NCBI GenBank assembly: GCA_026214975.1
Contig: CM047810.1
Coordinates: forward strand, 96,054,316 to 96,118,315
Source: Gentiana macrophylla
Taxonomy: Eukaryota > Streptophyta > Magnoliopsida > Gentianales > Gentianaceae
DNA length: 64,000 bases
Direction of reading: 5' to 3'
The position numbers and the translations under genes are program-made. Positions 1 through 64,000 of the stretch are shown here, one piece after another. Within the stretch, counting starts at the first letter, position 1; the number at the start of each line of letters is the position of its first letter. The notes beneath the pieces were generated by a model. That model worked only from the letters and a program-made list of their open reading frames with translations. It was not told where the DNA came from and ran no database searches.

Positions 1-2
1 TG

Positions 3-458
3 AGGTATGTGAAAGAGGCAGAGACATGTGAGGTGGTTAAGGATGATGATGTTATCACCGAAGAAGTTCAGGTCGAGAAAAAGGTTGATGATTCAGTTTG
101 CTATGCTAAGATTTCAGAGCCAGATACAGAGCTAGAGGAGCGGGAGATTGATTGGCCATCTTTAGTAAAGCCACTGGGAGAGTTGGTAATAGCTGATATA
201 TCGGTCCCGGATTATTACATTCGTCCACTCTGTGAGGATGAATTTTCTACGGTCCAGTTTGTATACTCCTCGATGGATGAACTATATGGAATAGCAAAGA
301 AGATGGTTCGACAGGCTGATAAAAGAAGATTCTCTGGCTGGGAGGAGATAACATCGAGGGCCAAACGAGGTACGTTTCTAGACAATTTAATTTCTTTGGT
401 TCTCGCATTGTTAATTTTTCTTAAGCTATTGATCTTCTTAAGTTCTGATTTTGGTTGA
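3..458 (+). CDS. Unassigned acidic reading frame after pol, open at the window edge
   Basis: The frame is open from base 3, so the protein begins before the window and no start can be assigned. About 150 residues are visible. The first 45 are rich in Glu, Asp, Val and Lys; a more hydrophobic stretch with IDWPSLVKPLGELVIADI follows, then GWEEITSRAKRG. After that the frame becomes a hydrophobic tail (LVLALLIFLKLLIFL) over AT-rich DNA, which may be read-through past a splice site or the true end. Its place between pol and the 3' LTR is where Athila elements carry an env-like reading frame, but I see no feature proving that identity. It could equally be a captured host exon. Confidence 0.35.
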   Translation, partial: RYVKEAETCEVVKDDDVITEEVQVEKKVDDSVCYAKISEPDTELEEREIDWPSLVKPLGELVIADISVPDYYIRPLCEDEFSTVQFVYSSMDELYGIAKKMVRQADKRRFSGWEEITSRAKRGTFLDNLISLVLALLIFLKLLIFLSSDFG

Positions 459-479
459 TAATTTGTAATTAGTCGAGCC

Positions 480-517
480 AAAGACGTAAAACAAAGGCGC
501 TTGGGGGGAGGCAACCC
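480..517 (+). other. Conserved GCGCTT...GGGAGGCAACCC block of Athila-type elements
   Basis: The stretch reads AAACAAAGGCGCTT followed by GGGGGGAGGCAACCCC, in which GGGG and CCCC can pair around AGGCAA. From memory, a very similar block (GCGCTT, TTGGGAGGCAACCC) recurs in plant Athila-type elements downstream of the coding region. It supports the family assignment; its role is not known to me. Confidence 0.5.
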
Positions 518-869
518 CGCCTTAATAAAATTGTGTGAAATAATAATAATAATAGTAATTTGGATACGACTAGTATTAATGAAATGTAGAATCTGTATGA
601 AATATAAACACAAATCACAACCAAGTCTCAGGATGAATGTTTGAATGTCATTAAAAGGAAACGATTAGGTGGTTATCCGAAAATCCCGAGGGAGTACAAA
701 GAAAACATTAAAATACATCATTTCTTGGACTTAGGTTATTGAACCTCGAGGATCTGGGTATAAAAGACTCAATACTCTTTCACACATTTCATTTTATAAT
801 CTAGTCTATTTCAAATTTCTGTCGTTGTAGTATAGTGGTGAGTATTCCCACCTTAATAAAACTGTGTGT
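515..869 (+). repeat. Direct repeat pair CCCRCCTTAATAAAAYTGTGTG
   Basis: Two copies of a 22-bp sequence lie at about 515-537 and 847-869, differing at two positions. The left copy directly follows the GGCAACC block. The right copy directly follows a tRNA-Asp-like sequence and shares the CCC-CCT with it. Confidence 0.7.
821..853 (+). other. 5' half of tRNA-Asp embedded in the element
   Basis: Positions 821-853 begin GTCGTTGTAGTATAGTGGTG and run on to TATTCCCACCT. From memory, plant tRNA-Asp(GUC) starts GTCGTTGTAGTATAGTGGT(A/G)AGTATTCCCGCCT, so about 31 of 33 positions agree, including the D-arm and internal promoter A box. Similarity stops at the anticodon region, and no B box (GGTTCGANNCC) follows, so this is neither a working tRNA gene nor a normal tRNA-derived SINE head. 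The related Athila-type LTR at 57831 is followed by a primer-binding site complementary to tRNA-Asp. Confidence 0.7.
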
Positions 870-1657
870 GTAATAAAAATGAATCTATGAATAAATGACT
901 TGATTATGATATATGCTCATGTGATACTCTCTATGATACGTATATGCTTAGATGTTCTGTGCTTTACCCGTGTGGGTGATTTTTCCATCTAAAGCTATTA
1001 TATAGCCTATCGAATTTTCTGACGTGACAGTGCCATTATCTTATTATTCCCATATCCCTATTGCATATTTTGGTACGAGGACCATGTCCCGTGTTGGCTT
1101 TGTTTTGGTTGTTTTGGTACAGGGATTCGGGATGTGCTTTCTCATGGCTGTTACGGGATTCGATAGCACCTTTCTGCCTCGTTTTATAGCTAAGTCTTCC
1201 TCTCTATCTCATTTACACTCTGAGAATAATGAAAAATCGTAAGTGGGGGGTAGAGTCGTGGTTGGTCTAGAAATGGCAGTAAGTGTTTAAACCCTTAGTT
1301 TTTGATCTTTTTCGAGCATTATTTAGTTGATTAAAATAATCAGATAAGGTATAAATTTCATGGATTTAAAGTCAGTAATGATCAATTTGGATATGTATAA
1401 CAAATTTGAACCGTAAGTGCATTTTAGCCTAAATTTATTTGTGTAACATGAATTCCTTCACGTAAGCCTTTGATATTGAAGCGAAAATTTTAAAACTGTA
1501 TCCATTCAGTATTCTAGTGGTTTATTCTAGAAATAGTAGTAACTTAGTACCTAATTTCTGAACGTGTACTGTGAATATCTGAAGGTTTGAATGTGATAGA
1601 AAGAATGTCAAAATAAGATAAACTATATATATGTCGGTTGTAGCTACCAATGATTTG

Positions 1658-1696
1658 AGTGCGGTAGGGCGTTATCACGAAACGTCCTATACCACT
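1658..1696 (+). other. Stem-loop 1 of a pair upstream of the 3' LTR
   Basis: AGTG (1658-1661) can pair with CACT (1693-1696) across a small internal loop. The inner stem TAGGGCGTT (1665-1673) pairs with AACGTCCTA (1681-1689), with one G-U pair, around the 7-nt loop ATCACGA. The same fold recurs 75 bp downstream and at 57123-57161. Confidence 0.65.
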
Positions 1697-1735
1697 ATGA
1701 GGCTTAAAAGCTCCCGATTGCCTGATGATAGTAGT

Positions 1736-1772
1736 CCAGCTAGGGTGTTATCACGAAACATCCTATTGCTGG
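1736..1772 (+). other. Stem-loop 2 of a pair upstream of the 3' LTR
   Basis: CCAGC (1736-1740) pairs with GCTGG (1768-1772), and TAGGGTGTT (1741-1749) pairs with AACATCCTA (1757-1765), separated only by a TT bulge, giving a 14-bp stem. The loop ATCACGA is identical to that of stem-loop 1. The sixth stem pair is T-A here and C-G in stem-loop 1, a compensated change. Confidence 0.65.
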
Positions 1773-2162
1773 GAATGAGGGCATAAGCAATAAAAAAATA
1801 AAAAATAAAAAAAAAATAATAATAACAACCTAGTTAACTTCTGACTATCCCCAAAGATAAATCGAATGATATGCATTAGGGATTATCCTAATAAGTATAC
1901 GGGAGGGCGTTGTGTGGAATCATTATCGCTTATACCTAGGGAAGTCATTAGGACTGTCTGAATGGATATTTGTGCGTTTGCTTGAATTATTCAAGAGAGG
2001 ATAGTGGAAATTGAAAAGGCTTGTCACACACTCACTCTGTTATACATTTATATTAAGGTTAAAGTGTAGTTATGATTCGAATGGTTGCACCATCTGATTG
2101 TCATTCATATCTTATCTTCATGAATTTTTCCTCATTCATTTTCTTTTATCGCTTATTTTGTT

Positions 2163-2193
2163 CGAGGACGACCAAAAGCTAAGTGGGGGGTTG
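2163..2193 (+). other. Polypurine tract and conserved CGAGGACGA motif before the 3' LTR
   Basis: CGAGGACGACCAAAAGCTAA is followed by GTGGGGGGT and then the LTR start. The purine-rich tract is the expected primer for plus-strand DNA synthesis. A matching AGGACGATCAAAGAGCTAAG lies just before the LTR at 57831, supporting common lineage. Confidence 0.7.
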
Positions 2194-2365
2194 TGATAAC
2201 GGAAAAATTCACTGTTATTTTGATAACAATTTACCCCATTTCTGATATCATTTTGAGTATTTTTATATCGTTTCGAGTCTTTAATTCCTTAGTTTCATAA
2301 AAATATATAAGTAGTAACTATTATGTAAACTATCGTGTTTTTATAAGTTTTTATAAGTTTTTGTA

Positions 2366-2381
2366 CCGGTTTAGTAACCGG
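2366..2381 (+). other. Short hairpin CCGGTT-TAGT-AACCGG in U3
   Basis: A perfect 6-bp inverted repeat with a 4-nt loop. The LTR at 57831 has CCGGGTTAATAACCGG at the matching position (58001-58016), and both are followed by a GTGTCGG/ATT-like stretch. Confidence 0.5.
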
Positions 2382-2623
2382 TGTGTTGTGTCGGATTTAC
2401 GTTTGGTATTTTGGTGGTTCATTGCGTAATCATAAGTGGACCAAGATCCTACGTGAACGACATGTTTTGAGCCCTAAAAGAGGTGTTTAGAGGGTTAGAA
2501 GAAGGTGCCACAAGCTTACGAGTTCAAATGGATCAAATTTTTCTTAAGTACTTAATCGTTACATATTTTCGACGAAGATTTGACCCAGCTTAGAGGCATT
2601 TTCAGGGGATGACTTCTTAATGA

Positions 2624-2866
2624 AAGTTGTAGATCTTCACATAAGCTTTCCAACGCATTTTGAATCAAGTCAATTGGACTTCTACAACTCAAATGGTGGT
2701 CAAGTGGCTAATCGGTTCATATGAGTAGAAATCCCGAAAACGACACGACTTACGAATGGCTCATCAAAACGACATTTTCTGAAGAAGAGTCCTTCATAAA
2801 AGTTGTAGAGTTTTCCGAGAGCTTAATTATGACATTTGGATCACGTCATTTGGAGGTCTACAACTC
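2624..2866 (+). repeat. Two copies of the AAGTTGTAGA...TCTACAACTC module
   Basis: Copy 1 runs from AAGTTGTAGA (2624-2633) through AGCTTTCCAACGCAT to TCTACAACTC (2681-2690). Copy 2 runs from AAGTTGTAGA (2800-2809) through GAGCTTAATTATGACATTTG to TCTACAACTC (2857-2866). In each the two ends are inverted repeats that can pair. Related modules occur in the other two Athila-type LTRs of the window. Confidence 0.65.
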
Positions 2867-2963
2867 GAGATATGAATTTTAGAAGTTTAATATATAATTA
2901 TATAATTATATATACATACGAGCACATGCAGTTAGTTAGAGGTAATGATGAGTAATGATTACA

Positions 2964-2996
2964 CCGGACCGGTCCGGCTCCTTCAAGGACCGGTCC
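2964..2996 (+). promoter_or_regulatory. Palindrome pair upstream of the LTR TATA box
   Basis: CCGGACCGGTCCGG (2964-2977) is a perfect 14-bp palindrome. GGACCGGTCC (2987-2996) is a second copy of its core. They lie 16-50 bp upstream of the TATA box, where a promoter-bound factor would be expected to act; that role is an inference. Confidence 0.6.
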
Positions 2997-3012
2997 GGCC
3001 TCAACATTTGCC

Positions 3013-3020
3013 TATATATA
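3013..3020 (+). promoter_or_regulatory. TATA box of the Athila-like LTR
   Basis: TATATATA in an otherwise mixed-composition stretch, about 16 bp after the palindrome pair and followed by a pyrimidine-rich leader (CTTCTTCTTCTTCC). It fits the U3/R border of the LTR. Confidence 0.5.
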
Positions 3021-3230
3021 CAGAGGTTTTAGCAGATGAAACCTTTGCCCCCTTCTTCGCCCCCTTTCTCTTCTTCTTCTTCCATCTTCTTTATTTTATG
3101 TTGGGGGTCTATATGTAGTTATATATGTAGTTATAATGTCGGTGTAATAACCCGACTAGTTATACTTTTAATATAATTTCATTTCCGCTTTTTATTGCTT
3201 TCTTTTACTTTTATGCAATTAGTATAAATA

Positions 3231-3267
3231 AATATATATATATTATATACATATCTATATCTATATA

Positions 3268-3334
<67 letters not shown>
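3231..3334. repeat. (TA)n microsatellite in the LTR
   Basis: About 100 bp of nearly pure TA, with a few CATA and CTATAT interruptions. Assembly length is uncertain in such tracts. Confidence 0.9.
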
Positions 3335-3337
<3 letters not shown>

Positions 3338-4215
3338 CTTTTACGCACTTTTATTTACGCATTTTTATTTACGCAATTTACTTACGCATTTACTTTTACG
3401 CACTTATATATATATATATGATATATTTTTTCTTTTCATTATAATGAGTAGCTAAAGTAGTCACATAGCCGAATTATGTGAAAACGGGTGAAATTAACCC
3501 TCGGTAGACGAGATGGGAGTTGTGTAGCACGTAATATAATGTTTTAATGATTAATCCACGCCCTAAAACTTATTATAAACGCTTTTGAATTAGATTGATC
3601 ATCTAGTCCATTGTCACACACATCGAACCTATAAATGCATTTTGCGGTGAGATGTGGGAAAAAGGTTTTAGGATCGTTATAGATTCGGCCTAGTTGTTAG
3701 GACCGTTTCCAATATAGAGGTTTGTCATCGTTGTTCGAGCGACTCAAAGAGCGTAATCATGTTAGGTTAATCGGTTTTCTAAAGGGAAAATTAATTAACT
3801 TCACATAGGGTGTTGAGTGAGAGTTGTTCAGATCTTAACACCAGAATTAGGAGTTGGCACCCGTGGATGTCGTTAAAATACTGTGGAAAGGTAGTTGGTT
3901 AAAACACACTCCTAATCAAGTTTTTCCTTGTGGGGAGATAACCTGTTGGATCATAACTCGGCTATGCTTTTAATCTAGTTAGAATAATCTTTACTTTTTC
4001 GCATTAGCTATAACACTCCACTTAAAACTTTGATCGCCTAGACTAAGCACCACGTTCGCTTTGGTACTCACAACCACATTTCTCTTGGGACGACCTCGTA
4101 CTCTGTGCTATCCTAGCAATCGACCCGGTACTCTGTTTGGTTAGAGAGTTAGTTTACCCACAGTTTTGCGAGCTTTTATAAATGTATTTTTAGTGGGTGA
4201 ATTTTTCGCTCATCA

Positions 4216-4418
4216 TCCATCATGATAAAACCAAGCATGTGGACATTGACAGCACTTTCCGAAGGAGAAGATTGATGCCAAGATTATTCAACTCCAAATG
4301 TTCCTCAAAGCAGATCGAATCGTTGATATTCTTACCAAGGCTATTCCACCTCTTATGTTCAAAGAGACTAAGTAGCAAACTTGGTGCATCAACATATACA
4401 AAACCAGGTTTGAGGGGG
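4216..4418 (+). pseudogene. Copia RNase H C-terminus, 5' truncated
   Basis: The translated stretch reads IHHDKTKHVDID early on and DRIVDILTKAI later, matching the copia RNase H end, where H(H/E)-KTKH(V/I)-DIDCHF and an ADI(L/F)TK motif are typical. A frameshift lies between the two blocks (around 4260-4300). Everything upstream is missing because the Athila-like LTR adjoins at 4215. A G-rich polypurine tract (GGTTTGAGGGGG) follows and leads into an LTR. Confidence 0.65.
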
Positions 4419-4787
4419 TGTGGAAATATTACTCGAAATATAACTCAATGAGACTCGATCACGAGGTTTCAACAGGTGCTCAAAGTGATTGCTTGAGCCT
4501 TAGGATTTCGTGCATAATATTTTGTACACCTTATTTAATTGTAAAATTAATTGTAAAAGACATATTAATTGTGAGTCATATAAACAATTAATATGTCAAA
4601 CTCTAGTTTACTTTATGTCATAGACATAACTTTTACTTTTACTTTTGCATGCTTGCCGCCCACATCTACATACTCAAGTGGCACCCCAAGCTAGCTAGCT
4701 AGTCTCTCTATCTCAATTGTATCTATTTATACATCTTTTTTACTCAATGAATAAACTAAGTTGAAGTTTACTCTTGTGTGTATCACA
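4419..4787 (+). mobile_element. 3' LTR of the truncated copia element
   Basis: TGTGGAAATATT follows the polypurine tract; the probable end is ...GTATCACA at 4787, giving TGTG/CACA ends and 369 bp. A CTATTTATAC promoter-like stretch and the late CTCAATGAATAAA are typical of short copia LTRs. The right border is by inspection only. Confidence 0.6.
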
Positions 4788-5481
4788 TTCTCAAACTCTC
4801 TTCGTAAAACAAATACAACGTAAATTTTTTTAGAGCCATAATAACTTATATTTATCCCTGATATTTTAATATTTAATAGTTTATATTGTTGTTGCTTCGA
4901 TGTCATTTTATCTTTTCACGCCGTAACAAAATCTTCAATTACTTTCCTTAGGTGATTAAGATTGAGTGGCTTGGTCGTTGTGGATGATAAGGCTTGGTCG
5001 TTGTGTGTTTTATATATTATTTCATTGGGACAACTTATGATTCATGTTGATGATCGGGATCGAGTTTATTACTTATGTACAAGATATATCATTTTCGCTT
5101 TCTTTCATTCTCGCCATCGATTGCAATAAAACATACATTTATGAGTTTAGATGTTTTTTATTCCACGATGCATTGATCGTTAACGGTCCGTGCAATGCAT
5201 GCACGGGTTATTGACTAGTATTATTATATAGATATAGATTGTCCTACCATTAGAATGATGCGCATAAATTAGGAAACCATTTTTGTTTCCAGTAATATTA
5301 TTTTCTCTTAATAATTAGCAAACCACTTTGTCCCAATAATAGCATTAACTTCCATTAAAAATAATAAATCAATTAAACAAAAGTGCAATTAACAATAGTG
5401 ATCTACGTGTAACAAGTTGCCAAATGATTCTAGGGTATTACACATTTGTCATGCACACAAAGAGAGAGCTTAATATGCATT
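4788..5481. other. AT-rich stretch without a gene
   Basis: No coding potential seen. At about 5265-5330 it contains, in reverse orientation, the same repeat that is found in tandem at 22395-22560. The rest shows no structure I can name. Confidence 0.5.
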
Positions 5482-5489
5482 GTCATGCC

Positions 5490-5992
5490 CAAGGACGGAG
5501 CCATGATTCTGTATTCGGGTGGGCTTGATTTCTTTATAGTGTTATATTATGGAGAATTTTTTTTAGACGTTTAAAATGTAACAATAGAATTCACTCGATA
5601 CTCCTAATATATATATTCTACTCGAGTGTGATAAAATTATTTATACAGTTGTTTTACGGTGCAATTTTTTCTTAAGTTCATAAATTACAACAAAAAATTC
5701 ATTTGATACTTAATATGTGTATTCAGATGAGACGTGTTAATAAAACCGAGTAGTGCCGAGTAAAATTTAAAGGTGGGTTGGACTGGTTAAAATATTAAAC
5801 ATAAATTTAGGTGTGTTTTATTGGCATCACCAAATAGCTTCTAACAATACGATTAAATAAATTTTAATGTAATTAAGAATTTAATTGTGTCAATAGAATG
5901 CATTAAAAATTAATATAAACCTCTGTATAAGTAAAAAGAGAGTGGACTAGGTGGGCTTAGCCACCCCCAGCCACTATACAGCTACATCCTTG
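5490..5992. mobile_element. Non-autonomous hAT-type element, 503 bp
   Basis: Left end CAAGGACGGAGCC and right end GCTACATCCTTG form imperfect terminal inverted repeats (CAAGGAYGKAGC). The 8-bp sequence GTCATGCC is directly repeated on both sides (5482-5489 and 5993-6000), the duplication length made by hAT transposases. GGGTGGGCTTGA inside the left end and GGTGGGCTTAGCC near the right end are in direct orientation. No transposase is encoded. Confidence 0.75.
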
Positions 5993-6442
5993 GTCATGCC
6001 CACAATGTAAGAGCATAATGTGCATTGTCATGCCCACAAGGAAAGAGCTTATCATGTTTGCCAAGACCACATAAAATAAATAATGAAAGAATGTTAACCG
6101 ACCTGCTATATAGTTCGACCCGCGGGTGGGCACCCAAATACCAGCCCAACATCCGCATGAATTAAATTGACCCCAGGCGTGGGGGGCGTCATTGTTGAAG
6201 ATTCTCAATAACTCATAGCGAAATAGAGATATGTCAATACCTAATTAACCAACACTAATCTGACATTCGTAATGCATATGGTCATATTTTGCATCTAAAT
6301 TTACTACCGGACATAAATCAAAACAAGGTAATAATTAATATATTGTAAAAAAAATACTGACTAGAACTTACAAGATAGCATACTGTGCAATGTGTACTGG
6401 AGAGACAATCTGTTGGAATAAAATCGAAAATTGAAACTCACG

Positions 6443-6491
6443 TTGCGGAGTGATTGGTTGCCGCCGCAGCCTGGGCGACGATTCCCATTCT
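6443..6491 (-). CDS. Possible short first coding exon (low support)
   Basis: On the minus strand an ATG in purine-rich context opens MGIVAQAAAATNHSAT and runs into GTGAGT, a good splice donor, inside an island of higher GC than its surroundings. Upstream in the same frame the reading is open for another 20 residues, so this could be an internal part of a longer exon. I found no convincing next exon downstream on the minus strand, where the hAT-type element lies. It may be a gene relic or chance. Confidence 0.2.
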
Positions 6492-7061
6492 TTTCCACCG
6501 ATCGATCCACTTATCCCAATAAAATAAAAACTCCAAAATCGTATGCATGATGAACTAATTACAGAAAATTAAATACGAATTTAATCAATTATCCAATAAA
6601 AAACAATCAATTAAAAATCATAAATTTAACCTAGCCCTTCAATTATATAATCCTTACATTTATTGGATGCCAACTGTGATACGATACGGATTCAGAAAAA
6701 AAGAAACGAATGAAAGATCACCTTGAAAAACATGAATCTACGTTAAAAACTATTACTTTGAAACGAACGAAACTCTAGATTTTTTAAGAAACAAATAGAC
6801 GGACTTATACCTAGAAATCGTAGATCCGTGTGACGATTACTGGTCCGAATCATCTTGATCTACATGTCGTTGATTGTCTAACTTATTCTTGATTTTGATC
6901 AAGAAACGGTGTATCAACCGATTACCGGATCATCTTTATTGTTCCCTTTTTCTCTATTATTTTTCTTCGGCGGCTGATCAACAGTCTTTTCCTTTGTCAA
7001 TTCACGTATACTACTTTGGTAGTACATATAGTGTTAGTAATTAGGGTTTTATTTTCATTTA

Positions 7062-7100
7062 CTTATTATTATTATTATTATTATTATTGTTATTATTGTT
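7062..7100. repeat. (TTA)n microsatellite
   Basis: About thirteen units of TTA, with two TTG variants toward the right end. Confidence 0.9.
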
Positions 7101-7545
7101 AAAAATTCCCAAAATGACTTAAAAGCCCTTAATTACAAAACCGGGGTTTTACACATTATAATGTTTTCTTTAGGATTTTTTTTTGGTGTTTTTCTTTCTT
7201 TCCTTGATTAATTATAGAACACCTGGCATTGCTTTCAACATCGACAGTGTCTTTCTCCGAGGCAAGGTTCATATCTAGTCTTCATCGGGAATACGGTAAA
7301 TAAAACGTACAAGTGATTAATTCTCTAAACATTTACGTGTTAAAGAAAAAAAAAAGCCCAAAGCCCATGTAATAGGTTTGACGAATGGTGAAACAATCAA
7401 CTTTAGCGATCATTTCGGATAGTCTATGACGTGTATCATCGAGAACTCATAATATCATTAAGTACTCCTTATAAAGTAGTTGATGATGGGTCTTTGAATC
7501 TCTCGATTCATATATAGATCGGGTGAATGATAAATTAATATCTAA

Positions 7546-8290
7546 TGTTAATAAAATATGGGTGTAAGAGAAGAGTTGATGGCTTTATCAACTCTACTCT
7601 CACATTGGTGAGATAAGAGTTTTTGGCTCACTATTTAAGGGTCAAGTTGGCACCTTGGAATGTTCCTCAAGGGGCAAGACCATTTTTTGTGTGGGAGGGA
7701 AGACCTAGATGGCTCTTAATTAGATCACCACACGTGTGTGCTGCCGTCTGGTCGGCTCGGTTCGAGTTCGTTGGTGGTTGGTTGGTTACTATATATTTTT
7801 CAGTCAAAATTTATTTAAGAAAATGAAAACAGAAATTAATTTTCATTAACAGCAATTAATGTGGTTTAAATTTACAGGTAACATGTGTGAACAAAATTTC
7901 GGACATGTGATGTAATTGATGTAATCAAGCCGGCCTAATTAGCCGCCTTATTGAGGTTGGCCTTATTAGAGTGTTCTGTAAGTCGGTTTAGCTGACTTAG
8001 ATGGATTGTAAAGAGGGTTGCAAGCTCACCTTCTCCACTATATAAAGAATCATAATGAGTGAGAATTGATTATCGATTTTCTCATCTTCTCACAAAGAAT
8101 CATTATTCATCCATCGAGCTGCGTTGAGTCGAAAAGAAGTCGGAGCATCTAGTAGTTCGTTGGAGCCGAGTTTTTGATGTGCCGCTAAACTCGAGACGTA
8201 GACCGTTGTATCTCGAAAGACAATTGATACAACCATGGGCACGAGATCCAGGCAAATTTATCTAGGGATAGACTGAATACATTTGTTGTA
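7546..8290 (+). mobile_element. Copia-like LTR, probably solo or truncated
   Basis: The stretch starts near TGTTAATAAAATATGG and contains CTCTCACATTGGTGAGATAAGAG, a form common near the start of copia LTRs, then CTCCACTATATAAAGAATC (TATA box about 8037), then a leader ending around GATACAACCATGGGCACGAG. No gag or pol adjoins on either side, and the borders are by pattern only. Confidence 0.4.
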
Positions 8291-8332
8291 ATGGATCACA
8301 CGGAATTAACAGTTTTCGTGAAAGAACCAATG

Positions 8333-8831
8333 TTAAACAATCAAAGAACCAAACAACATAAGTTCACAAACACGGAGATTTAACGTGGTATCCGACATTG
8401 TGTCGACTAATCTACTGACAAAAACGAGGAGTTTATTATCACCAGAAAGTTACAAATTGTTACATTAATGCCGATATTTACAAATTTTTGGAAATCAAAC
8501 CTGAGACGACATTATGACCAATTCTTGATTGACTAAAATACCCCGGATGCAAATTTCCAAATTCGGATGAAAACTACCATGTGTAACGAGAATCTGTGAC
8601 TAAGAGCGGACTGTATGAACACCATATTCAAATGTGATCAACAGACCCAAATGAGAACATCATGCTTGATGCTCACCGAGTGTTCAGAGGTGTATTCCAA
8701 AAGTCAACCCCAACCAGATTCGAGATCTACACGCATTAGTTTAAGTCACCATTTCAAATCTCTACCTTGACTTGAACTATATGCAAACAAATTTCTAGTT
8801 GCACTACCAATTGCCAAATGTGATGTATCAA
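8333..8831 (-). mobile_element. 3' LTR of a minus-strand copia relic
   Basis: Read on the minus strand, the RNase H stop is followed by the purine-rich GAAGAACGAGGAAGTT and then TGATACATCAC, a probable LTR start. It would end near ...AACA at 8333, about 500 bp. The far border is uncertain. The stretch AACACGGAGATTTAACGTGG near its end is of a type common in copia LTRs. Confidence 0.4.
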
Positions 8832-8922
8832 ACTTCCTCGTTCTTCGATTTAATGACTTTGGTTATTCAAAGATGTCCACACACAATTGAAACTTGTTGT
8901 TCGAATGATTTAGTGAACATAC
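8832..8922 (-). pseudogene. Minus-strand copia RNase H, last residues
   Basis: On the minus strand the frame reads the FTKSF motif, the usual end of copia RNase H, and stops 13 residues later. The preceding residues (NTDNNPAS) lie 6.4 kb away at about 15335-15370, because the plus-strand copia element inserted exactly here. Joining the two sides across the CATAC duplication restores the frame. Confidence 0.7.
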
Positions 8923-9704
8923 TGTTGGAAAACATGTAGTAATGAGGTAGTGGAAGTGTGTGAATGGAAAGTGTAAGAAAAGGAAGGAAATAGTTAAAGG
9001 CAAAACTCCCACATTGGTAATATACTAGGAAAAGTTCCAATATATATACTATGGTAGTATAAGTACTAGTATGTTCTATTACCAATATTATGCGCCAAAG
9101 TCTACGCGTGGCGCGGGGGGTGCAAATCGTGGGATTTCGGCTTGGACTTGTGCATGGGCGCACGTCCTGCGGACACGAATGCAGCTCGGTTTCGGGGCTG
9201 GTCGTGCGAGTTCAGTTTTGCTAATTTTTAATATCCGGAATTAAATTTTGCAAACTGTTAAGCCTTTCCATCTTCCTGACTGTTCCATTCCATTTGCCTT
9301 CATTACAGATGAAGTAATGAGACGTTTTTCACTACTGGCTGCCTCTACATGTGCTCCTACAGCCCCTATATAAGCTGCTTCCTTCCTGATTCAGAGGCTG
9401 TACTACACACAACAGAAATATATACATACATTATCCTTTTCCTTATGCTATCAGAGAGTTCACCATATTTGGTTCTTAAGCAGTTGAAGGCTCTGTGCAT
9501 CCTGTCTCTGCTAGCTGTTGTATCTGGAGACTAACACTCCGCTTCAACTCCAAGCACAATCTGGTGAGGGGTGAATTAGTCTTTAGGACAATCGTGTGGT
9601 ACACAGGACTCAGCTTTTGTTTTTTCTGTTCTTTCGGTTTCTTGTTTCTAACCTTGTTTTGCAGATTGGAGTCTTATTCTGTCAAAGAAGCAGATTGTGT
9701 AACA
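8923..9704 (+). mobile_element. 5' LTR of the copia element
   Basis: It starts TGTTGGAAAACATG and ends TGTGTAACA. A CCTATATAAGC TATA box is at about 9367. It is 782 bp against 785 bp for the 3' LTR; the pair differs by many small insertions and deletions as well as substitutions. Confidence 0.85.
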
Positions 9705-10042
9705 ATCTAAAGACTAACTCTATTCATACTGTGCTCGTTTCTGATTTGGTGCTCCAAATGCGAAACATTTCTATTCGATGATGAAATTAAACAACAACAA
9801 CTAAATGCTTTTGTTACTTTGTTCTGTGTCAAGAATAGGAATTCATGTAGAGTAATCTGATAGATACTCAGGAATTCAATCAGTATATTGTTGTTGCGTA
9901 TATATACTGAACATAAACATTTGTGGACTGATCCTTGTGTGATAGCCACTAAAAAGAGTAACAATATTACTCAACGTTTTCCTAAATTCGTTTCCATATA
10001 ATTTGATACAAGTTTAACTTGTTCATTTGTTGTATTTCAGAT
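9705..10042 (+). other. Leader between 5' LTR and gag
   Basis: The bases after the LTR (ATCTAAAGACTAACTC) do not resemble the TGGTATCAGAGC primer site usual for copia elements, and I could not identify the primer. TTGTATTTCAG at 10030-10040 looks like a splice acceptor directly before the gag ATG at 10043, which suggests a spliced leader. Confidence 0.45.
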
Positions 10043-10950
10043 ATGGAACAAGGTGGAACTAGTGGTGTGAAAGAAACGCTCTGGTGCCAACGAAACCAAC
10101 CGGTCTCTTCAACCGTAATGAGAAACCCGAGAAATTCAATGGCTTGAATTTTAAGAGGTGGCGAGAAAAGATGCGATTCTACCTCACTACTTTACGCCTA
10201 GTAAAGTTCCTTCTCGATGATCCGCCGCAACAACCGAGGATGAAACTCCGGATCAAGACTTTCTGCTTGCACCGAGAGTGAGTGGAAACAATCGACTATT
10301 TATGTAAACATTATATAATGAATCTGCTTACATGATAATTTGTACGATGTCTATCTTGAGAAAAAGATCGCTAAAGAGTTGTGGGAATCTTTGGACAAGA
10401 AGTACAAAGCGAAGATCATGCAGGAACCAAGAAGTTTGTTGTTGGGAGGTTTCGGACTATAAGATGGTGGACTCAAAACCACTCATGGAGCAAGTGGAAG
10501 AGTTCCAAAATACTCTATGAAATTCAAGCGAGAAAAAATGGAATTGAGTGAAACTTTCCAGGTTGCTGTATGATTGAGAAATTACCTCCTGGATGGAAAA
10601 GTTTCAAGGATTATCTCAAGCATAAGCGCAAGGAAATGAGTATGGAAGATCTCATGTCGATCACGTATTGAAGATGATAACAAGAAATCCGATAAGAGAG
10701 GAAACCCTACTAATCATCACCAAAGGCTAATCTGTGGAGCATTGACAAAGCTCTAAAAATAAGAAGTTTGGTAAAGGGTCAAAGACAGGACCAAAAGCTA
10801 AATTGGGTCCTAAGGGTGGCATATCAAAGCCAAAGTTTCAAGGGAAATGCTTCAATCGTGACAAGCTTGGTCACAAATCATTGAATGTAAGTTGCCAAAA
10901 AGAAGGCCAATGAAACAAATCTTGTACAAAGCATGGAGGATATGAATCAT
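10043..10950 (+). pseudogene. Copia gag, degenerate
   Basis: The start ATG at 10043 opens MEQGGTSGVKE and soon shifts frame. KPEKFNGLNFKRWREKMRFY (from about 10126) is the conserved copia gag core, followed by a second fragment around 10332-10520 (LMEQVEEFQ). The zinc knuckle region near 10850 reads CFNRDKLGHKS: the first Cys and the His are present but the second Cys is replaced. Gag forms the virus-like particle in which reverse transcription happens; this copy has at least four frame breaks and cannot do so. Confidence 0.75.
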
Positions 10951-10955
10951 GTGCC

Positions 10956-12178
10956 ATGGTGACTGAGGTCAATATGGTTGATGCAAATCAAAAGATATGG
11001 TATGTTGACACAGGAGCAACTAAGCATGTGTGCTCTAACAGGGAACTACTAGCTAATTTCCAGCCGGAGCAAGGAAATGAAAATGTATACATGGCAAACT
11101 CTGCAGCTGCTGCTATACTTGGAAAAGGAAATGTGCAACTGAAGATGACATCTGGAAAGACACTTACTTTGAAAGATGTCTTGTATGTTCCAGATTTGCG
11201 CAAGAACTTAGTGTCTGGTGTGCTTTTAAACAAGCATGGTTTTCGCTTAGTTTTAGAATCTGATAAGTTTACTCTGACAAAGAGTGGAATGTATGTTGGG
11301 AAGGGGTATGTTTGTGATGGTTTGGTTAAGCTCAATGTAATGGCTATTAAGCCAAAGAACGATGATAATAATAATAATGTGAGTGTTGCTTATGTTGTTG
11401 AGTCTCCTTATTTATGGCATGGTAGACTAGGACATGTTAACTACGATTCCTCACGTAGATTAATTAAAATGAACCACATCCCTAACTTTCCAATTGATAA
11501 AGAACATAAGTGTGGAACTTGTGTTGAAGCGAAATTAACGAGAACGCCTCACCCTAGTGTTGTGAGAAATACGCAGCCCACTTGATCTTATACATAGTGA
11601 TGTGTGTGATTTTAAAATGATACAATCGAGAGGTGGAAATAATTATTTTATCACCTTTATTGATGATTGTACTAAGTATTGCTATGTTTACTTGTTAAAA
11701 GGCAAATATGAAGCAATAGACAAATTTAAAATCTTTGCAAAAGAAGTTGAAAATCAACATGGAAGGAAAATTAAAGCACTCCGTAGTGATAGAGGAGGTG
11801 AATATGTAGAACCCCTCAGTGAGTATTGTGCTGAAAATGGAATCATACACGAAAAGACTCCACCATATTCACCACAATCTAACGGAGTAGCGGAACGTAA
11901 AAATCGAACATTGAAAGAAATGATGAATTCAATGTTGGTAAGTTCAGAGTGCCGATAACTTGTGGGGGAAGTCATCTATCTAGCAATTATCTTTTAAATA
12001 AGATACCCCGAAAGAAACAAGATAAAACTCCTTATGAACTTTGGAAAGGTAAACCTCCTTCTTATAACTACCTAAGAGTGTGGGGGTGTTTGGCTAAGGT
12101 TTTGATACCCAAACCAAAAGCGGTAAAGATAGGATCAAATACCGTTGATTGTATTTTTATTGGATATGCAGAAAAATA
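10956..12178 (+). pseudogene. Copia protease and integrase, broken
   Basis: The aspartic protease active site reads WYVDTGATKHVC (about 11000), followed by the conserved LKDVLYVP and LVSG blocks. The pre-integrase segment has HGRLGHVNYDSS and a CGTCVEAK pair, a zinc-binding HHCC remnant. Integrase continues at 11602 with FITFIDDCTKYCYVYLL (first catalytic Asp), RSDRGGEY (second Asp) and the third catalytic block near NGVAERKNRTLKEM. Stops or shifts occur at 11585, 11958 and about 12179. The enzyme would cut the polyprotein and insert the cDNA; this copy is inactive. Confidence 0.85.
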
Positions 12179-13380
12179 GCAAAGGTTTATCGCTTTCTTG
12201 TGCATAAGTCGGATAATCCTGACGTGCGTAAAAATGCAATAATGGAATCTAGAGATGCCTCATTTTTTGAGAATATATTTCAAAGAAAGTTGAATGAACC
12301 GAGTTCATCTAAATGTGTTCATGTTCAAGGTGAAAATTCTGAACAAGTGAATGAGGATGATACTTCTGAGGTTGAGCCAAGAAGAAGTAAAAGGGCAAGG
12401 ATTGAGAAGTCATTTGGTGATGATTTTCTGACATATATGATAGATATTGAGCCTCAAACCTACAATGAAGTCGTGACTTCTACCAAAGGTCCAATGTGGA
12501 AAGAAGCAATAAATAGTGAGATAAACTCTATATTGCAAAATCATACTTGGGAGTTAGTGGATCTACCTCCGGGTGTAAACCACTTGGATCAAGATGGATC
12601 TTTAAACGGAAATTGAAACCAGATGGATCCATTGACAAATACAAGGCCGATTGGTAATAAAAGGTTACTGATCAAAAGAAGGTCTTGATTATTTTGATAC
12701 TTATTCTCCAAGATCTAGAATAACATCCATTATGATGGTACTTGCTATAATGCATTTAAGTAATTTGCAAGTACATCAAATGGATGTAAAGACGGCTTTC
12801 TTAAATGGAGATTTAGAAGAAGAAATCTACATGGAACAACTCAAGGGTTTTCTCTTTCTCCAGAAAAGAAAAGAAAGTGTGTAAGCTTGTTAAGTCCTTA
12901 TATGGATTAAAGCAAGCACCAAAGCAAAGGGCATCTCAAATTTGATCAAGTTATGCTTGAAAAAGGGTTTAAAACCAATGAATGTGATAAGTGTATCTAT
13001 GTGAAAGAAACAAATGATGGTTATGTCATTTTGTGTCTTTATGTTGATGATATGCTTATTGTTGGTAGTAATGATAAGATGATCAAATCTACCAAAGACA
13101 TGTTAAGTGCTAAATTTGAGATGAAAGATATGGGCTTAATGAGGTAATTTTGGGAATCAAAGTTACTAGAACCATCGATGGTCTTAGCTTGAATCAATCG
13201 AGTTATGTTGATAAAATCTTGGAAAAGTTCAACAAAGATGATTCAAAGGAAGCTAGAACTCCAATAGATCCAAGTCACCTTTATACAAAAATAAAGGTGA
13301 AAGTGTATCTCAATTAGAGTATGCAAGGATTATTGGAAGTTTGATGTACTTAATGAGTTGTACTAGACCGGATATAGCTT
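12179..13380 (+). pseudogene. Copia reverse transcriptase, broken
   Basis: RT begins with MWKEAINSEINSI and HTWELVDLPPG near 12494-12580. After a frameshift come MDVKTAFLNGDLEEEIYME (about 12780) and the catalytic YVDDMLIVGS (about 13040), so the active-site Asp pair is still present. Further shifts lie near 12660, 12890 and 13147, and the following [20 protein letters not shown] block near 13325 is in another frame. Confidence 0.85.
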
Positions 13381-13387
13381 TTGCAGC

Positions 13388-13990
13388 TTGGTAAGCTTAG
13401 TAGATACACCAAGAACTCCTGGTAATGATCATTGGAATGCTATAGTAAGGTTACTAAGATACTTAAGATATACTCGTAGCTATGGTATTCACTATGGAAG
13501 AGAGCCAACTGTTATTGAGGGTTATACTGATGCAAATTGGATTTCAAGTACTAAAGATTCGAAATCCACAAGTGGTTATGTGTTCACACTTGGAGGAGGA
13601 GCTATCTCTTGGAAATCCTCCAAACAAACTGTGATAACCAAGTCCACTATGGAATCCGAGTTTGTAGCATTGGATAAATGTGGAGAAGAGGCTGAATGGT
13701 TGCATCAATTCTTGGAGGATATCCCTCAATGGCCAAAACCTGTACCAGGTATTTGTATTTATTGTGACAATAAGTCTACAATAGACAGGGCACGGAATAA
13801 AATGTATGATGGTAGAAGTAGGCACATACGCCGAAGACATAATACCATCAAACAACTACTTACAACTGGTGTGATTTCTTTGGACTATGTAAGGTCTGAA
13901 GATAATCTTGCGGATCCGCTAACCAAAGGGTTAAATAGAGAAGTAGTTGAAAAATCATCGAGGGGAATGGGACTGAAGCCCATAGAATAA
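13388..13990 (+). pseudogene. Copia RNase H domain, open frame
   Basis: About 200 residues are open. [20 protein letters not shown] carries the first conserved acidic residue, [10 protein letters not shown] the second, and [10 protein letters not shown] the third. It ends with [14 protein letters not shown] and a stop at 13988-13990. RNase H removes the RNA strand during cDNA synthesis. Its upstream connection to RT is broken. Confidence 0.85.
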
Positions 13991-14544
13991 ACTTTTGCAA
14001 AGGAAACCCAACCTAACTGACTGGAGATCCCAAGAAATAGGTTCAATGGGAAAACCTAAATGCCGAAGTAAGTGAGATCACTGTGGGGGTTTATCCCTCT
14101 CTCTCATTCCTATGATGAAAACAGTGAAGATAAGGATGAGCTTACACTTAAGCTCTTAATGATTTGTGTAATTAGAATAAAGAAATTCTAAATCACAAGA
14201 TCACCTATGTAGGGAGAAGTGGGGCGCTCAAGGGGAATTGGAAAGGGCTCAATTCTTAGACCCCTATCGAACCAAAGCGGATTGCCATGGCCAAAATGGA
14301 ATCACCCGCAAGAACTAAATGTTAAAGGGTAAATGTTTGTGGTAATATATGTTGTCGTTTACACCAACGGCTGAAAGTTCAAGGACATCGCGTCTACTAT
14401 TCCGCCAGTAAGCTAAGCATATTTATCAAGGGAGGGTTCAAAGGGGACACTTACCGCTCCTATGCATTCATTTACCGCCCGAACTCTCTCGTTGTAATCT
14501 TAGAGTCAGTACTAGGTTTTCTCAATTTCCATTCATGTGGGGAT
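13991..14544 (+). other. Copia 3' untranslated region and polypurine tract
   Basis: No coding sequence. It ends with ATTCATGTGGGGAT directly before the 3' LTR, the expected site of plus-strand priming. Confidence 0.6.
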
Positions 14545-15329
14545 TGTTGGAAAACATGTAGTAATGAGGTAGTGGAGGTGTGTGAATGGAAAGTGTAAGA
14601 AAAGGAAGGAAATAGTTAAAGGCAAAACTCCCACATTGGTAATATACTAGAAAAGTTCCAATATATATACTATGGTAGTATAAGTACTAGTATGTTCTAT
14701 TACCAATATTATGCGCCAAAGTCTCGCGCGTGGCGCGGGGGTGCAAATCCGTGGGATTTCGGCTTGGACTTGTGCATGGGCGCACGTCCCGCGGACACGA
14801 ATGCAAATTCGGTTTCGGGCTGGTCGTGCGAGTTCAGTTTTGCTAATTTTTAATATCCGGAATTAAATTTTGCAAACTGTTAAGCCTTTCCATCTTCCCC
14901 GATTGTTCCATTCCATTTGCCTTCATTCTGAGATGAAGTAATGAGACGTTTTTCACTACTGGCTGCCTCTACATGTGCTCTACTACACTCCTATATAAGT
15001 CGCTTCTTCCTTTCGTAGAGGTTGTACTACACACAACATAAATATATACATACATTATCCTTTTCCTTATGCTATCAGAGAGTTCACCATATTTGGTTCT
15101 TAAGCAGTTGAAGGCTCTATGCATCCTGTCTCTGCTAGCTGTTTGTATCCTGGGAGACTAACACTCCGCTTCAACTCCAAGCACAATCAAAGAGGGGTGA
15201 ATTAGTCTTTAGGACACTGTGTGGTACACAGGACTCAGCTTTTGTTTTTTTTGTTCTTTCGGTTTCTTATTTCTAACCTTGTTTTGCAGATTGGAGTCTT
15301 ATTCTGTCAAAGAAGCAGATTGTGTAACA
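14545..15329 (+). mobile_element. 3' LTR of the copia element
   Basis: It starts TGTTGGAAAACATG and ends TGTGTAACA, 785 bp, matching the 5' LTR throughout. Confidence 0.85.
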
Positions 15330-15334
15330 CATAC

Positions 15335-16220
15335 TAGCAGGATTATTATCGGTGTTGATCTTCTTCACCCGGATTCTTTTCTCAGAAAATGATATCTAAC
15401 ACCAATATGCTCGGTTCTCTCATAATGAACATGGTCCTCATCCAAACATATTGCACTCAAACTGTCAAAATATACTTCAGCTTGATCTTGATGCAAACCT
15501 AGATCATTGACCAGCCCCTTTAAGCATATTCCCTCTTTAGCTGCTTCTGTCAGTGCCATATATTATGCTTCAGTAGTTGATAATGTCACTATTTCCTGTA
15601 AAGTTTCCTTCCAAACTACCACAGAACCACTCAATGTGAAGAATAACCAGTTACAGATCTTTTGTTGCCCACGTCTGTAGCATAATCAAAATCATAGTAC
15701 CATGTGACACGACACTTAGTTTCGTTTCCATAAATGTGACCAACATTGGATGTACCCCTAAGGTACTTGAACATCTTCATCATAGCTTTACAGTGGTCCT
15801 TCCCAGGTTGAGCCATAAACCTGCTAATACCAGTGACTGCTTGTGCCCACCAGGCCTAGTCAGCACCATAACATACATCGACTTCCTACTACACAAGCGT
15901 AAGGGACTCTTGACATGTAATCCTTCTCCTCACCGATTGTGGAGTAGATGAAAATGTGGATATATAAGTATTTGGTGTCATTGGAGTATCTATAGGTTTG
16001 GCGGTTGACATGCCAAACCCGGACAATATCTTCTCTCGAATATAGTCTTTCGTGACAAGAACAACTTTTTCTCGATTCCTATCTCTGAGTGATGTGCGAT
16101 CGACTTTAAACTACTAAGAAAGTAGCTATATGGATACGACACTTGTTAAATCCTCAAGGTCTGTTTCCCAAGCCACGGTTGTATCTTTTCTTCCACGCAA
16201 TTCCTTATACTCTTATATGA
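15335..16220 (-). pseudogene. Minus-strand copia reverse transcriptase and RNase H relic
   Basis: Read on the minus strand from about 16170 downward: the RT C-terminal block (REKVVLVTKDYIREKILSGF, then MSTAKPIDTPM), then RFMAQPGKDHCKAMMKMFKYL, then the RNase H blocks VGNKRSVTGY, MALTEAAKEGICLKG and HIGVRYHFLR. Several stops and shifts separate them. The gene continues across the inserted element to 8832-8922. Its 5' part (gag, protease, integrase and most of RT) is missing beyond 16220. Confidence 0.75.
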
Positions 16221-16624
16221 CGTCGGATATGCGTGGATTTTAGGATTTATTTTAAAATTACGTGCCGAACACAACGTTACGATTTATGGTCTCGGTTTCG
16301 AGAGCGGCGTTTTACTGAAATTTGGCCAGAAACGATAAAATAAAATGCTAGGATAAAATAGAATTATAAATATAAATAAAAATACGTAATTAATATTTTT
16401 ATAGGTATAAATTCTACCTTCTTAATTAAACCAAACCTTTTAAAGAAAAAAACAGTTGAAGGAAGGCAAAAATTACTCAGCGTGCAACATGTGGCAGATT
16501 AATTCAACTACCATTGTTATGAATATCACGATTTTCAGGATCTTAAAAATAAAAAATAAAAATAAAACATCTAAAAAAATTATAAAAAAAAACAGGAGAG
16601 CAAATGTACATTGTCATTGGAACC
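16221..16624. other. Upstream region of the host gene
   Basis: AT-rich and free of recognisable transposon sequence. It should contain the promoter and 5' leader of the gene starting at 16625. No certain TATA box can be chosen among the many AT tracts. Confidence 0.35.
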
Positions 16625-18345
16625 ATGAAATCAGCAATCCAAATGTGGAGATACATTTCTCCTCCACTGATGCTACCAGCTGCTGCTGCAAGCTCACGGA
16701 TCTGTAGAACTACTTTTGTTACTGCTACTAGGCCTACAGAAAAGGTTATTTAATTAATTTATTCGTCACTTATTCCGCACAATTAGTAGGATTTTTTTTT
16801 TTTTTTTTTTGTTATGTTTTTTTCTTTGTCTTTTTGAAGTTTTGTTTCACTTTTTGCATTATTTTGTTTTTTCCTTGGATACCATGATCAGGTAATCAGG
16901 GGCCTCTGTTAAAGAAAAAGTACATAATTTTGTAGTTTAGAAAATCTCTAACCAAGATGAAATACATTAGATTCTCTAAGGAAAAAATTTACAGAATCTG
17001 AATAAATGCAGTAGATGTAAAGTAACTTTTATTGAATCAATTTTACGGTAAAAAAAAAAAATACAGTTTTTAAATTATTTATAGTATCTACTGCAAGTGC
17101 TTTTACAACCTTATTTTATTATATATATGATATAAAAATAATTACGAGCAATAAAAATTCAAAAAAAAAAAAAAATGAATTTACAGAATTAATAAACATT
17201 GTCCTTATGGAAAAGTATAGAAGTTGGACAAAGAGACGTGTGAGAAGATCAAAGAAGTAACAGAAACGGTTACAGAGGGAATCAAAGAAGTGAGGAAAAC
17301 AGGCGAGTTTGTCAAAGAAACTGTCACTGCTGATGCTGGAAAGGTAAATTTCCCACAACCATTTGCTTTAGATATTCATGTACTCCTTTCGTTTTTTTAA
17401 TCTGTGTGAATCTTGCATCTCCGACAATTAAAGAAAAACGGATGGAGTACTAATAATTCGACTATATATTCCCCTACACAATATTTCTTTTTCCTTTTTA
17501 TAATTCGACTACCGACTCAAAAACACAAACCCCTACCGCAGGGGATCCATCCCCCATGTAAAGGCCAAAGCTATACATGACCAAGAATGAATGGATACGC
17601 AGGTACAGGATATACACGGATGTGGTTTTTTTTTTATAACAAAAATAAGATACGGGTATGGGAAACATTCGTGTAAATATTATGAATATAACTATCTGTT
17701 CCTAGGAGCGGTTGCAGGAATTTGAGGGAAACGGGTCGAAATTCGTCATATATATTTTTACCGACTAAACTTATTCTTATATTTTATATATATTTTATCT
17801 CAATATGGGCCAACACGAATCAACATATATAAATAAGCGAATTAGATTATATACACATATGACATAACCATGTGTTTATTAAAAAAATCACAATGTAATA
17901 TTTTATTAGCAGATCACCGACCCGTCTATCTCCAAGGTGTAGCCCCGTGCATGTTCCTTCATGTTGTTAGTATTCCATCGTTTTAGACAACTTTCATTCA
18001 TTATCTAACGGTATTTAAACATGGTTCTTCATTTATGAAATATGCATATATGATTCCCGTATCTAATTTTCGAAATTTAATAATTTGTCTTTAAGTGTGT
18101 ATCCTAAGTATTCGATATATAAGTATCTTTGTCCGATACATATCGGATACGGACACGCTATCAAAACAGTAAGTATATATACATCGTATAACGTAATGAA
18201 GCTACTTCCATGTTGTGATGTATAGGTAGTCTCTACCATGGCGAAAAAGGCAGTTGAGATGGCAACAGAAGAACCAGAAGAAAAGGAGGAAGATGGGAAT
18301 TGGGAAAAAGTTAAGCAAGTCGTACAAAAAGTGAAAGGAGATTGA
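16625..18345 (+). CDS. LEA-like small protein, probably mitochondrial, three exons
   Basis: Three exons join in phase 0 without a stop: 16625-16744 (40 codons), 17221-17343 (41) and 18226-18345 (39 plus TGA), giving 120 residues. Both introns are GT...AG (donors GTTATT and GTAAAT, acceptors TATAG). Exon 1 starts MKSAIQMWRYISPP and is rich in Arg, Ser, Thr and Ala without acidic residues before its end, as in mitochondrial presequences. Exons 2 and 3 give a Lys/Glu-rich amphipathic sequence: KETCEKIKEVTETVTEGIKE, KETVTADAGK, and a C-terminus with WEKVKQVVQKVKGD. This resembles small late-embryogenesis-abundant proteins, which protect membranes or enzymes during drying; a family of about this length with this layout exists in Arabidopsis (At4g13230-like, from memory). 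It is the only apparently intact host gene here. Confidence 0.75.
17381..17450. mobile_element. Small Stowaway-like remnant in intron 2
   Basis: TACTCCTTTCGTTTTT and AAAAACGGATGGAGTA face each other as imperfect inverted repeats about 70 bp apart, with TA at both outer ends. Mariner-type MITEs have such CTCC ends and TA duplications. The size is small, so it may be a deletion derivative. Confidence 0.4.
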
Positions 18346-18610
18346 GCATGATTCTTTAATTATTTATTTTGTTTGTTTCTACTTTTTCTAAATAAAGGAG
18401 ACAATTCTCCAAAGAGAAAGTAGATCAGGATTTTTTTGTGTGTGTGTGGGGTTGGTTTGTCCTTATTTGAAAGAAAATTAAGCTGTTTTTACCGACAGTT
18501 TTTAGAAACAATAAAATACATAAAGTGGAGCATTAATTTAAGGGGAAAAAATATATCCTCCCGTACATTTGACGATCAAATGCAACAAAACACATTAAAT
18601 GACGTCGTTT
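18346..18610. other. 3' flank of the host gene
   Basis: It holds the 3' untranslated region, with a possible AATAAA signal near 18390. No other gene is seen. Confidence 0.4.
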
Positions 18611-18618
18611 TGTGTATA

Positions 18619-19482
18619 CAGGGCCGGCCCTCCCCTAAGGCATTCGAGACCCGGGTCTTGGCGCCCAATCATGTCGGGGCGCGTGTGCGTGTTTATTAAA
18701 GAAAAAAAAAATCGTGTAGATTTAATCCGATCCAACCTAAAAAAATATGTTAAATTTTTTTTTTGGTAGAGGCCCAAATTTGTTTTTATTCTAATTGATA
18801 AAGACCCTAATAAAAAAAAATTACTTGACCCAAAAAAAATAGATATATACAAACAAGTTTTATTAATTTTTTGCATATACGGATGTTAAAAATGCGATAA
18901 GTGTTGGAAAAAATGTAGTCTTAGGATTTGACAGAGAATTAGAAACTCTCAAGGCACGCTAATAACGTTGTCTTTTAAGAGATGTTTTGTCCAACACGAT
19001 TTGTCACTAAGAGATCAAATGAAAATCTCTTTCGAGGATATGATAGGGTGTTTGATTCAAAAATGAAACACTTTGTTTGAATCAAACCCGAAACACTCAA
19101 AGTTTTTCTAATGATGTTGTCAAATTTATGGATTTTCGTCTTCATACTTATGTTTTTATAGGTTGCAAGTACTTATAAACGAATGGATGTACTCAGCACC
19201 GGATGAAAGCGTCTGCAACCCTTACACAAAATGGTAAGTACATATCGGTTTGAAAATGCGTGTATCTGAAAATGCATATCCCTTCAGGTCGAACCCCGTT
19301 TCTTTGCGATAACATTAATTCGTACGGCAACTCGTAGCAAACGATAACCAAAATATTTATTTATGAAAAAATATCTAACAATAAGTATGTTTTTAAAAAA
19401 AAAAAAAAAACAATTTCAACTAAAAGCCCCAATTCTGTCGGAAGAGCAGTGCTTGCGCCTATCATGCGTAGGCCGGCCTGTG
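18619..19482. mobile_element. Non-autonomous hAT-type element, about 864 bp
   Basis: The left end CAGGGCCGGCCC and the right end GGCCGGCCTG are inverted repeats. TGTGTATA is repeated outside both ends (18611-18618 and 19483-19490) if the right end includes TG. The 8-bp duplication and CAGGG start fit hAT. It encodes nothing recognisable and is interrupted by poly-A runs. Confidence 0.6.
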
Positions 19483-19490
19483 TGTGTATA

Positions 19491-20364
19491 AACTATAAAT
19501 AAAACGACGTTGTTTTGTTGTATTTTACCGAAGTGTATTGGAGGAGATCAAATTAAAGGGTGACACTATTTACAGGGCAAATGTGGATTCTGCAAGAACT
19601 ATCATGTAATAAGACAAAGGTAGAATGTAAAAAAATTGCTCTGACAATACTAAAATATGCTCGGGCAATTTCAGGACCCTTAATTGAAGGGGTAATTGTG
19701 AAAACGCCGGTTTAATGGCACTATAAGGCATTTAATCCAATGATATGTTTTTTTGTCATTAAGGATAAAACGACTTGTCATTGTCTGAAAACATTATTTT
19801 TTTACTTAATAATAGAAAATTTGGATTTTTTTTATTAATTAAAATTTGATGAAATAAAGTACAAAAGGTGATCAAACGCGCCTTAAGAAAATCTATGATA
19901 TCTCAGCTTGTAACCTCGCATCACTAAAATCTCTTAGCAGTAAAACATAAGGGGAAAATCTACAAACAGAAAAGAGTACGGTTGTTTAGTGCTAAATCAA
20001 ATCAAAGAAAAAAACATCCTATCAAGGGACCCTAAACTAAGTTCTCAATCTGTTATTTTTTGTTCTTCCCAATATGAATCTCTTTCTTCTTTTTGATCTA
20101 TTTGAGCATTGTTAAAAGCGTAGAACTAGTCTCAGCATTTCTTGTATTTATCTGTGGTGTAAGTTGTCCATCAATGTCATTTACAAGCTTTGTTTCGTCT
20201 TTTGTTCCTTGTGAAATATCCATCCTTTGAGTCCTTAATGGACAGCCCATCACTGGCTTCATCTTCATCATCTTTAGTGTCTTGTATGTTCTTAGCCAAA
20301 AGATTGATTTCAGAACTTTTTGTCCTCAAAAGATAGTGAGTGTAGCTGATGTGAGTCAACTTGT
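19491..20364. other. AT-rich stretch without a recognised gene
   Basis: A minus-strand frame at 20177-20377 (66 residues, acidic middle part DTKDDEDEASDG) looks weakly protein-like but matches nothing I know. Otherwise nothing is seen. Confidence 0.4.
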
Positions 20365-20504
20365 TGATGCATTTCACTATATTTTATCCTAATTTTGATA
20401 CTCTTTTGAGCATATTTGTAGCATATTGAGTCAATTATCTCTTAGTTTTGTGATAGTATAACACATGTATATGTTATGTAAGTGTTTGTCTATTGTAGTG
20501 CACA

Positions 20505-20635
20505 GGTACCAAGCCCGAGAACCTTGAATGTAGTTTATATCGATATATTAACCGAAGTTTTGTTAGCGGGTTTACGCGTGGATTCTTGTGTATGTATATT
20601 GTAATGCATAGGTACCAAGCCCGAGAACCTTGAAG
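20505..20635 (+). repeat. Direct repeat AGGTACCAAGCCCGAGAACC
   Basis: Two copies of a 25-bp sequence beginning AGGTACCAAGCCCGAGAACC, about 105 bp apart (20505-20529 and 20611-20635). A related GCCGAGAAC is the target of the Mutator-like insertion downstream. Confidence 0.7.
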
Positions 20636-20800
20636 ATTCGTGTCAATCCCAGGACCTTTATGCAAGAGAAGAGATATATTTTGTCACAAGAGGACAAAAA
20701 AAACACATTTATCAATGACACTTCAGCTGAAGATATAAAAATCATAGCTGCCGGGTTACAAACCAATGACCTTAAGGTTAGTGATAAAGCTTCTAACAAG

Positions 20801-20891
20801 TTTGAGTGGGGTCCATGGACCCCACGCTTGCCCATGTAAATTCACACGGAAATTTGAGTGGGGTCCATAGACCCCACGCTTGCCCATGTGG
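20801..20891 (+). repeat. Repeated 20-bp palindrome unit
   Basis: GTGGGGTCCATGGACCCCAC (20806-20825) is a perfect 20-bp palindrome. It recurs as GTGGGGTCCATAGACCCCAC (20858-20877). Both are preceded by TTTGA and followed by GCTTGCCCATGT, so a unit of about 37 bp is duplicated at 52-bp spacing. A partial third copy (GTGGGTCCAT) follows at 20888. Confidence 0.75.
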
Positions 20892-21162
20892 GTCCATCAC
20901 TAGCAATAGGCGTGCGCCCAACTGTATTACCGGCGAACACTAGCCTTCGGCAGATGCAATTTTAAAACGGCCAAACTTTTTCATTTGCAAAGAAATAAGA
21001 GAGAGGGAGAAGTATTGGTTTTTCTCTTCTTAGGAGAAATTGGATTTCATCAATTAATGGAGAACTCTTGGATCAGCATCATCATCCTCAACTCAACATC
21101 ATTCACCATCGTCATCAACTCTGTGTTTCTTCATTGCATGCACCATTCTCAAGGCCGAGAAC

Positions 21163-22202
21163 CTAGGTAGCACGGAGGCCGCGTGTCCCGTGTCGGACAC
21201 GCACCGGACACGGACACGCGGGGGACACGCCGGACACACCACTGGACACGGTGTCGGACCGAATTGTATTTTTCAAAAAATTCAAACACGCGAGTCGGAA
21301 CTCGGACACGCGAGTCAGACCTGGGACACGCATGTTTAGTTTTGGAGACGGTATTTCTTTTTTTTTTCTCTGACTCTAGATACAATAATTTATTCTGAAT
21401 AAAAAACTCTTATTTATTTTTTAAAATAAAAGCTCTAATCCCCATGTGCTATGCCATGTGTTTTATAATGACCAAACCATACATATTTCTCTTGTTTGGT
21501 TTTATCATTCACTTTATGAAATTCATTGAAATGTGTTATTCTTTGTCGAAAGTGAAAACATTGATCATCTTCCTTTTTTTAAGCTCGTATAATATATAGC
21601 CGTAATTTGGGACGAACGTAGTACAATTTCATTTCTTGAGTTAACTAATGTCACATTGTAGGAGTATTTTGTGTATTTTGGGGTGACATGACATCTAACT
21701 CAAGAAAGCTAAGTATTTCATTTCTTGAGTTAACTAATGTCACATTAGATAAACCGGAGTTGGAATCCGTCTTTTGTCAGGATGTTGGAGATGATGTTGA
21801 ACTATTCATCTATTGCAGTAGTATTTCATGTATTTTGTGTTTTTGGGTGACATCTAACTCATGAAAGCACTTTGGTTTTGAAAATTCTAACTATGATGTT
21901 TTGTATTTGAAGCCGTGGGATGAAAGCGTACTACCATGGAGCCCATGATTATATTTTTGGTTATTATGCTTGGGTTAAATTTATCATTCTAGTGCTTATA
22001 GTATTTGATAATTACCTTTTAGTCCTTATATTTTTAATAATTGCATACCAGTCCTTATACTTTTATTAATTACATTTTAGTCCTTATACTTTTAATATTT
22101 ACATTTTGACCCCGCACCCGTATCTTATATTTTTTAAAACTTCCGTATCCCGGTGTCCGTATCCGCGTATCCGTGTCCATGTGTCCGTGTCCGTGCAACC
22201 TA
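21163..22202. mobile_element. Non-autonomous Mutator-like element, about 1.04 kb
   Basis: The ends read CTAGGTAGCACGGA and TCCGTGCAACCTA, imperfect inverted repeats. The 9-bp sequence GCCGAGAAC occurs on both sides (21154-21162 and 22203-22211), the duplication length of Mutator-like transposases. Both subterminal regions carry many GGACACG/CGTGTCC units in opposite orientation. No transposase is encoded. Confidence 0.65.
21990..22110. repeat. Tandem TTAGTCCTTATACTTTTAAT units
   Basis: Four degenerate copies of a roughly 32-bp unit inside the Mutator-like element. Confidence 0.65.
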
Positions 22203-22394
22203 GCCGAGAACTTCAAGGCAATCTTTAAGGGCTCTTGGAGCCATAAACCCCTAGTTTAGTTTAGCCTAGTTTTAAATGTAGATTAAGAAGATTCTTACCA
22301 CAAGCTCTAGATGTTTTTTTGTGGTTGAAGTTGAAGTTTGCATGCATCTTGATGTGTATTAATTTTGGAAATAATTTTTTTTTTTTTAGGAAGG

Positions 22395-22560
22395 AAATAA
22401 AGTTAAGTGGTTTCCTAACTATTAAGAGAAAAATAATATTAATTTTGGAAACAAAAGTGGTTCCTTAATTATTGCAAAAATTAATATTAATTTCGAAAAC
22501 AAAATTGGTTTTGTAATTATTAAGAGAAATTAATTAATATTGGAAACAAAAGTGCATATG
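22395..22560 (+). repeat. Three tandem copies of a ~50-bp AT-rich unit
   Basis: Each copy runs AAGTGGTTTCCTAA, TATTAAGAGAAA, TAATATTAATTTTGGAAACA. A single-to-double copy lies in reverse orientation at about 5265-5330. This suggests a dispersed repeat family. Confidence 0.6.
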
Positions 22561-22795
22561 TTTAATAGTATACTTACATTAAAAAAGAACTATATGTGTA
22601 TTTCTGTTAGGATCAAGTGTTTACCGTTGTACTAAAACCAAATGGTAATAGTAAATGTAAAGAACTATAGGTGTATATTAGTAATATAACAATAAATGGA
22701 CTCCGGAAGATCCGCCGGAGTGGAGATGCCCTCTAAAACATCACTTCTAATGGATTCCGGAAGAGCCTCCAAACCTGATCTCGTTTGAGGGAGGA

Positions 22796-23027
22796 TATTA
22801 GAATATAATATTAAGAGATATGATGAATCTCAAAAAAAGAGATAAAGTTGCCATTGATGGGAATTATCTTAAAATAAAATATTAGTTATTTATTTTGAAT
22901 TTAAATTACGTATAGATAATCATTTATTATTATTTTTTATTTTATTTTTAATTGTATTTATCTTTGAATTTTTCCTATATAAAGAGAAGTGATGTAATTA
23001 TTTTTATTTAATCCAATAAAACATTAA
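22796..23027 (+). mobile_element. Short copia-like LTR remnant
   Basis: The purine tract TTTGAGGGAGGA is followed by TATTAGAATATAATATTAAG and, 230 bp on, TTTAATCCAATAAAACATTAA, with CCTATATAAAG between, as in compact copia LTRs. The expected first bases TG are TA here. It directly abuts the LTR of gypsy element A. Confidence 0.4.
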
Positions 23028-23579
23028 TGATATGTCTAAATAGTGCCGCCGCTACTGAGCCACCGGACAAATCCTATCTAGCCACCAGGTTGGATAAAAT
23101 AAGATCCGCGCCATAGCATCCATGGCGACAATCGAGATGAGATCGCCAAGTTCGTGTCTCCGCTGAGGGCTTTCAAACTTTAGTTTAGGGGGCCGATCTG
23201 CGATCCACAAGAGGAGTCCATAAGAGACCACCCAAGCACTCGGAGGGAATAGCGGAGGACATGCAGACATGGCGAGGGACATGCGATCTTAACGACCACT
23301 TAGTCGCGCCGCCAAGATATTTTGTCGACTTGTCTTAAGCTTAAACCCTAATCTCCCCTCCTCCCTATAAAAGGAGGCTTTATGTAAAAGAAAGGGATGG
23401 ACAAAAAATAATGAAGAGAACAAAACTTTGTCAAAATATTTACTCACTAGCTTTCATACACACCGCTGTATCACCGCCATGCACCACCGGCCTTTCGTCA
23501 CTCAGACACACATTATAAGCCAGATATCCACTACATAAAACCACCGCTACACCCCCGTGATAATCTCTATATTATTAGT
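23028..23579 (+). mobile_element. 5' LTR of Tat-type gypsy element A
   Basis: It starts TGATATGTC, similar to the TGATATACC start of element B's LTR, and ends immediately before the primer-binding site at 23580. CTCCCTATAAAAGGAGG at about 23364 is a clear TATA box. No matching 3' LTR was found, consistent with loss of the right end of element A beyond 42104. Confidence 0.6.
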
Positions 23580-23595
23580 TGGCTCCGTTACCGGG
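23580..23595 (+). other. Primer-binding site of element A
   Basis: TGGCTCCGTTACCGGG is identical to the site of element B (44539-44554). It would pair with a tRNA ending CCCGGTAACGGAGCCA; from memory plant tRNA-Glu ends ...CCCGGCAACGGA(G/A)CCA, closer than tRNA-Asp (...CAACGGCGCCA). Confidence 0.65.
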
Positions 23596-24324
23596 AATGT
23601 AGCAAGCTTTCGGTCTTTCAGACTTGAAGATCGTCTAGAAAGCCTACGTACGGCGAGGTCGGAGATCGTCATCTTCAACGTTTCTTCAGACGCAACGAGG
23701 TCTTCTTGCTAAAAGGAGAAGTCTTGGAATCTATCTCAACGAAAGGAAAGACAAAAGAGGTAACTTTAACAAAAGCTTGCATGAAACTCACGAGTTAGCG
23801 TTTGAGAAATCACCTCTCTCACAGTGTTCTTCGCTCAAGTTCTTGTTTTTTATTAAGCTTTCAGAGTCTTGGGAGCCGTACGCTCATATTTGTGTTAAAA
23901 GGCCTGAGATATACCGAGCTTGCATTGAAGAAATCACCTATCTCGGTATCCTTAGGGTCCAGTATCACCACCTTACCAGAAAAGAGCCTAGTTATCGTCT
24001 TTTTTTTCTTGTCATTTGGAAGCCACTCTGTCAAAAGAAACCCCTTTGTTTCCCTGATAGTGCATGTGTTTTCAAGAGAAATAGGCATATAAAATTTCCG
24101 GGGTTTTTGCGTTACAATCATCACCCTTTTCCCTTGAAATTCATATTTCCGCCCACTACTTCATCTGAGCTGTCACTGTCCAAAAGATCTCCGTTTAGCT
24201 CCCCAAAAGTCAAATAAAGTACGAAGTAGTTGAGGGTGTCAGAAAAGATCAGGTTGTCAGAGCAGTCGGTGGTGACCAGATTAACGATCTTATCTCCAAG
24301 CAAAATCAGCTCGCACAAATTACG
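23596..24324 (+). other. Leader of element A
   Basis: Open frames occur on both strands (for example 23777-24217) but none has a recognisable domain; I treat it as untranslated leader. Confidence 0.4.
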
Positions 24325-25289
24325 ATGGCAGGAAGTAAGGGTTCACCATTAATACTGCAAACCCCGACTAAAGGGGGAGCGTCCAATCAACACCACACTG
24401 AGGGTGGAGGAGAGATATTTGATAATCCCACTGCAGATTAGGACATGTCGCAGAGAGAGGATCTAGCCGCTGGCGATGCCAGAAATGTCTTGAATCAGAA
24501 ATCCAAATCTAAAGAGGCTGTTGCGGCTTTAGAAGAGGCCCGCAAGGAAAAAACTGCAATCGGGGCGACTAGACCACAAATAAGCCAAGAGGCGGTCCCA
24601 AAAGGATACCCGATTCCATGAGGACCCGAGGTCACGAGAAATGAGGGAATCGCCAAGTATGCCGAAACAATGTACTTGACCAATTCTCGGCTAGTAGCTC
24701 TTGGTCGGGCACCATTACCGTCCGAGCGCGATCCTCCTGGGCGCGAGGTCAACCACAGGGCGCCAGGCATGAGGCCGCCAAAGTCGGCTTCAAAGAATAC
24801 AGGTTGAAGAGAGTGTTCAATCATCAAGCCGAAAGGGTCGCAGGGCAGATCGGGAGGCCGTTCAAACTTCGATTCAACCTGGTCACGAGAATAAAAAAGG
24901 GAAAATCAAGGAAAGAGGATCCATTCTCAAAAGGCTGGGAGAAAAAGAAAATGCTCCCGTCTTGAGCCGTCTAGGTCCCCCGAAAAGAGGTTTAACGCCC
25001 AGGCAAGAGGGGAGGGATGAACGAGATGCTCGTTTGATCATATGAGAAAAGCGATCCCAGCAGGAGGAATCACGAAACCATGTGGACTCAGAGTACATGT
25101 CTGAGCGGGCAGTTGAACCATCCCCGCCCAAGCGAGGAGTTCATCCCATCATGATCGAACAAATGGAAATAACGAGGAAAGAGATCGCAAAGCTGAAAAA
25201 GTTGAGGCCCACTGAAAAAGCCACCCCGATCTCTGGAATAGATGTACTCATCAAAAGAATCACAGAGACCCTGCCAACCAAGATGGAAA
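24325..25289 (+). pseudogene. Tat-type gag of element A, N-terminal part
   Basis: ATG at 24325 opens MAGSKGSPLILQTPTKGGAS, and fragments such as NEGIAKYAETMYL and KRGVHPIMIEQME follow. Stops occur near 24440, 24620 and 24810. The low-complexity, charged N-terminus before the capsid-like domain is usual for Tat gag. The frame is cut at 25289 by an 11-kb insertion and resumes at 36375. Confidence 0.55.
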
Positions 25290-26013
25290 TGTTAGGAAAT
25301 CAACGCGGGAACGCAGCGGAATTCAAAAATTTGATTTCCTTTTTCCCAAGATCGACTTCGTTTAAGCAATAAACGAATAAACTATAGACGGCGGTTACCT
25401 TGGATGATCTAAAAGATCGACGCTTTGACCGTCTAAGGAGAGTAGTTCGACATGGAGCCGCCCAAGTGTTCGGCCTCTGCCGCCATCCACACGAAACAGA
25501 CCGCGGAATCCCACCATGGATTGCTACCGAAAAGTTCCGATTGCTAGACCGAACCTTTTCTTCCCTCACAAACTCACTATAGGAAGCCCCTCTCTTTCTT
25601 ACACAAGAACTATGAGTTCTTGCAATTTTTCACAAGAACAATTGCTCTTGGAAGAATGGTGTGTGAAGAGCTTGGCAAGCCCTCTTATTTATACTAGAGA
25701 GAGGCGCCCCTATTGCTTGGAGAGGAGGAGAAGAAAAATCTCTTTCCAATAAAATAAGGAAAAACAATTAATGTGATTGATTTATCTCTTTTAATTTAAT
25801 ATCTTATATTAAATGAATCCATAATTTATAATTCTCCAATATCTTATATTGAATGCAAATTATGTTATTACTATAAATCAATTTACATACATGTGTATAT
25901 ATCACATATATATATTATCACACATATAAATCCATTTATATATATAAACATATGCACCACTTAAATATGCATCCTTTGACACGTGAATGTACATACATAC
26001 ACAATTCACGCCA

Positions 26014-26017
<4 letters not shown>

Positions 26018-26089
<72 letters not shown>
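26018..26089. repeat. (TA)n microsatellite
   Basis: Roughly 36 TA units, expanded relative to the other LTR of the same element (about 33090-33105). Confidence 0.9.
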
Positions 26090-26098
<9 letters not shown>

Positions 26099-27302
26099 TA
26101 ATATCTAATATTAATATATGGTAATACCATTAATTAAATTGCACAATCCAAGTGTATCTTATACACTCCAAAATTGCGCCACCTTTAGCCAATAAATTGG
26201 CATCCGGAATATTCTTTAATTAATATAATATTATTAATATCTTGTATTTAATTTATTCATAATAAATAAATACCACCATATTAATTTACCACTATAACCT
26301 TTATAGTCTCGAGATAAACTTTCCTTTTTTGGTTATCATCTATAACCACATTTTAATCCGGCTAGATGTTCATATGTGTGTGACCCGATAGGCTTCCGAA
26401 TATGTTGGCCGTAGACACAAAGTGCAAATTACGAAATTGCCCTTCATGCCTAACGATCACGGGATAGCGTCAAAGCAACACACCGTGACCCCAATCATCG
26501 GAAGAGTCAAATGCAATGACTACTACCTTTCATGTGAAACAGTTACCGTGTAACTTACAATCTCATCGCTGTAATAATATCCATACGGTCGTACGTCGAG
26601 TGTCAAACATTAACGACCGTATCTTATAATCTGGATATCAAGCTCTCTCGAAGTAACTCATTTACTCCCACTTTGCAAAGATTCACGAGAGTAAGACATT
26701 CCTTATAAGAAGGCCATTTCGGATATTCGATCCCAATCATAGGATACGCGATTCCCGGACGACCAATCATGTATACTCCGCATGCTTCAGTATCATACCC
26801 AATCACTACCGCATGATCGCCCGTGGCTAGGGGAAACCTCAATAGTGTCAAAGCATGACAATCCACACCGTGATGCCATGAAGACTCGGTCAAAGGATAA
26901 TTACACAACCGTCACATAGTGTGACACTTATCCGTAAAGTGGGTCGATCTAACGTCGCATTCTCAATACACGTCCACGTGCACGGTCCAAGTGTCTCTAC
27001 ACTTCGATAGAGCGAGATCTATCCCCGCCTTTAAAGACGAAAGACATCTAATACGTGCTAGTCTGCTTATACTATCAATGCCCTGTTTAATAGTACATCA
27101 CCTAGAGACATTTAAGTATCAAACTTATTAAAGTGATTAGAGATCTCATCAACCATAATCGCCTATCATGGTTTCTCTATCACAAGATAATACTAAGGGC
27201 GTTATCATATAACAATTCATAATTGGTTCTTTAAAAGAACATATATATGACAACGAGAAAAGCCATTTAATATATGTATAAACATAAAGAAATAGTAGAA
27301 AT

Positions 27303-27320
27303 GATCCGACCGGTCGGATC
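27303..27320. promoter_or_regulatory. 18-bp palindrome near the LTR end
   Basis: GATCCGACCGGTCGGATC is a perfect palindrome 38 bp inside the LTR start (minus strand). The partner LTR has it at 36313-36331 with one extra central C. Confidence 0.6.
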
Positions 27321-27358
27321 CGGTCCAACCCGATTGGGTTTAGGACATTATTCCAACA

Positions 27359-30300
27359 ATCTCCCACTTGGCCTAAAACCAATCACTAGCACACACAAGA
27401 CCAAGTTGAAACACAAGAATCTCATGCAATACTCGCAACCAGCCCTAGCCATAAACGGATCGCTATCCATGGGGACTCGGACTATCTTCATATCATGTTC
27501 CAAATGACCAAGTCAAAGGAACCGACTCAACACACACACGAATCTCGACGAGACCACTGGTCCTTGCTTCAAGCAATGAATCCACTTACTATATCGCCTA
27601 TACTGAAAAAGTGGAAGAACCATTATAAGGTTCATGAATGAACCTTCTAGATCCATGTCTTTGCTCCCGCTAGCCTCTAAGGCACTTCTTGTGTTTTGGC
27701 CTAGTTGTAGAATTTACTGAGTGACCCATAGGCTAGAACATTTCCAGACTCAACTGTATCACTTAATCAAAGTGATTGCAAACCCAGAATGTAGCTCCCA
27801 CTCGCCTTCATAAGACTCAGGATATACGTCTGTATATCTACGTTTATTTAATTCCAAGTTTCAATAAACTAGGAATTCTTCCTTAACTTGTTTTAAGGAT
27901 ATTCTCGACATTCACCAGATTTACTTTCATACTTTCTCATGACTATTCATGGACTATGAACATCCGGCATCTCCTATAAGATGGTTCCTATCGCAGTAGC
28001 GAAGGAAACCTTCCATAAGCATCATCATCTTTCACCTCATCTTTAGGACCAACGTCCTAACATAGATAGATCTTGCGATCTATGCTAAACTTCTTTTAGC
28101 ATCACATCTATATAGGTAAACTATAATTTAACAGCAGTTAAATCCATTACTATAGATTCTTATTTCTAAAATAAGAACTGCTAATCCAAGTGTTTTCGTA
28201 AAGACCTTGAACTACCAAACATTAATTGACTGTGACATGGGGTGACAATTCTCGAGAGAGATATCCAATACCTTACTCAAAAATTGTAACACACTCCCAC
28301 TATCCTTCTTGCACATTGGCATATCCTTCTTTTGACTAAATCAAACTCCTTTGATTATCTAACAAAGAAACCGTCTAGAGAAACTTGTTTGAGTCCATAA
28401 ATGGATCTCGTGGGCTTACATATCATGTTGTCGTCTATGAACATCGAGTTGTCTGCCCAACGTCTTCAACACTATCCTATAGTCATGATACAAAGTTATA
28501 ACAAGTATTATCTGAATAGAACTGGGCTCAGCCTTACGGGGACATTCCCTCTAGGTAAGACAGACTAGGTTCATAACCTGGTTGTCACTGATGGAAACTA
28601 ATTCAGATATTATGGCTCCTGGCCATATCTCTCAATCTTGCCTTTTAAACATTCTTTCATAAGTCGTGAGATATACATTCATCAAGATGAACATACCAAC
28701 AGCCCTTTTGGGCTTGAGGTTATCCACAGACTTCTGAACTTTTGTGTGCACTTTGAAAGGATCTACACCTCATCGCTATGTGGCGTCCGCTCACGTTCCT
28801 ATGGTTGAATAACTCCTATGGTTCTCAAACTACCTTTGAGATCTAAATCTACTCCCACTGTTTCTTTTGGAAGAAACACTTCCTCTAGAAGACAACATGT
28901 TTGGAGACAAACATTTTGCTCCACGGACAAGTAAACAATATCCAGCGTACTTTGCTAAGATATTCCACAAAGTTGCATATGTCGTACTAGGCTCCAAGCC
29001 TTTCGACTTTGCTTATGACAACTTCAAATCATCGGTTAAGATAGAATCGATATTATCTTCTTCCATATCTAATATGGAATATATTCAACCTTTATTTTGG
29101 AACTAGGTTAAGCATAAGGGCACTTATCCCGAAGCGGGTAAGGATACTTCGCATGGCTTGCGTCCACACTTTTATCATATAAAGTGTTGTTTCCATTTCA
29201 GAGCACAATCTAATTGCGTATCCCAAAGATGGTATCCTTCAAGGAGAATCTTATTCCTTTCAGACGACTTACAAACACCCTTCGAGTATTAATTACTTCA
29301 GTCCAATTGAAGATTAATTCCTAAGTAGCTCATCAATCTCATATTCGTACTAGCTCGAACTTTTCGGGCTTTCCGAATTGTCGTACTTCAATAAGTACAC
29401 TTGACTATTTCTAACAATAGTTATAGAGATTAACAAACAATTATTTGTAGCATTAATTGTCATAAGCCAACAAACATCGGTATGTTTAGGCTTTAGACAA
29501 TTTTTCTAGATTTTTACAACCTTTTCATAAAAGGGTATTTCAGTCATCTTTGGATAAGATACGTATTACCCACATAATTCATAATCACATGGTTCAGACA
29601 TCATCTAAATGACATTTGATTATACGTTTCTCTTCCAGAGAGTCGACATCTAGAACAACTACAAATATCAAAGATAACAGCCATACAAATATTTAGTCGA
29701 GATCTCATCACATATATCAACTATACAGTGACATCAATCTAGTATGTTAGATTCAGTGACCTTCCAACTTTATCGGAATAACATTTATTCTTTACAATTG
29801 AATATGTCTACTAAATCCTAACAAATAACTGAAAACATATTCTTCATAAGAACCGGAACATAATAACATTTATTTAGTTCCCTTATCAGTTTACTAGATC
29901 CAGAATATAGTAAGTGTCACAACGTTTGCTTCACCTTCCATATCTGTATTTAATCTTTCTAATTTAATCACACTCGTAAGATATCATATATCTAAGAGTT
30001 GACTTGAACTTAGATAGATTTATCTCAACTCACTTGCCTAGATTAGAAACTTCAATAAGTTCTTTATTTAAGCACATGCCCTAACTTTCCTTTTAATCCT
30101 TTAAGCACTTGAAAAATGTTTCTTATTGTAGTCTTCATAAGACTTAAGATAGATCACAAGAGCTATGTTTTCAACTTCCTTTCATAAAGGAAATCTAAAG
30201 TTTATTAAATAGTTTATTTAACCTTTTGAATCGTATTCAAAACATTGACTATTTAATTAACCTTAAGCAATGACAGGATTAAGTCGATACTTAAATCTTA

Positions 30301-32373
30301 CAATTTTGAAAACAACCTTTCCAAAATTAGACGTGGTCATTTTTATCCAACGTTTGAATTAATTGTCATCGTATGACTGAATGATCATCTTGGATCGTAT
30401 CCAATATATGACTAATTTCGTTGAAACTTATTTCAAATGATTTAATCATATCATGAGCTTCCGCTTTCATTAATAATTAAAGCCTTGGAGTACTCCATCA
30501 AATATGTAGCCTCCTTGTCTCTAACTACCATAACGGGATCTCTCGTGTCATTGCTTATTTTAAAAGGATTAAAATTACTCAACCATATTTGAGAACGTTT
30601 CTCAAAAGGTAACAGTCATAATTTGGTTTTACTAATCGAGAATAAAACATAAATATAAAATTTGCTAAAACTACAACATAAAAATAAAGATAAAAGAGTG
30701 TTGTTGTCTATACACGCAAAATCAAATATGGTCTTTGGGATTATGATTTTGCTCCCACTAGTCAACTACTCCCAATTGACTTTCAAGAATATTTCAAAAT
30801 TTCTTTAGTGGCTGGAGATCCAATCTAGTTACCTTGATTCCCGGCGGGGGTCGATCACCAAAGTAAATTCGAAAGGTAGGTAACTCTTTACCATTCACAT
30901 CTCTATGTGATTCTCAGTGGTTGACTAGTCAACTCTTTGGCGATACACATCACTATGTGTTAGTCAACCCTTGTCTCTAAAGTCGAGGCGGCCTGACGGT
31001 GGCCAATCACCGAAAGACTCTAGTCAAGTCATAACCCAATATTCACGAGATCTCATACGATCATATCTCAATAACGACGATATACCCGAGGTAGGTCAAC
31101 TCCCGGCGGTGGTCGATCAGTTGGATCCGAACACAGGCTCTTCACCGTCGTTATAATATTGGGAGACAATATTTCGACTTGATTTTTGTTGTGGAAGTAT
31201 TTATGTAAATTAATTCACTTAATTAATTTTAATTACGGTCTCATCAAATATATCTATCTCTATAGACATACATCCTACACATTTATCTAGATCGTGCCTA
31301 GTCATGCATCTATCGTATCATATAAAATAAATACAAGCACAAAATAAATAAATGCGTAAAGTAACCGGTATGATCATGGACTTTTCCTAGGTGCGGTTTC
31401 GAATACAAACTGACGAAACCGCGGGTCACAATCTAAGGGTAGCTGCAACCGCCAATAGGATCTTTAATGCTCCATTCTCCAATGGGATCTTCATTTTCGT
31501 CTTTCTTTGGTCTCCATCTTCTGCTCCATTCTTGTTACATTTAATTCTATCTAATAAAATAAATACACCCGCCGCACACGGGGGAAGCCAACGGGAATGG
31601 GATAAATGCAGAAAATAAACTAGGTCACGTTCTTCATAACGGCCTTGGTTAATTTTTTAAACCAACAGAAAAATTAAATCATTCACATCTATCCTATCGG
31701 TCGAGTCCATGATCAATCGGGGTCCATATAATCATATTATATCTACTATATCTATTCCATACAATAAAATCTTATGAAAAAGATAAAATTAAAAATTAAC
31801 TACTTGCGTCTTAATTAATCAATTAACATTTAATCCATTAAATAATTTTATCTAATCAATTAACTAATTAACATTTAATTAATTAAATGATTTTAATCGA
31901 AATAAAATTAACGATTAATTTTAAATGATTTTAATTTTAATTTTAATTAATTAGAACTATTCTAAAATTAAATTAAAATTAAATCTCTCTTTGTTTCTTT
32001 CCTTTTGATTAAATAATCAAAAGGGATGTCGTTGGTTTCCTAAACCATGACACGACTAAACAACGAGATATCTATGCACAATAAATATCACGGGACGAAA
32101 AAGTCGAGCACATCGAATTAACGAAGAGTGGGTTCACCGAGAATCCATCACTCAACCTCGACTTAACGTATCGTGATTTGAATCTTGCATCTATCGACTA
32201 ATCACAACTATGAACTACATTGAAACATAAAATACACATAACAAAATAATTTCTTTTCGTGTATCGTTTTACGAATCAAAATATATCATCTTTTAATTAC
32301 GTGATTTAAACGATAAAATTAACTACGCAAAAAACACGCTCATTGCTTAAGCTCAAGCTCGCTCGATACCACC
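27359..32373 (-). other. Interior of the non-coding element
   Basis: The polypurine tract (27359-27374) is next to the 3' LTR and the primer site (about 32360-32373) next to the 5' LTR. Between them no frame exceeds about 80 residues and none has a retroelement motif. CTCCCACT recurs at about 27790, 28290, 28853 and 30752. Three related blocks (CCCGGCGGGGGTCGATCA near 30841, GACGGTGGCCAATCA near 30996, CCCGGCGGTGGTCGATCA near 31103) lie in the leader part. Confidence 0.6.
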
Positions 32374-34451
32374 ATTAGAAATCAACGCGGGAACGCAGCG
32401 AATTCAAAAATTTGATTTCCTTTTTCCCAAGATCGACTTCGTTTAAGCAATAAACGAATAAACTATGACGGCGGTTACCTTGGTTGATCTAAAAGATCGG
32501 CGCTTTGACCGTCTAAGGAGAGTAGTTCACATGGAGCCGCCAAGTGTTCGGCCTCTACCGCCATCCACACGAATGACCGCGGAATCCCACCATGGATTGC
32601 TACTTGAAAAGTTCCGATTGCTAGACCGGACCTTTTCTTCCCTCACAAACTCACTATAGAAGCCCCCTCTTTCTTACACAAGAACTATGAGTTCTTGCAA
32701 TTTTTCACAAGAACAATTGCTCTTGGAAGAATGGTGTGTGAAGAGCTTGGCAAGCCCTCTTATTTATACTAGAGAGGCCCCTGTTGCTTGGAGAGGAGGA
32801 GAAGAAAAATCTCTTTCCAATAAAATAAGGAAAAACAATTAATGTGATTGATTTAACTCTTTTAATTTAATATCTTATATTAAATGAATCCATAATTTAT
32901 AATTCTCCAATATCTTATATTGAATGCAAATTATGTTATTACTATAAATCAATTTACATGTGTATATATATATATCATATATATATATTCTCACACATAT
33001 AAATCCATTTATATATATAAACATATGCACCACTTAAATATGCATCCTTTGACACGTGAATGTACATACATACACAATTCACGCCAATATGTATATATAT
33101 ATATATTTATATATATTAATATCTAATATTAATATATGGTAATACCATTAATTAAATTGCACAATCCAAGTGTATCTTATACACTCCAAAATTGCGCCAC
33201 CTTTAGCCAATAAATTGGCATCCGGAATATTCTTTAATTAATATAATATTATTAATATCTTGTATTTAATTTATTCATAATAAATAAATACCACCATATT
33301 AATTTACCACTATAACCTTTATAGTATCGAGATAAACTTTCCTTATTTGGTTATCATCTATAACCACATTTTAATCCGGCTAGATGTTCATATGTGTGTG
33401 ACCCGATAGGCTTCCGAATATGTTGGCCGTAGACACAAAGTGCAAATTACGAAATTGCCCTTCATGCCTAACGATCACGGGATAGCGTCTAGCAACACAC
33501 ACCGTGACCCCCATCATCGGAAGAGTCAAATGCAATGACTACTACCTTTTATGTGAAACAGTTACCGTGTAACTTACAATCCCATCGCTGTAATAATATC
33601 CATACGGTCGTACGTCGAGTGTCAAACATTAACGACCGTATCTTATAATCTGGATATCAAGCTCTCTCGAAGTAACTCATTTACTCCCACTTTGCAAAGA
33701 TTCACGAGAGTAAGACATTCCTTATAAGAAGGCCATTTTGGATATTCGATCCCAATCATAGGATATGCGATTCCCGGACGACCAATCATGTATACTCCGC
33801 ATGCTTCAATATCATACCCAATCACTACCGCATGATCGCCCGTGGCTGTGGAAACCTCAATAGTGTCAAAGCATGACAATCCACACCGTGATGCCATGAA
33901 GACTCCGGTCAAAAGGATAATTACACAACCGTCACATAGTGTGACACTTATCTGTGTAAGTGGGTCAGTCTAACGTACGCATTCTCTAATACACGTCCAC
34001 GTACAGTCCAAGTGTCTCTACACTTCGATAGATGATAGGAACCAACTTTACTGTACATTTATGTACAGTTTAGCCCACGATTATCACATTTCTGGCATGA
34101 TTCGGGTTAGTTTAGACCCTATTTGGAGTATGAAATGAGGTTTTTATTGCACGTCGAGTGACTGTCGGTTTTCCGTAAACTCGGCCTTATTTTAGTATTT
34201 TATACTCGTTTTCCCGAGCACCCGTAGTTTGCGGGGTTACACGTTTGCTTGTTGTTTCATATGGATGCAGGACTAGGGTGTCTCGAGAACCCGGAAGGCA
34301 AAGATTTATGATGAGAAGTATCATCAAGGTGCAAGAATGAGCCAAAGAAGGAGAAAAATGAAGAAAAGGAAGAAGATAATTGTTGCCCTCACCCTACGTT
34401 CACTTCAGCAGCATTTTGGCCTATGATGGAGGCATTTTCTGGTCCAGGTGT

Positions 34452-34870
34452 CTTGATGCAAGTTGTAGAGGATTGAAAGAGATTTCCAACGCATGTTGAA
34501 TCACCTCATTTGGAGCCCTAGAAGTGAAGTTATGAGCAAATTACTGGAGCTGGGTTCTGGACTGGCGTCCAGGGTGCCTTTTTTGATGCAGAGAGTTGAG
34601 ACTTCAAGTGGACGAGCGTCCGGAAAAGTGGACGGGCGTCCAGGATGTGCAAACGGGCGTCCAGAATGCCCAATTTGATTCAGAGAGTTGAGATCTTCAG
34701 TGGACGGGCGTCCAAGCGATTCAAAGCAGAACCAGTCACTTCATGGGCATTTTGGTCACACTTGGAGGCATTTTCAGGGAAAGTTGTCTTGATGAAAGTT
34801 GTAGAGAAATGAATCAGCTTTCCAATGCATCTTGAATCTTCTCATTTGGATCCCTATAAGTGAAGTTATG
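34452..34870 (+). repeat. Two copies of the AAGTTGTAGA module
   Basis: Copy 1 (about 34452-34533) and copy 2 (about 34791-34871) both run AAGTTGTAGAG, TTTCCAAYGCAT, TTGAATC, CTCATTTGGA, CCCTA, AAGTGAAGTTATG. Each is preceded by GGAGGCATTTTC. Confidence 0.7.
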
Positions 34871-34997
34871 GTGGAAATACTGAAGGCCATTCTGACGAAA
34901 GTCCCACTCAAGAACAAGCTTCCATCTTCATGCAAAACTCAGGTGAAGCGGCGTCGAAGCCTCTGGATAGCGTCGAGAATGGCTGGACTGGCGTCCA
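34558..34997 (+). promoter_or_regulatory. Six copies of the TGGACGGGCGTCCA dyad
   Basis: TGGACTGGCGTCCA at 34558-34571 and 34984-34997; TGGACGAGCGTCCG at 34609; TGGACGGGCGTCCA at 34629 and 34701; AACGGGCGTCCA at 34652. The consensus is a perfect dyad, TGGACG and CGTCCA around GG. The last copy lies 32 bp upstream of the TATA box. Confidence 0.75.
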
Positions 34998-35028
34998 GGC
35001 CAGTTTCTGCGCGTTTTTCTGCTCCACT

Positions 35029-35036
35029 TATAAATA
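35029..35036 (+). promoter_or_regulatory. TATA box of the solo LTR
   Basis: CTTATAAATACTCC, a canonical plant TATA context, follows the dyad array. Confidence 0.6.
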
Positions 35037-36374
35037 CTCCCTCATTCCAACCCTAATGGAACAACGGCCTTTTCAACTTCTCTTGGCGATTTTGGGCGAT
35101 TTTCTTCGTCCCAAGGTGTTAGATAACGTGCTATATATCATTAGAATCGTCTTTCGATCCTCTCTTTGATTATACAACTTTTAGCTTCGATTTGTAACAT
35201 TTCAAGTGACAAGATTTGTCCTTTTTGGAGCTCGAATTTGGTTCTTCAATTTGAATCGAAATGGGTATGTGTTCTTGTTGTTTTATTGTTGTTGTGATGC
35301 TTTTATCTTGTTTGTATAACATAGATTCGATTATGAGTAGCTAGATTCTTCGTATGGTTGAACTATGTGAAGGTGGGTGAAACACCATTAGAGAGACGAA
35401 CCGGGAGGTAGTGTAGCGCGTAATTTAACGTTCTAATCGATAATTCACATCACGAAACTTGTTTTGATTGTTTTAATAGCTTTGAATGAGATTGACAACC
35501 TTTTTCATAGTTGCACACACGTTAGCTTATAAATGTATGTTGCGGCGACGTGTGGGAACGGGGTTTCGGGACCGTAGAAGTTTTGGGCTTGAAAGGTAGT
35601 CTGACACCTACCCGTGTACTAGATTGACGCCTAGTCATCAAGTTTAGTCCCAATACGGGGTTTGTCCTATGAGTTATTGTTAGAAGGCAAGGTAGAGTAA
35701 GGCACACTCCGGGGCAATCATTCTAATGGTAAAGTAATCCATTTGGATCGTAGTTCGCCATACTTCTATTAACTGTTTAGAATTCCGAGTAGTGTAATCT
35801 TTATTTTATGCAATAGTATAACTCCATATCTATCTTGTTGACCTGAACTGAGAAATAAGTCAACTGTGGTACTCAAAGCCAATCTCTGTGGGATCGACCT
35901 CGGACTCCTCAAGCACTATCCTACACTCTCGACCCGGTACACTGCCGGTTAGAGGGTAGATTCTGCTAAGGTTTCGAGTCTTTGTTTGACCGGACCATAG
36001 AAATTACGTCCATCAATAGACGAGATCTATCCCTGCCCTTAAAGACAGAAGACATCTAATACGTGCTAGTCTGTTTATACTATCAATGCCCTGCTTAATA
36101 GTACATCGACCTAGAGACATTTAAGTATCAAACTTATTAAAGTGATTAGAGATCTCATCAACAATAATCGCTTTATCATGGTTTCTCTATCACGCTTTTA
36201 ATACTAAGGACGTTATCATATAACAATTCATAATTGGTTCTTTAAAAGAACATATATATGACAACAGAAAAGCCATTTAATATATGTATAAACATAAAGA
36301 AATAGTAGAAATGATCCGACCCGGTCGGATCCGGTCCAACCCGATTGGGTTTAGGACACTATTCCAACAGGAAA

Positions 36375-37385
36375 ATGTTAGCTATCCCGGTTACAATTAA
36401 TACAATGGGAATACTTGTCCGAATGACTGGCTCACTGCGTTCCAAGGTCGCATCACTTTAGCGACCCAAAACAGATCAGCCTGGTGCCCTGGTTGGTAGC
36501 GTGCAAGACATAGCCGCTTTTTGGGTCGGCGGGCTCCCTCGGAGTTCGGTTGAAAGCTGAGAGGATCTATCTGAAAAGTTTGTAAAAGAGTTTGAATCGG
36601 CGAGCAGGCCAAAGAAGACCATCGAGGACTTCTATGAGGTCCGCATGGGGGAAATGAATCAGGAAGAGGATACTATGAGTGGTTCGTCAAGGTCTACTAT
36701 CAAACTAGGAACATCCCCGACGACGTAATCATTACTTGCTTTCTGATAGGAATAGGGAGGGGTCCAATGAAAATGGAGTTCAACCTACGGCCATCCAAAT
36801 TAGGCCTGAGGGAGATGTTGGAAAGAGCAAGAATGATTGGACTGAGTGAGGCATCGCCTCCTTCTAGAAAGGCAAGATCCAAACCGGAGCACCACTCATA
36901 GAAAGAGGATCGTGGAGATGATCGCAAAGAGGAGCGAGGACGGGATGCGAATCAGGATCACGAAGTAAAGAAACCATAAAAGTTTAATGAAAACGATTTC
37001 ACCCCGCTCAACACCAAGCCCTCGTAGATACTCTTCGAAATTAAGGAACATTTTGAGAGGCCAAGGCCCATGAAGGGCGGGCTTGATACTCATGATAGAA
37101 CAAAGTGAGTACGACTACCATAAGGATCACGGTCGCTTGGTAGACGAATGTTTCACACTGAGGAAAGAGATAGATAGGCTGATTGAGGAAGGGCCCGCGG
37201 ACAAATACAAGCGAGATAGAAATGTTGGTGCAAATAAAGGTCGACAACCTCGCATGTATTAGAAAAAGGTCCCAGTCATTCATGGAGACCTCCTAAGTAA
37301 TAGCCAGCTGAAGTCACAGCTACACTCTATCAACACTCGTGGCTTCGAAAAACAAATCATCCTGGGAGAGTCGGAAAAAGGAATC
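36375..37385 (+). pseudogene. Tat-type gag of element A, C-terminal part
   Basis: It continues the gag cut at 25289. Blocks matching the retrotransposon gag domain are seen in shifting frames: NDWLTAFQGRITLA, EKFVKEFESASRPKKTIEDF and, further on, a basic region and EQSEYDYHKDHGR near 37100, the position of the zinc knuckle. Many stops are present. Intact gag would build the particle; this one cannot. Confidence 0.65.
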
Positions 37386-37790
37386 ATGTTCACCAAGAGT
37401 GAACTCACCACTGTAGAAGGCGTCATGGAAATACCGATAATTCTCAAAGTCAGAGTCAATGAGCAACACGAGGTCAATCGAGTCATGGTCGACACCGGGG
37501 TAGGCCGCGATGTAATTTATTTCGACTGTTTAAAACAAATTGGATTTGGAGAGGCCAAGCTGAAGCCCTACCTCGGGGTGTTAGAGGATTTCTCCAATGA
37601 TACAGTAAGGGTCAAGGGCACGATTGACCTCAACATCACTATAGGCGATTACGAGCCTTTCCGAACCGAGGTAATAAATTTTCTGGTCGTTGATCTTCCT
37701 TTTTATTATAACATGATCTTGGGAATCCCGACCATGAATAAGTTCCAAATGATTGTATCTGTCCCGCACAAGGGTCAAATTTCATGTAGG
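37386..37790 (+). pseudogene. Aspartic protease of element A
   Basis: The active-site motif reads VMVDTGVGRDVIYF (DTG conserved). LGFGEA-like and YNMILGIPTMNKF blocks follow, matching the protease of element B (VMIDTGACRDILYY, YNMILGTPALRQF). The domain is nearly intact over 130 residues, then shifts frame at about 37780. Confidence 0.8.
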
Positions 37791-38564
37791 AGATGATATC
37801 GGGGTCGCCATGAGTCGACCAGGATTTTTTCTTGAATACATGACAAAAAATAGGGCCGACTCCAAAAGACCCAGAATCGAAGAGTTCGGCGTGTTCTCAC
37901 GTGGCATCAATATGATAGGAGAGGTTGCAAACAAAGTGGTAAAGGTTGAAACTCTACAGATCAGAGATCAGGCAGATTTCACAGCCGATGATGATCTAGT
38001 CGAGGTCGTCGTGAACGAAAAATATCCTGACCAGAAAATAAAGGTCGGCTCTCAGATGATGGAAATAGAAAAGGAAGATTTGGTCACGCTCCTGAAGGAG
38101 AATACGGATGCCTTCACCTGGGAAGTAACAGATATGAGAGGTGTGGAGCATGAGGTCGCGCTACACTATCTTGGCGTCGATCCCGACTTTAAACCAATCC
38201 AGCAAAAATGTGTCAGTTCTCTGAAGAGAAGGAGGTCGCCATCAAGGGCGAAGTTGGAAAACTGTTGGACGCGGGCATAATCAGGGAGTTACAGTATCCG
38301 ACCTGGTTGGCCAACGTGGTAATGGTGAAGAAGCATAATGGAAAGTGGCGGATGTGCATCGACTTCACGGACCTAAATAAGTCCTGTCCGAAAGATCCCT
38401 ACGCACTGCCGCGGATCGACAAAATGGTGGATGGGATCGCCGGTTTTGAGTTGCTGAGCTTCCTGGATGCCTATGCAGGCTGCCATCAAGTAAAAATGGC
38501 TGACTGCGACAATGAAATGACCGCTTTTCGGGCCACTGGAGGGATTTATATGAAATCATGCCTT
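37791..38564 (+). pseudogene. Reverse transcriptase of element A, N-terminal part
   Basis: A linker with DLVEVVVNEKYPDQKIKVG leads to the RT fingers: KLLDAGIIRELQYPTWLANV, VVMVKKHNGKWRMCIDFTDL and SFLDAYAGCHQVKM, the first catalytic Asp being in the last block. Frame breaks lie near 38215. It stops at 38564 because a solo LTR is inserted in the codons for the PFGL motif. Confidence 0.85.
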
Positions 38565-41500
38565 TACTGGATATACAGAAACCCGAATCCGGATCCGATC
38601 CATAATTGAATCGTCAGATCTGATTCACAGCACCGATCGAGACACTCGATCATGCACAGCGGAAACTACGAATAAATTCGCACACGATTCTACCACAATT
38701 TGATTCGCATAATAAATTAACCTACAAGAAGGTTAGTAGATTTACCCCAACCGGAGAGAAATAGGCAATCGACCAAAGGGAGAAGCCGTGATCTTCCGGA
38801 TTGTATCTCCAAACGACGACTGGTGGACGTCGATCCTCGCCGTAGAACCTCCTCGAATATGCTCCAAGAAAAACCCTAGGTTTTTCTTTTCTTAATGGCT
38901 AGAACGAGAAACTAATTTTTCTCTTCTTTTTTCTTAAGTGTGGCGCAATTATGTGTGTGTATTGTGCTAAGAGGAACTCTCTTTATATAGGAAAATAACT
39001 AGCCAAGAGAGTTGTCCTTTTCACACCACAATTACCTATTCCCACAAGGAAAAGATATTTGCCAAAAGATAAGAGATAATTCCCAAAAAATCAATCTCTT
39101 ATTTTTCTATTAATTATCCAACAAATAGATAATTAATTAATTACACATGTGACGTAATCTAGGAAAATTTCTTTTCCTAATTTATCACTAAACATGGCGC
39201 CATTTTGCCATTATTTTTAATGGAAAATGTCTTTTCTATTTTGCATATTATTTACCAAATAAATAATATTTGCATATTCATTAAATAGACCAACTATTTA
39301 ATTTATTCTTGAGGTTCCAAAATTACAAGAAAACACTCGCGTGTTAGGAGCCAACCCGGGGACCATGGACCTATAACCAGTAGCTACAATAAATTGAATA
39401 AAATATTCATCGAACAGAACATTTCTATCCAGCTTATTAATTTCGGAATTACGCCACCATAAATCTGAAATGGAACTCTATCGATTATAGATATAACTTA
39501 TTCTCAAAATGTCGATTCGATAAGTGTCCATTGATATAATCATTACATACAGACTAACCCTCCATAGACTATCCGTAATGAAAATGGATTATTTCCGTAA
39601 ACCTTCTTCAATACATCTTATCCTTATTTACCATTAACCCACTAGTGATCAATTAGTTCATAACCAATACAAACTCCCGGGATCGATCAGTTTCTAGGAT
39701 TAATAATTAAGGAGATTGTCTTTCTATTTCCCAGAGGAAGGAATAGATTCCATATCTGTGAGACACACACTTCTCACTCATTCCGAATAGTGCCAACATG
39801 AAAGTGATTCGGACCGCGCCTCTAGCGATCCTTAACGAACACATCAAACCCTATCCTCAAACAAATAGGAGTATGCAATCACTTTAGGATTAAGGTTAAT
39901 CCATATATGATCATCTTGTGATTTAACAAGATTTCTCAATCCGGATTCGATCCACAATTGGATCGTCGGATTTGATTCACGACACCGATCGAGACACTTT
40001 CGATGATGCACAAATGAATCTATGAATTAAATTCGCATGCGATTTTATCACGATTTTAATTCACATAATTAATTAACAATCTACAAGAAGGTTAGTAGAT
40101 TTACCTCAACGGAAAGGAAGAAATAGTCGACCAAAGGAGATGCCGTAGTCTTTCGGATTGTATCTCTAGCGACGATGGTGGGCGTCGATCCTTGCCGTAG
40201 AACCTCCTCGAATATGCACACAAGAAAAACCCTAGTTTTTCTTCTTTCCAATGGCTAAGACAAGAAAACAAAATTTCTCACTTTTTCCAAAATAAAACTT
40301 GCGTCTTTTAACTCATAAATGGCGTTGATGTTCTGGTTCAATTTTGTGTTGGGAGAAACTCTTTTTTTAATAGGAAAATAACTAATAATTTGAGAATTTA
40401 TCTTTTACACACAAATTTATCTTTTCCTTTTAGGAAAATAAAACCTTTATCCAATAGGAAAACAAATTTCCTATTTATCCAATAAGAAAACTAATTTCTT
40501 ATTTATAATTATTTAACACATAAATAATTATATTATCCATAGTATAATTAATTAGGAGAAAATTTCTTTTCCCAAAACCAAAAAAAATGTGGTGCCATTT
40601 TTGATGCCTTTTGGGATAATAGAAAATGTCTTTTCTATATTACATATATTATTTACCAAATAATTAATATTGCATATTCATTAAATAGACCAACTATTTA
40701 ATTTATTCTCAAGGTTCTATAAAACGAGAAATCGCTCGCGTGTTAGGAGCCAACCCGGGGACCATGGACCTATAACCAGTAGCTACAATAAATTAAATAA
40801 AATATTTATCGAACAGAATATTTCTATTCAATTCATTAATTCCGGAATTACGCCACCATAAATCTGAAACTGAACTCTATCGATTATAGATATAACTTAT
40901 TCTCAAAACGTCGAGTCGAGTCGATTAGTGTCCATTGATATAATCATTACATATAAACTAACCCTCCATAGACTATCCGCAATGAAGCGGGATTATTTCC
41001 GTAAACCCTCTTCAATACATCTTCTCCTTATTTATCATTAACCCACTAGTGATCAATTAGTTCATAACCAATACAAACTCCGCGGATCAATCAGTTTCTA
41101 GGATCAACAAATAAGGGGATTGTCTTTCTACTTCCCGCAGGAAGGAATGGATTCCATATCTGTGAGACGCACACTTCTCACTGATTCCAGAATAGTGCCA
41201 ACGTGAAAGTGATTCGGACCGCGCCTCTTAGCGATCCTTAATGAACACATCAAACCCTATCATGAAACCAGTAGGAGTATGCCATCACTTCAGGATTAAG
41301 GTTAATCCATATATGATCATCTTGTGACTTAATAAGATTTCTCAATCACGGAATTATATGAGAAACTCATATTAAATCGGTCCAGTCCTATATGACTACA
41401 TCATATATAAATGCCCTACTTAGACAACCAATGTCGACGGTCCGGATAAGACGGTCACACCATAAAGTGTTCTGGCGTATTAATGGTGGTTTAATCAATA

Positions 41501-41733
41501 GACCCCAGACTTTGATTAAGTTCATCATGGAATAACATTTCAAGTGTATCACCATAAACTTAATCCTCATGTGTGACACACACAAAGTTATATGGCTACA
41601 TATGATACGACTTGGGGTTTTCAGCAGTGTATTACTTATAAGCATGAAGCAAATAATAAGATGAGAATAAATCTGTCATTTTTTAATTATAAAAACAATT
41701 ACAGAAATTGTCTTTCGGACGCTACTTCCAACA
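38565..41733 (-). mobile_element. Solo LTR with internal tandem duplication, in element A's RT
   Basis: GCCTT is repeated outside both ends (38560-38564 and 41734-41738). On the minus strand it starts TGTTGGAAGTAGCGTCC, a copia-style LTR start. The other end begins TACTGG where TG is expected, so that end may be altered. About 390 bp of unique sequence is followed by two copies of a 1.35-1.41-kb unit. It codes for nothing recognisable. Confidence 0.7.
38586..41343 (-). repeat. Tandem duplication, units of 1352 and 1406 bp
   Basis: Unit 1 is 38586-39937 and unit 2 is 39938-41343. Both start AATCCGGAT(C/T)CGATCCA, share ACAAGAAGGTTAGTAGATTT and GTTAGGAGCCAACCCGGGGA, and end AAGATTTCTC. They differ by scattered substitutions and several insertions, so the duplication is not recent. 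Confidence 0.8.
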
Positions 41734-41738
41734 GCCTT

Positions 41739-42104
41739 TTGGTCTGAAGAATGCATGCTCGACGTATCAGAGGATGGTAAACCGGGTCTTCAGTTCGCAG
41801 ATAGGCAGAAATATGGAAGCATACATCGATGATATGGTCGTCAAGTCGGGTCGTCATAATCATTTGGCCGATCTGAAGGAAACCCTCATGAACGTTAAGA
41901 GGCACTCAATGAAGCTTAACCCCACCAAATGCACTTTTGGGGTCTAGGCGGGCAAATTTTTTGGCTTCATGGTAAGTCGAAGGGGGATCGAGGCAAACCC
42001 TGAGAAAATCGAGGCTTTGATAAACATGAGCGAACCGACCACAATCAAAGAGGTACAAAGGCTGAACGGGAGGATAATTGCTCTGGGGAGATTCATCTCC
42101 AGAA
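41739..42104 (+). pseudogene. Reverse transcriptase of element A, C-terminal part
   Basis: It resumes at PFGLKNACSTYQRMVN and carries the catalytic AYIDDMVVKS, then LNPTKCTFGV and GIEANPEKIEALINM, GRIIALGRFIS. After about 42104 similarity to element B stops abruptly, so the RNase H, integrase and 3' LTR of element A are missing. Confidence 0.8.
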
Positions 42105-42890
42105 ACGAGATTCAATGCTACATTCATTGCGCCGTTATCGAGAAGTTCAAAAGCCTGCCAATGAACTGTCCAATCAAATCATAACTTTCCGCCTCCCAAC
42201 ATTCATTGTCTTTTCACCTATTGTTTAAACTAATTCAAGCCAAGCTCACCATTTAGTTTTAATTCTTTTCTGAAGAGAATTAATAATTTTCAAATGAAGT
42301 TCGTGTTTCAAGACATGGACTTCTACATCAAGGCACATAGCCACTCAGTGTGTCCTTGATTTTGGTGGAGTTTGTTGCCTTGAAGTTGTCAGATTTAATT
42401 TTTTTTCCGTTGGTCGATTCTAATAATGTGGATCTTGACCCCCTCCAATACATCTGACCGTCAATTGCAACATTACATATAAAACGACGTTGTTTTATGT
42501 ACACATAAAACAACATCACTTTATGTATCTTTTACACATAATGGTCAAGTGCATTGGATGAGATCTTTTTCCCTTACTATGCATGTTCCTAAAGTCAATA
42601 GAGACATACCTTCACTTGATGAACCAATTTATGATCTTTGACACATCACTAATGCGCTCTTTTAAAGGATCATTATTGTGTTTTCTTTTCTTTTTTCCGT
42701 TCTCATTATTTTGTCTGCAATCATTCCGTGCATTATGCATGGATTTTTTACTAGTAAAGACACGTACATAATGATTTCTCATCGATTAGCTACATTTTCA
42801 TTGATGAAATAATAAATAATTTAGATTGATAAAATATTCAAAACTCGTTAGAACATTAAGTTATGAGAAAGATACCACAACATAACATCA
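42105..42890. other. Stretch without a recognised gene
   Basis: It lies between the broken end of element A and the pararetrovirus fragment. AAAACGACGTTGTTTT (42481-42496) is a near-palindrome also present near 19502. Nothing else is identified. Confidence 0.4.
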
Positions 42891-43916
42891 ACTTTTTAAA
42901 AGACAATCTTGCACCATAGGATCTTACTTTCAAGAGAATAAAAGTCAATCAGAAAATGAGTCTCAACTCATTTTTAATGAATCCTCTTCAGGATTCAATG
43001 CCAGGGTTATGATTCAACAAGAATTGTTAACCAAGATTAAAGCCTCTAAATTAGAGCTTAAGAAAGAAAGGTCTTTAGCATGCCCAGTATCCTAAGTAGT
43101 GTCTTAAGAAGAGAAAACAAAATTTATTATTTTGTTAGTACTCAGGAACTCCATGTCGACATTAAAGATGTCTCAGGAGCTGTATATTTACCTCTTATCA
43201 CTTGACAAGGGATAAATAAAAATCTTCTTAAGATAAAAGAAGAATTTAGATCTAAAATTAGTATGGTTCATCTTGGAGCCATAAATTTTTTAATAAAATC
43301 TGAATTCCAAGAAGGCATTAATACGCCTATTAAACTAGCATTAATCGACAATAGAATTAATTATAGAAAAGATTGTGTACTAGGTGCAGCCAAAGGAAAC
43401 CTAGCCTACAATAAATTTATGTTTGCTGTATATCCTAAGTTTGGACTTAGTATAGAAAGCAAAAATTTAGACAAAGTATTATCACTCATACATCATTTCG
43501 AACGAGATGATTTGATGAATGAAGGCGATAAACCTTTTAGTATAACTTATTTAGTAAGTTATGCCTTAACCAATAGTCATCATAGTATTGACTATAGAAA
43601 AACAGAATACATCGAATTAGACGATGTCTTCTCCGAAATCGGAACTATACAAGAAAATAATTTTTCTGATATAGATTCCAATAATAATTCTTGGGCAATT
43701 GATATTTCTAAAGAAAAGAAAATATTAGGATCTAAAGAAGCTCCTACTATTAGGGGAACTAGATTCGAGATTGGAGAATCTTCTGCTAGAAGAAGTTTTA
43801 GTTTAGCCCCTAAGATTACTAGAGATAATATCTCTAATAAAGGATCAGAATCTATGCGAAGATCTGATACTGAATTATTAATCTCTATCTCAGATAGTGA
43901 TATACCTAACCCGTAA
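42891..43916 (+). pseudogene. Endogenous pararetrovirus (Caulimoviridae) movement-protein fragment
   Basis: The reading frame at 43263-43916 carries MVHLGAINFLIKSEF, LALIDNRI, LGAAKGNLAY and KPFSITYLVSYALTNSHHSI, all typical of the caulimovirid movement protein of the 30K family, which in the virus opens plasmodesmata for cell-to-cell spread. The N-terminal part is recognisable upstream (from about 43098) but contains an in-frame stop near 43203 and other breaks. The tail is Ser/Asn-rich. The end runs into the LTR of element B. No coat, protease or RT gene of the virus is visible in the window. It is an old, disabled copy; the genus is not assigned. Confidence 0.8.
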
Positions 43917-44536
43917 CAGGACACTGTTCCCACGAATTGGGCCTGTCAACCCGGCCCAATACAAATATTATGGGCCTCGTCGATGTGGCCACACCCACTT
44001 ATAGCAAGCTGGTCGCCAGATCCTAGCCGCCTTCCTGTCCGCCACTTCTAAACCGGACATATCTCCATCATATGGTTTCCTATCCTAATCGTCAAGGCAA
44101 GATCGTACCCGCTGCTCGCCATCACCGCGCTATCATCGCCACGGACGGCGCATGCGGGCGCCTGGCATGACTATTTACATGATTCAGTGCATACAGATAT
44201 TTCTTTAAGATACTTATGGCACTTGTATAAGTTATTTCTTATTATATCATTATATCATTAGTTTGTCTAATCGTGAATGTGTGACCCGACTTGCTTGTCT
44301 ATAAATAGAGGATCATATGTAACAAAGAAAAGGAGGAAAAGAATAAATACACACACGCCCAAACTCTGCCATTTTGCCGCTAACCACCGGCCCAATCTCT
44401 TGTTATTTATTTTATGCTTATTCCGCCACCTTGTTCTAAATAACCACCTTACCCTCTCCGGAGGAATCATCCATAACAGCCTTATATCCTCAAGATTGAC
44501 ACTGTTACCGCAAAACTGATATTCCACGCAACATCA
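43898..44536 (+). mobile_element. 5' LTR of element B
   Basis: TGATATACC...CATCA, 639 bp. A TATAAATAG box lies at 44300-44308. It is closely similar to the 3' LTR, with most differences being small insertions and deletions. Confidence 0.85.
44300..44308 (+). promoter_or_regulatory. TATA box of the element B LTR
   Basis: TATAAATAG following TTGCTTGTC; repeated at 55739-55747 in the 3' LTR. Confidence 0.65.
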
Positions 44537-44538
44537 GA

Positions 44539-44554
44539 TGGCTCCGTTACCGGG
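44539..44554 (+). other. Primer-binding site of element B
   Basis: TGGCTCCGTTACCGGG, two bases after the LTR and identical to the site of element A. Best match by recall is the 3' end of plant tRNA-Glu. Confidence 0.7.
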
Positions 44555-45142
44555 AAAAGCATCAATATCATTCTCATCAAGATCATTTGCTCCACCGCAA
44601 GAGTGATCTCACGGCGGCGACAAGGTTGGACAAGCATTCAGATCGTCACAGCCAGAAAGAACTCCTTCATCATCATCATCACATGCAAACTCGCACTCGA
44701 GTCCATCTATAAACGTAAAGGTTGGTTAAATCTCTAGCTCAGCTCTTAATCATCAAAATTCGAAAGAACAAGAGCCCTTAAACGATCGCCTTACTCCCAA
44801 ATATACCAAATTTAAAATCGTCAAAACTACTAGCCAAATATCCCCATTTCGCACATACCCTAAAACTCTTCTAAAAATGGTTGGAGGAAAAGCTATAAAC
44901 CCTACCACCCAATAAACAAATTCACGTAACCCCATGAAGAAGTGGAGGAGAAAACCGAAAGGTGATATCTTCCTGGGGTGGTGCTTGGAGGATATCACGC
45001 CGGACATGAGGATTTCATACAGAAAAAACTCGTGCCCGCCAGATTGCGTGAGAGAATTTGGCGGGAACTTCGCTTTGAATGTTACAAGAGCGAGATAAGG
45101 CATCCGTACCTCCAAATTCGAATAGATTAGCCTGCAGTACAT
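44555..45142 (+). other. Leader of element B
   Basis: A 129-residue minus-strand open frame (44753-45142) overlaps it, but shows no known domain; I treat the stretch as untranslated. Confidence 0.4.
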
Positions 45143-46480
45143 ATGGAGTATGTAGAGGAGATGCGGTTGGGAAATGTGCTTAATCGCCGAAGGGCTTCCA
45201 CCTCACCTATCCGAAAATTCAAATCTCCCCAACCCGCACGATTCGAAAATCAACTAACAATGGCTCCCCAAAAACTCAAGCTCAAAGAAATGAAAACACA
45301 GGAGCGATCATGCGACGTCGCGAAAGAGATCGCTTTTGTTCGATCAGGGCCCACGGTCGACGACGCATGATGCGACTCCGGGACACAAAAAATAATCGGT
45401 CGGTTTACACTCGCATAGAGGCGGGGGATTCTCGAGATAAAGGGGGTTATCGCGGCGAACCTACCCATTCCGAGGATAAGAAAGAGTTGGGGGTAATGAA
45501 AAAGCGAGATAGAGGAATTACAAATACAAGGCCAAAGGAACAAAGGTCGTTCCCACCTGGGAACAAGTGTGCTTCATCCTGATATCTTGAAAGAAGCGCC
45601 GCGAGGGGGAACGCATTATCCCAACTTTACCAATTATCATGGGATAACAGATCCATTGGATCGCTATCCGCTTTTCAAAGCGAGGATCGGTTTGTGTACG
45701 CTTAGCGAGGATGCATGGTGCATTGCTTTTGTGGGGTCTATGCGAGATAGAGCCGCATCATGGATTCGAGGTCTACCTCGGCCTCGGTTACATCATGGGG
45801 CGACCTCATTAACAAGTTCATAAGCGGAGTTCCGATCGGTGGGGGACACCAAAAACGCACATTGATCTGTATGATGAGGTCCGTCGAGGCGAAAACGAGG
45901 AACTCGCGGCTACTACGGCGATTCTATAAAGTTTATGAGCTAACGAGAGGCCTGGCGGATAACGTCGTGATGAGCGGCTTCAAATGGGGTTGGGTCCGGG
46001 TACCAAATCATTCTTCGCTAACCCCACCAACGAACTTGCAAGAGATGTTGAGCTCAACAAGGAAGTACGTCGCGACAGCGGGTAATGAGGGAGCGTCTTC
46101 CTTGGGTAAAAATAGGCAGAGGGCTGAGCGCAGTCCGACGAAAGACACCCGCAGAGGTAATGAACGGGACATCAAGAAACCCGGTAAGTTCAAAGAGGAG
46201 CGTTTTACCCCTATCAACATCTCCTACACGCAAATGCTAAATGAGGTTCGAGATGAAGTACCCGAGCCTTATCCCATGGTCACGGACTCACGCCGCGACG
46301 CTAGCAAATTCTGTGGATACCACCAGGATAAGGTCACACGACCGAGGAATGCATCTGATTTAAACGAGCGGTGGAAAAATTACTTGCTCGTGGACAGCAC
46401 GACGGATACAAACAAAACGCAGGGGGGTCAGATAGGCGGAATCAACAGACCCGCCAGTTTGATCGGAGTATAAGGATGAT
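45143..46480 (+). pseudogene. Tat-type gag of element B
   Basis: The first fragment opens MEYVEEMRLGNVLNRRRA. The gag core is in two frames: PNFTNYHGITDPLDRYPLFK with MRDRAASWIRGLP, then RRFYKVYELTRGL. FTPINISYTQMLNEV and a degenerate knuckle (SKFCGYHQDKV) follow, typical of Tat gag ends. Breaks at about 45370, 45582 and 45800 disable it. Confidence 0.75.
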
Positions 46481-46555
46481 AACCGAGACTCCGCCCAGCA
46501 ACAATCAGATTAAGAGTCGCATTGACTCAATTAACAAACATGCGGAAAAACCCAC

Positions 46556-47010
46556 TTGCTTTTGCGAGGAAACGAGCCCATTGGTTTTACTCGAAGTGAG
46601 TTAGTGACTTCGACTAGCGCTGAGGACATGTGCTTGTGTGTATCAGCGGTTATCAACCGGGCCTGCGTAAAACGGGTGATGATCGACACGGGAGCTTGCC
46701 GTGACATTCTATACTACAGTTGCTTCAGAGAGTTGGGATTCGGCGATTCCAGTCTGAGGCCGCATAATGGCACCCTTGAGGGGTTTACAAATCACAAAGT
46801 AAGTGTCAAGGGGGCCATCGATTTAGACGTACAAATGGGCGATTATGCGCCTTTTAAAACAGAAAAGGTCGTTTTCTTGGTGGTCGACCTACAGTCCAAC
46901 TACAATATGATCTTAGGGACACCGGCCCTACGACAATTTCAGATGGTAGTTTCCATCCCTCATCAGCGGGCAAAGTTTTATGTTGGCAATCAGATTGGAA
47001 CGTCTATCAA
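46556..47010 (+). pseudogene. Aspartic protease of element B
   Basis: The frame 46556-47425 is continuous. MIDTGACRDILYY holds the active-site Asp; MGDYAPFKTEKVVFLVVDL and YNMILGTPALRQF are the flap and C-terminal blocks. The preceding gag is in a different frame, so a frameshift or stop separates them. Confidence 0.8.
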
Positions 47011-47997
47011 CGAGCCCGCAGCAGTCCTCAATTATATACGAGAAATGAGGACTGAGGCTAAGAGACCACGGATCGAGGTGACGGAGGTTGAAAGAATGGT
47101 CAGCATGATCAGGAGTGTGGGCAAGCAAGCGCCTAGCGGGTTGGAATGTGAAACGCTACAAGTCAGGGATGAGCCCGATTTCACTGCTGAAGATGAACTA
47201 GTAGAGATAGTCATCAACGAGGAGTACCCTGAGCAAAAGATTAAATTTGGGGCTAGATTAAGCTCTGCTTTGAAGAGAAGAGCCGTAAAGCCGCTAAAAG
47301 AAAACTTGAGTGCCTTTGCATGGATTGTCACAGAGATATGCGAGGGTCCAGGTCGAGGTCGCCCTCATCATCTCGGCGTGGATTCGATTATCAAGCCGAT
47401 ACAACAGCCGAGCACGCCGCTTTAGTCGCGAAAGAGGCATTTGTAAAAGATAGAGGTACGAAAGCTTCTTGAAGCGGAGTATCATAAAGGAGCTTGCTTA
47501 TCCTACCTGGCTCGCAAATGTGGTAATGGTCAAGAAGCATAACGGCAAGTGGAGGATGTGCGTGGACTTCACCGATCTCAACAAAGCTTGTCCCAAAGAT
47601 CCTTATCAACTCCCACGAATAGATAGATTGGTGGATTCGATTTACGGCTTTGAGGTGTTGAGCTTCTTGGGCGCATACTCGGGGTATCATCAGTGCGGAT
47701 GGCTGAATCCGACAAAGAAATGACCGCCTTGAGTCTGCTGGGGGCCTTTATTACTATGAGATGATGCCGTTTGGGTTGAAAACGCTGGTTCGACGTATCG
47801 GCGGATGGTCAACCAAGTTTTCACCTCATGATTGGAAGGAATATGGAGGCTTATATAGATGACATGGTGGTGAAGTCGGCGGGACGGGGCCACGTCGACG
47901 ATCTTCGAAAACTCTCAACAATGTCAAAAACACTCTATGAAACTCAACCCAAAGAAAGTGTACATTTGGGGTTCGAAAGGGCAAGTTTCTGGGTTTT
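47011..47997 (+). pseudogene. Reverse transcriptase of element B, broken part
   Basis: The linker DELVEIVINEEYPEQKIKFG is followed by damage near 47425, then KELAYPTWLANVVMVKKHNG, WRMCVDFTDLNKACPKDPY and SFLGAYSGYHQ (the catalytic Asp of the LDAYSG block is Gly here). After another shift, MEAYIDDMVVKSAG keeps the YIDD-type active site. At least four frame breaks. Confidence 0.85.
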
Positions 47998-49446
47998 ATG
48001 GTTAGCCGTCGCGGCATCGAGGCAAACCCAGAAAAGATACAAGCTCTCCTCGATATGAAAGAGCCCACAACGATCAAGGAAGTTCAAAGGCTAAATGGCC
48101 GCATTATCGCACTTGGTCGCTTCATAGCAAAGTCAGCTGAAAAGTGTCTTCCCTTCTTTAAAATTCTGAAAGGAAACAAGACATTTTCGTGGGGCGTGGA
48201 ATGTTCGCAAGCTTTTCAAGCCCTGAAAGAGTATCTGGGCAAGCCACCTCTCTTAGTCAGCCCGGCGGTAGGGGATGTGTTATTTTTGTATCTAGCGGCT
48301 TCAGATTGGGCTGTCGCCGCCGTTCTTGTAAAAGAGGCTGGAACCCTCCAAAATCCCGTATTTTATGTAAGTAAAGCTCTCAGTCCGGTAGAGAGCCGCT
48401 ATTTTAACATTGAAAAATTAGCTTACTCTCTTGTTATTGCTGCCCGCAAACTCAGGGGCTACTTCACATCCCATACAATAATTGTTTTAACAGACAGTCC
48501 GATACGACAAATTTTGCACAAGCCGGACCTTTCAGGTCGCCTCCTCAGATGGGCAATCGAAATTACCGAATTTGATATCCAATATCAGCCTAGGAAGGCA
48601 ATCAAGGGGCAAACCTTGCCAGACTTCATCGTAGAAACAAGTTTTAACTCGCCACGACCAAACTCGCCTATGACAATCGGACCCGCAGAGGTCAAAAACA
48701 GACCAGAGCAATGTTGGCTGTTGTACGTCGACGGAGCATCGAGTCGGAATGGTTGTGGAGCAGGAGTCATCTTAATGGAGCCAGGCACTACAGAGGAGAT
48801 CGAAAAGGCTTTAAGGTTTGAGTTTGCCGCCACGAATAATCAGGCCGAGTATGAAGCAGTCATAGCGGGGCTCAAACTTGCAAAGGAGTTAAACGTGGAG
48901 AATGTGGAGGTTTATTGTGACTCTCAGCTTATCGTCAAACAAATCTCGGGGGATTATGACACGCATTGTGATATTCTCGAAAAATACGGCAAAGTTGTCC
49001 AAAAGCTAGCAACGGGTTTTCAATATTGCGAATTTATCAGAATCAAAAGAGAGGACAATGAGCGAGCAGACTACTTATCAAAACTCTCTTTGGAGGAGGA
49101 GCTCGCGGATCCTTCCATCATGATCGAATATTTAGCAACGCCCGCAATCGAAGCAGCGGAAATTATGAATATAGATACATCACCTGTGGTCGCATGTTGG
49201 ATAGATGAGATACAAGCATACATCGAAACGGGCATTTTGCCCGATGAGGCGGACAAATCACGCACCCTCAGAAGAAGAGCTGCGAGGTATGTCATCATTA
49301 GCGGAGTTCTTTATAGAAGGTCGGCTACAAAGCCCTTTACGGTGTGTTCGACAAGAGGAAAGCTCGGCGATTCTAAACGAAGCTTCACCAAGGTGTGTCG
49401 CGGAGGACATCCAAAGAAGCCGCGCTCTCGGCACAAAAAGTTTTAA
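47998..49446 (+). CDS. Element B RT end, RNase H and second RNase H (482 residues open)
   Basis: This is the longest intact coding stretch in the window. Residues 1-60 are the RT thumb (GIEANPEKIQALLDM, GRIIALGRFI). Residues 60-215 are the usual gypsy RNase H, with FLYLAASDWAVAAVLV and RYFNIEKLAYSLVIAARKL, ending in QTLPDFIVE. Residues 238-365 form a second, archaeal-type RNase H: LYVDGASSRNGCGAGVI, FEFAATNNQAEYEAVIAGL, VYCDSQLIVKQI and REDNERADYLSKL, with the four acidic residues present. The dual RNase H is a mark of the Tat group. The end (DEADKSRTLRRRAARYVI) enters the integrase N-terminus, then shifts frame. Confidence 0.85.
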   Translation: MVSRRGIEANPEKIQALLDMKEPTTIKEVQRLNGRIIALGRFIAKSAEKCLPFFKILKGNKTFSWGVECSQAFQALKEYLGKPPLLVSPAVGDVLFLYLAASDWAVAAVLVKEAGTLQNPVFYVSKALSPVESRYFNIEKLAYSLVIAARKLRGYFTSHTIIVLTDSPIRQILHKPDLSGRLLRWAIEITEFDIQYQPRKAIKGQTLPDFIVETSFNSPRPNSPMTIGPAEVKNRPEQCWLLYVDGASSRNGCGAGVILMEPGTTEEIEKALRFEFAATNNQAEYEAVIAGLKLAKELNVENVEVYCDSQLIVKQISGDYDTHCDILEKYGKVVQKLATGFQYCEFIRIKREDNERADYLSKLSLEEELADPSIMIEYLATPAIEAAEIMNIDTSPVVACWIDEIQAYIETGILPDEADKSRTLRRRAARYVIISGVLYRRSATKPFTVCSTRGKLGDSKRSFTKVCRGGHPKKPRSRHKKF

Positions 49447-50431
49447 CCGCCGGGTATTCTCGCCAAGTATTCTTAAAGACTCGAGAAGCTAGTCGGGGAA
49501 TGTCCGAATGTCGAAGCATGCGGATATCCCCGATTACCATCTGCTGAGCGAGCATTGTGGTCGCACCTTGGCCTTTCGACATGTGGGGACTCGATCTAAT
49601 CGGACCTTTTCCATCGTGAAAGAGGCGGATGCAAAGTTATCATAGTAGCCGTCGATTATTTTACAAAGTGGATTGAGGCAAAACCTATGGTTAAGATGAT
49701 CGCAAAAGCGGCGGTGGTACTTTTACATGATCAAATTTTCTCTCGCTTTGGCGTTCAGCGGCGGTGGTGTCGAACCACGGTCCACGCCAGATCGGAATTT
49801 TCAAACCTTTGTGCGAGAATTCAAGGTAAAGCATTGGCAATCATCAGAGCATACCCACAGGGTAACGGTCAAGTCGAGGCCGGCAACAAGCAAGTAATTA
49901 AGATGCTAAAGAAAAGTGTGGATGATAAAGCAAAAGCGGGAGGGTGGGTAGATTTAGTTGCCCGCCATCTTATGGTCTCTCCGCACCACCATCAAGACAC
50001 CAACGGGTGAAACTCCTTTTGCTTTAACTTATGGATCGGAGGCAATGAGTCCAGTCGAGATGGCCCTGCCAAGCATCAGGGTCGCTCTTTACGACCCCAA
50101 AGATAACGTGTTGAATAAACAAATCGATCTCGATTTGGTAGAAGAAAAAAGAGTAATGGCTTATCAGCGGTTATTAAATTACAAGCAAGTAGCGAAGAGA
50201 GAGCATGATAAACGTATCCGCGACCACTCGTTCAAAGTGGGGGATTTCGTTCTTCGCAATAGGAAAGCAACGGGCATGGAACCTGATAAGGGTAAACTTA
50301 CAGCGAACTGGGAAGGACCTTATCAGGTGGCAAAGGAGATCAAAAAAGGAACCTATGTACTGAAGAATCCTGAAGGTTACGAGCTCAACAGGCCTTGGCA
50401 TGCGGATAATCTTAAGAGATACTATATGTAA
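49447..50431 (+). pseudogene. Integrase of element B
   Basis: VDYFTKWIEAKPMVKM (about 49650) has the first catalytic Asp. The second Asp block is damaged near 49770. GNGQVEAGNKQVIKMLKK carries the Glu block. The C-terminal frame 49958-50431 is open: TPFALTYGSEAMSPVEMALP, then VGDFVLRNRKATG and KLTANWEGPYQVAKEI, and it ends at a stop at 50429-50431. Breaks near 49490, 49610 and 49960. Confidence 0.8.
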
Positions 50432-51200
50432 TAATCGGATAGGGTTATGGCCATCCTCTTGTCTACGATAAAGAGCGTCTAGGCTTTCTTTGTAAATTTT
50501 TATCATCTAGCGGGGTGATCAAAATTTTATAAATCCAATTTTACATCCTTCCTCATACAGCATTTTACTCAGGCAGGGAATTTTTAAGCAAAGGTCTCGG
50601 TTTCCCCTCAACCTTTGTCAAAAAGTGGGGGCAATATGAGGAATTTTTTCAATAAACGCCACGCCGCCAAATCTCATATCAAACAGGGGGCCACCCTCCA
50701 GAAATTTAATTTCAAAAAGCAGTATCTTTGACATCAGATTTAGAAGCGCGAGTAACGACTGAACAATTGACTTAGATAAGATTCAAGGGGGCACAAATTG
50801 AAATACACCAAATGCTTGAATCTTATCTAACCTTGAGGGGATTGATCGGACTCAATTACAATAACAGAGGCGAACAAGCAAATATGGTGACAGAAAGCAA
50901 ACTTCAATATACTGATTGCAAATGGAAAAATGAGGAGTTATGCGGAAAAGTAAAAATAAATTGCAAATTACAAATCAAGTGAAGGCAAAGTCAAATCGAA
51001 ATTTACAAGCGGATCGGGACAAAAGCAAAGCTAAGCTCATCCAGGCGGTTGTCTTCATTTTGGATATTGGCGAGTGAAGGGAGGAGTGGAGTAGCACATC
51101 GACTTCGACTCGAGAGGAAAACAGGCGTTGTGGCATCCTCGATCGGCACAAGAAAGGGGGGGTGGCGCTTCAAAGCGATCTGATCTTGATTCGCTCCTGA
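50432..51200 (+). other. Non-coding stretch after integrase, with an internal polypurine tract
   Basis: AAAAAGTGGGGGCAATATGA at 50620-50639 looks like the polypurine tract that directly precedes the 3' LTR in elements lacking the antisense gene. Here 4.7 kb still follow before the LTR. Confidence 0.5.
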
Positions 51201-51221
51201 GTTTCCCCACCATCTCCACCT

Positions 51222-54053
51222 TCAGCGTCGACCGGTTCGAGCTCGCGACGAACTAACTCCCTCTACAACCCGAGGAGCGACCCAATCAGGAGCAAGCTTT
51301 GGAGCATAGGCCTCAAGCTCCTTATCCGAATAAGGAATACGCGCATGGAAAGCCCTTAGTTCCTCATCAAAGGGTGTGTGAGAATCCGGTCCTCGCAAAG
51401 TTTCAAAGATCTGGATCCTCACTACCCCGGGCCCATAAACAGCGGGCAATATGATAGCCGCCCTGGTCGAAGCCCATAACAAAACTGTCGTCAACTTCGT
51501 CGCTCTTATCGGCCATCTTCTGATTCATAACGGCGAGTGCCTGATGAGCATCGTCGCATTTAGCTTGAAGTCGCTCCATCAAATCGGATAACTCTTGAGC
51601 TCTGCCACGCTCCCATGCAAGCTCCTCCGATCGGGCGGCGTTCTCGCCACCCTCTATCCGCATTTTGTCGCCGCCGCGCCGAAGTCTCATCGACCTCTGC
51701 CCTGATTTATCGACCGTCATCGCGCTTTATCGGCCGCTACCCGCGCTTTGCGCTCTGAGCAAACACCCTCCAGCGCTTTCTTCTCTGCGGTCAGCTGCTT
51801 CACCTTGTCCTTCTCAGATTCCAACTCGCCGTGAAGCTGCGCCATTGTGTCATGAGACTTCTCCAATGCTTTCTTGGACTCGTCCGCCGCTTTAGCGCTA
51901 TCAGCACTCAGGGATATGGTCTCGATATGGTCATTTATGAACTGGGCCAACCCGGTGCCGAACTGAAAGGAAAGAGATGTGCGAGGTCAATACCAACTTG
52001 GAAAAATAAAGCAAAAGACAAATATGGTAAAGCAAGGAAAACTTTACCGTGCTCATAACGGTGCCGAACAGACCCCACAAATCTTCGGCGTTGGGAACAA
52101 AAGCACGGCGAGGTGTGGTTTGGTCCGCCAGGACAACCCTATCCGCGATCCCGCGGCCGATCTCCAAGTTAACATTTGGGGGCAGGCCCCACTTCAAGTG
52201 CTTTAGGGGAGGAACATCTGCGATCCCCTTTGAAATTGCTTTCGCCATCGAAATGTTGAGGGGTTGGCCCATAAACCCCTCATCCAACCAGACGGTTTGG
52301 GAAGCCCGCCCACCAACGGGCACGCGTTTTTGGGCAAGATGGTCATCCGGGTGCCAGCGATCGCGGGACACCTCAAAGCAACCTTTTGCCTTTATCGAAG
52401 CGGATGCCGAGCTCACGATCTCCTCACGTTTGTCTCTCTATCCGCCGCGGCCTTTTCCCAGGCTTCATCTTTTTGGATTTTTGTGGGGAGGATCATCATC
52501 ATGATCGCCGCCGATACCTTCAATCTGGACAGCCTCTTGAGATCGGCCCTTTTCTTTTGACCGGTAGGTGGCGGCCGAGAGAGTTGTGCGCTTCATTGCC
52601 TTGCTCGCCCCAATTGTAGCCACGATGGATTGCACCGGTGGCACGGCCGTCTTTTCACTGCGCGAGCTTGAGGTGCCCGCCGCCCAGCTGATCGGGATCG
52701 ACCTTCGAAGATCGATCTGCACTTTTACTGATTCGCGCTGTTCACCTCCCTAGTCGTCTTCGCCGCCGGGGACAGAGAGTTGCTTGTTGAGTCAATCTAT
52801 CCATGGTACACGGAAAGCACGGCGTATTAACGAGATAAATATATGGGGAAAAAAGAAAGATGCGGATGCAAAAGTAACAAGTAAGAATCCTACTCGGTGC
52901 TCGCTTAGAGGTCGCCTCCACAGGTGGTACATTGGGATGGTAGGCATATGGCATGATGACATTCCCCGTACCAGTCGGGGTGGGTTGGCAACGAATCGAC
53001 AGGTGCAAGGGGATTGCCAACCCCCGCGGCAGGAAGCCCCGCTAACCCAAGATACGGTTCGCTAATATCAAGAAGCACTCTCCAGTTATACGCGCGGGCT
53101 TGATCCTCGTTCCTGCTAGTATAGCCTAGATCATCTTTTATCTCGGCTATAAACCCATCGTCGTCGTCCTAGGTTTTGATATCTTTGAGATGTTCGGTTG
53201 TCACAGAGTTTGCCGGCAGTTTCGCAAAAGGCCATCCCACCCGTGACTCCACCTTCATACATCTCTTATCCCAGTCCGCTACTTTATCTGGGAGGTCGAA
53301 TAACAAGCGGGGTCGACCACTACTCGAGCGACTACGTGGCTGAATTTGGCCGGCGTCGCCTTTCCGCGAAAAGAGTAGAAGTATAGCAAAGCGCCCATGT
53401 AGGTTCGCGCCTTTCAATCGGCCGATTATAATAAAGGATGTCACGACGCGAACAACTCCCAAACTAAGGTCGCAGGCATCACCTCGGCTCCTCCATAAAC
53501 TTCACAAAAAATAGGTCGAAGGAGGCCTGAGTCCGCAACGAAAATGGTCGAAGTGGAGCCATATGTAATCTTCGGTTTATGCGGCGCAAATCCTTGACAC
53601 ATTGTCCGCTCCCCATGCTCGCGAATCGATAATCAAAGGGAATGTCATATATAGCCAGCGACGACGTGTAATCTGCAAGGCTCCTCATTCCCCTCCACTG
53701 AGATATGAGCTCGCGGTCGACAATCTTTTGTGCAGTCAGCTCGGCGGTAACTTCCGCGGACCTGATCTTGACTGACCTCTTCCTGCTCGCGGTCGACGTT
53801 CCAGGAACCCTAGAAGAACTCGCGGCCCTCCTACCCAATGAACTCAGCATCGCCCTGTCCGCATCCTCGTCGTAGTCTTCTTCCTCAATCTCACCCCCAG
53901 CGGCGCCGCTGCCAATAAGAGCGATTTCATCCTCCGGTTCTGCCTCTCTTGCTCTTATCGAGTCAGAATCATCGACCATCTGCACCTCGTCGCCGGATCC
54001 GTAACCAGCGACTACGCGAACTTCCTCATTTGATTGAGTATCTTCAGAGGACA
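51222..54053 (-). pseudogene. Degraded antisense gene of the Tat element (plant-transposon-type protein)
   Basis: On the strand opposite to pol, a start at 54053 opens MSSEDTQSNEEVRVV, with an acidic, Ser-rich N-terminus (to about 53750). A conserved-looking core follows: RPFSLRTQASFDLFFVKFME, then FSRKGD and RLLFDLPDKVADWDKRCMKV (53479-53170), resembling the 'putative gypsy type transposon' domain (Pfam Transposase_28, by recall). Later fragments contain a basic region, and 51950-51222 is coiled-coil-like (KKALEKSHDTMAQLHGELES). Frames shift between the blocks; introns or decay could explain this. Antisense reading frames between pol and the 3' LTR are known in Tat elements; their function is unclear. 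Confidence 0.65.
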
Positions 54054-54099
54054 TGCTGAAAAAGAAAAAAAAAAGGGCAAGGTGGACACGTTTAATCAC

Positions 54100-55032
54100 C
54101 CAGACATGATAGTCAGGCCGAGGTAAAAACGATTACACCCCGACACCTCGCCCCTCTATTTTCTTTGAACAAGAAACCCCAAAAACCTATCTTTTTCCCA
54201 AGCATTAACCTGAAAAAATCCTGGCAAACTACCCCAATCACATATGCATTCATACGAGGAATAAGTGGTGTCAACATGTAAACGCAGATAATCAAGGAAG
54301 GCGCAATCAGAGCATCCAACCCCGATTACGCTTTGTTAGAAGTCAGAGCCAAGAAAAATTGCTAACTAACAAAGCAAATCATGGAAAAGCAATAATCTTG
54401 GAGCAAAACCATACGTCAAAGCGTAATTGGGGATTCAGGAAGAGGATAAATATACATTATGCTCAAAAATCATGATATCAGGATCATACGCTACACCAAA
54501 GTGAACTAGGGCAACATTCATACAAAAACGCAAAGAAAAACAAATCGAAGTCACGGTTTGGGGAAGGAATCAGGGTAAAAAACGGAAACAGAAGGGAGAT
54601 TTTGGTACCTGATCGTTGGAAGAAGTTAAGAAGTAGACTGATTGCTGAGAGAAACGCCTGATCGGAGTTCTGTTAAAACTTGCCGGAAATCGCCTTCTCA
54701 CCGGAGTTTTGTTATCGCCGGAGACAATTTCGCCAAAAGTGGTGAATGATGGAGGAGGACCCCATTTTATAGAGAAGAAAAAGGGCGGGAACAGTTATTA
54801 CGATTTTCGAAATTTGAAACGTTTCGAAACGTCTTGTCTCCACGATACGTCTAACTGACGACGGTTCGTATCCCAAGAAACGGCAGCCAATCAGAATAGG
54901 CGGCGATTCAGATCATACGCGACCTCTCACGTGATAGATGCGACGTTTCAACTACTAGTTCTTTCATTTTCAATTCTAGTCGCCCAGCTACCGGCGGTCA
55001 TCAATTAAGCCCAACAGAGCGTTGTTGGCGAC
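54100..55032. other. Upstream region of the antisense gene
   Basis: No coding sequence. On the minus strand it could hold the antisense promoter; a TTCTCTATAAAATGGGG stretch near 54755-54775 (minus strand) is a possible TATA box. Confidence 0.4.
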
Positions 55033-55256
55033 TAAGCCCGATATAGCGACTATCGGCGATCAAAGCCTGTTCGCTGCAATGCACAGCAACTTACTGGTGA
55101 TTTCGTTCAAACACTAGTTTAAGCCCGATATAGCGACTATCGGCGATCAAAGCCTGTTCGCTGCAATGCACAGCAACTTACTGGTGATTTCGTTCAAACA
55201 CTAGTTTAAGCCCGATATGGCGACTATCGGCGATCAAAGCCTGTTCGCTGCAAGCA
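55033..55256. repeat. 87-bp tandem repeat, 2.6 copies
   Basis: Units start TAAGCCCGATATAGCGACTA at 55033, 55120 and 55207 (the third with one change, and truncated). The first two are virtually identical. GCGACTATCGGCGATC recurs in each. Confidence 0.9.
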
Positions 55257-55325
55257 CAACAAGCTTCAGGCGGTATTCACTTCTTCGACATACTTTCTAC
55301 TCTCCGCCGGCGGGCACATCCATCG

Positions 55326-55339
55326 CGAGTAGGGGCCAT
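55326..55339 (+). other. Polypurine tract of element B
   Basis: GCGAGTAGGGGCCAT directly precedes the 3' LTR start TGATATACC. Confidence 0.55.
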
Positions 55340-55974
55340 TGATATACCTAACCCGTAACAGGACACTTGTTCCCCACGATTGGGCACATCAACCCGCCCA
55401 ATACAAATATTATGGGCCTCGCCGATGTGGCCACACCCACTTATAGCAAGCCGGTCGCGGATCTCTAGCCGCCCTCGTCATCGCCACTTCTAAACCGGAC
55501 ATATCTCCATCATATGGTTTCTATCCTAATCGTCAAGGCAAGATCGTACCCGCTGCTCGCCATCACCGCGCTATCATCGCCACGGACGGCGCATGCGGGC
55601 GCCTGGCATGACTATTTACAAGATTCAGTGCATACAGATATTTCTTTAAGATACTTATGGCACTTGTATAAGTTATTTCTTATTATATCATTATATCATT
55701 AGCTGTCTAATCGTGAACAGTAGACCGACTTGCTTGTCTATAAATAGAGGATCATATGTAACAAAGAAAAGGAGGAAAAAGAATAAATACACACAGCCAA
55801 ACTCTGCCATTTTGCCGCTAACCACCGGCCCAATCTCTTGTTATTTATTTTATGCTTATTCCGCCACCTTGTTCTAAATAACCACCTTACCCTCTCCGGA
55901 GGAATCATCCATAACAGCCTTATATCCTCAAGATTGACACTGTTACCGCAAAACTGATATTCCACTAACCATCG
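55340..55974 (+). mobile_element. 3' LTR of element B
   Basis: TGATATACC...CCATCG, 635 bp, paired with 43898-44536. TATAAATAG at 55739-55747. Confidence 0.85.
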
Positions 55975-57091
55975 GAGCATACATTGATTGGGGAGTTTTG
56001 ATGTTTAAAACTGCAATTAATTTTGCAGTAGAGAGACGTAATAGGGGAAGACCTTTACCGTTTGCCTGGGTTATTTCTCATCTTTGTGTCCAACTGAATC
56101 ACGTGCCTGAGTTTACTACTGACGAGATTTTTCCATCTCGTGATTCTCAGTTAGGATTACTTCCGGTGGATACTCCCGGATGTTCATCTACGGTTTGATA
56201 ATCAGTTAGAAGTTTATGTTTTTATGTGATAGTCGTTTAAGTTGATCGTTTAATCGTTTTTTTTAGTTTGTAATAGTTTCCTTAATGTTTAATATATATG
56301 TCATTTACTTTAATCAAAATAATATATGTTTGTTAAAAAAAAAAAAATCAAAATCATGTAAAATTTTAATTTTATTTTCGAACTACTTTTATTTACTCAC
56401 TTTGAACATCGGACGATGCCATTTTAAATAAGTGGGGAGTAGAGGTAAGTTAGTAAATACAAATTAAAATTTTCTTATATAAAGTTATACTTAATTGCTT
56501 AATACTTAGTTTAATTTGTCTTGGATTAAAATAACTAGATAATATATAATTAATATGAATAAAAATAGTATAATTTGGTAAGAATAGATTTTAATTAAGT
56601 AAAGTAAATTTGATATATTATAATTATATTATATATGTCAATTTTAGATTTTTATAAGATTTTAAGTATATGTAACTATACATAAATATTATCAAGTAAA
56701 TTTCATATGAAATTTAACGGAAATACTTATATTTATAATGAATTTTTTAGAATAATTTTCTTTGCAAAACGAAATATGAATATGGAATCGGATTAGGAAT
56801 GATGAGATTTTTGACACCACAAAAATTACCTCAGCCTTGATTAGAGTGATTAATACCTCACTCGAAATAGCCATTTTTGATTATAACCGACCCTTGGTTT
56901 ATTTTGGTTTACATTTCCTAAAAATCCCACGAGTTTGTACGTACTTATGAAAGGAGATGATGGAACAGAAGCTAAGAATGGTGTATGCTGAGGAAAAAAA
57001 AAAAAAAAAGAGATATATATAAGAACGAAGCACCATATTTACACAGAATTAATCGAATACCAGGTATCTTCCTTATCTTTGATCGACAAAT
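55975..57091. other. AT-rich stretch with one short reading frame
   Basis: A plus-strand frame (55983-56198) reads WGVLMFKTAINFAVE, GRPLPFAWVISHLCVQLNHV and ends at a stop. It looks like part of a real protein, perhaps of the retroelement whose tail follows, but I cannot name it. The rest (56200-57090) is AT-rich with poly-A runs. Confidence 0.4.
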
Positions 57092-57830
57092 ACAAAAATC
57101 GGTAGCAGCTTCCAATGATTTGAGTGCAGTAGGGTGTTATCTAGAAACGTCCTATATCACTATGAGGTATAAAGCTCCCGATAAAAATTCGAATCAAGAA
57201 TGATTACGAGTTTAAGGAAACCGGACTCGTAATTTTAGATCGAAAGAGTATTACTCCGATCAATCTTGATGAAGCAATGCTTGTAAATTTGATTTTTCTA
57301 CACACACTCACGCTTTTAGTTCTTAATATTGAAAAAGAAGAGAGAAAATCTGAAAAATAGTTGGAATAAGAAGATATTATTAATCGAGATTGTTTTTGAT
57401 CAAACGTGAAGGTGTAAAGTACGTACGACTTGCCTCTTTCTCTTTTTGATTTCCTTTTCTATCTTTTCGATTAACCAATGTCCCATCCTAAAAAGTATAA
57501 GCCATTTTGTCAATTACTTGACTTAGTCTTTGATTCCAAATATTTCATACAAGTTGAGATAGGAAAATAATTCTAGAATTTTAATTATATTTATTGAGTA
57601 GATTTTGTGAAATTTCATTTGAATAATAGTTGATAAATAATTTATCAAAGTTATCTACACTTTTATCTTGTTAATTTACGAGAAAGATATAATTAATATG
57701 GTTATAATATTGAAATGATATTTTACTAATTTAAAATATAATCTACCACGTATATTATTTTTATCGTCATTTTTATATATATTACCGCTTATTTTGCTTT
57801 AGGACGATCAAAGAGCTAAGTGGGAGTAGT
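57092..57830 (+). mobile_element. 3' internal tail of an Athila-like element
   Basis: 57092-57183 matches 1634-1715 (GGTAGCAGCTTCCAATGATTTGAGTG, then the stem-loop, then TATGAGG...AAAGCTCCCGAT). The right end has TAGGACGATCAAAGAGCTAA followed by GTGGGAGTAGT, the polypurine tract of the next LTR. No coding sequence. Confidence 0.65.
57123..57161 (+). other. Third copy of the Athila stem-loop
   Basis: AGTG (57123-57126) pairs with CACT (57158-57161). TAGGGTGTT (57130-57138) pairs with AACGTCCTA (57146-57154), with two G-U pairs, around the loop ATCTAGA. All nine inner positions can pair despite changes relative to the copies near 1665 and 1741. Confidence 0.65.
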
Positions 57831-58368
57831 TGATGTATAACATTTATATGATAAAAATTACGATGTTTTATATACATTATCGACTCTTTTATATAAAATA
57901 TAAGTAATTATAACGATAATCTTATAAAATATTAATAGTTATGAATAAATCTAAATACTATAAAAATCAAGTAAAAATGATAAAAGTTATAAATTTTGTA
58001 CCGGGTTAATAACCGGAGTATCGTGTCGATTCACGTGGGTATTTTTGGTATTTTATTTACGAGATCTTAGGTAAACCAAGACCCCGAGTGGCGACACTTT
58101 TTTGAATAAAATCATATCTTTTGAAGGAATTAAGGAAGTGCCACGAGTTTTAAAGTTCAAGTGGATCAATGGTTCGTGACACCGTATCAAGTTATATTTT
58201 CAACGAACAAATGGCCCATCAAAAGGCATTTTCTGAAGAAAAGTCCTTCATGGAAGTTGTAGATCTTCTCAAGAGCTTTCCAACGCATCTTGAATTATGT
58301 CATTTGGAGATCCAGAGCTCAAGTTATGATTTTATCAAGTTTCGGATCAAGTTTGAAAAAAAATCTAT

Positions 58369-58502
58369 CCGGATCGATCCGGATTTACCTCGGATCGATC
58401 CGAGGAAACATCATGATTTAACCAAATGTGGCCCTGCAGAGAATATCCTGGGATAATATTTTTTATTCCCGGATCGATCCGGCCCTTTCTCGGATCGATC
58501 CG
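58369..58502 (+). promoter_or_regulatory. Four copies of the CGGATCGATCCG palindrome
   Basis: CCGGATCGATCCGG at 58369-58382 and 58469-58482; CCTCGGATCGATCCGAGG, an 18-bp perfect palindrome, at 58388-58405; CGGATCGATCCG at 58491-58502. The last lies 18 bp upstream of the TATA box. Confidence 0.75.
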
Positions 58503-58519
58503 GCTTGGGAAAAACTGCC

Positions 58520-58527
58520 TATAAATA
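58520..58527 (+). promoter_or_regulatory. TATA box of the Athila-type LTR
   Basis: TATAAATA within CCTATAAATAGAGC. Confidence 0.65.
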
Positions 58528-59789
58528 GAGCAGCATTGCAGGCACATAGAGGGTGCCAAATATATTTTCTTCACCCTTTTTATTAGTAGTAGTAGGTATG
58601 TATATAGGCCTTATGCCATAAATAAAGTAGTATCGTTATAATGCTCGAGAAATTATCAGAAAATCAATGTTGTTGAAGTCGTTGTAGCATCCGGAAGAAT
58701 ACAGCTTCTGATTCAATTGTTGTAATCGGGTAAAATTTCTAAAGTATTTATGTTTGTTATGTTTGTTTTTATTTTCGTATAATGTTAGTAGGCTAAATCT
58801 AATAACTAGCCAAAGTTATGTAATCGTTTTATTTCGATCTTTTCGGTAAAGGAATGTTGTCTAAGTAAAATTGACTAAAATTGAGTTAATTGAATCTTTT
58901 TCTATTGATAAAGTTTGATTCGAAAGAATTCATAATCTAATTATGAATTGACGCTCAGTAGTTAGGTTATGAACTCGTTAATAGAAAAACCGGAGGGTAA
59001 AATTGGCCGAGTGAATAACGTGACAACGGAACCCAGTTTCCTACCCGGGGGCAGATTTGTCCTAAAAAGATGAATCTTATTGAAATTTGTACTCGAGATC
59101 GTAATAATGTTAAATCATCAGTTTAATTGAAACTTAAACCGGAAAGTTGAATCGCCCGGCCTTGACAACCGGAGCCTTTAAATAAAATTGACCGTTTGAC
59201 GAACGGAATGACTCCTTTTATTCAAAGGTAGAATCGTACTTTCGGGACCTGTTCGTAAAACCGTAATGATTGGATCTTGGGTGATGACAATGGACATATG
59301 ACAATTTAAATGCGCTTATGTGAAGAGGAATTGTTAACCTCGGGGAGTGCACCGTTTCATTTACTCAATTGAACCTAATATAAAAGATCGAGCACATTCC
59401 ATTCAATTGAAAAGATCGTATAAATCAATTATATAAACTTTGGCTAGTTCTCTAAATAATATATTTGGTATCTGTATATTTATATCTATATATATATTCT
59501 GCAACATATGCATATCTATATATATTTATATATCTATACCTATTATATTAGAATAAATTTTAAATTATGCATTTATTTTATGTTAAGTAAAATAGTAGTG
59601 ATCTCGTGTTATAAAGCTGAGATTTAGATCGAGTTAATAATGACTCTTTGGTGTTTAACCACACTTAGAAGAATTACTAAGTTCCTCGAGGATACGATAC
59701 TCGACTCACCATACTAGCACTACGCTTTGACCCGATACACTATCGGTTAAGGACTCGGTATTAGCACTAGAAAAGGCCACGTCGACTTT

Positions 59790-59806
59790 ACGGCGCCGTT
59801 GCCGGG
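59790..59806 (+). other. Primer-binding site, tRNA-Asp type
   Basis: CGGCGCCGTTGCCGGG after the LTR. It matches, except for its first base (T expected), the complement of the plant tRNA-Asp 3' end (...CCCGGCAACGGCGCCA). Confidence 0.75.
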
Positions 59807-60359
59807 AACGACGCTAACTTCTTTTTGTGTCTATGGTTACTACTTGTATTAGCTCAAAATTCTCGAGAATAAGTCAACACTTTTCTTATCTCATTTCTAT
59901 TTTTATTTTAAATTGGTACTTACCTTATAGGTAAGTTACCATTTTACTACTATTAATTTCGTGTTATTTTCTATTTTCGTTAGTTGATGACCGTAGTGGT
60001 AAGGCCCCACTCACTCCTTATAAGCCTGACATAAACACTTACGAAAGGCGCTAAGAGTAGAGAAAAACGTGGTCATACTAGTCGTGAAATCCTGACGAAT
60101 CATCTTCAAACAAATACGAGAATGGTCAAAATCGGTGATGAAACACCGAACAAGTTTGGAACATGCTCTAGGGCATGGACAAAACCCTGTTAACCTTAAT
60201 AATCAAAATAATAATAATAATAGAAATAATCAAAATCGGAACCGAATAATCGTAACAACCCAAGTAAACCAAGGCCTATCTCAGTGACCAAACTATAAGA
60301 AGAAATCGGACTAATAATCTCATACTTTTACCTATTGAAGGAGCGAAATAATTTCGAGA
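59807..60359 (+). other. Leader and degenerate gag start
   Basis: No frame longer than about 50 residues. AATAATAATAATAATAG and AAATCGGAACCG-like stretches around 60200-60270 may derive from the Asn-rich gag N-terminus. Confidence 0.4.
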
Positions 60360-62290
60360 TTAAATCTCATCTTTTTTGGTTTAATTGACGCAAGAGCCCA
60401 ATTCTAGGAGAAGATGATGAAGATCCGCATCATCATCTCTATCTTTTGAAGAATCGTGCAATCTGACCAAAAAGTCAAGGTGCTCACAAAGGAATTAACA
60501 AGGATGACTATGTTTCCTTTTTCTCTAAAAGGACGAGCCCGAGATTGGTTTATGTCTCTTCCACATCATTCACTTACAAGTTGGGAGGAGATTCAAACTG
60601 AATTTAAAACAATATTTCACTCTGGACGGAATTTGGAATTAAAAGTCGAGGTTGCTAACTTTAGACAATGATCTCAAGAAACGCTGGGAATGCCTGGGAA
60701 AGATTTAAAAATTGTTAAGAGCTTGTCCCGACCATGGTTATTCCTTAGATATGCAAATTCAACTTTTTGTCGTAAATTAAGAAAAGATTCACGTCTTTGA
60801 TGTAGATCATGCATGTGGTGGTTCTTTAATGATGAGTGAAGCTCAATTAGTTTACGATGCTATAGAAAAGATTTCCAAAAATAACGAGAATGTGGGAAAC
60901 CGGTTCTAGCACCGGAAAAGTAGCTTTGCGAGAGAATGTACGCCTAATACGGAAGTTCTACCACATTTAGAAAATTTAAGTAGGAAATTTGATGACCTAC
61001 AATCGAGCAAAACCAAAGTTCGTAAAATAGTACGCCAACCGAATACTCAATTCAGATAAAATGCCACTAGGGATCGAAGAACCAACAGGATACTCAAGAG
61101 AGGAGGTGAGTTTTCTTCAAAGAAAGATAGGAATTTAAACAATGCTTACTCAAACTCGTTTAATGCTATTAGAAGAGATCACCCTACTTATCGATGGTCC
61201 GAAAACCCTAGTAAGCAAGGACAACCGCCGTATCCAGCTCCATACAGAACATGAATAATAATCAAGTTTATCAAGAAAACACGCCTAATCGAAATTTACA
61301 ATCATTACCTAGATCCTATCCTCAACATACCACTCAAAGTATACCAAGAACTCAAAGTTCAACTCGGCTGCAGAAGGAGTTGAAAAATGGGAAAAACTAA
61401 TGGAAAATATGATGGGTGTAGTATCTACTCAAGCTAAAAATATAGAAACGATGGTGACTTCTATTGGTACAGTCCACTAAGGACATGAGTTCAATGAAAA
61501 CATCTATGGGTGGACATGATACCAGGATGAGAACGATAGAAGCCTCATTAAGGAATATGGAAGATCATTTGAGTAGGGAAGGTGAACGTAATAACAAAGA
61601 GACTTCCCAGGAGGATTACCAAGTAACACCGAAAGGAACCCAAGAGAGGTAAATGTTGTAGTTACGAGAAGTAGGAAGCTCAATGGAAGTAATGGAGTTG
61701 AAAACTTTGGGAATAATGAAGTAGAAGATGACTTAGATGGTAAGAATGATAAAACTAAAGATGAACTTGAATTTACTGAGATGAGGAAGAAGAAATTATA
61801 GAAAATTTCTTGAAAAGAAATAAAAGTTCGAACCCGAAAGTGAAAGGGAAAATTGGGTAAAAATCCTAGGATTCTGAAAGATCCCATGGATAAAGATTTA
61901 AGGACTTTATTTAAGGAACATGTTAGAATGGAAGATAATGAAAACAAGGATGAAAACAGGAAGAATCAAGGAATCTAAAGTAGAGATTGATTCAGGGAAC
62001 AATTTAAAAGAAAATTCAAGAACTCAAACATGGCAACCGAGTAATACTCAAGGTTTAAGGAAAAAGGAAAAGAGAAACTCGACAAAGGAGCCACAGGTCA
62101 TAGATTTAGAATCTTTACCTTACCCTCCTAAAGATCAAATCAAAAAGGCAAAACTCGATAAGAAGTATGCTCATTTCCTTGACACTTTTCGTCATATTCA
62201 AGTTAATATCCTCATTATTGAAGCTCGATTAATATACTGCCTATGGAAAATTTCTCTCGAAAGAAATTCACAAACAAGAAAAATTAGAGG
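60360..62290 (+). pseudogene. Athila-type gag, degenerate
   Basis: LTRMTMFPFSLKGRARDWFM and SWEEIQTEFKTIF (60490-60620) are the conserved gag core. A long low-complexity part follows with fragments such as NMEDHLSREGERNN. Near the end come VIDLESLPYPPKDQIKKAKL and KKYAHFLDTFRHIQVNI, the block that precedes the Athila protease. Many stops and shifts. Gag would form the particle; this one cannot. Confidence 0.75.
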
Positions 62291-62700
62291 AATATGAGAA
62301 TATATGCCTGAATGAAGAATGTTCTGCAATTTTGCAGCATAAGTTACCACCTAAACTGAAAGATCCTGGAAGTTTTACGATTCCATGTGAAATTGGAGGA
62401 TTTCTGTTTAAGAAGGTCTTATGTGATCTAGGAGCTAGTATAAATCTCATGTCTTATGAGGATTATAAAAAGCTAGGCATAGGAAAGCTTATTAAGATCG
62501 AAATGACTCTGCAAATGGCGATAGATCGATTAAGTACCCTAAAGGAATTATTAAGGACGTATCGGTTAAAGTAGACAAATTCTATTTTCCAGTAGACTTT
62601 GTAGTTATGGAAATGGAAGATGGATATTCAGCGCCTCTTATTCTAGGTCGTCCATTTCTAGCTACAGGAAGAACTTTAATCGATGTTCAGAAAGGAGAAT
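62291..62700 (+). pseudogene. Athila-type protease
   Basis: LPPKLKDPGSFTIPCEIGGF is the Athila hallmark. The active site reads ALCDLGASINLM in related elements and VLCDLGASINLM here, with DLG in place of DTG. A frame break near 62560 separates it from APLILGRPFLATGRTLIDV (62640), the C-terminal block. Confidence 0.8.
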
Positions 62701-64000
62701 TAATTTTGAGAGTCAATGAAGATGAAGTTGCTTTCAATATTTTCAAAGCTATGAATCATCCATCATCAAAATCGTGTTCTTTTATAGAAGATATTCATTC
62801 TGTCTACGATAATCAGTCACCAACTTTTGAAGACAGATTAGAAGAATGCTTGACTCTGTCTATCTATAAAGAAGATGAGGAAGACATTGAAATGAAAGAG
62901 ATAATTCTTTCTTTAGATACAGAAAGTTTTACCTTTAAGCCACCATGGCATAAGTATTTGGAGTTAGAACTAGAAGGACCAATTCTTAAATCGTCAATAG
63001 AAGATCCGCCAAAGAACCTGGAATTGAAACCGTTACCTTTAAATCTGAAATATGCTTTTCTTGAAACTGATAATCTATTACCGATTATTATTTCATCGCT
63101 TTTAATCGAGCAACAAGAAGATCAATCGCTTAGAATGTTGAAAAAGCATAAGAAAGCTTTTGGATGGACAATTGCCGATATTCAAGGTATTAGCCACGAG
63201 ATTTGCGTTCATAAGATAATTACGAAGGAAGATGCTAAGCCTTGTATTCAACCGCAACGCCGCCTCAACCCAAATTTGCGCTTAATTGTTAAGAAAGAGG
63301 TCATTAAGCTATTAGAAATGGGAATAATTTTCCCATATCGAGATAGTGAATGGGGTAAGTCCAACTCAAGTGGTACCAAAGAAAGGAGGTTTCACAAAGG
63401 AAAGAGAATGATAGGAATGAATGGATTCCAACAAGAGAAATTACAAAGTTATCGAATGTGCATTGATTTTAGGAAATGAATGATCATACTAAGAAAGATC
63501 ATCATCCACTTCCATTCATAGTTCAAATGTTGGAACGCTTAAGTGGTCATAAATATTATCGTTTCTTAGATGGTTATTCAGGTTATTTACTGATTTTCAT
63601 TGCAAAGCAGGAGATAGGAAAAGACTACTTTCACTTATCCTTATGGAACTTTTGCGTATAAAAGAATGCCGCTTTGGTTTATGTAATGCTCTGCTCGCTT
63701 TCAAAGATGTATGATGGCTATATTTTCCGATATGGTTGAGAAATTCTTAGAAATTTTTATGGACGACTTTAGTGTTTACGGAGATTCTTTTGGTAAATGT
63801 TTGTCGCACTTAGAAAAAGTGTTACAACGATGTGAGGATACCAATTTAGTTTTAAATTGGGAAAAATGTCATATAATGGTATCAGAAGGAATTGTCCTAG
63901 GCCATAGAATCTCTCGAAATAGGAATTGAAGTTGATAAAGCCAAGGTGGAAGTGATTGAAAAATTACCACCACCAGTTAATCTAAGGACTCTAAGAGGAT
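62701..64000 (+). pseudogene. Athila-type reverse transcriptase, cut by the window end
   Basis: A linker (ERLEECLTLSIYKEDEE-like) leads to KKHKKAFGWTIADIQGISHE and CIQPQRRLNPNLRLIVKKEV, the start of RT (about 63240). SYRMCIDFRK is followed by a stop, then KYYRFLDGYSGYLLIFI (first catalytic Asp) and, after another shift, EIFMDDFSVYGDSFGKCL with the FMDD active site. The element continues beyond the window. Confidence 0.8.

What the first reader, a model, noticed from the sequence alone, without database searches (positions are those of the whole stretch)
821..853. 5' half of tRNA-Asp fused into an Athila-type element at a short shared sequence
Seen: GTCGTTGTAGTATAGTGGTG and the following bases match, by recall, the first 33 nt of plant tRNA-Asp(GUC) with two differences. 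Seen: the match ends at CCC-CCT, and the sequence after it (TTAATAAAACTGTGTG) is a second copy of element sequence from 521-537, where it is also preceded by CCCGCCT. Inference: a template switch during reverse transcription from tRNA-Asp to the element RNA at the shared CCCGCCT, in a lineage primed by tRNA-Asp. Normally only the 3' end of the primer tRNA is copied, so a 5' half would be an unusual product.
Basis: partly seen in the sequence, partly recalled or inferred. Interest (0 to 1): 0.8.

Follow-up and report, generated by a model that had tools for sequence, protein, structure and literature searches.

The report
tRNA-Asp half inside a plant retrotransposon
An old plant retrotransposon copy contains the first half of a transfer RNA gene at the end of a roughly 310-base insert; it looks like a repair or copying scar rather than a working part, and the host genome is needed to say which.

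Summary
Bases 821-852 match a published plant tRNA-Asp 5' end at 30 of 32 positions; the next best place in the window scores 19, and 20 shuffled windows reach at most 20. The right-hand junction shares CCCGCCT (tRNA nt 27-33) with the element, and a 22-nt stretch is repeated at 516-537 and 847-868 (20 of 22 identical). A related element in the window has a tRNA-Asp primer site (59792). But the repeats bound a 309-nt insert (538-846), and its other 283 nt have no convincing relative in the element or window, as a switch within Athila RNA would require. Just upstream of the tRNA start the sequence resembles a plant tRNA gene promoter (TATAAT near -26, CAA at -9), a pairing seen at about 1% of window positions. 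My leading reading: genomic DNA with the 5' flank and first half of a tRNA-Asp gene was copied into an existing element during break repair, using 7-nt microhomology (0.40). A LINE-type event using a tRNA half is close behind (0.30). The host genome could not be searched (17 unanswered requests, last), so source and copy number stay open.

The parts
497..517 (+). Motif GCGCTT...GGGAGGCAACCC just 5' of the left repeat; suggests that the left copy is at the native position
   Evidence: The same motif occurs in L019, whose contig piece carries plant-type transposon proteins; the DNA alignment there scores 32, equal to the best of 100 shuffles, so it is weak. That the motif is typical of Athila is recalled.
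516..537 (+). Left copy of the 22-nt direct repeat; begins with CCCGCCT = tRNA-Asp nt 27-33
538..820 (+). Insert body of unknown origin; begins with an (AAT)n tract
   Evidence: no convincing relative in the window; (538-846, six frames): longest stop-free run 44 codons
795..800 (+). TATAAT, 26-21 nt upstream of tRNA nt 1
812..814 (+). CAA, 9-7 nt upstream of tRNA nt 1
   Evidence: plant tRNA gene statistics in PMC11700998 (passages)
821..853 (+). 5' half of tRNA-Asp, nt 1-33, sense to the element
847..868 (+). Right copy of the 22-nt direct repeat; its first 7 nt belong both to the tRNA half and to the repeat
2181..2190 (+). Polypurine tract of the host element, followed by the 3' LTR from about 2192
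   Evidence: LTR relative at 57987-58342
59792..59809 (+). Primer binding site complementary to the 3' end of tRNA-Asp, in a second, related element of the window

Best explanation
The tRNA half is the right-hand end of one 309-nt insert (538-846) that entered an existing Athila-type copy and is bounded by a 22-nt direct repeat. Most likely the insert was copied from a genomic locus holding the 5' flank and first ~33 nt of a tRNA-Asp gene, as filler in break repair. Synthesis left the element after GTGTG (537), copied the flank and the half-gene, reached CCCGCCT, annealed back to the element's own CCCGCCT and resumed, so repeating the 22 nt. Shown: tRNA identity, the repeat, the shared heptamer, the promoter-like flank, the lack of a convincing relative in the window. 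Inferred: the donor locus, DNA as template, a staggered break.
For: Repeat and heptamer. Upstream of nt 1: TATA in -36..-20 plus CAA in -10..-1; joint background 1.3% and 1.2% of window positions (two strands) and 1.0% in 1-2190; with AT>=0.7 over 50 nt 0.6-1.0%; AT 0.78 in -50..-1 versus 0.60 in -100..-51. Plant tRNA genes: CAA within 10 nt in 36-45%, a TATA motif within 50 nt in 22-32%, AT-richness limited to 50 nt (PMC11700998, passages). Precedent: six tobacco break-repair inserts of 127-677 bp, one partly matching a tRNA-Ile gene (which its authors thought might be SINE-derived), 2-7 bp microhomology at five of six assessable junctions (PMC3289645, passages); rice insertions of 10-1000 bp with partial tandem duplications and ectopic donors (review PMC7407515, passages).
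Against: The donor locus was not seen. The promoter motifs were chosen after looking at the sequence. AT-richness is not confined to the flank: 538-587 is 0.82. A captured gene could have been cut anywhere, yet the match ends at the anticodon loop, where tRNA halves end. A simple-repeat tract abuts the left repeat, as retrotransposition tails do. All six tobacco inserts came with deletions; none is visible here.
Confidence: 0.4

Rival explanations
1. Non-LTR (LINE-type) insertion: a nicked target strand ending in GGCGGG annealed to the 3' end (CCCGCCU) of a tRNA-Asp 5' half and primed its copying to nt 1, while the other nick primed a second RNA (538-820, read on the minus strand), as in twin priming. 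The 22-nt repeat is the target site duplication.
For: Human tRNA/LINE-1 chimeras (n = 21) carry mostly half-length tRNAs (region 1-37 nt), mostly antisense to LINE-1, with 9-19 bp duplications in all eight checked cases (PMC13174262, passages). Here: complete 5' end, end at nt 33, direct repeats, heptamer complementarity, simple-repeat tract at the other edge.
Against: No poly(A)/poly(T) at the left edge; read on the minus strand the tail is (ATT)n TTT. No TTTT/AA-like nick site for that orientation (by eye). The partner RNA is not identified. The tRNA-gene-like flank would be chance (about 1%).
Confidence: 0.3
2. One reading: during Athila reverse transcription the enzyme switched at CCCGCCT from element RNA to packaged tRNA-Asp, copied nt 33 to 1 and switched back.
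For: tRNA-Asp primer site in a related element of the window; shared heptamer. One scoring of 538-820 against the second element's 3' region exceeds all 200 shuffles by a point (37 versus 36, AT-rich letters), and another is reached by only 7 of 300.
Against: 538-820 is not convincingly found after the right anchor (17 of 200; 10 of 300 and 54 of 300). A third scoring against the second element gives 288 of 300 shuffles as good. The promoter-like flank is unexplained.
Confidence: 0.12
3. 538-868, tRNA half included, is an old family feature, for instance a captured promoter spread with the element.
For: Not excluded: no other copy covering this region could be read. The second element of the window starts at about 55979, downstream of the motif, and gives no test.
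Against: A plant-type stretch in L019 carries the neighbouring motif but no tRNA half (first 23 nt, 0 matches at up to 3 mismatches); one distant comparison only.
Confidence: 0.12

Closest known systems
Break-repair (filler) insertions in plants, e.g. tobacco NTI1, partly matching a tRNA-Ile gene (PMC3289645, passages)
   Same: Insert size class, tRNA gene material, microhomology of up to 7 bp
   Different: Here inside a retrotransposon, with a 22-nt direct repeat and no visible deletion; donor unknown. NTI1 may itself be SINE-derived according to its authors
Human tRNA/LINE-1 chimeric insertions (PMC13174262, passages)
   Same: tRNA 5' half ending near the anticodon loop, flanking direct repeats
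   Different: No LINE partner recognised, no poly(A), plant host
Half-tRNA priming (1/2tRNA-Met and 1/2tRNA-Ile sites in some Ty1/copia lineages, PMC6317226, passages)
   Same: A tRNA half is involved
   Different: A primer site is complementary to the tRNA and sits next to the 5' LTR; this copy is sense and lies 1.3 kb before the 3' LTR, in an element judged Ty3/gypsy

Membership tests
Plant tRNA-Asp, 5' half | Sequence identity to nt 1-32 | tested here: met
   30 of 32; best of 20 shuffled windows 20
Plant tRNA-Asp, 5' half | Acceptor strand pairs with the tRNA-Asp 3' strand | tested here: met
   7 of 7 with the 3' strand implied by the primer site at 59792
Athila (host element) | Own primer site for tRNA-Asp | not testable with these tools
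   The element's 5' end lies outside the window; a related element in the window has the site
Athila (host element) | Polypurine tract and LTR related to a tRNA-Asp-primed element | tested here: met
   (LTR 72% over 348 columns)
Athila (host element) | Recognisable Pol or env-like protein in the part seen | tested here: not met
   ORF 3-458: no Pfam match, none of 399 candidates at E<=0.001. Pol would lie upstream of the window, so the lineage rests on the LTR relation
Break-repair insert from a tRNA gene | Microhomology at a junction | tested here: met
   CCCGCCT
Break-repair insert from a tRNA gene | Donor locus with the same flank and a full tRNA gene | not testable with these tools
   Genome search unanswered 17 times (last)
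tRNA/LINE chimera | Target site duplication | tested here: met
   22-nt repeat, 20 of 22
tRNA/LINE chimera | Poly(A)-tailed LINE partner | tested here: not met
   Outer edge is (AAT)n, no A or T run; partner unidentified, could be sought only in the window and fetched loci
tRNA-derived SINE | tRNA head with A and B boxes at the 5' end of the repeat | tested here: not met
   Match stops at nt 33, so no T arm/B box in register, and the half lies at the right-hand end of the insert
Half-tRNA primer site | Complementary to tRNA, next to the 5' LTR | tested here: not met
   Sense copy, 1.3 kb upstream of the 3' LTR

The most novel reading that the evidence does not exclude
A tRNA-Asp 5' half RNA served as a reverse-transcription template at a nicked chromosomal site, its CCCGCCU end annealed to the target: a plant counterpart of mammalian tRNA-half/LINE chimeras, or, more strikingly, Athila copying the half of its own primer.
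Probability: 0.3. Interest if true: 0.55.

Novelty: new member of a known kind. Interest (0 to 1): 0.3.

Why it matters
tRNA halves are abundant in plant cells (recalled), but whether they are copied into plant genomes is hard to see. This junction shows what to look for: tRNA matches that end at the anticodon loop and are bounded by direct repeats. A census would separate captured tRNA genes (with promoter flank) from copied tRNA halves (without it). As a single scar in an old element it is of modest interest.

Tried and rejected
Tandem duplication of element sequence as the origin of 538-820: no convincing alignment to 869-2190 (best case 10 of 300 shuffles). LTR origin of 538-820: 75 of 200 and 146 of 200 shuffles score as well against the two LTRs; 700-820 against 59250-59450 gives 139 of 300 and 92 of 300. 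Matches of 538-820 to 901-64000 are AAT repeats (plus strand 39, above all 20 shuffles; minus strand 37, reached by 2 of 20). Hairpin at the switch site: z -0.63, not special. Coding content: none seen. Rfam hits at E 0.66-9.8 are taken as chance. Relatives elsewhere: tRNA-like patterns gave 0 hits in viral contigs and genome contigs; the protein of 62607-63479 gave no confirmed locus in viral contigs; the motif gave 7 loci in viral contigs and 12 in genome contigs, of which only L019 looked plant-like (by eye; supported by a tnp2-type transposase and a Ty3-type gag). ORF 3-458 had no protein relative. Searches listed (12, 15 of 21, 2, 12 of 17 papers) no title or abstract start that reports a tRNA half inside an Athila element; of these only PMC3289645 and PMC13174262 were opened, as passages. 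The okra 'miR6300 precursor' also leaves tRNA-Asp at nt 32, but it comes from adaptor-ligated small-RNA library reads, so ligation is a simple explanation.

Full report
Setting. The window is angiosperm DNA: a gypsy-type ORF (47998-49446) has 1072 protein relatives among 7997 scored candidates, and every organism named in the 120 listed rows is a flowering plant. The finding lies in the 3' part of an LTR element on the plus strand: polypurine tract AAGTGGGGGG at 2181-2190, LTR from about 2192. That LTR is related (72% over 348 columns) to the LTR of a second element (57831 to about 59790), which is followed by a primer site GGCGCCGTTGCCGGGAAC at 59792 complementary to tRNA-Asp and by a retroelement ORF (62607-63479; 560 protein relatives among 1074 candidates; no Pfam match). 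The first element's own 5' end is outside the window. The Athila label rests on the LTR relation, the tRNA-Asp primer site and recalled features; ORF 3-458 gave no Pfam or protein relative.

Observation. Bases 821-852 match the published plant tRNA-Asp 5' stretch at 30 of 32 positions; the next best place in the window, both strands, has 19, and 20 shuffled windows have 19-20. The comparison sequence is from PMC5831935 (passage); PMC6521008 prints the same first 18 nt as its tRNA-Asp forward primer (passage). Without any recalled tRNA, GTCGTTG (821-827) pairs 7 of 7 with the acceptor 3' strand implied by the primer site at 59792. The match ends at nt 33, just before the anticodon (numbering recalled). 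The words CCCGCCT at 516-522 and CCCACCT at 847-853 start a 22-nt repeat, identical at 20 of 22 positions; local alignment extends to 38 columns (score 40; best of 200 shuffles 27), the outer part being AT-rich. The two differences are G/A in a CpG and C/T in a CTG, as decay of methylated cytosine would give (inference).

Reading the junctions. The left repeat follows the motif GCGCTT..GGGAGGCAACCC (497-517). The motif also occurs in L019, filed as Candidatus Burkholderia humilis, whose stretch carries a tnp2-type transposase and a Ty3-type gag, so probably host plant DNA; the DNA alignment around the motif is weak by score (32, equal to the best of 100 shuffles). This suggests that the left copy sits at the native place and that 538-846 (309 nt) was inserted between two copies of the anchor. 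It does not convincingly: 17 of 200 shuffles, and 10 of 300 or 54 of 300 under other scorings, match or beat the observed score. Against the second element's 3' region one scoring gave 37 against a shuffle maximum of 36, others were reached by 288 of 300 and 7 of 300 shuffles; the aligned letters are AT-rich, and I read this as no relation, but two of the three numbers lean the other way. The second element begins at about 55979 in an open frame that I took by eye for the end of an env-like ORF (no Pfam match); it does not reach back to the place of the insert and is no test.

What the insert may be. Just upstream of tRNA nt 1 stand TATAAT (795-800) and CAA (812-814), and AT content is 0.78 in the last 50 nt against 0.60 in the 50 before and 0.64-0.68 further up, though 0.82 in the (AAT)n-bearing 538-587. 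Plant tRNA genes have CAA within 10 nt in 36-45% and a TATA motif within 50 nt in 22-32%, and are AT-rich only over the last 50 nt (PMC11700998, passages). TATA at -36..-20 together with CAA at -10..-1 occurs at 1.0-1.3% of positions here. Taking the published rates as independent, the odds favour a tRNA gene flank by roughly 7 to 12, with the caveats that I chose the motifs after reading the sequence and that my TATA rule is not theirs. This suggests a captured tRNA gene 5' part rather than mature tRNA. Comparable captures are known: six tobacco break-repair inserts include one partly matching a tRNA-Ile gene (possibly SINE-derived, its authors say), with 2-7 bp microhomology at five of six assessable junctions (PMC3289645, passages).

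The strongest rival. In human genomes 21 tRNA/LINE-1 chimeras were catalogued; most hold a half tRNA (region nt 1-37), mostly antisense to LINE-1, with duplications of 9-19 bp in all eight checked (PMC13174262, passages). The present anatomy (complete 5' end, end at nt 33, direct repeats, heptamer complementarity, simple-repeat tract at the other edge) fits that geometry. Against it: no poly(A), no nick consensus for that orientation by eye, no recognised partner.

Limits. The host genome could not be searched: seventeen genome-search requests did not complete (first, last). Copy counts, the donor locus and the age of the event are therefore open. L019 was the only outside plant-like DNA found, and the first 23 nt of the tRNA have no match in it at up to 3 mismatches.

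Verdict. A real tRNA-Asp half at a real microhomology junction, most likely a one-off insertion scar in an old element. Modest interest; the source question would be decided by one search of 538-820 in the host genome.

Noticed in passing
55979-64000: An LTR (57831 to about 59790) has a polypurine tract and 3'-region-like sequence on its left and a primer site with retroelement coding sequence on its right: an internal-LTR-internal arrangement, as unequal recombination between copies would leave.
   Followed up: partly
1241-1255 and 56430-56444: Both elements carry a second polypurine-like word (AAGTGGGGGGTAGAG / AAGTGGGGAGTAGAG) about 0.9 and 1.4 kb before the true tract, a possible second plus-strand start.
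   Followed up: no
L019:251-6479: A contig filed under Candidatus Burkholderia humilis carries a tnp2-type transposase (251-2539), the GGGAGGCAACCC motif and a Ty3-type gag (4905-6479), probably host plant DNA in the bacterial assembly.
   Followed up: partly
protein P0142: A protein named from a Candidatus Nitrosocosmicus assembly is 40% identical over 100% of the plant retroelement ORF at 62607-63479, probably contamination.
   Followed up: no
PMC5831935 Table 2: A published okra 'miR6300 precursor' is tRNA-Asp nt 1-32 joined to other sequence; the miR6300 sequence given is the tRNA-Asp 5' end, so this is probably a tRNA fragment with ligated sequence.
   Followed up: partly
1665-1690 and 1741-1766: A 26-nt repeat (24 of 26 identical) in the 3' region; 1634-1718 matches the second element at 57099-57182 (87%), the best conserved piece of this 3' region outside the LTR.
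   Followed up: no
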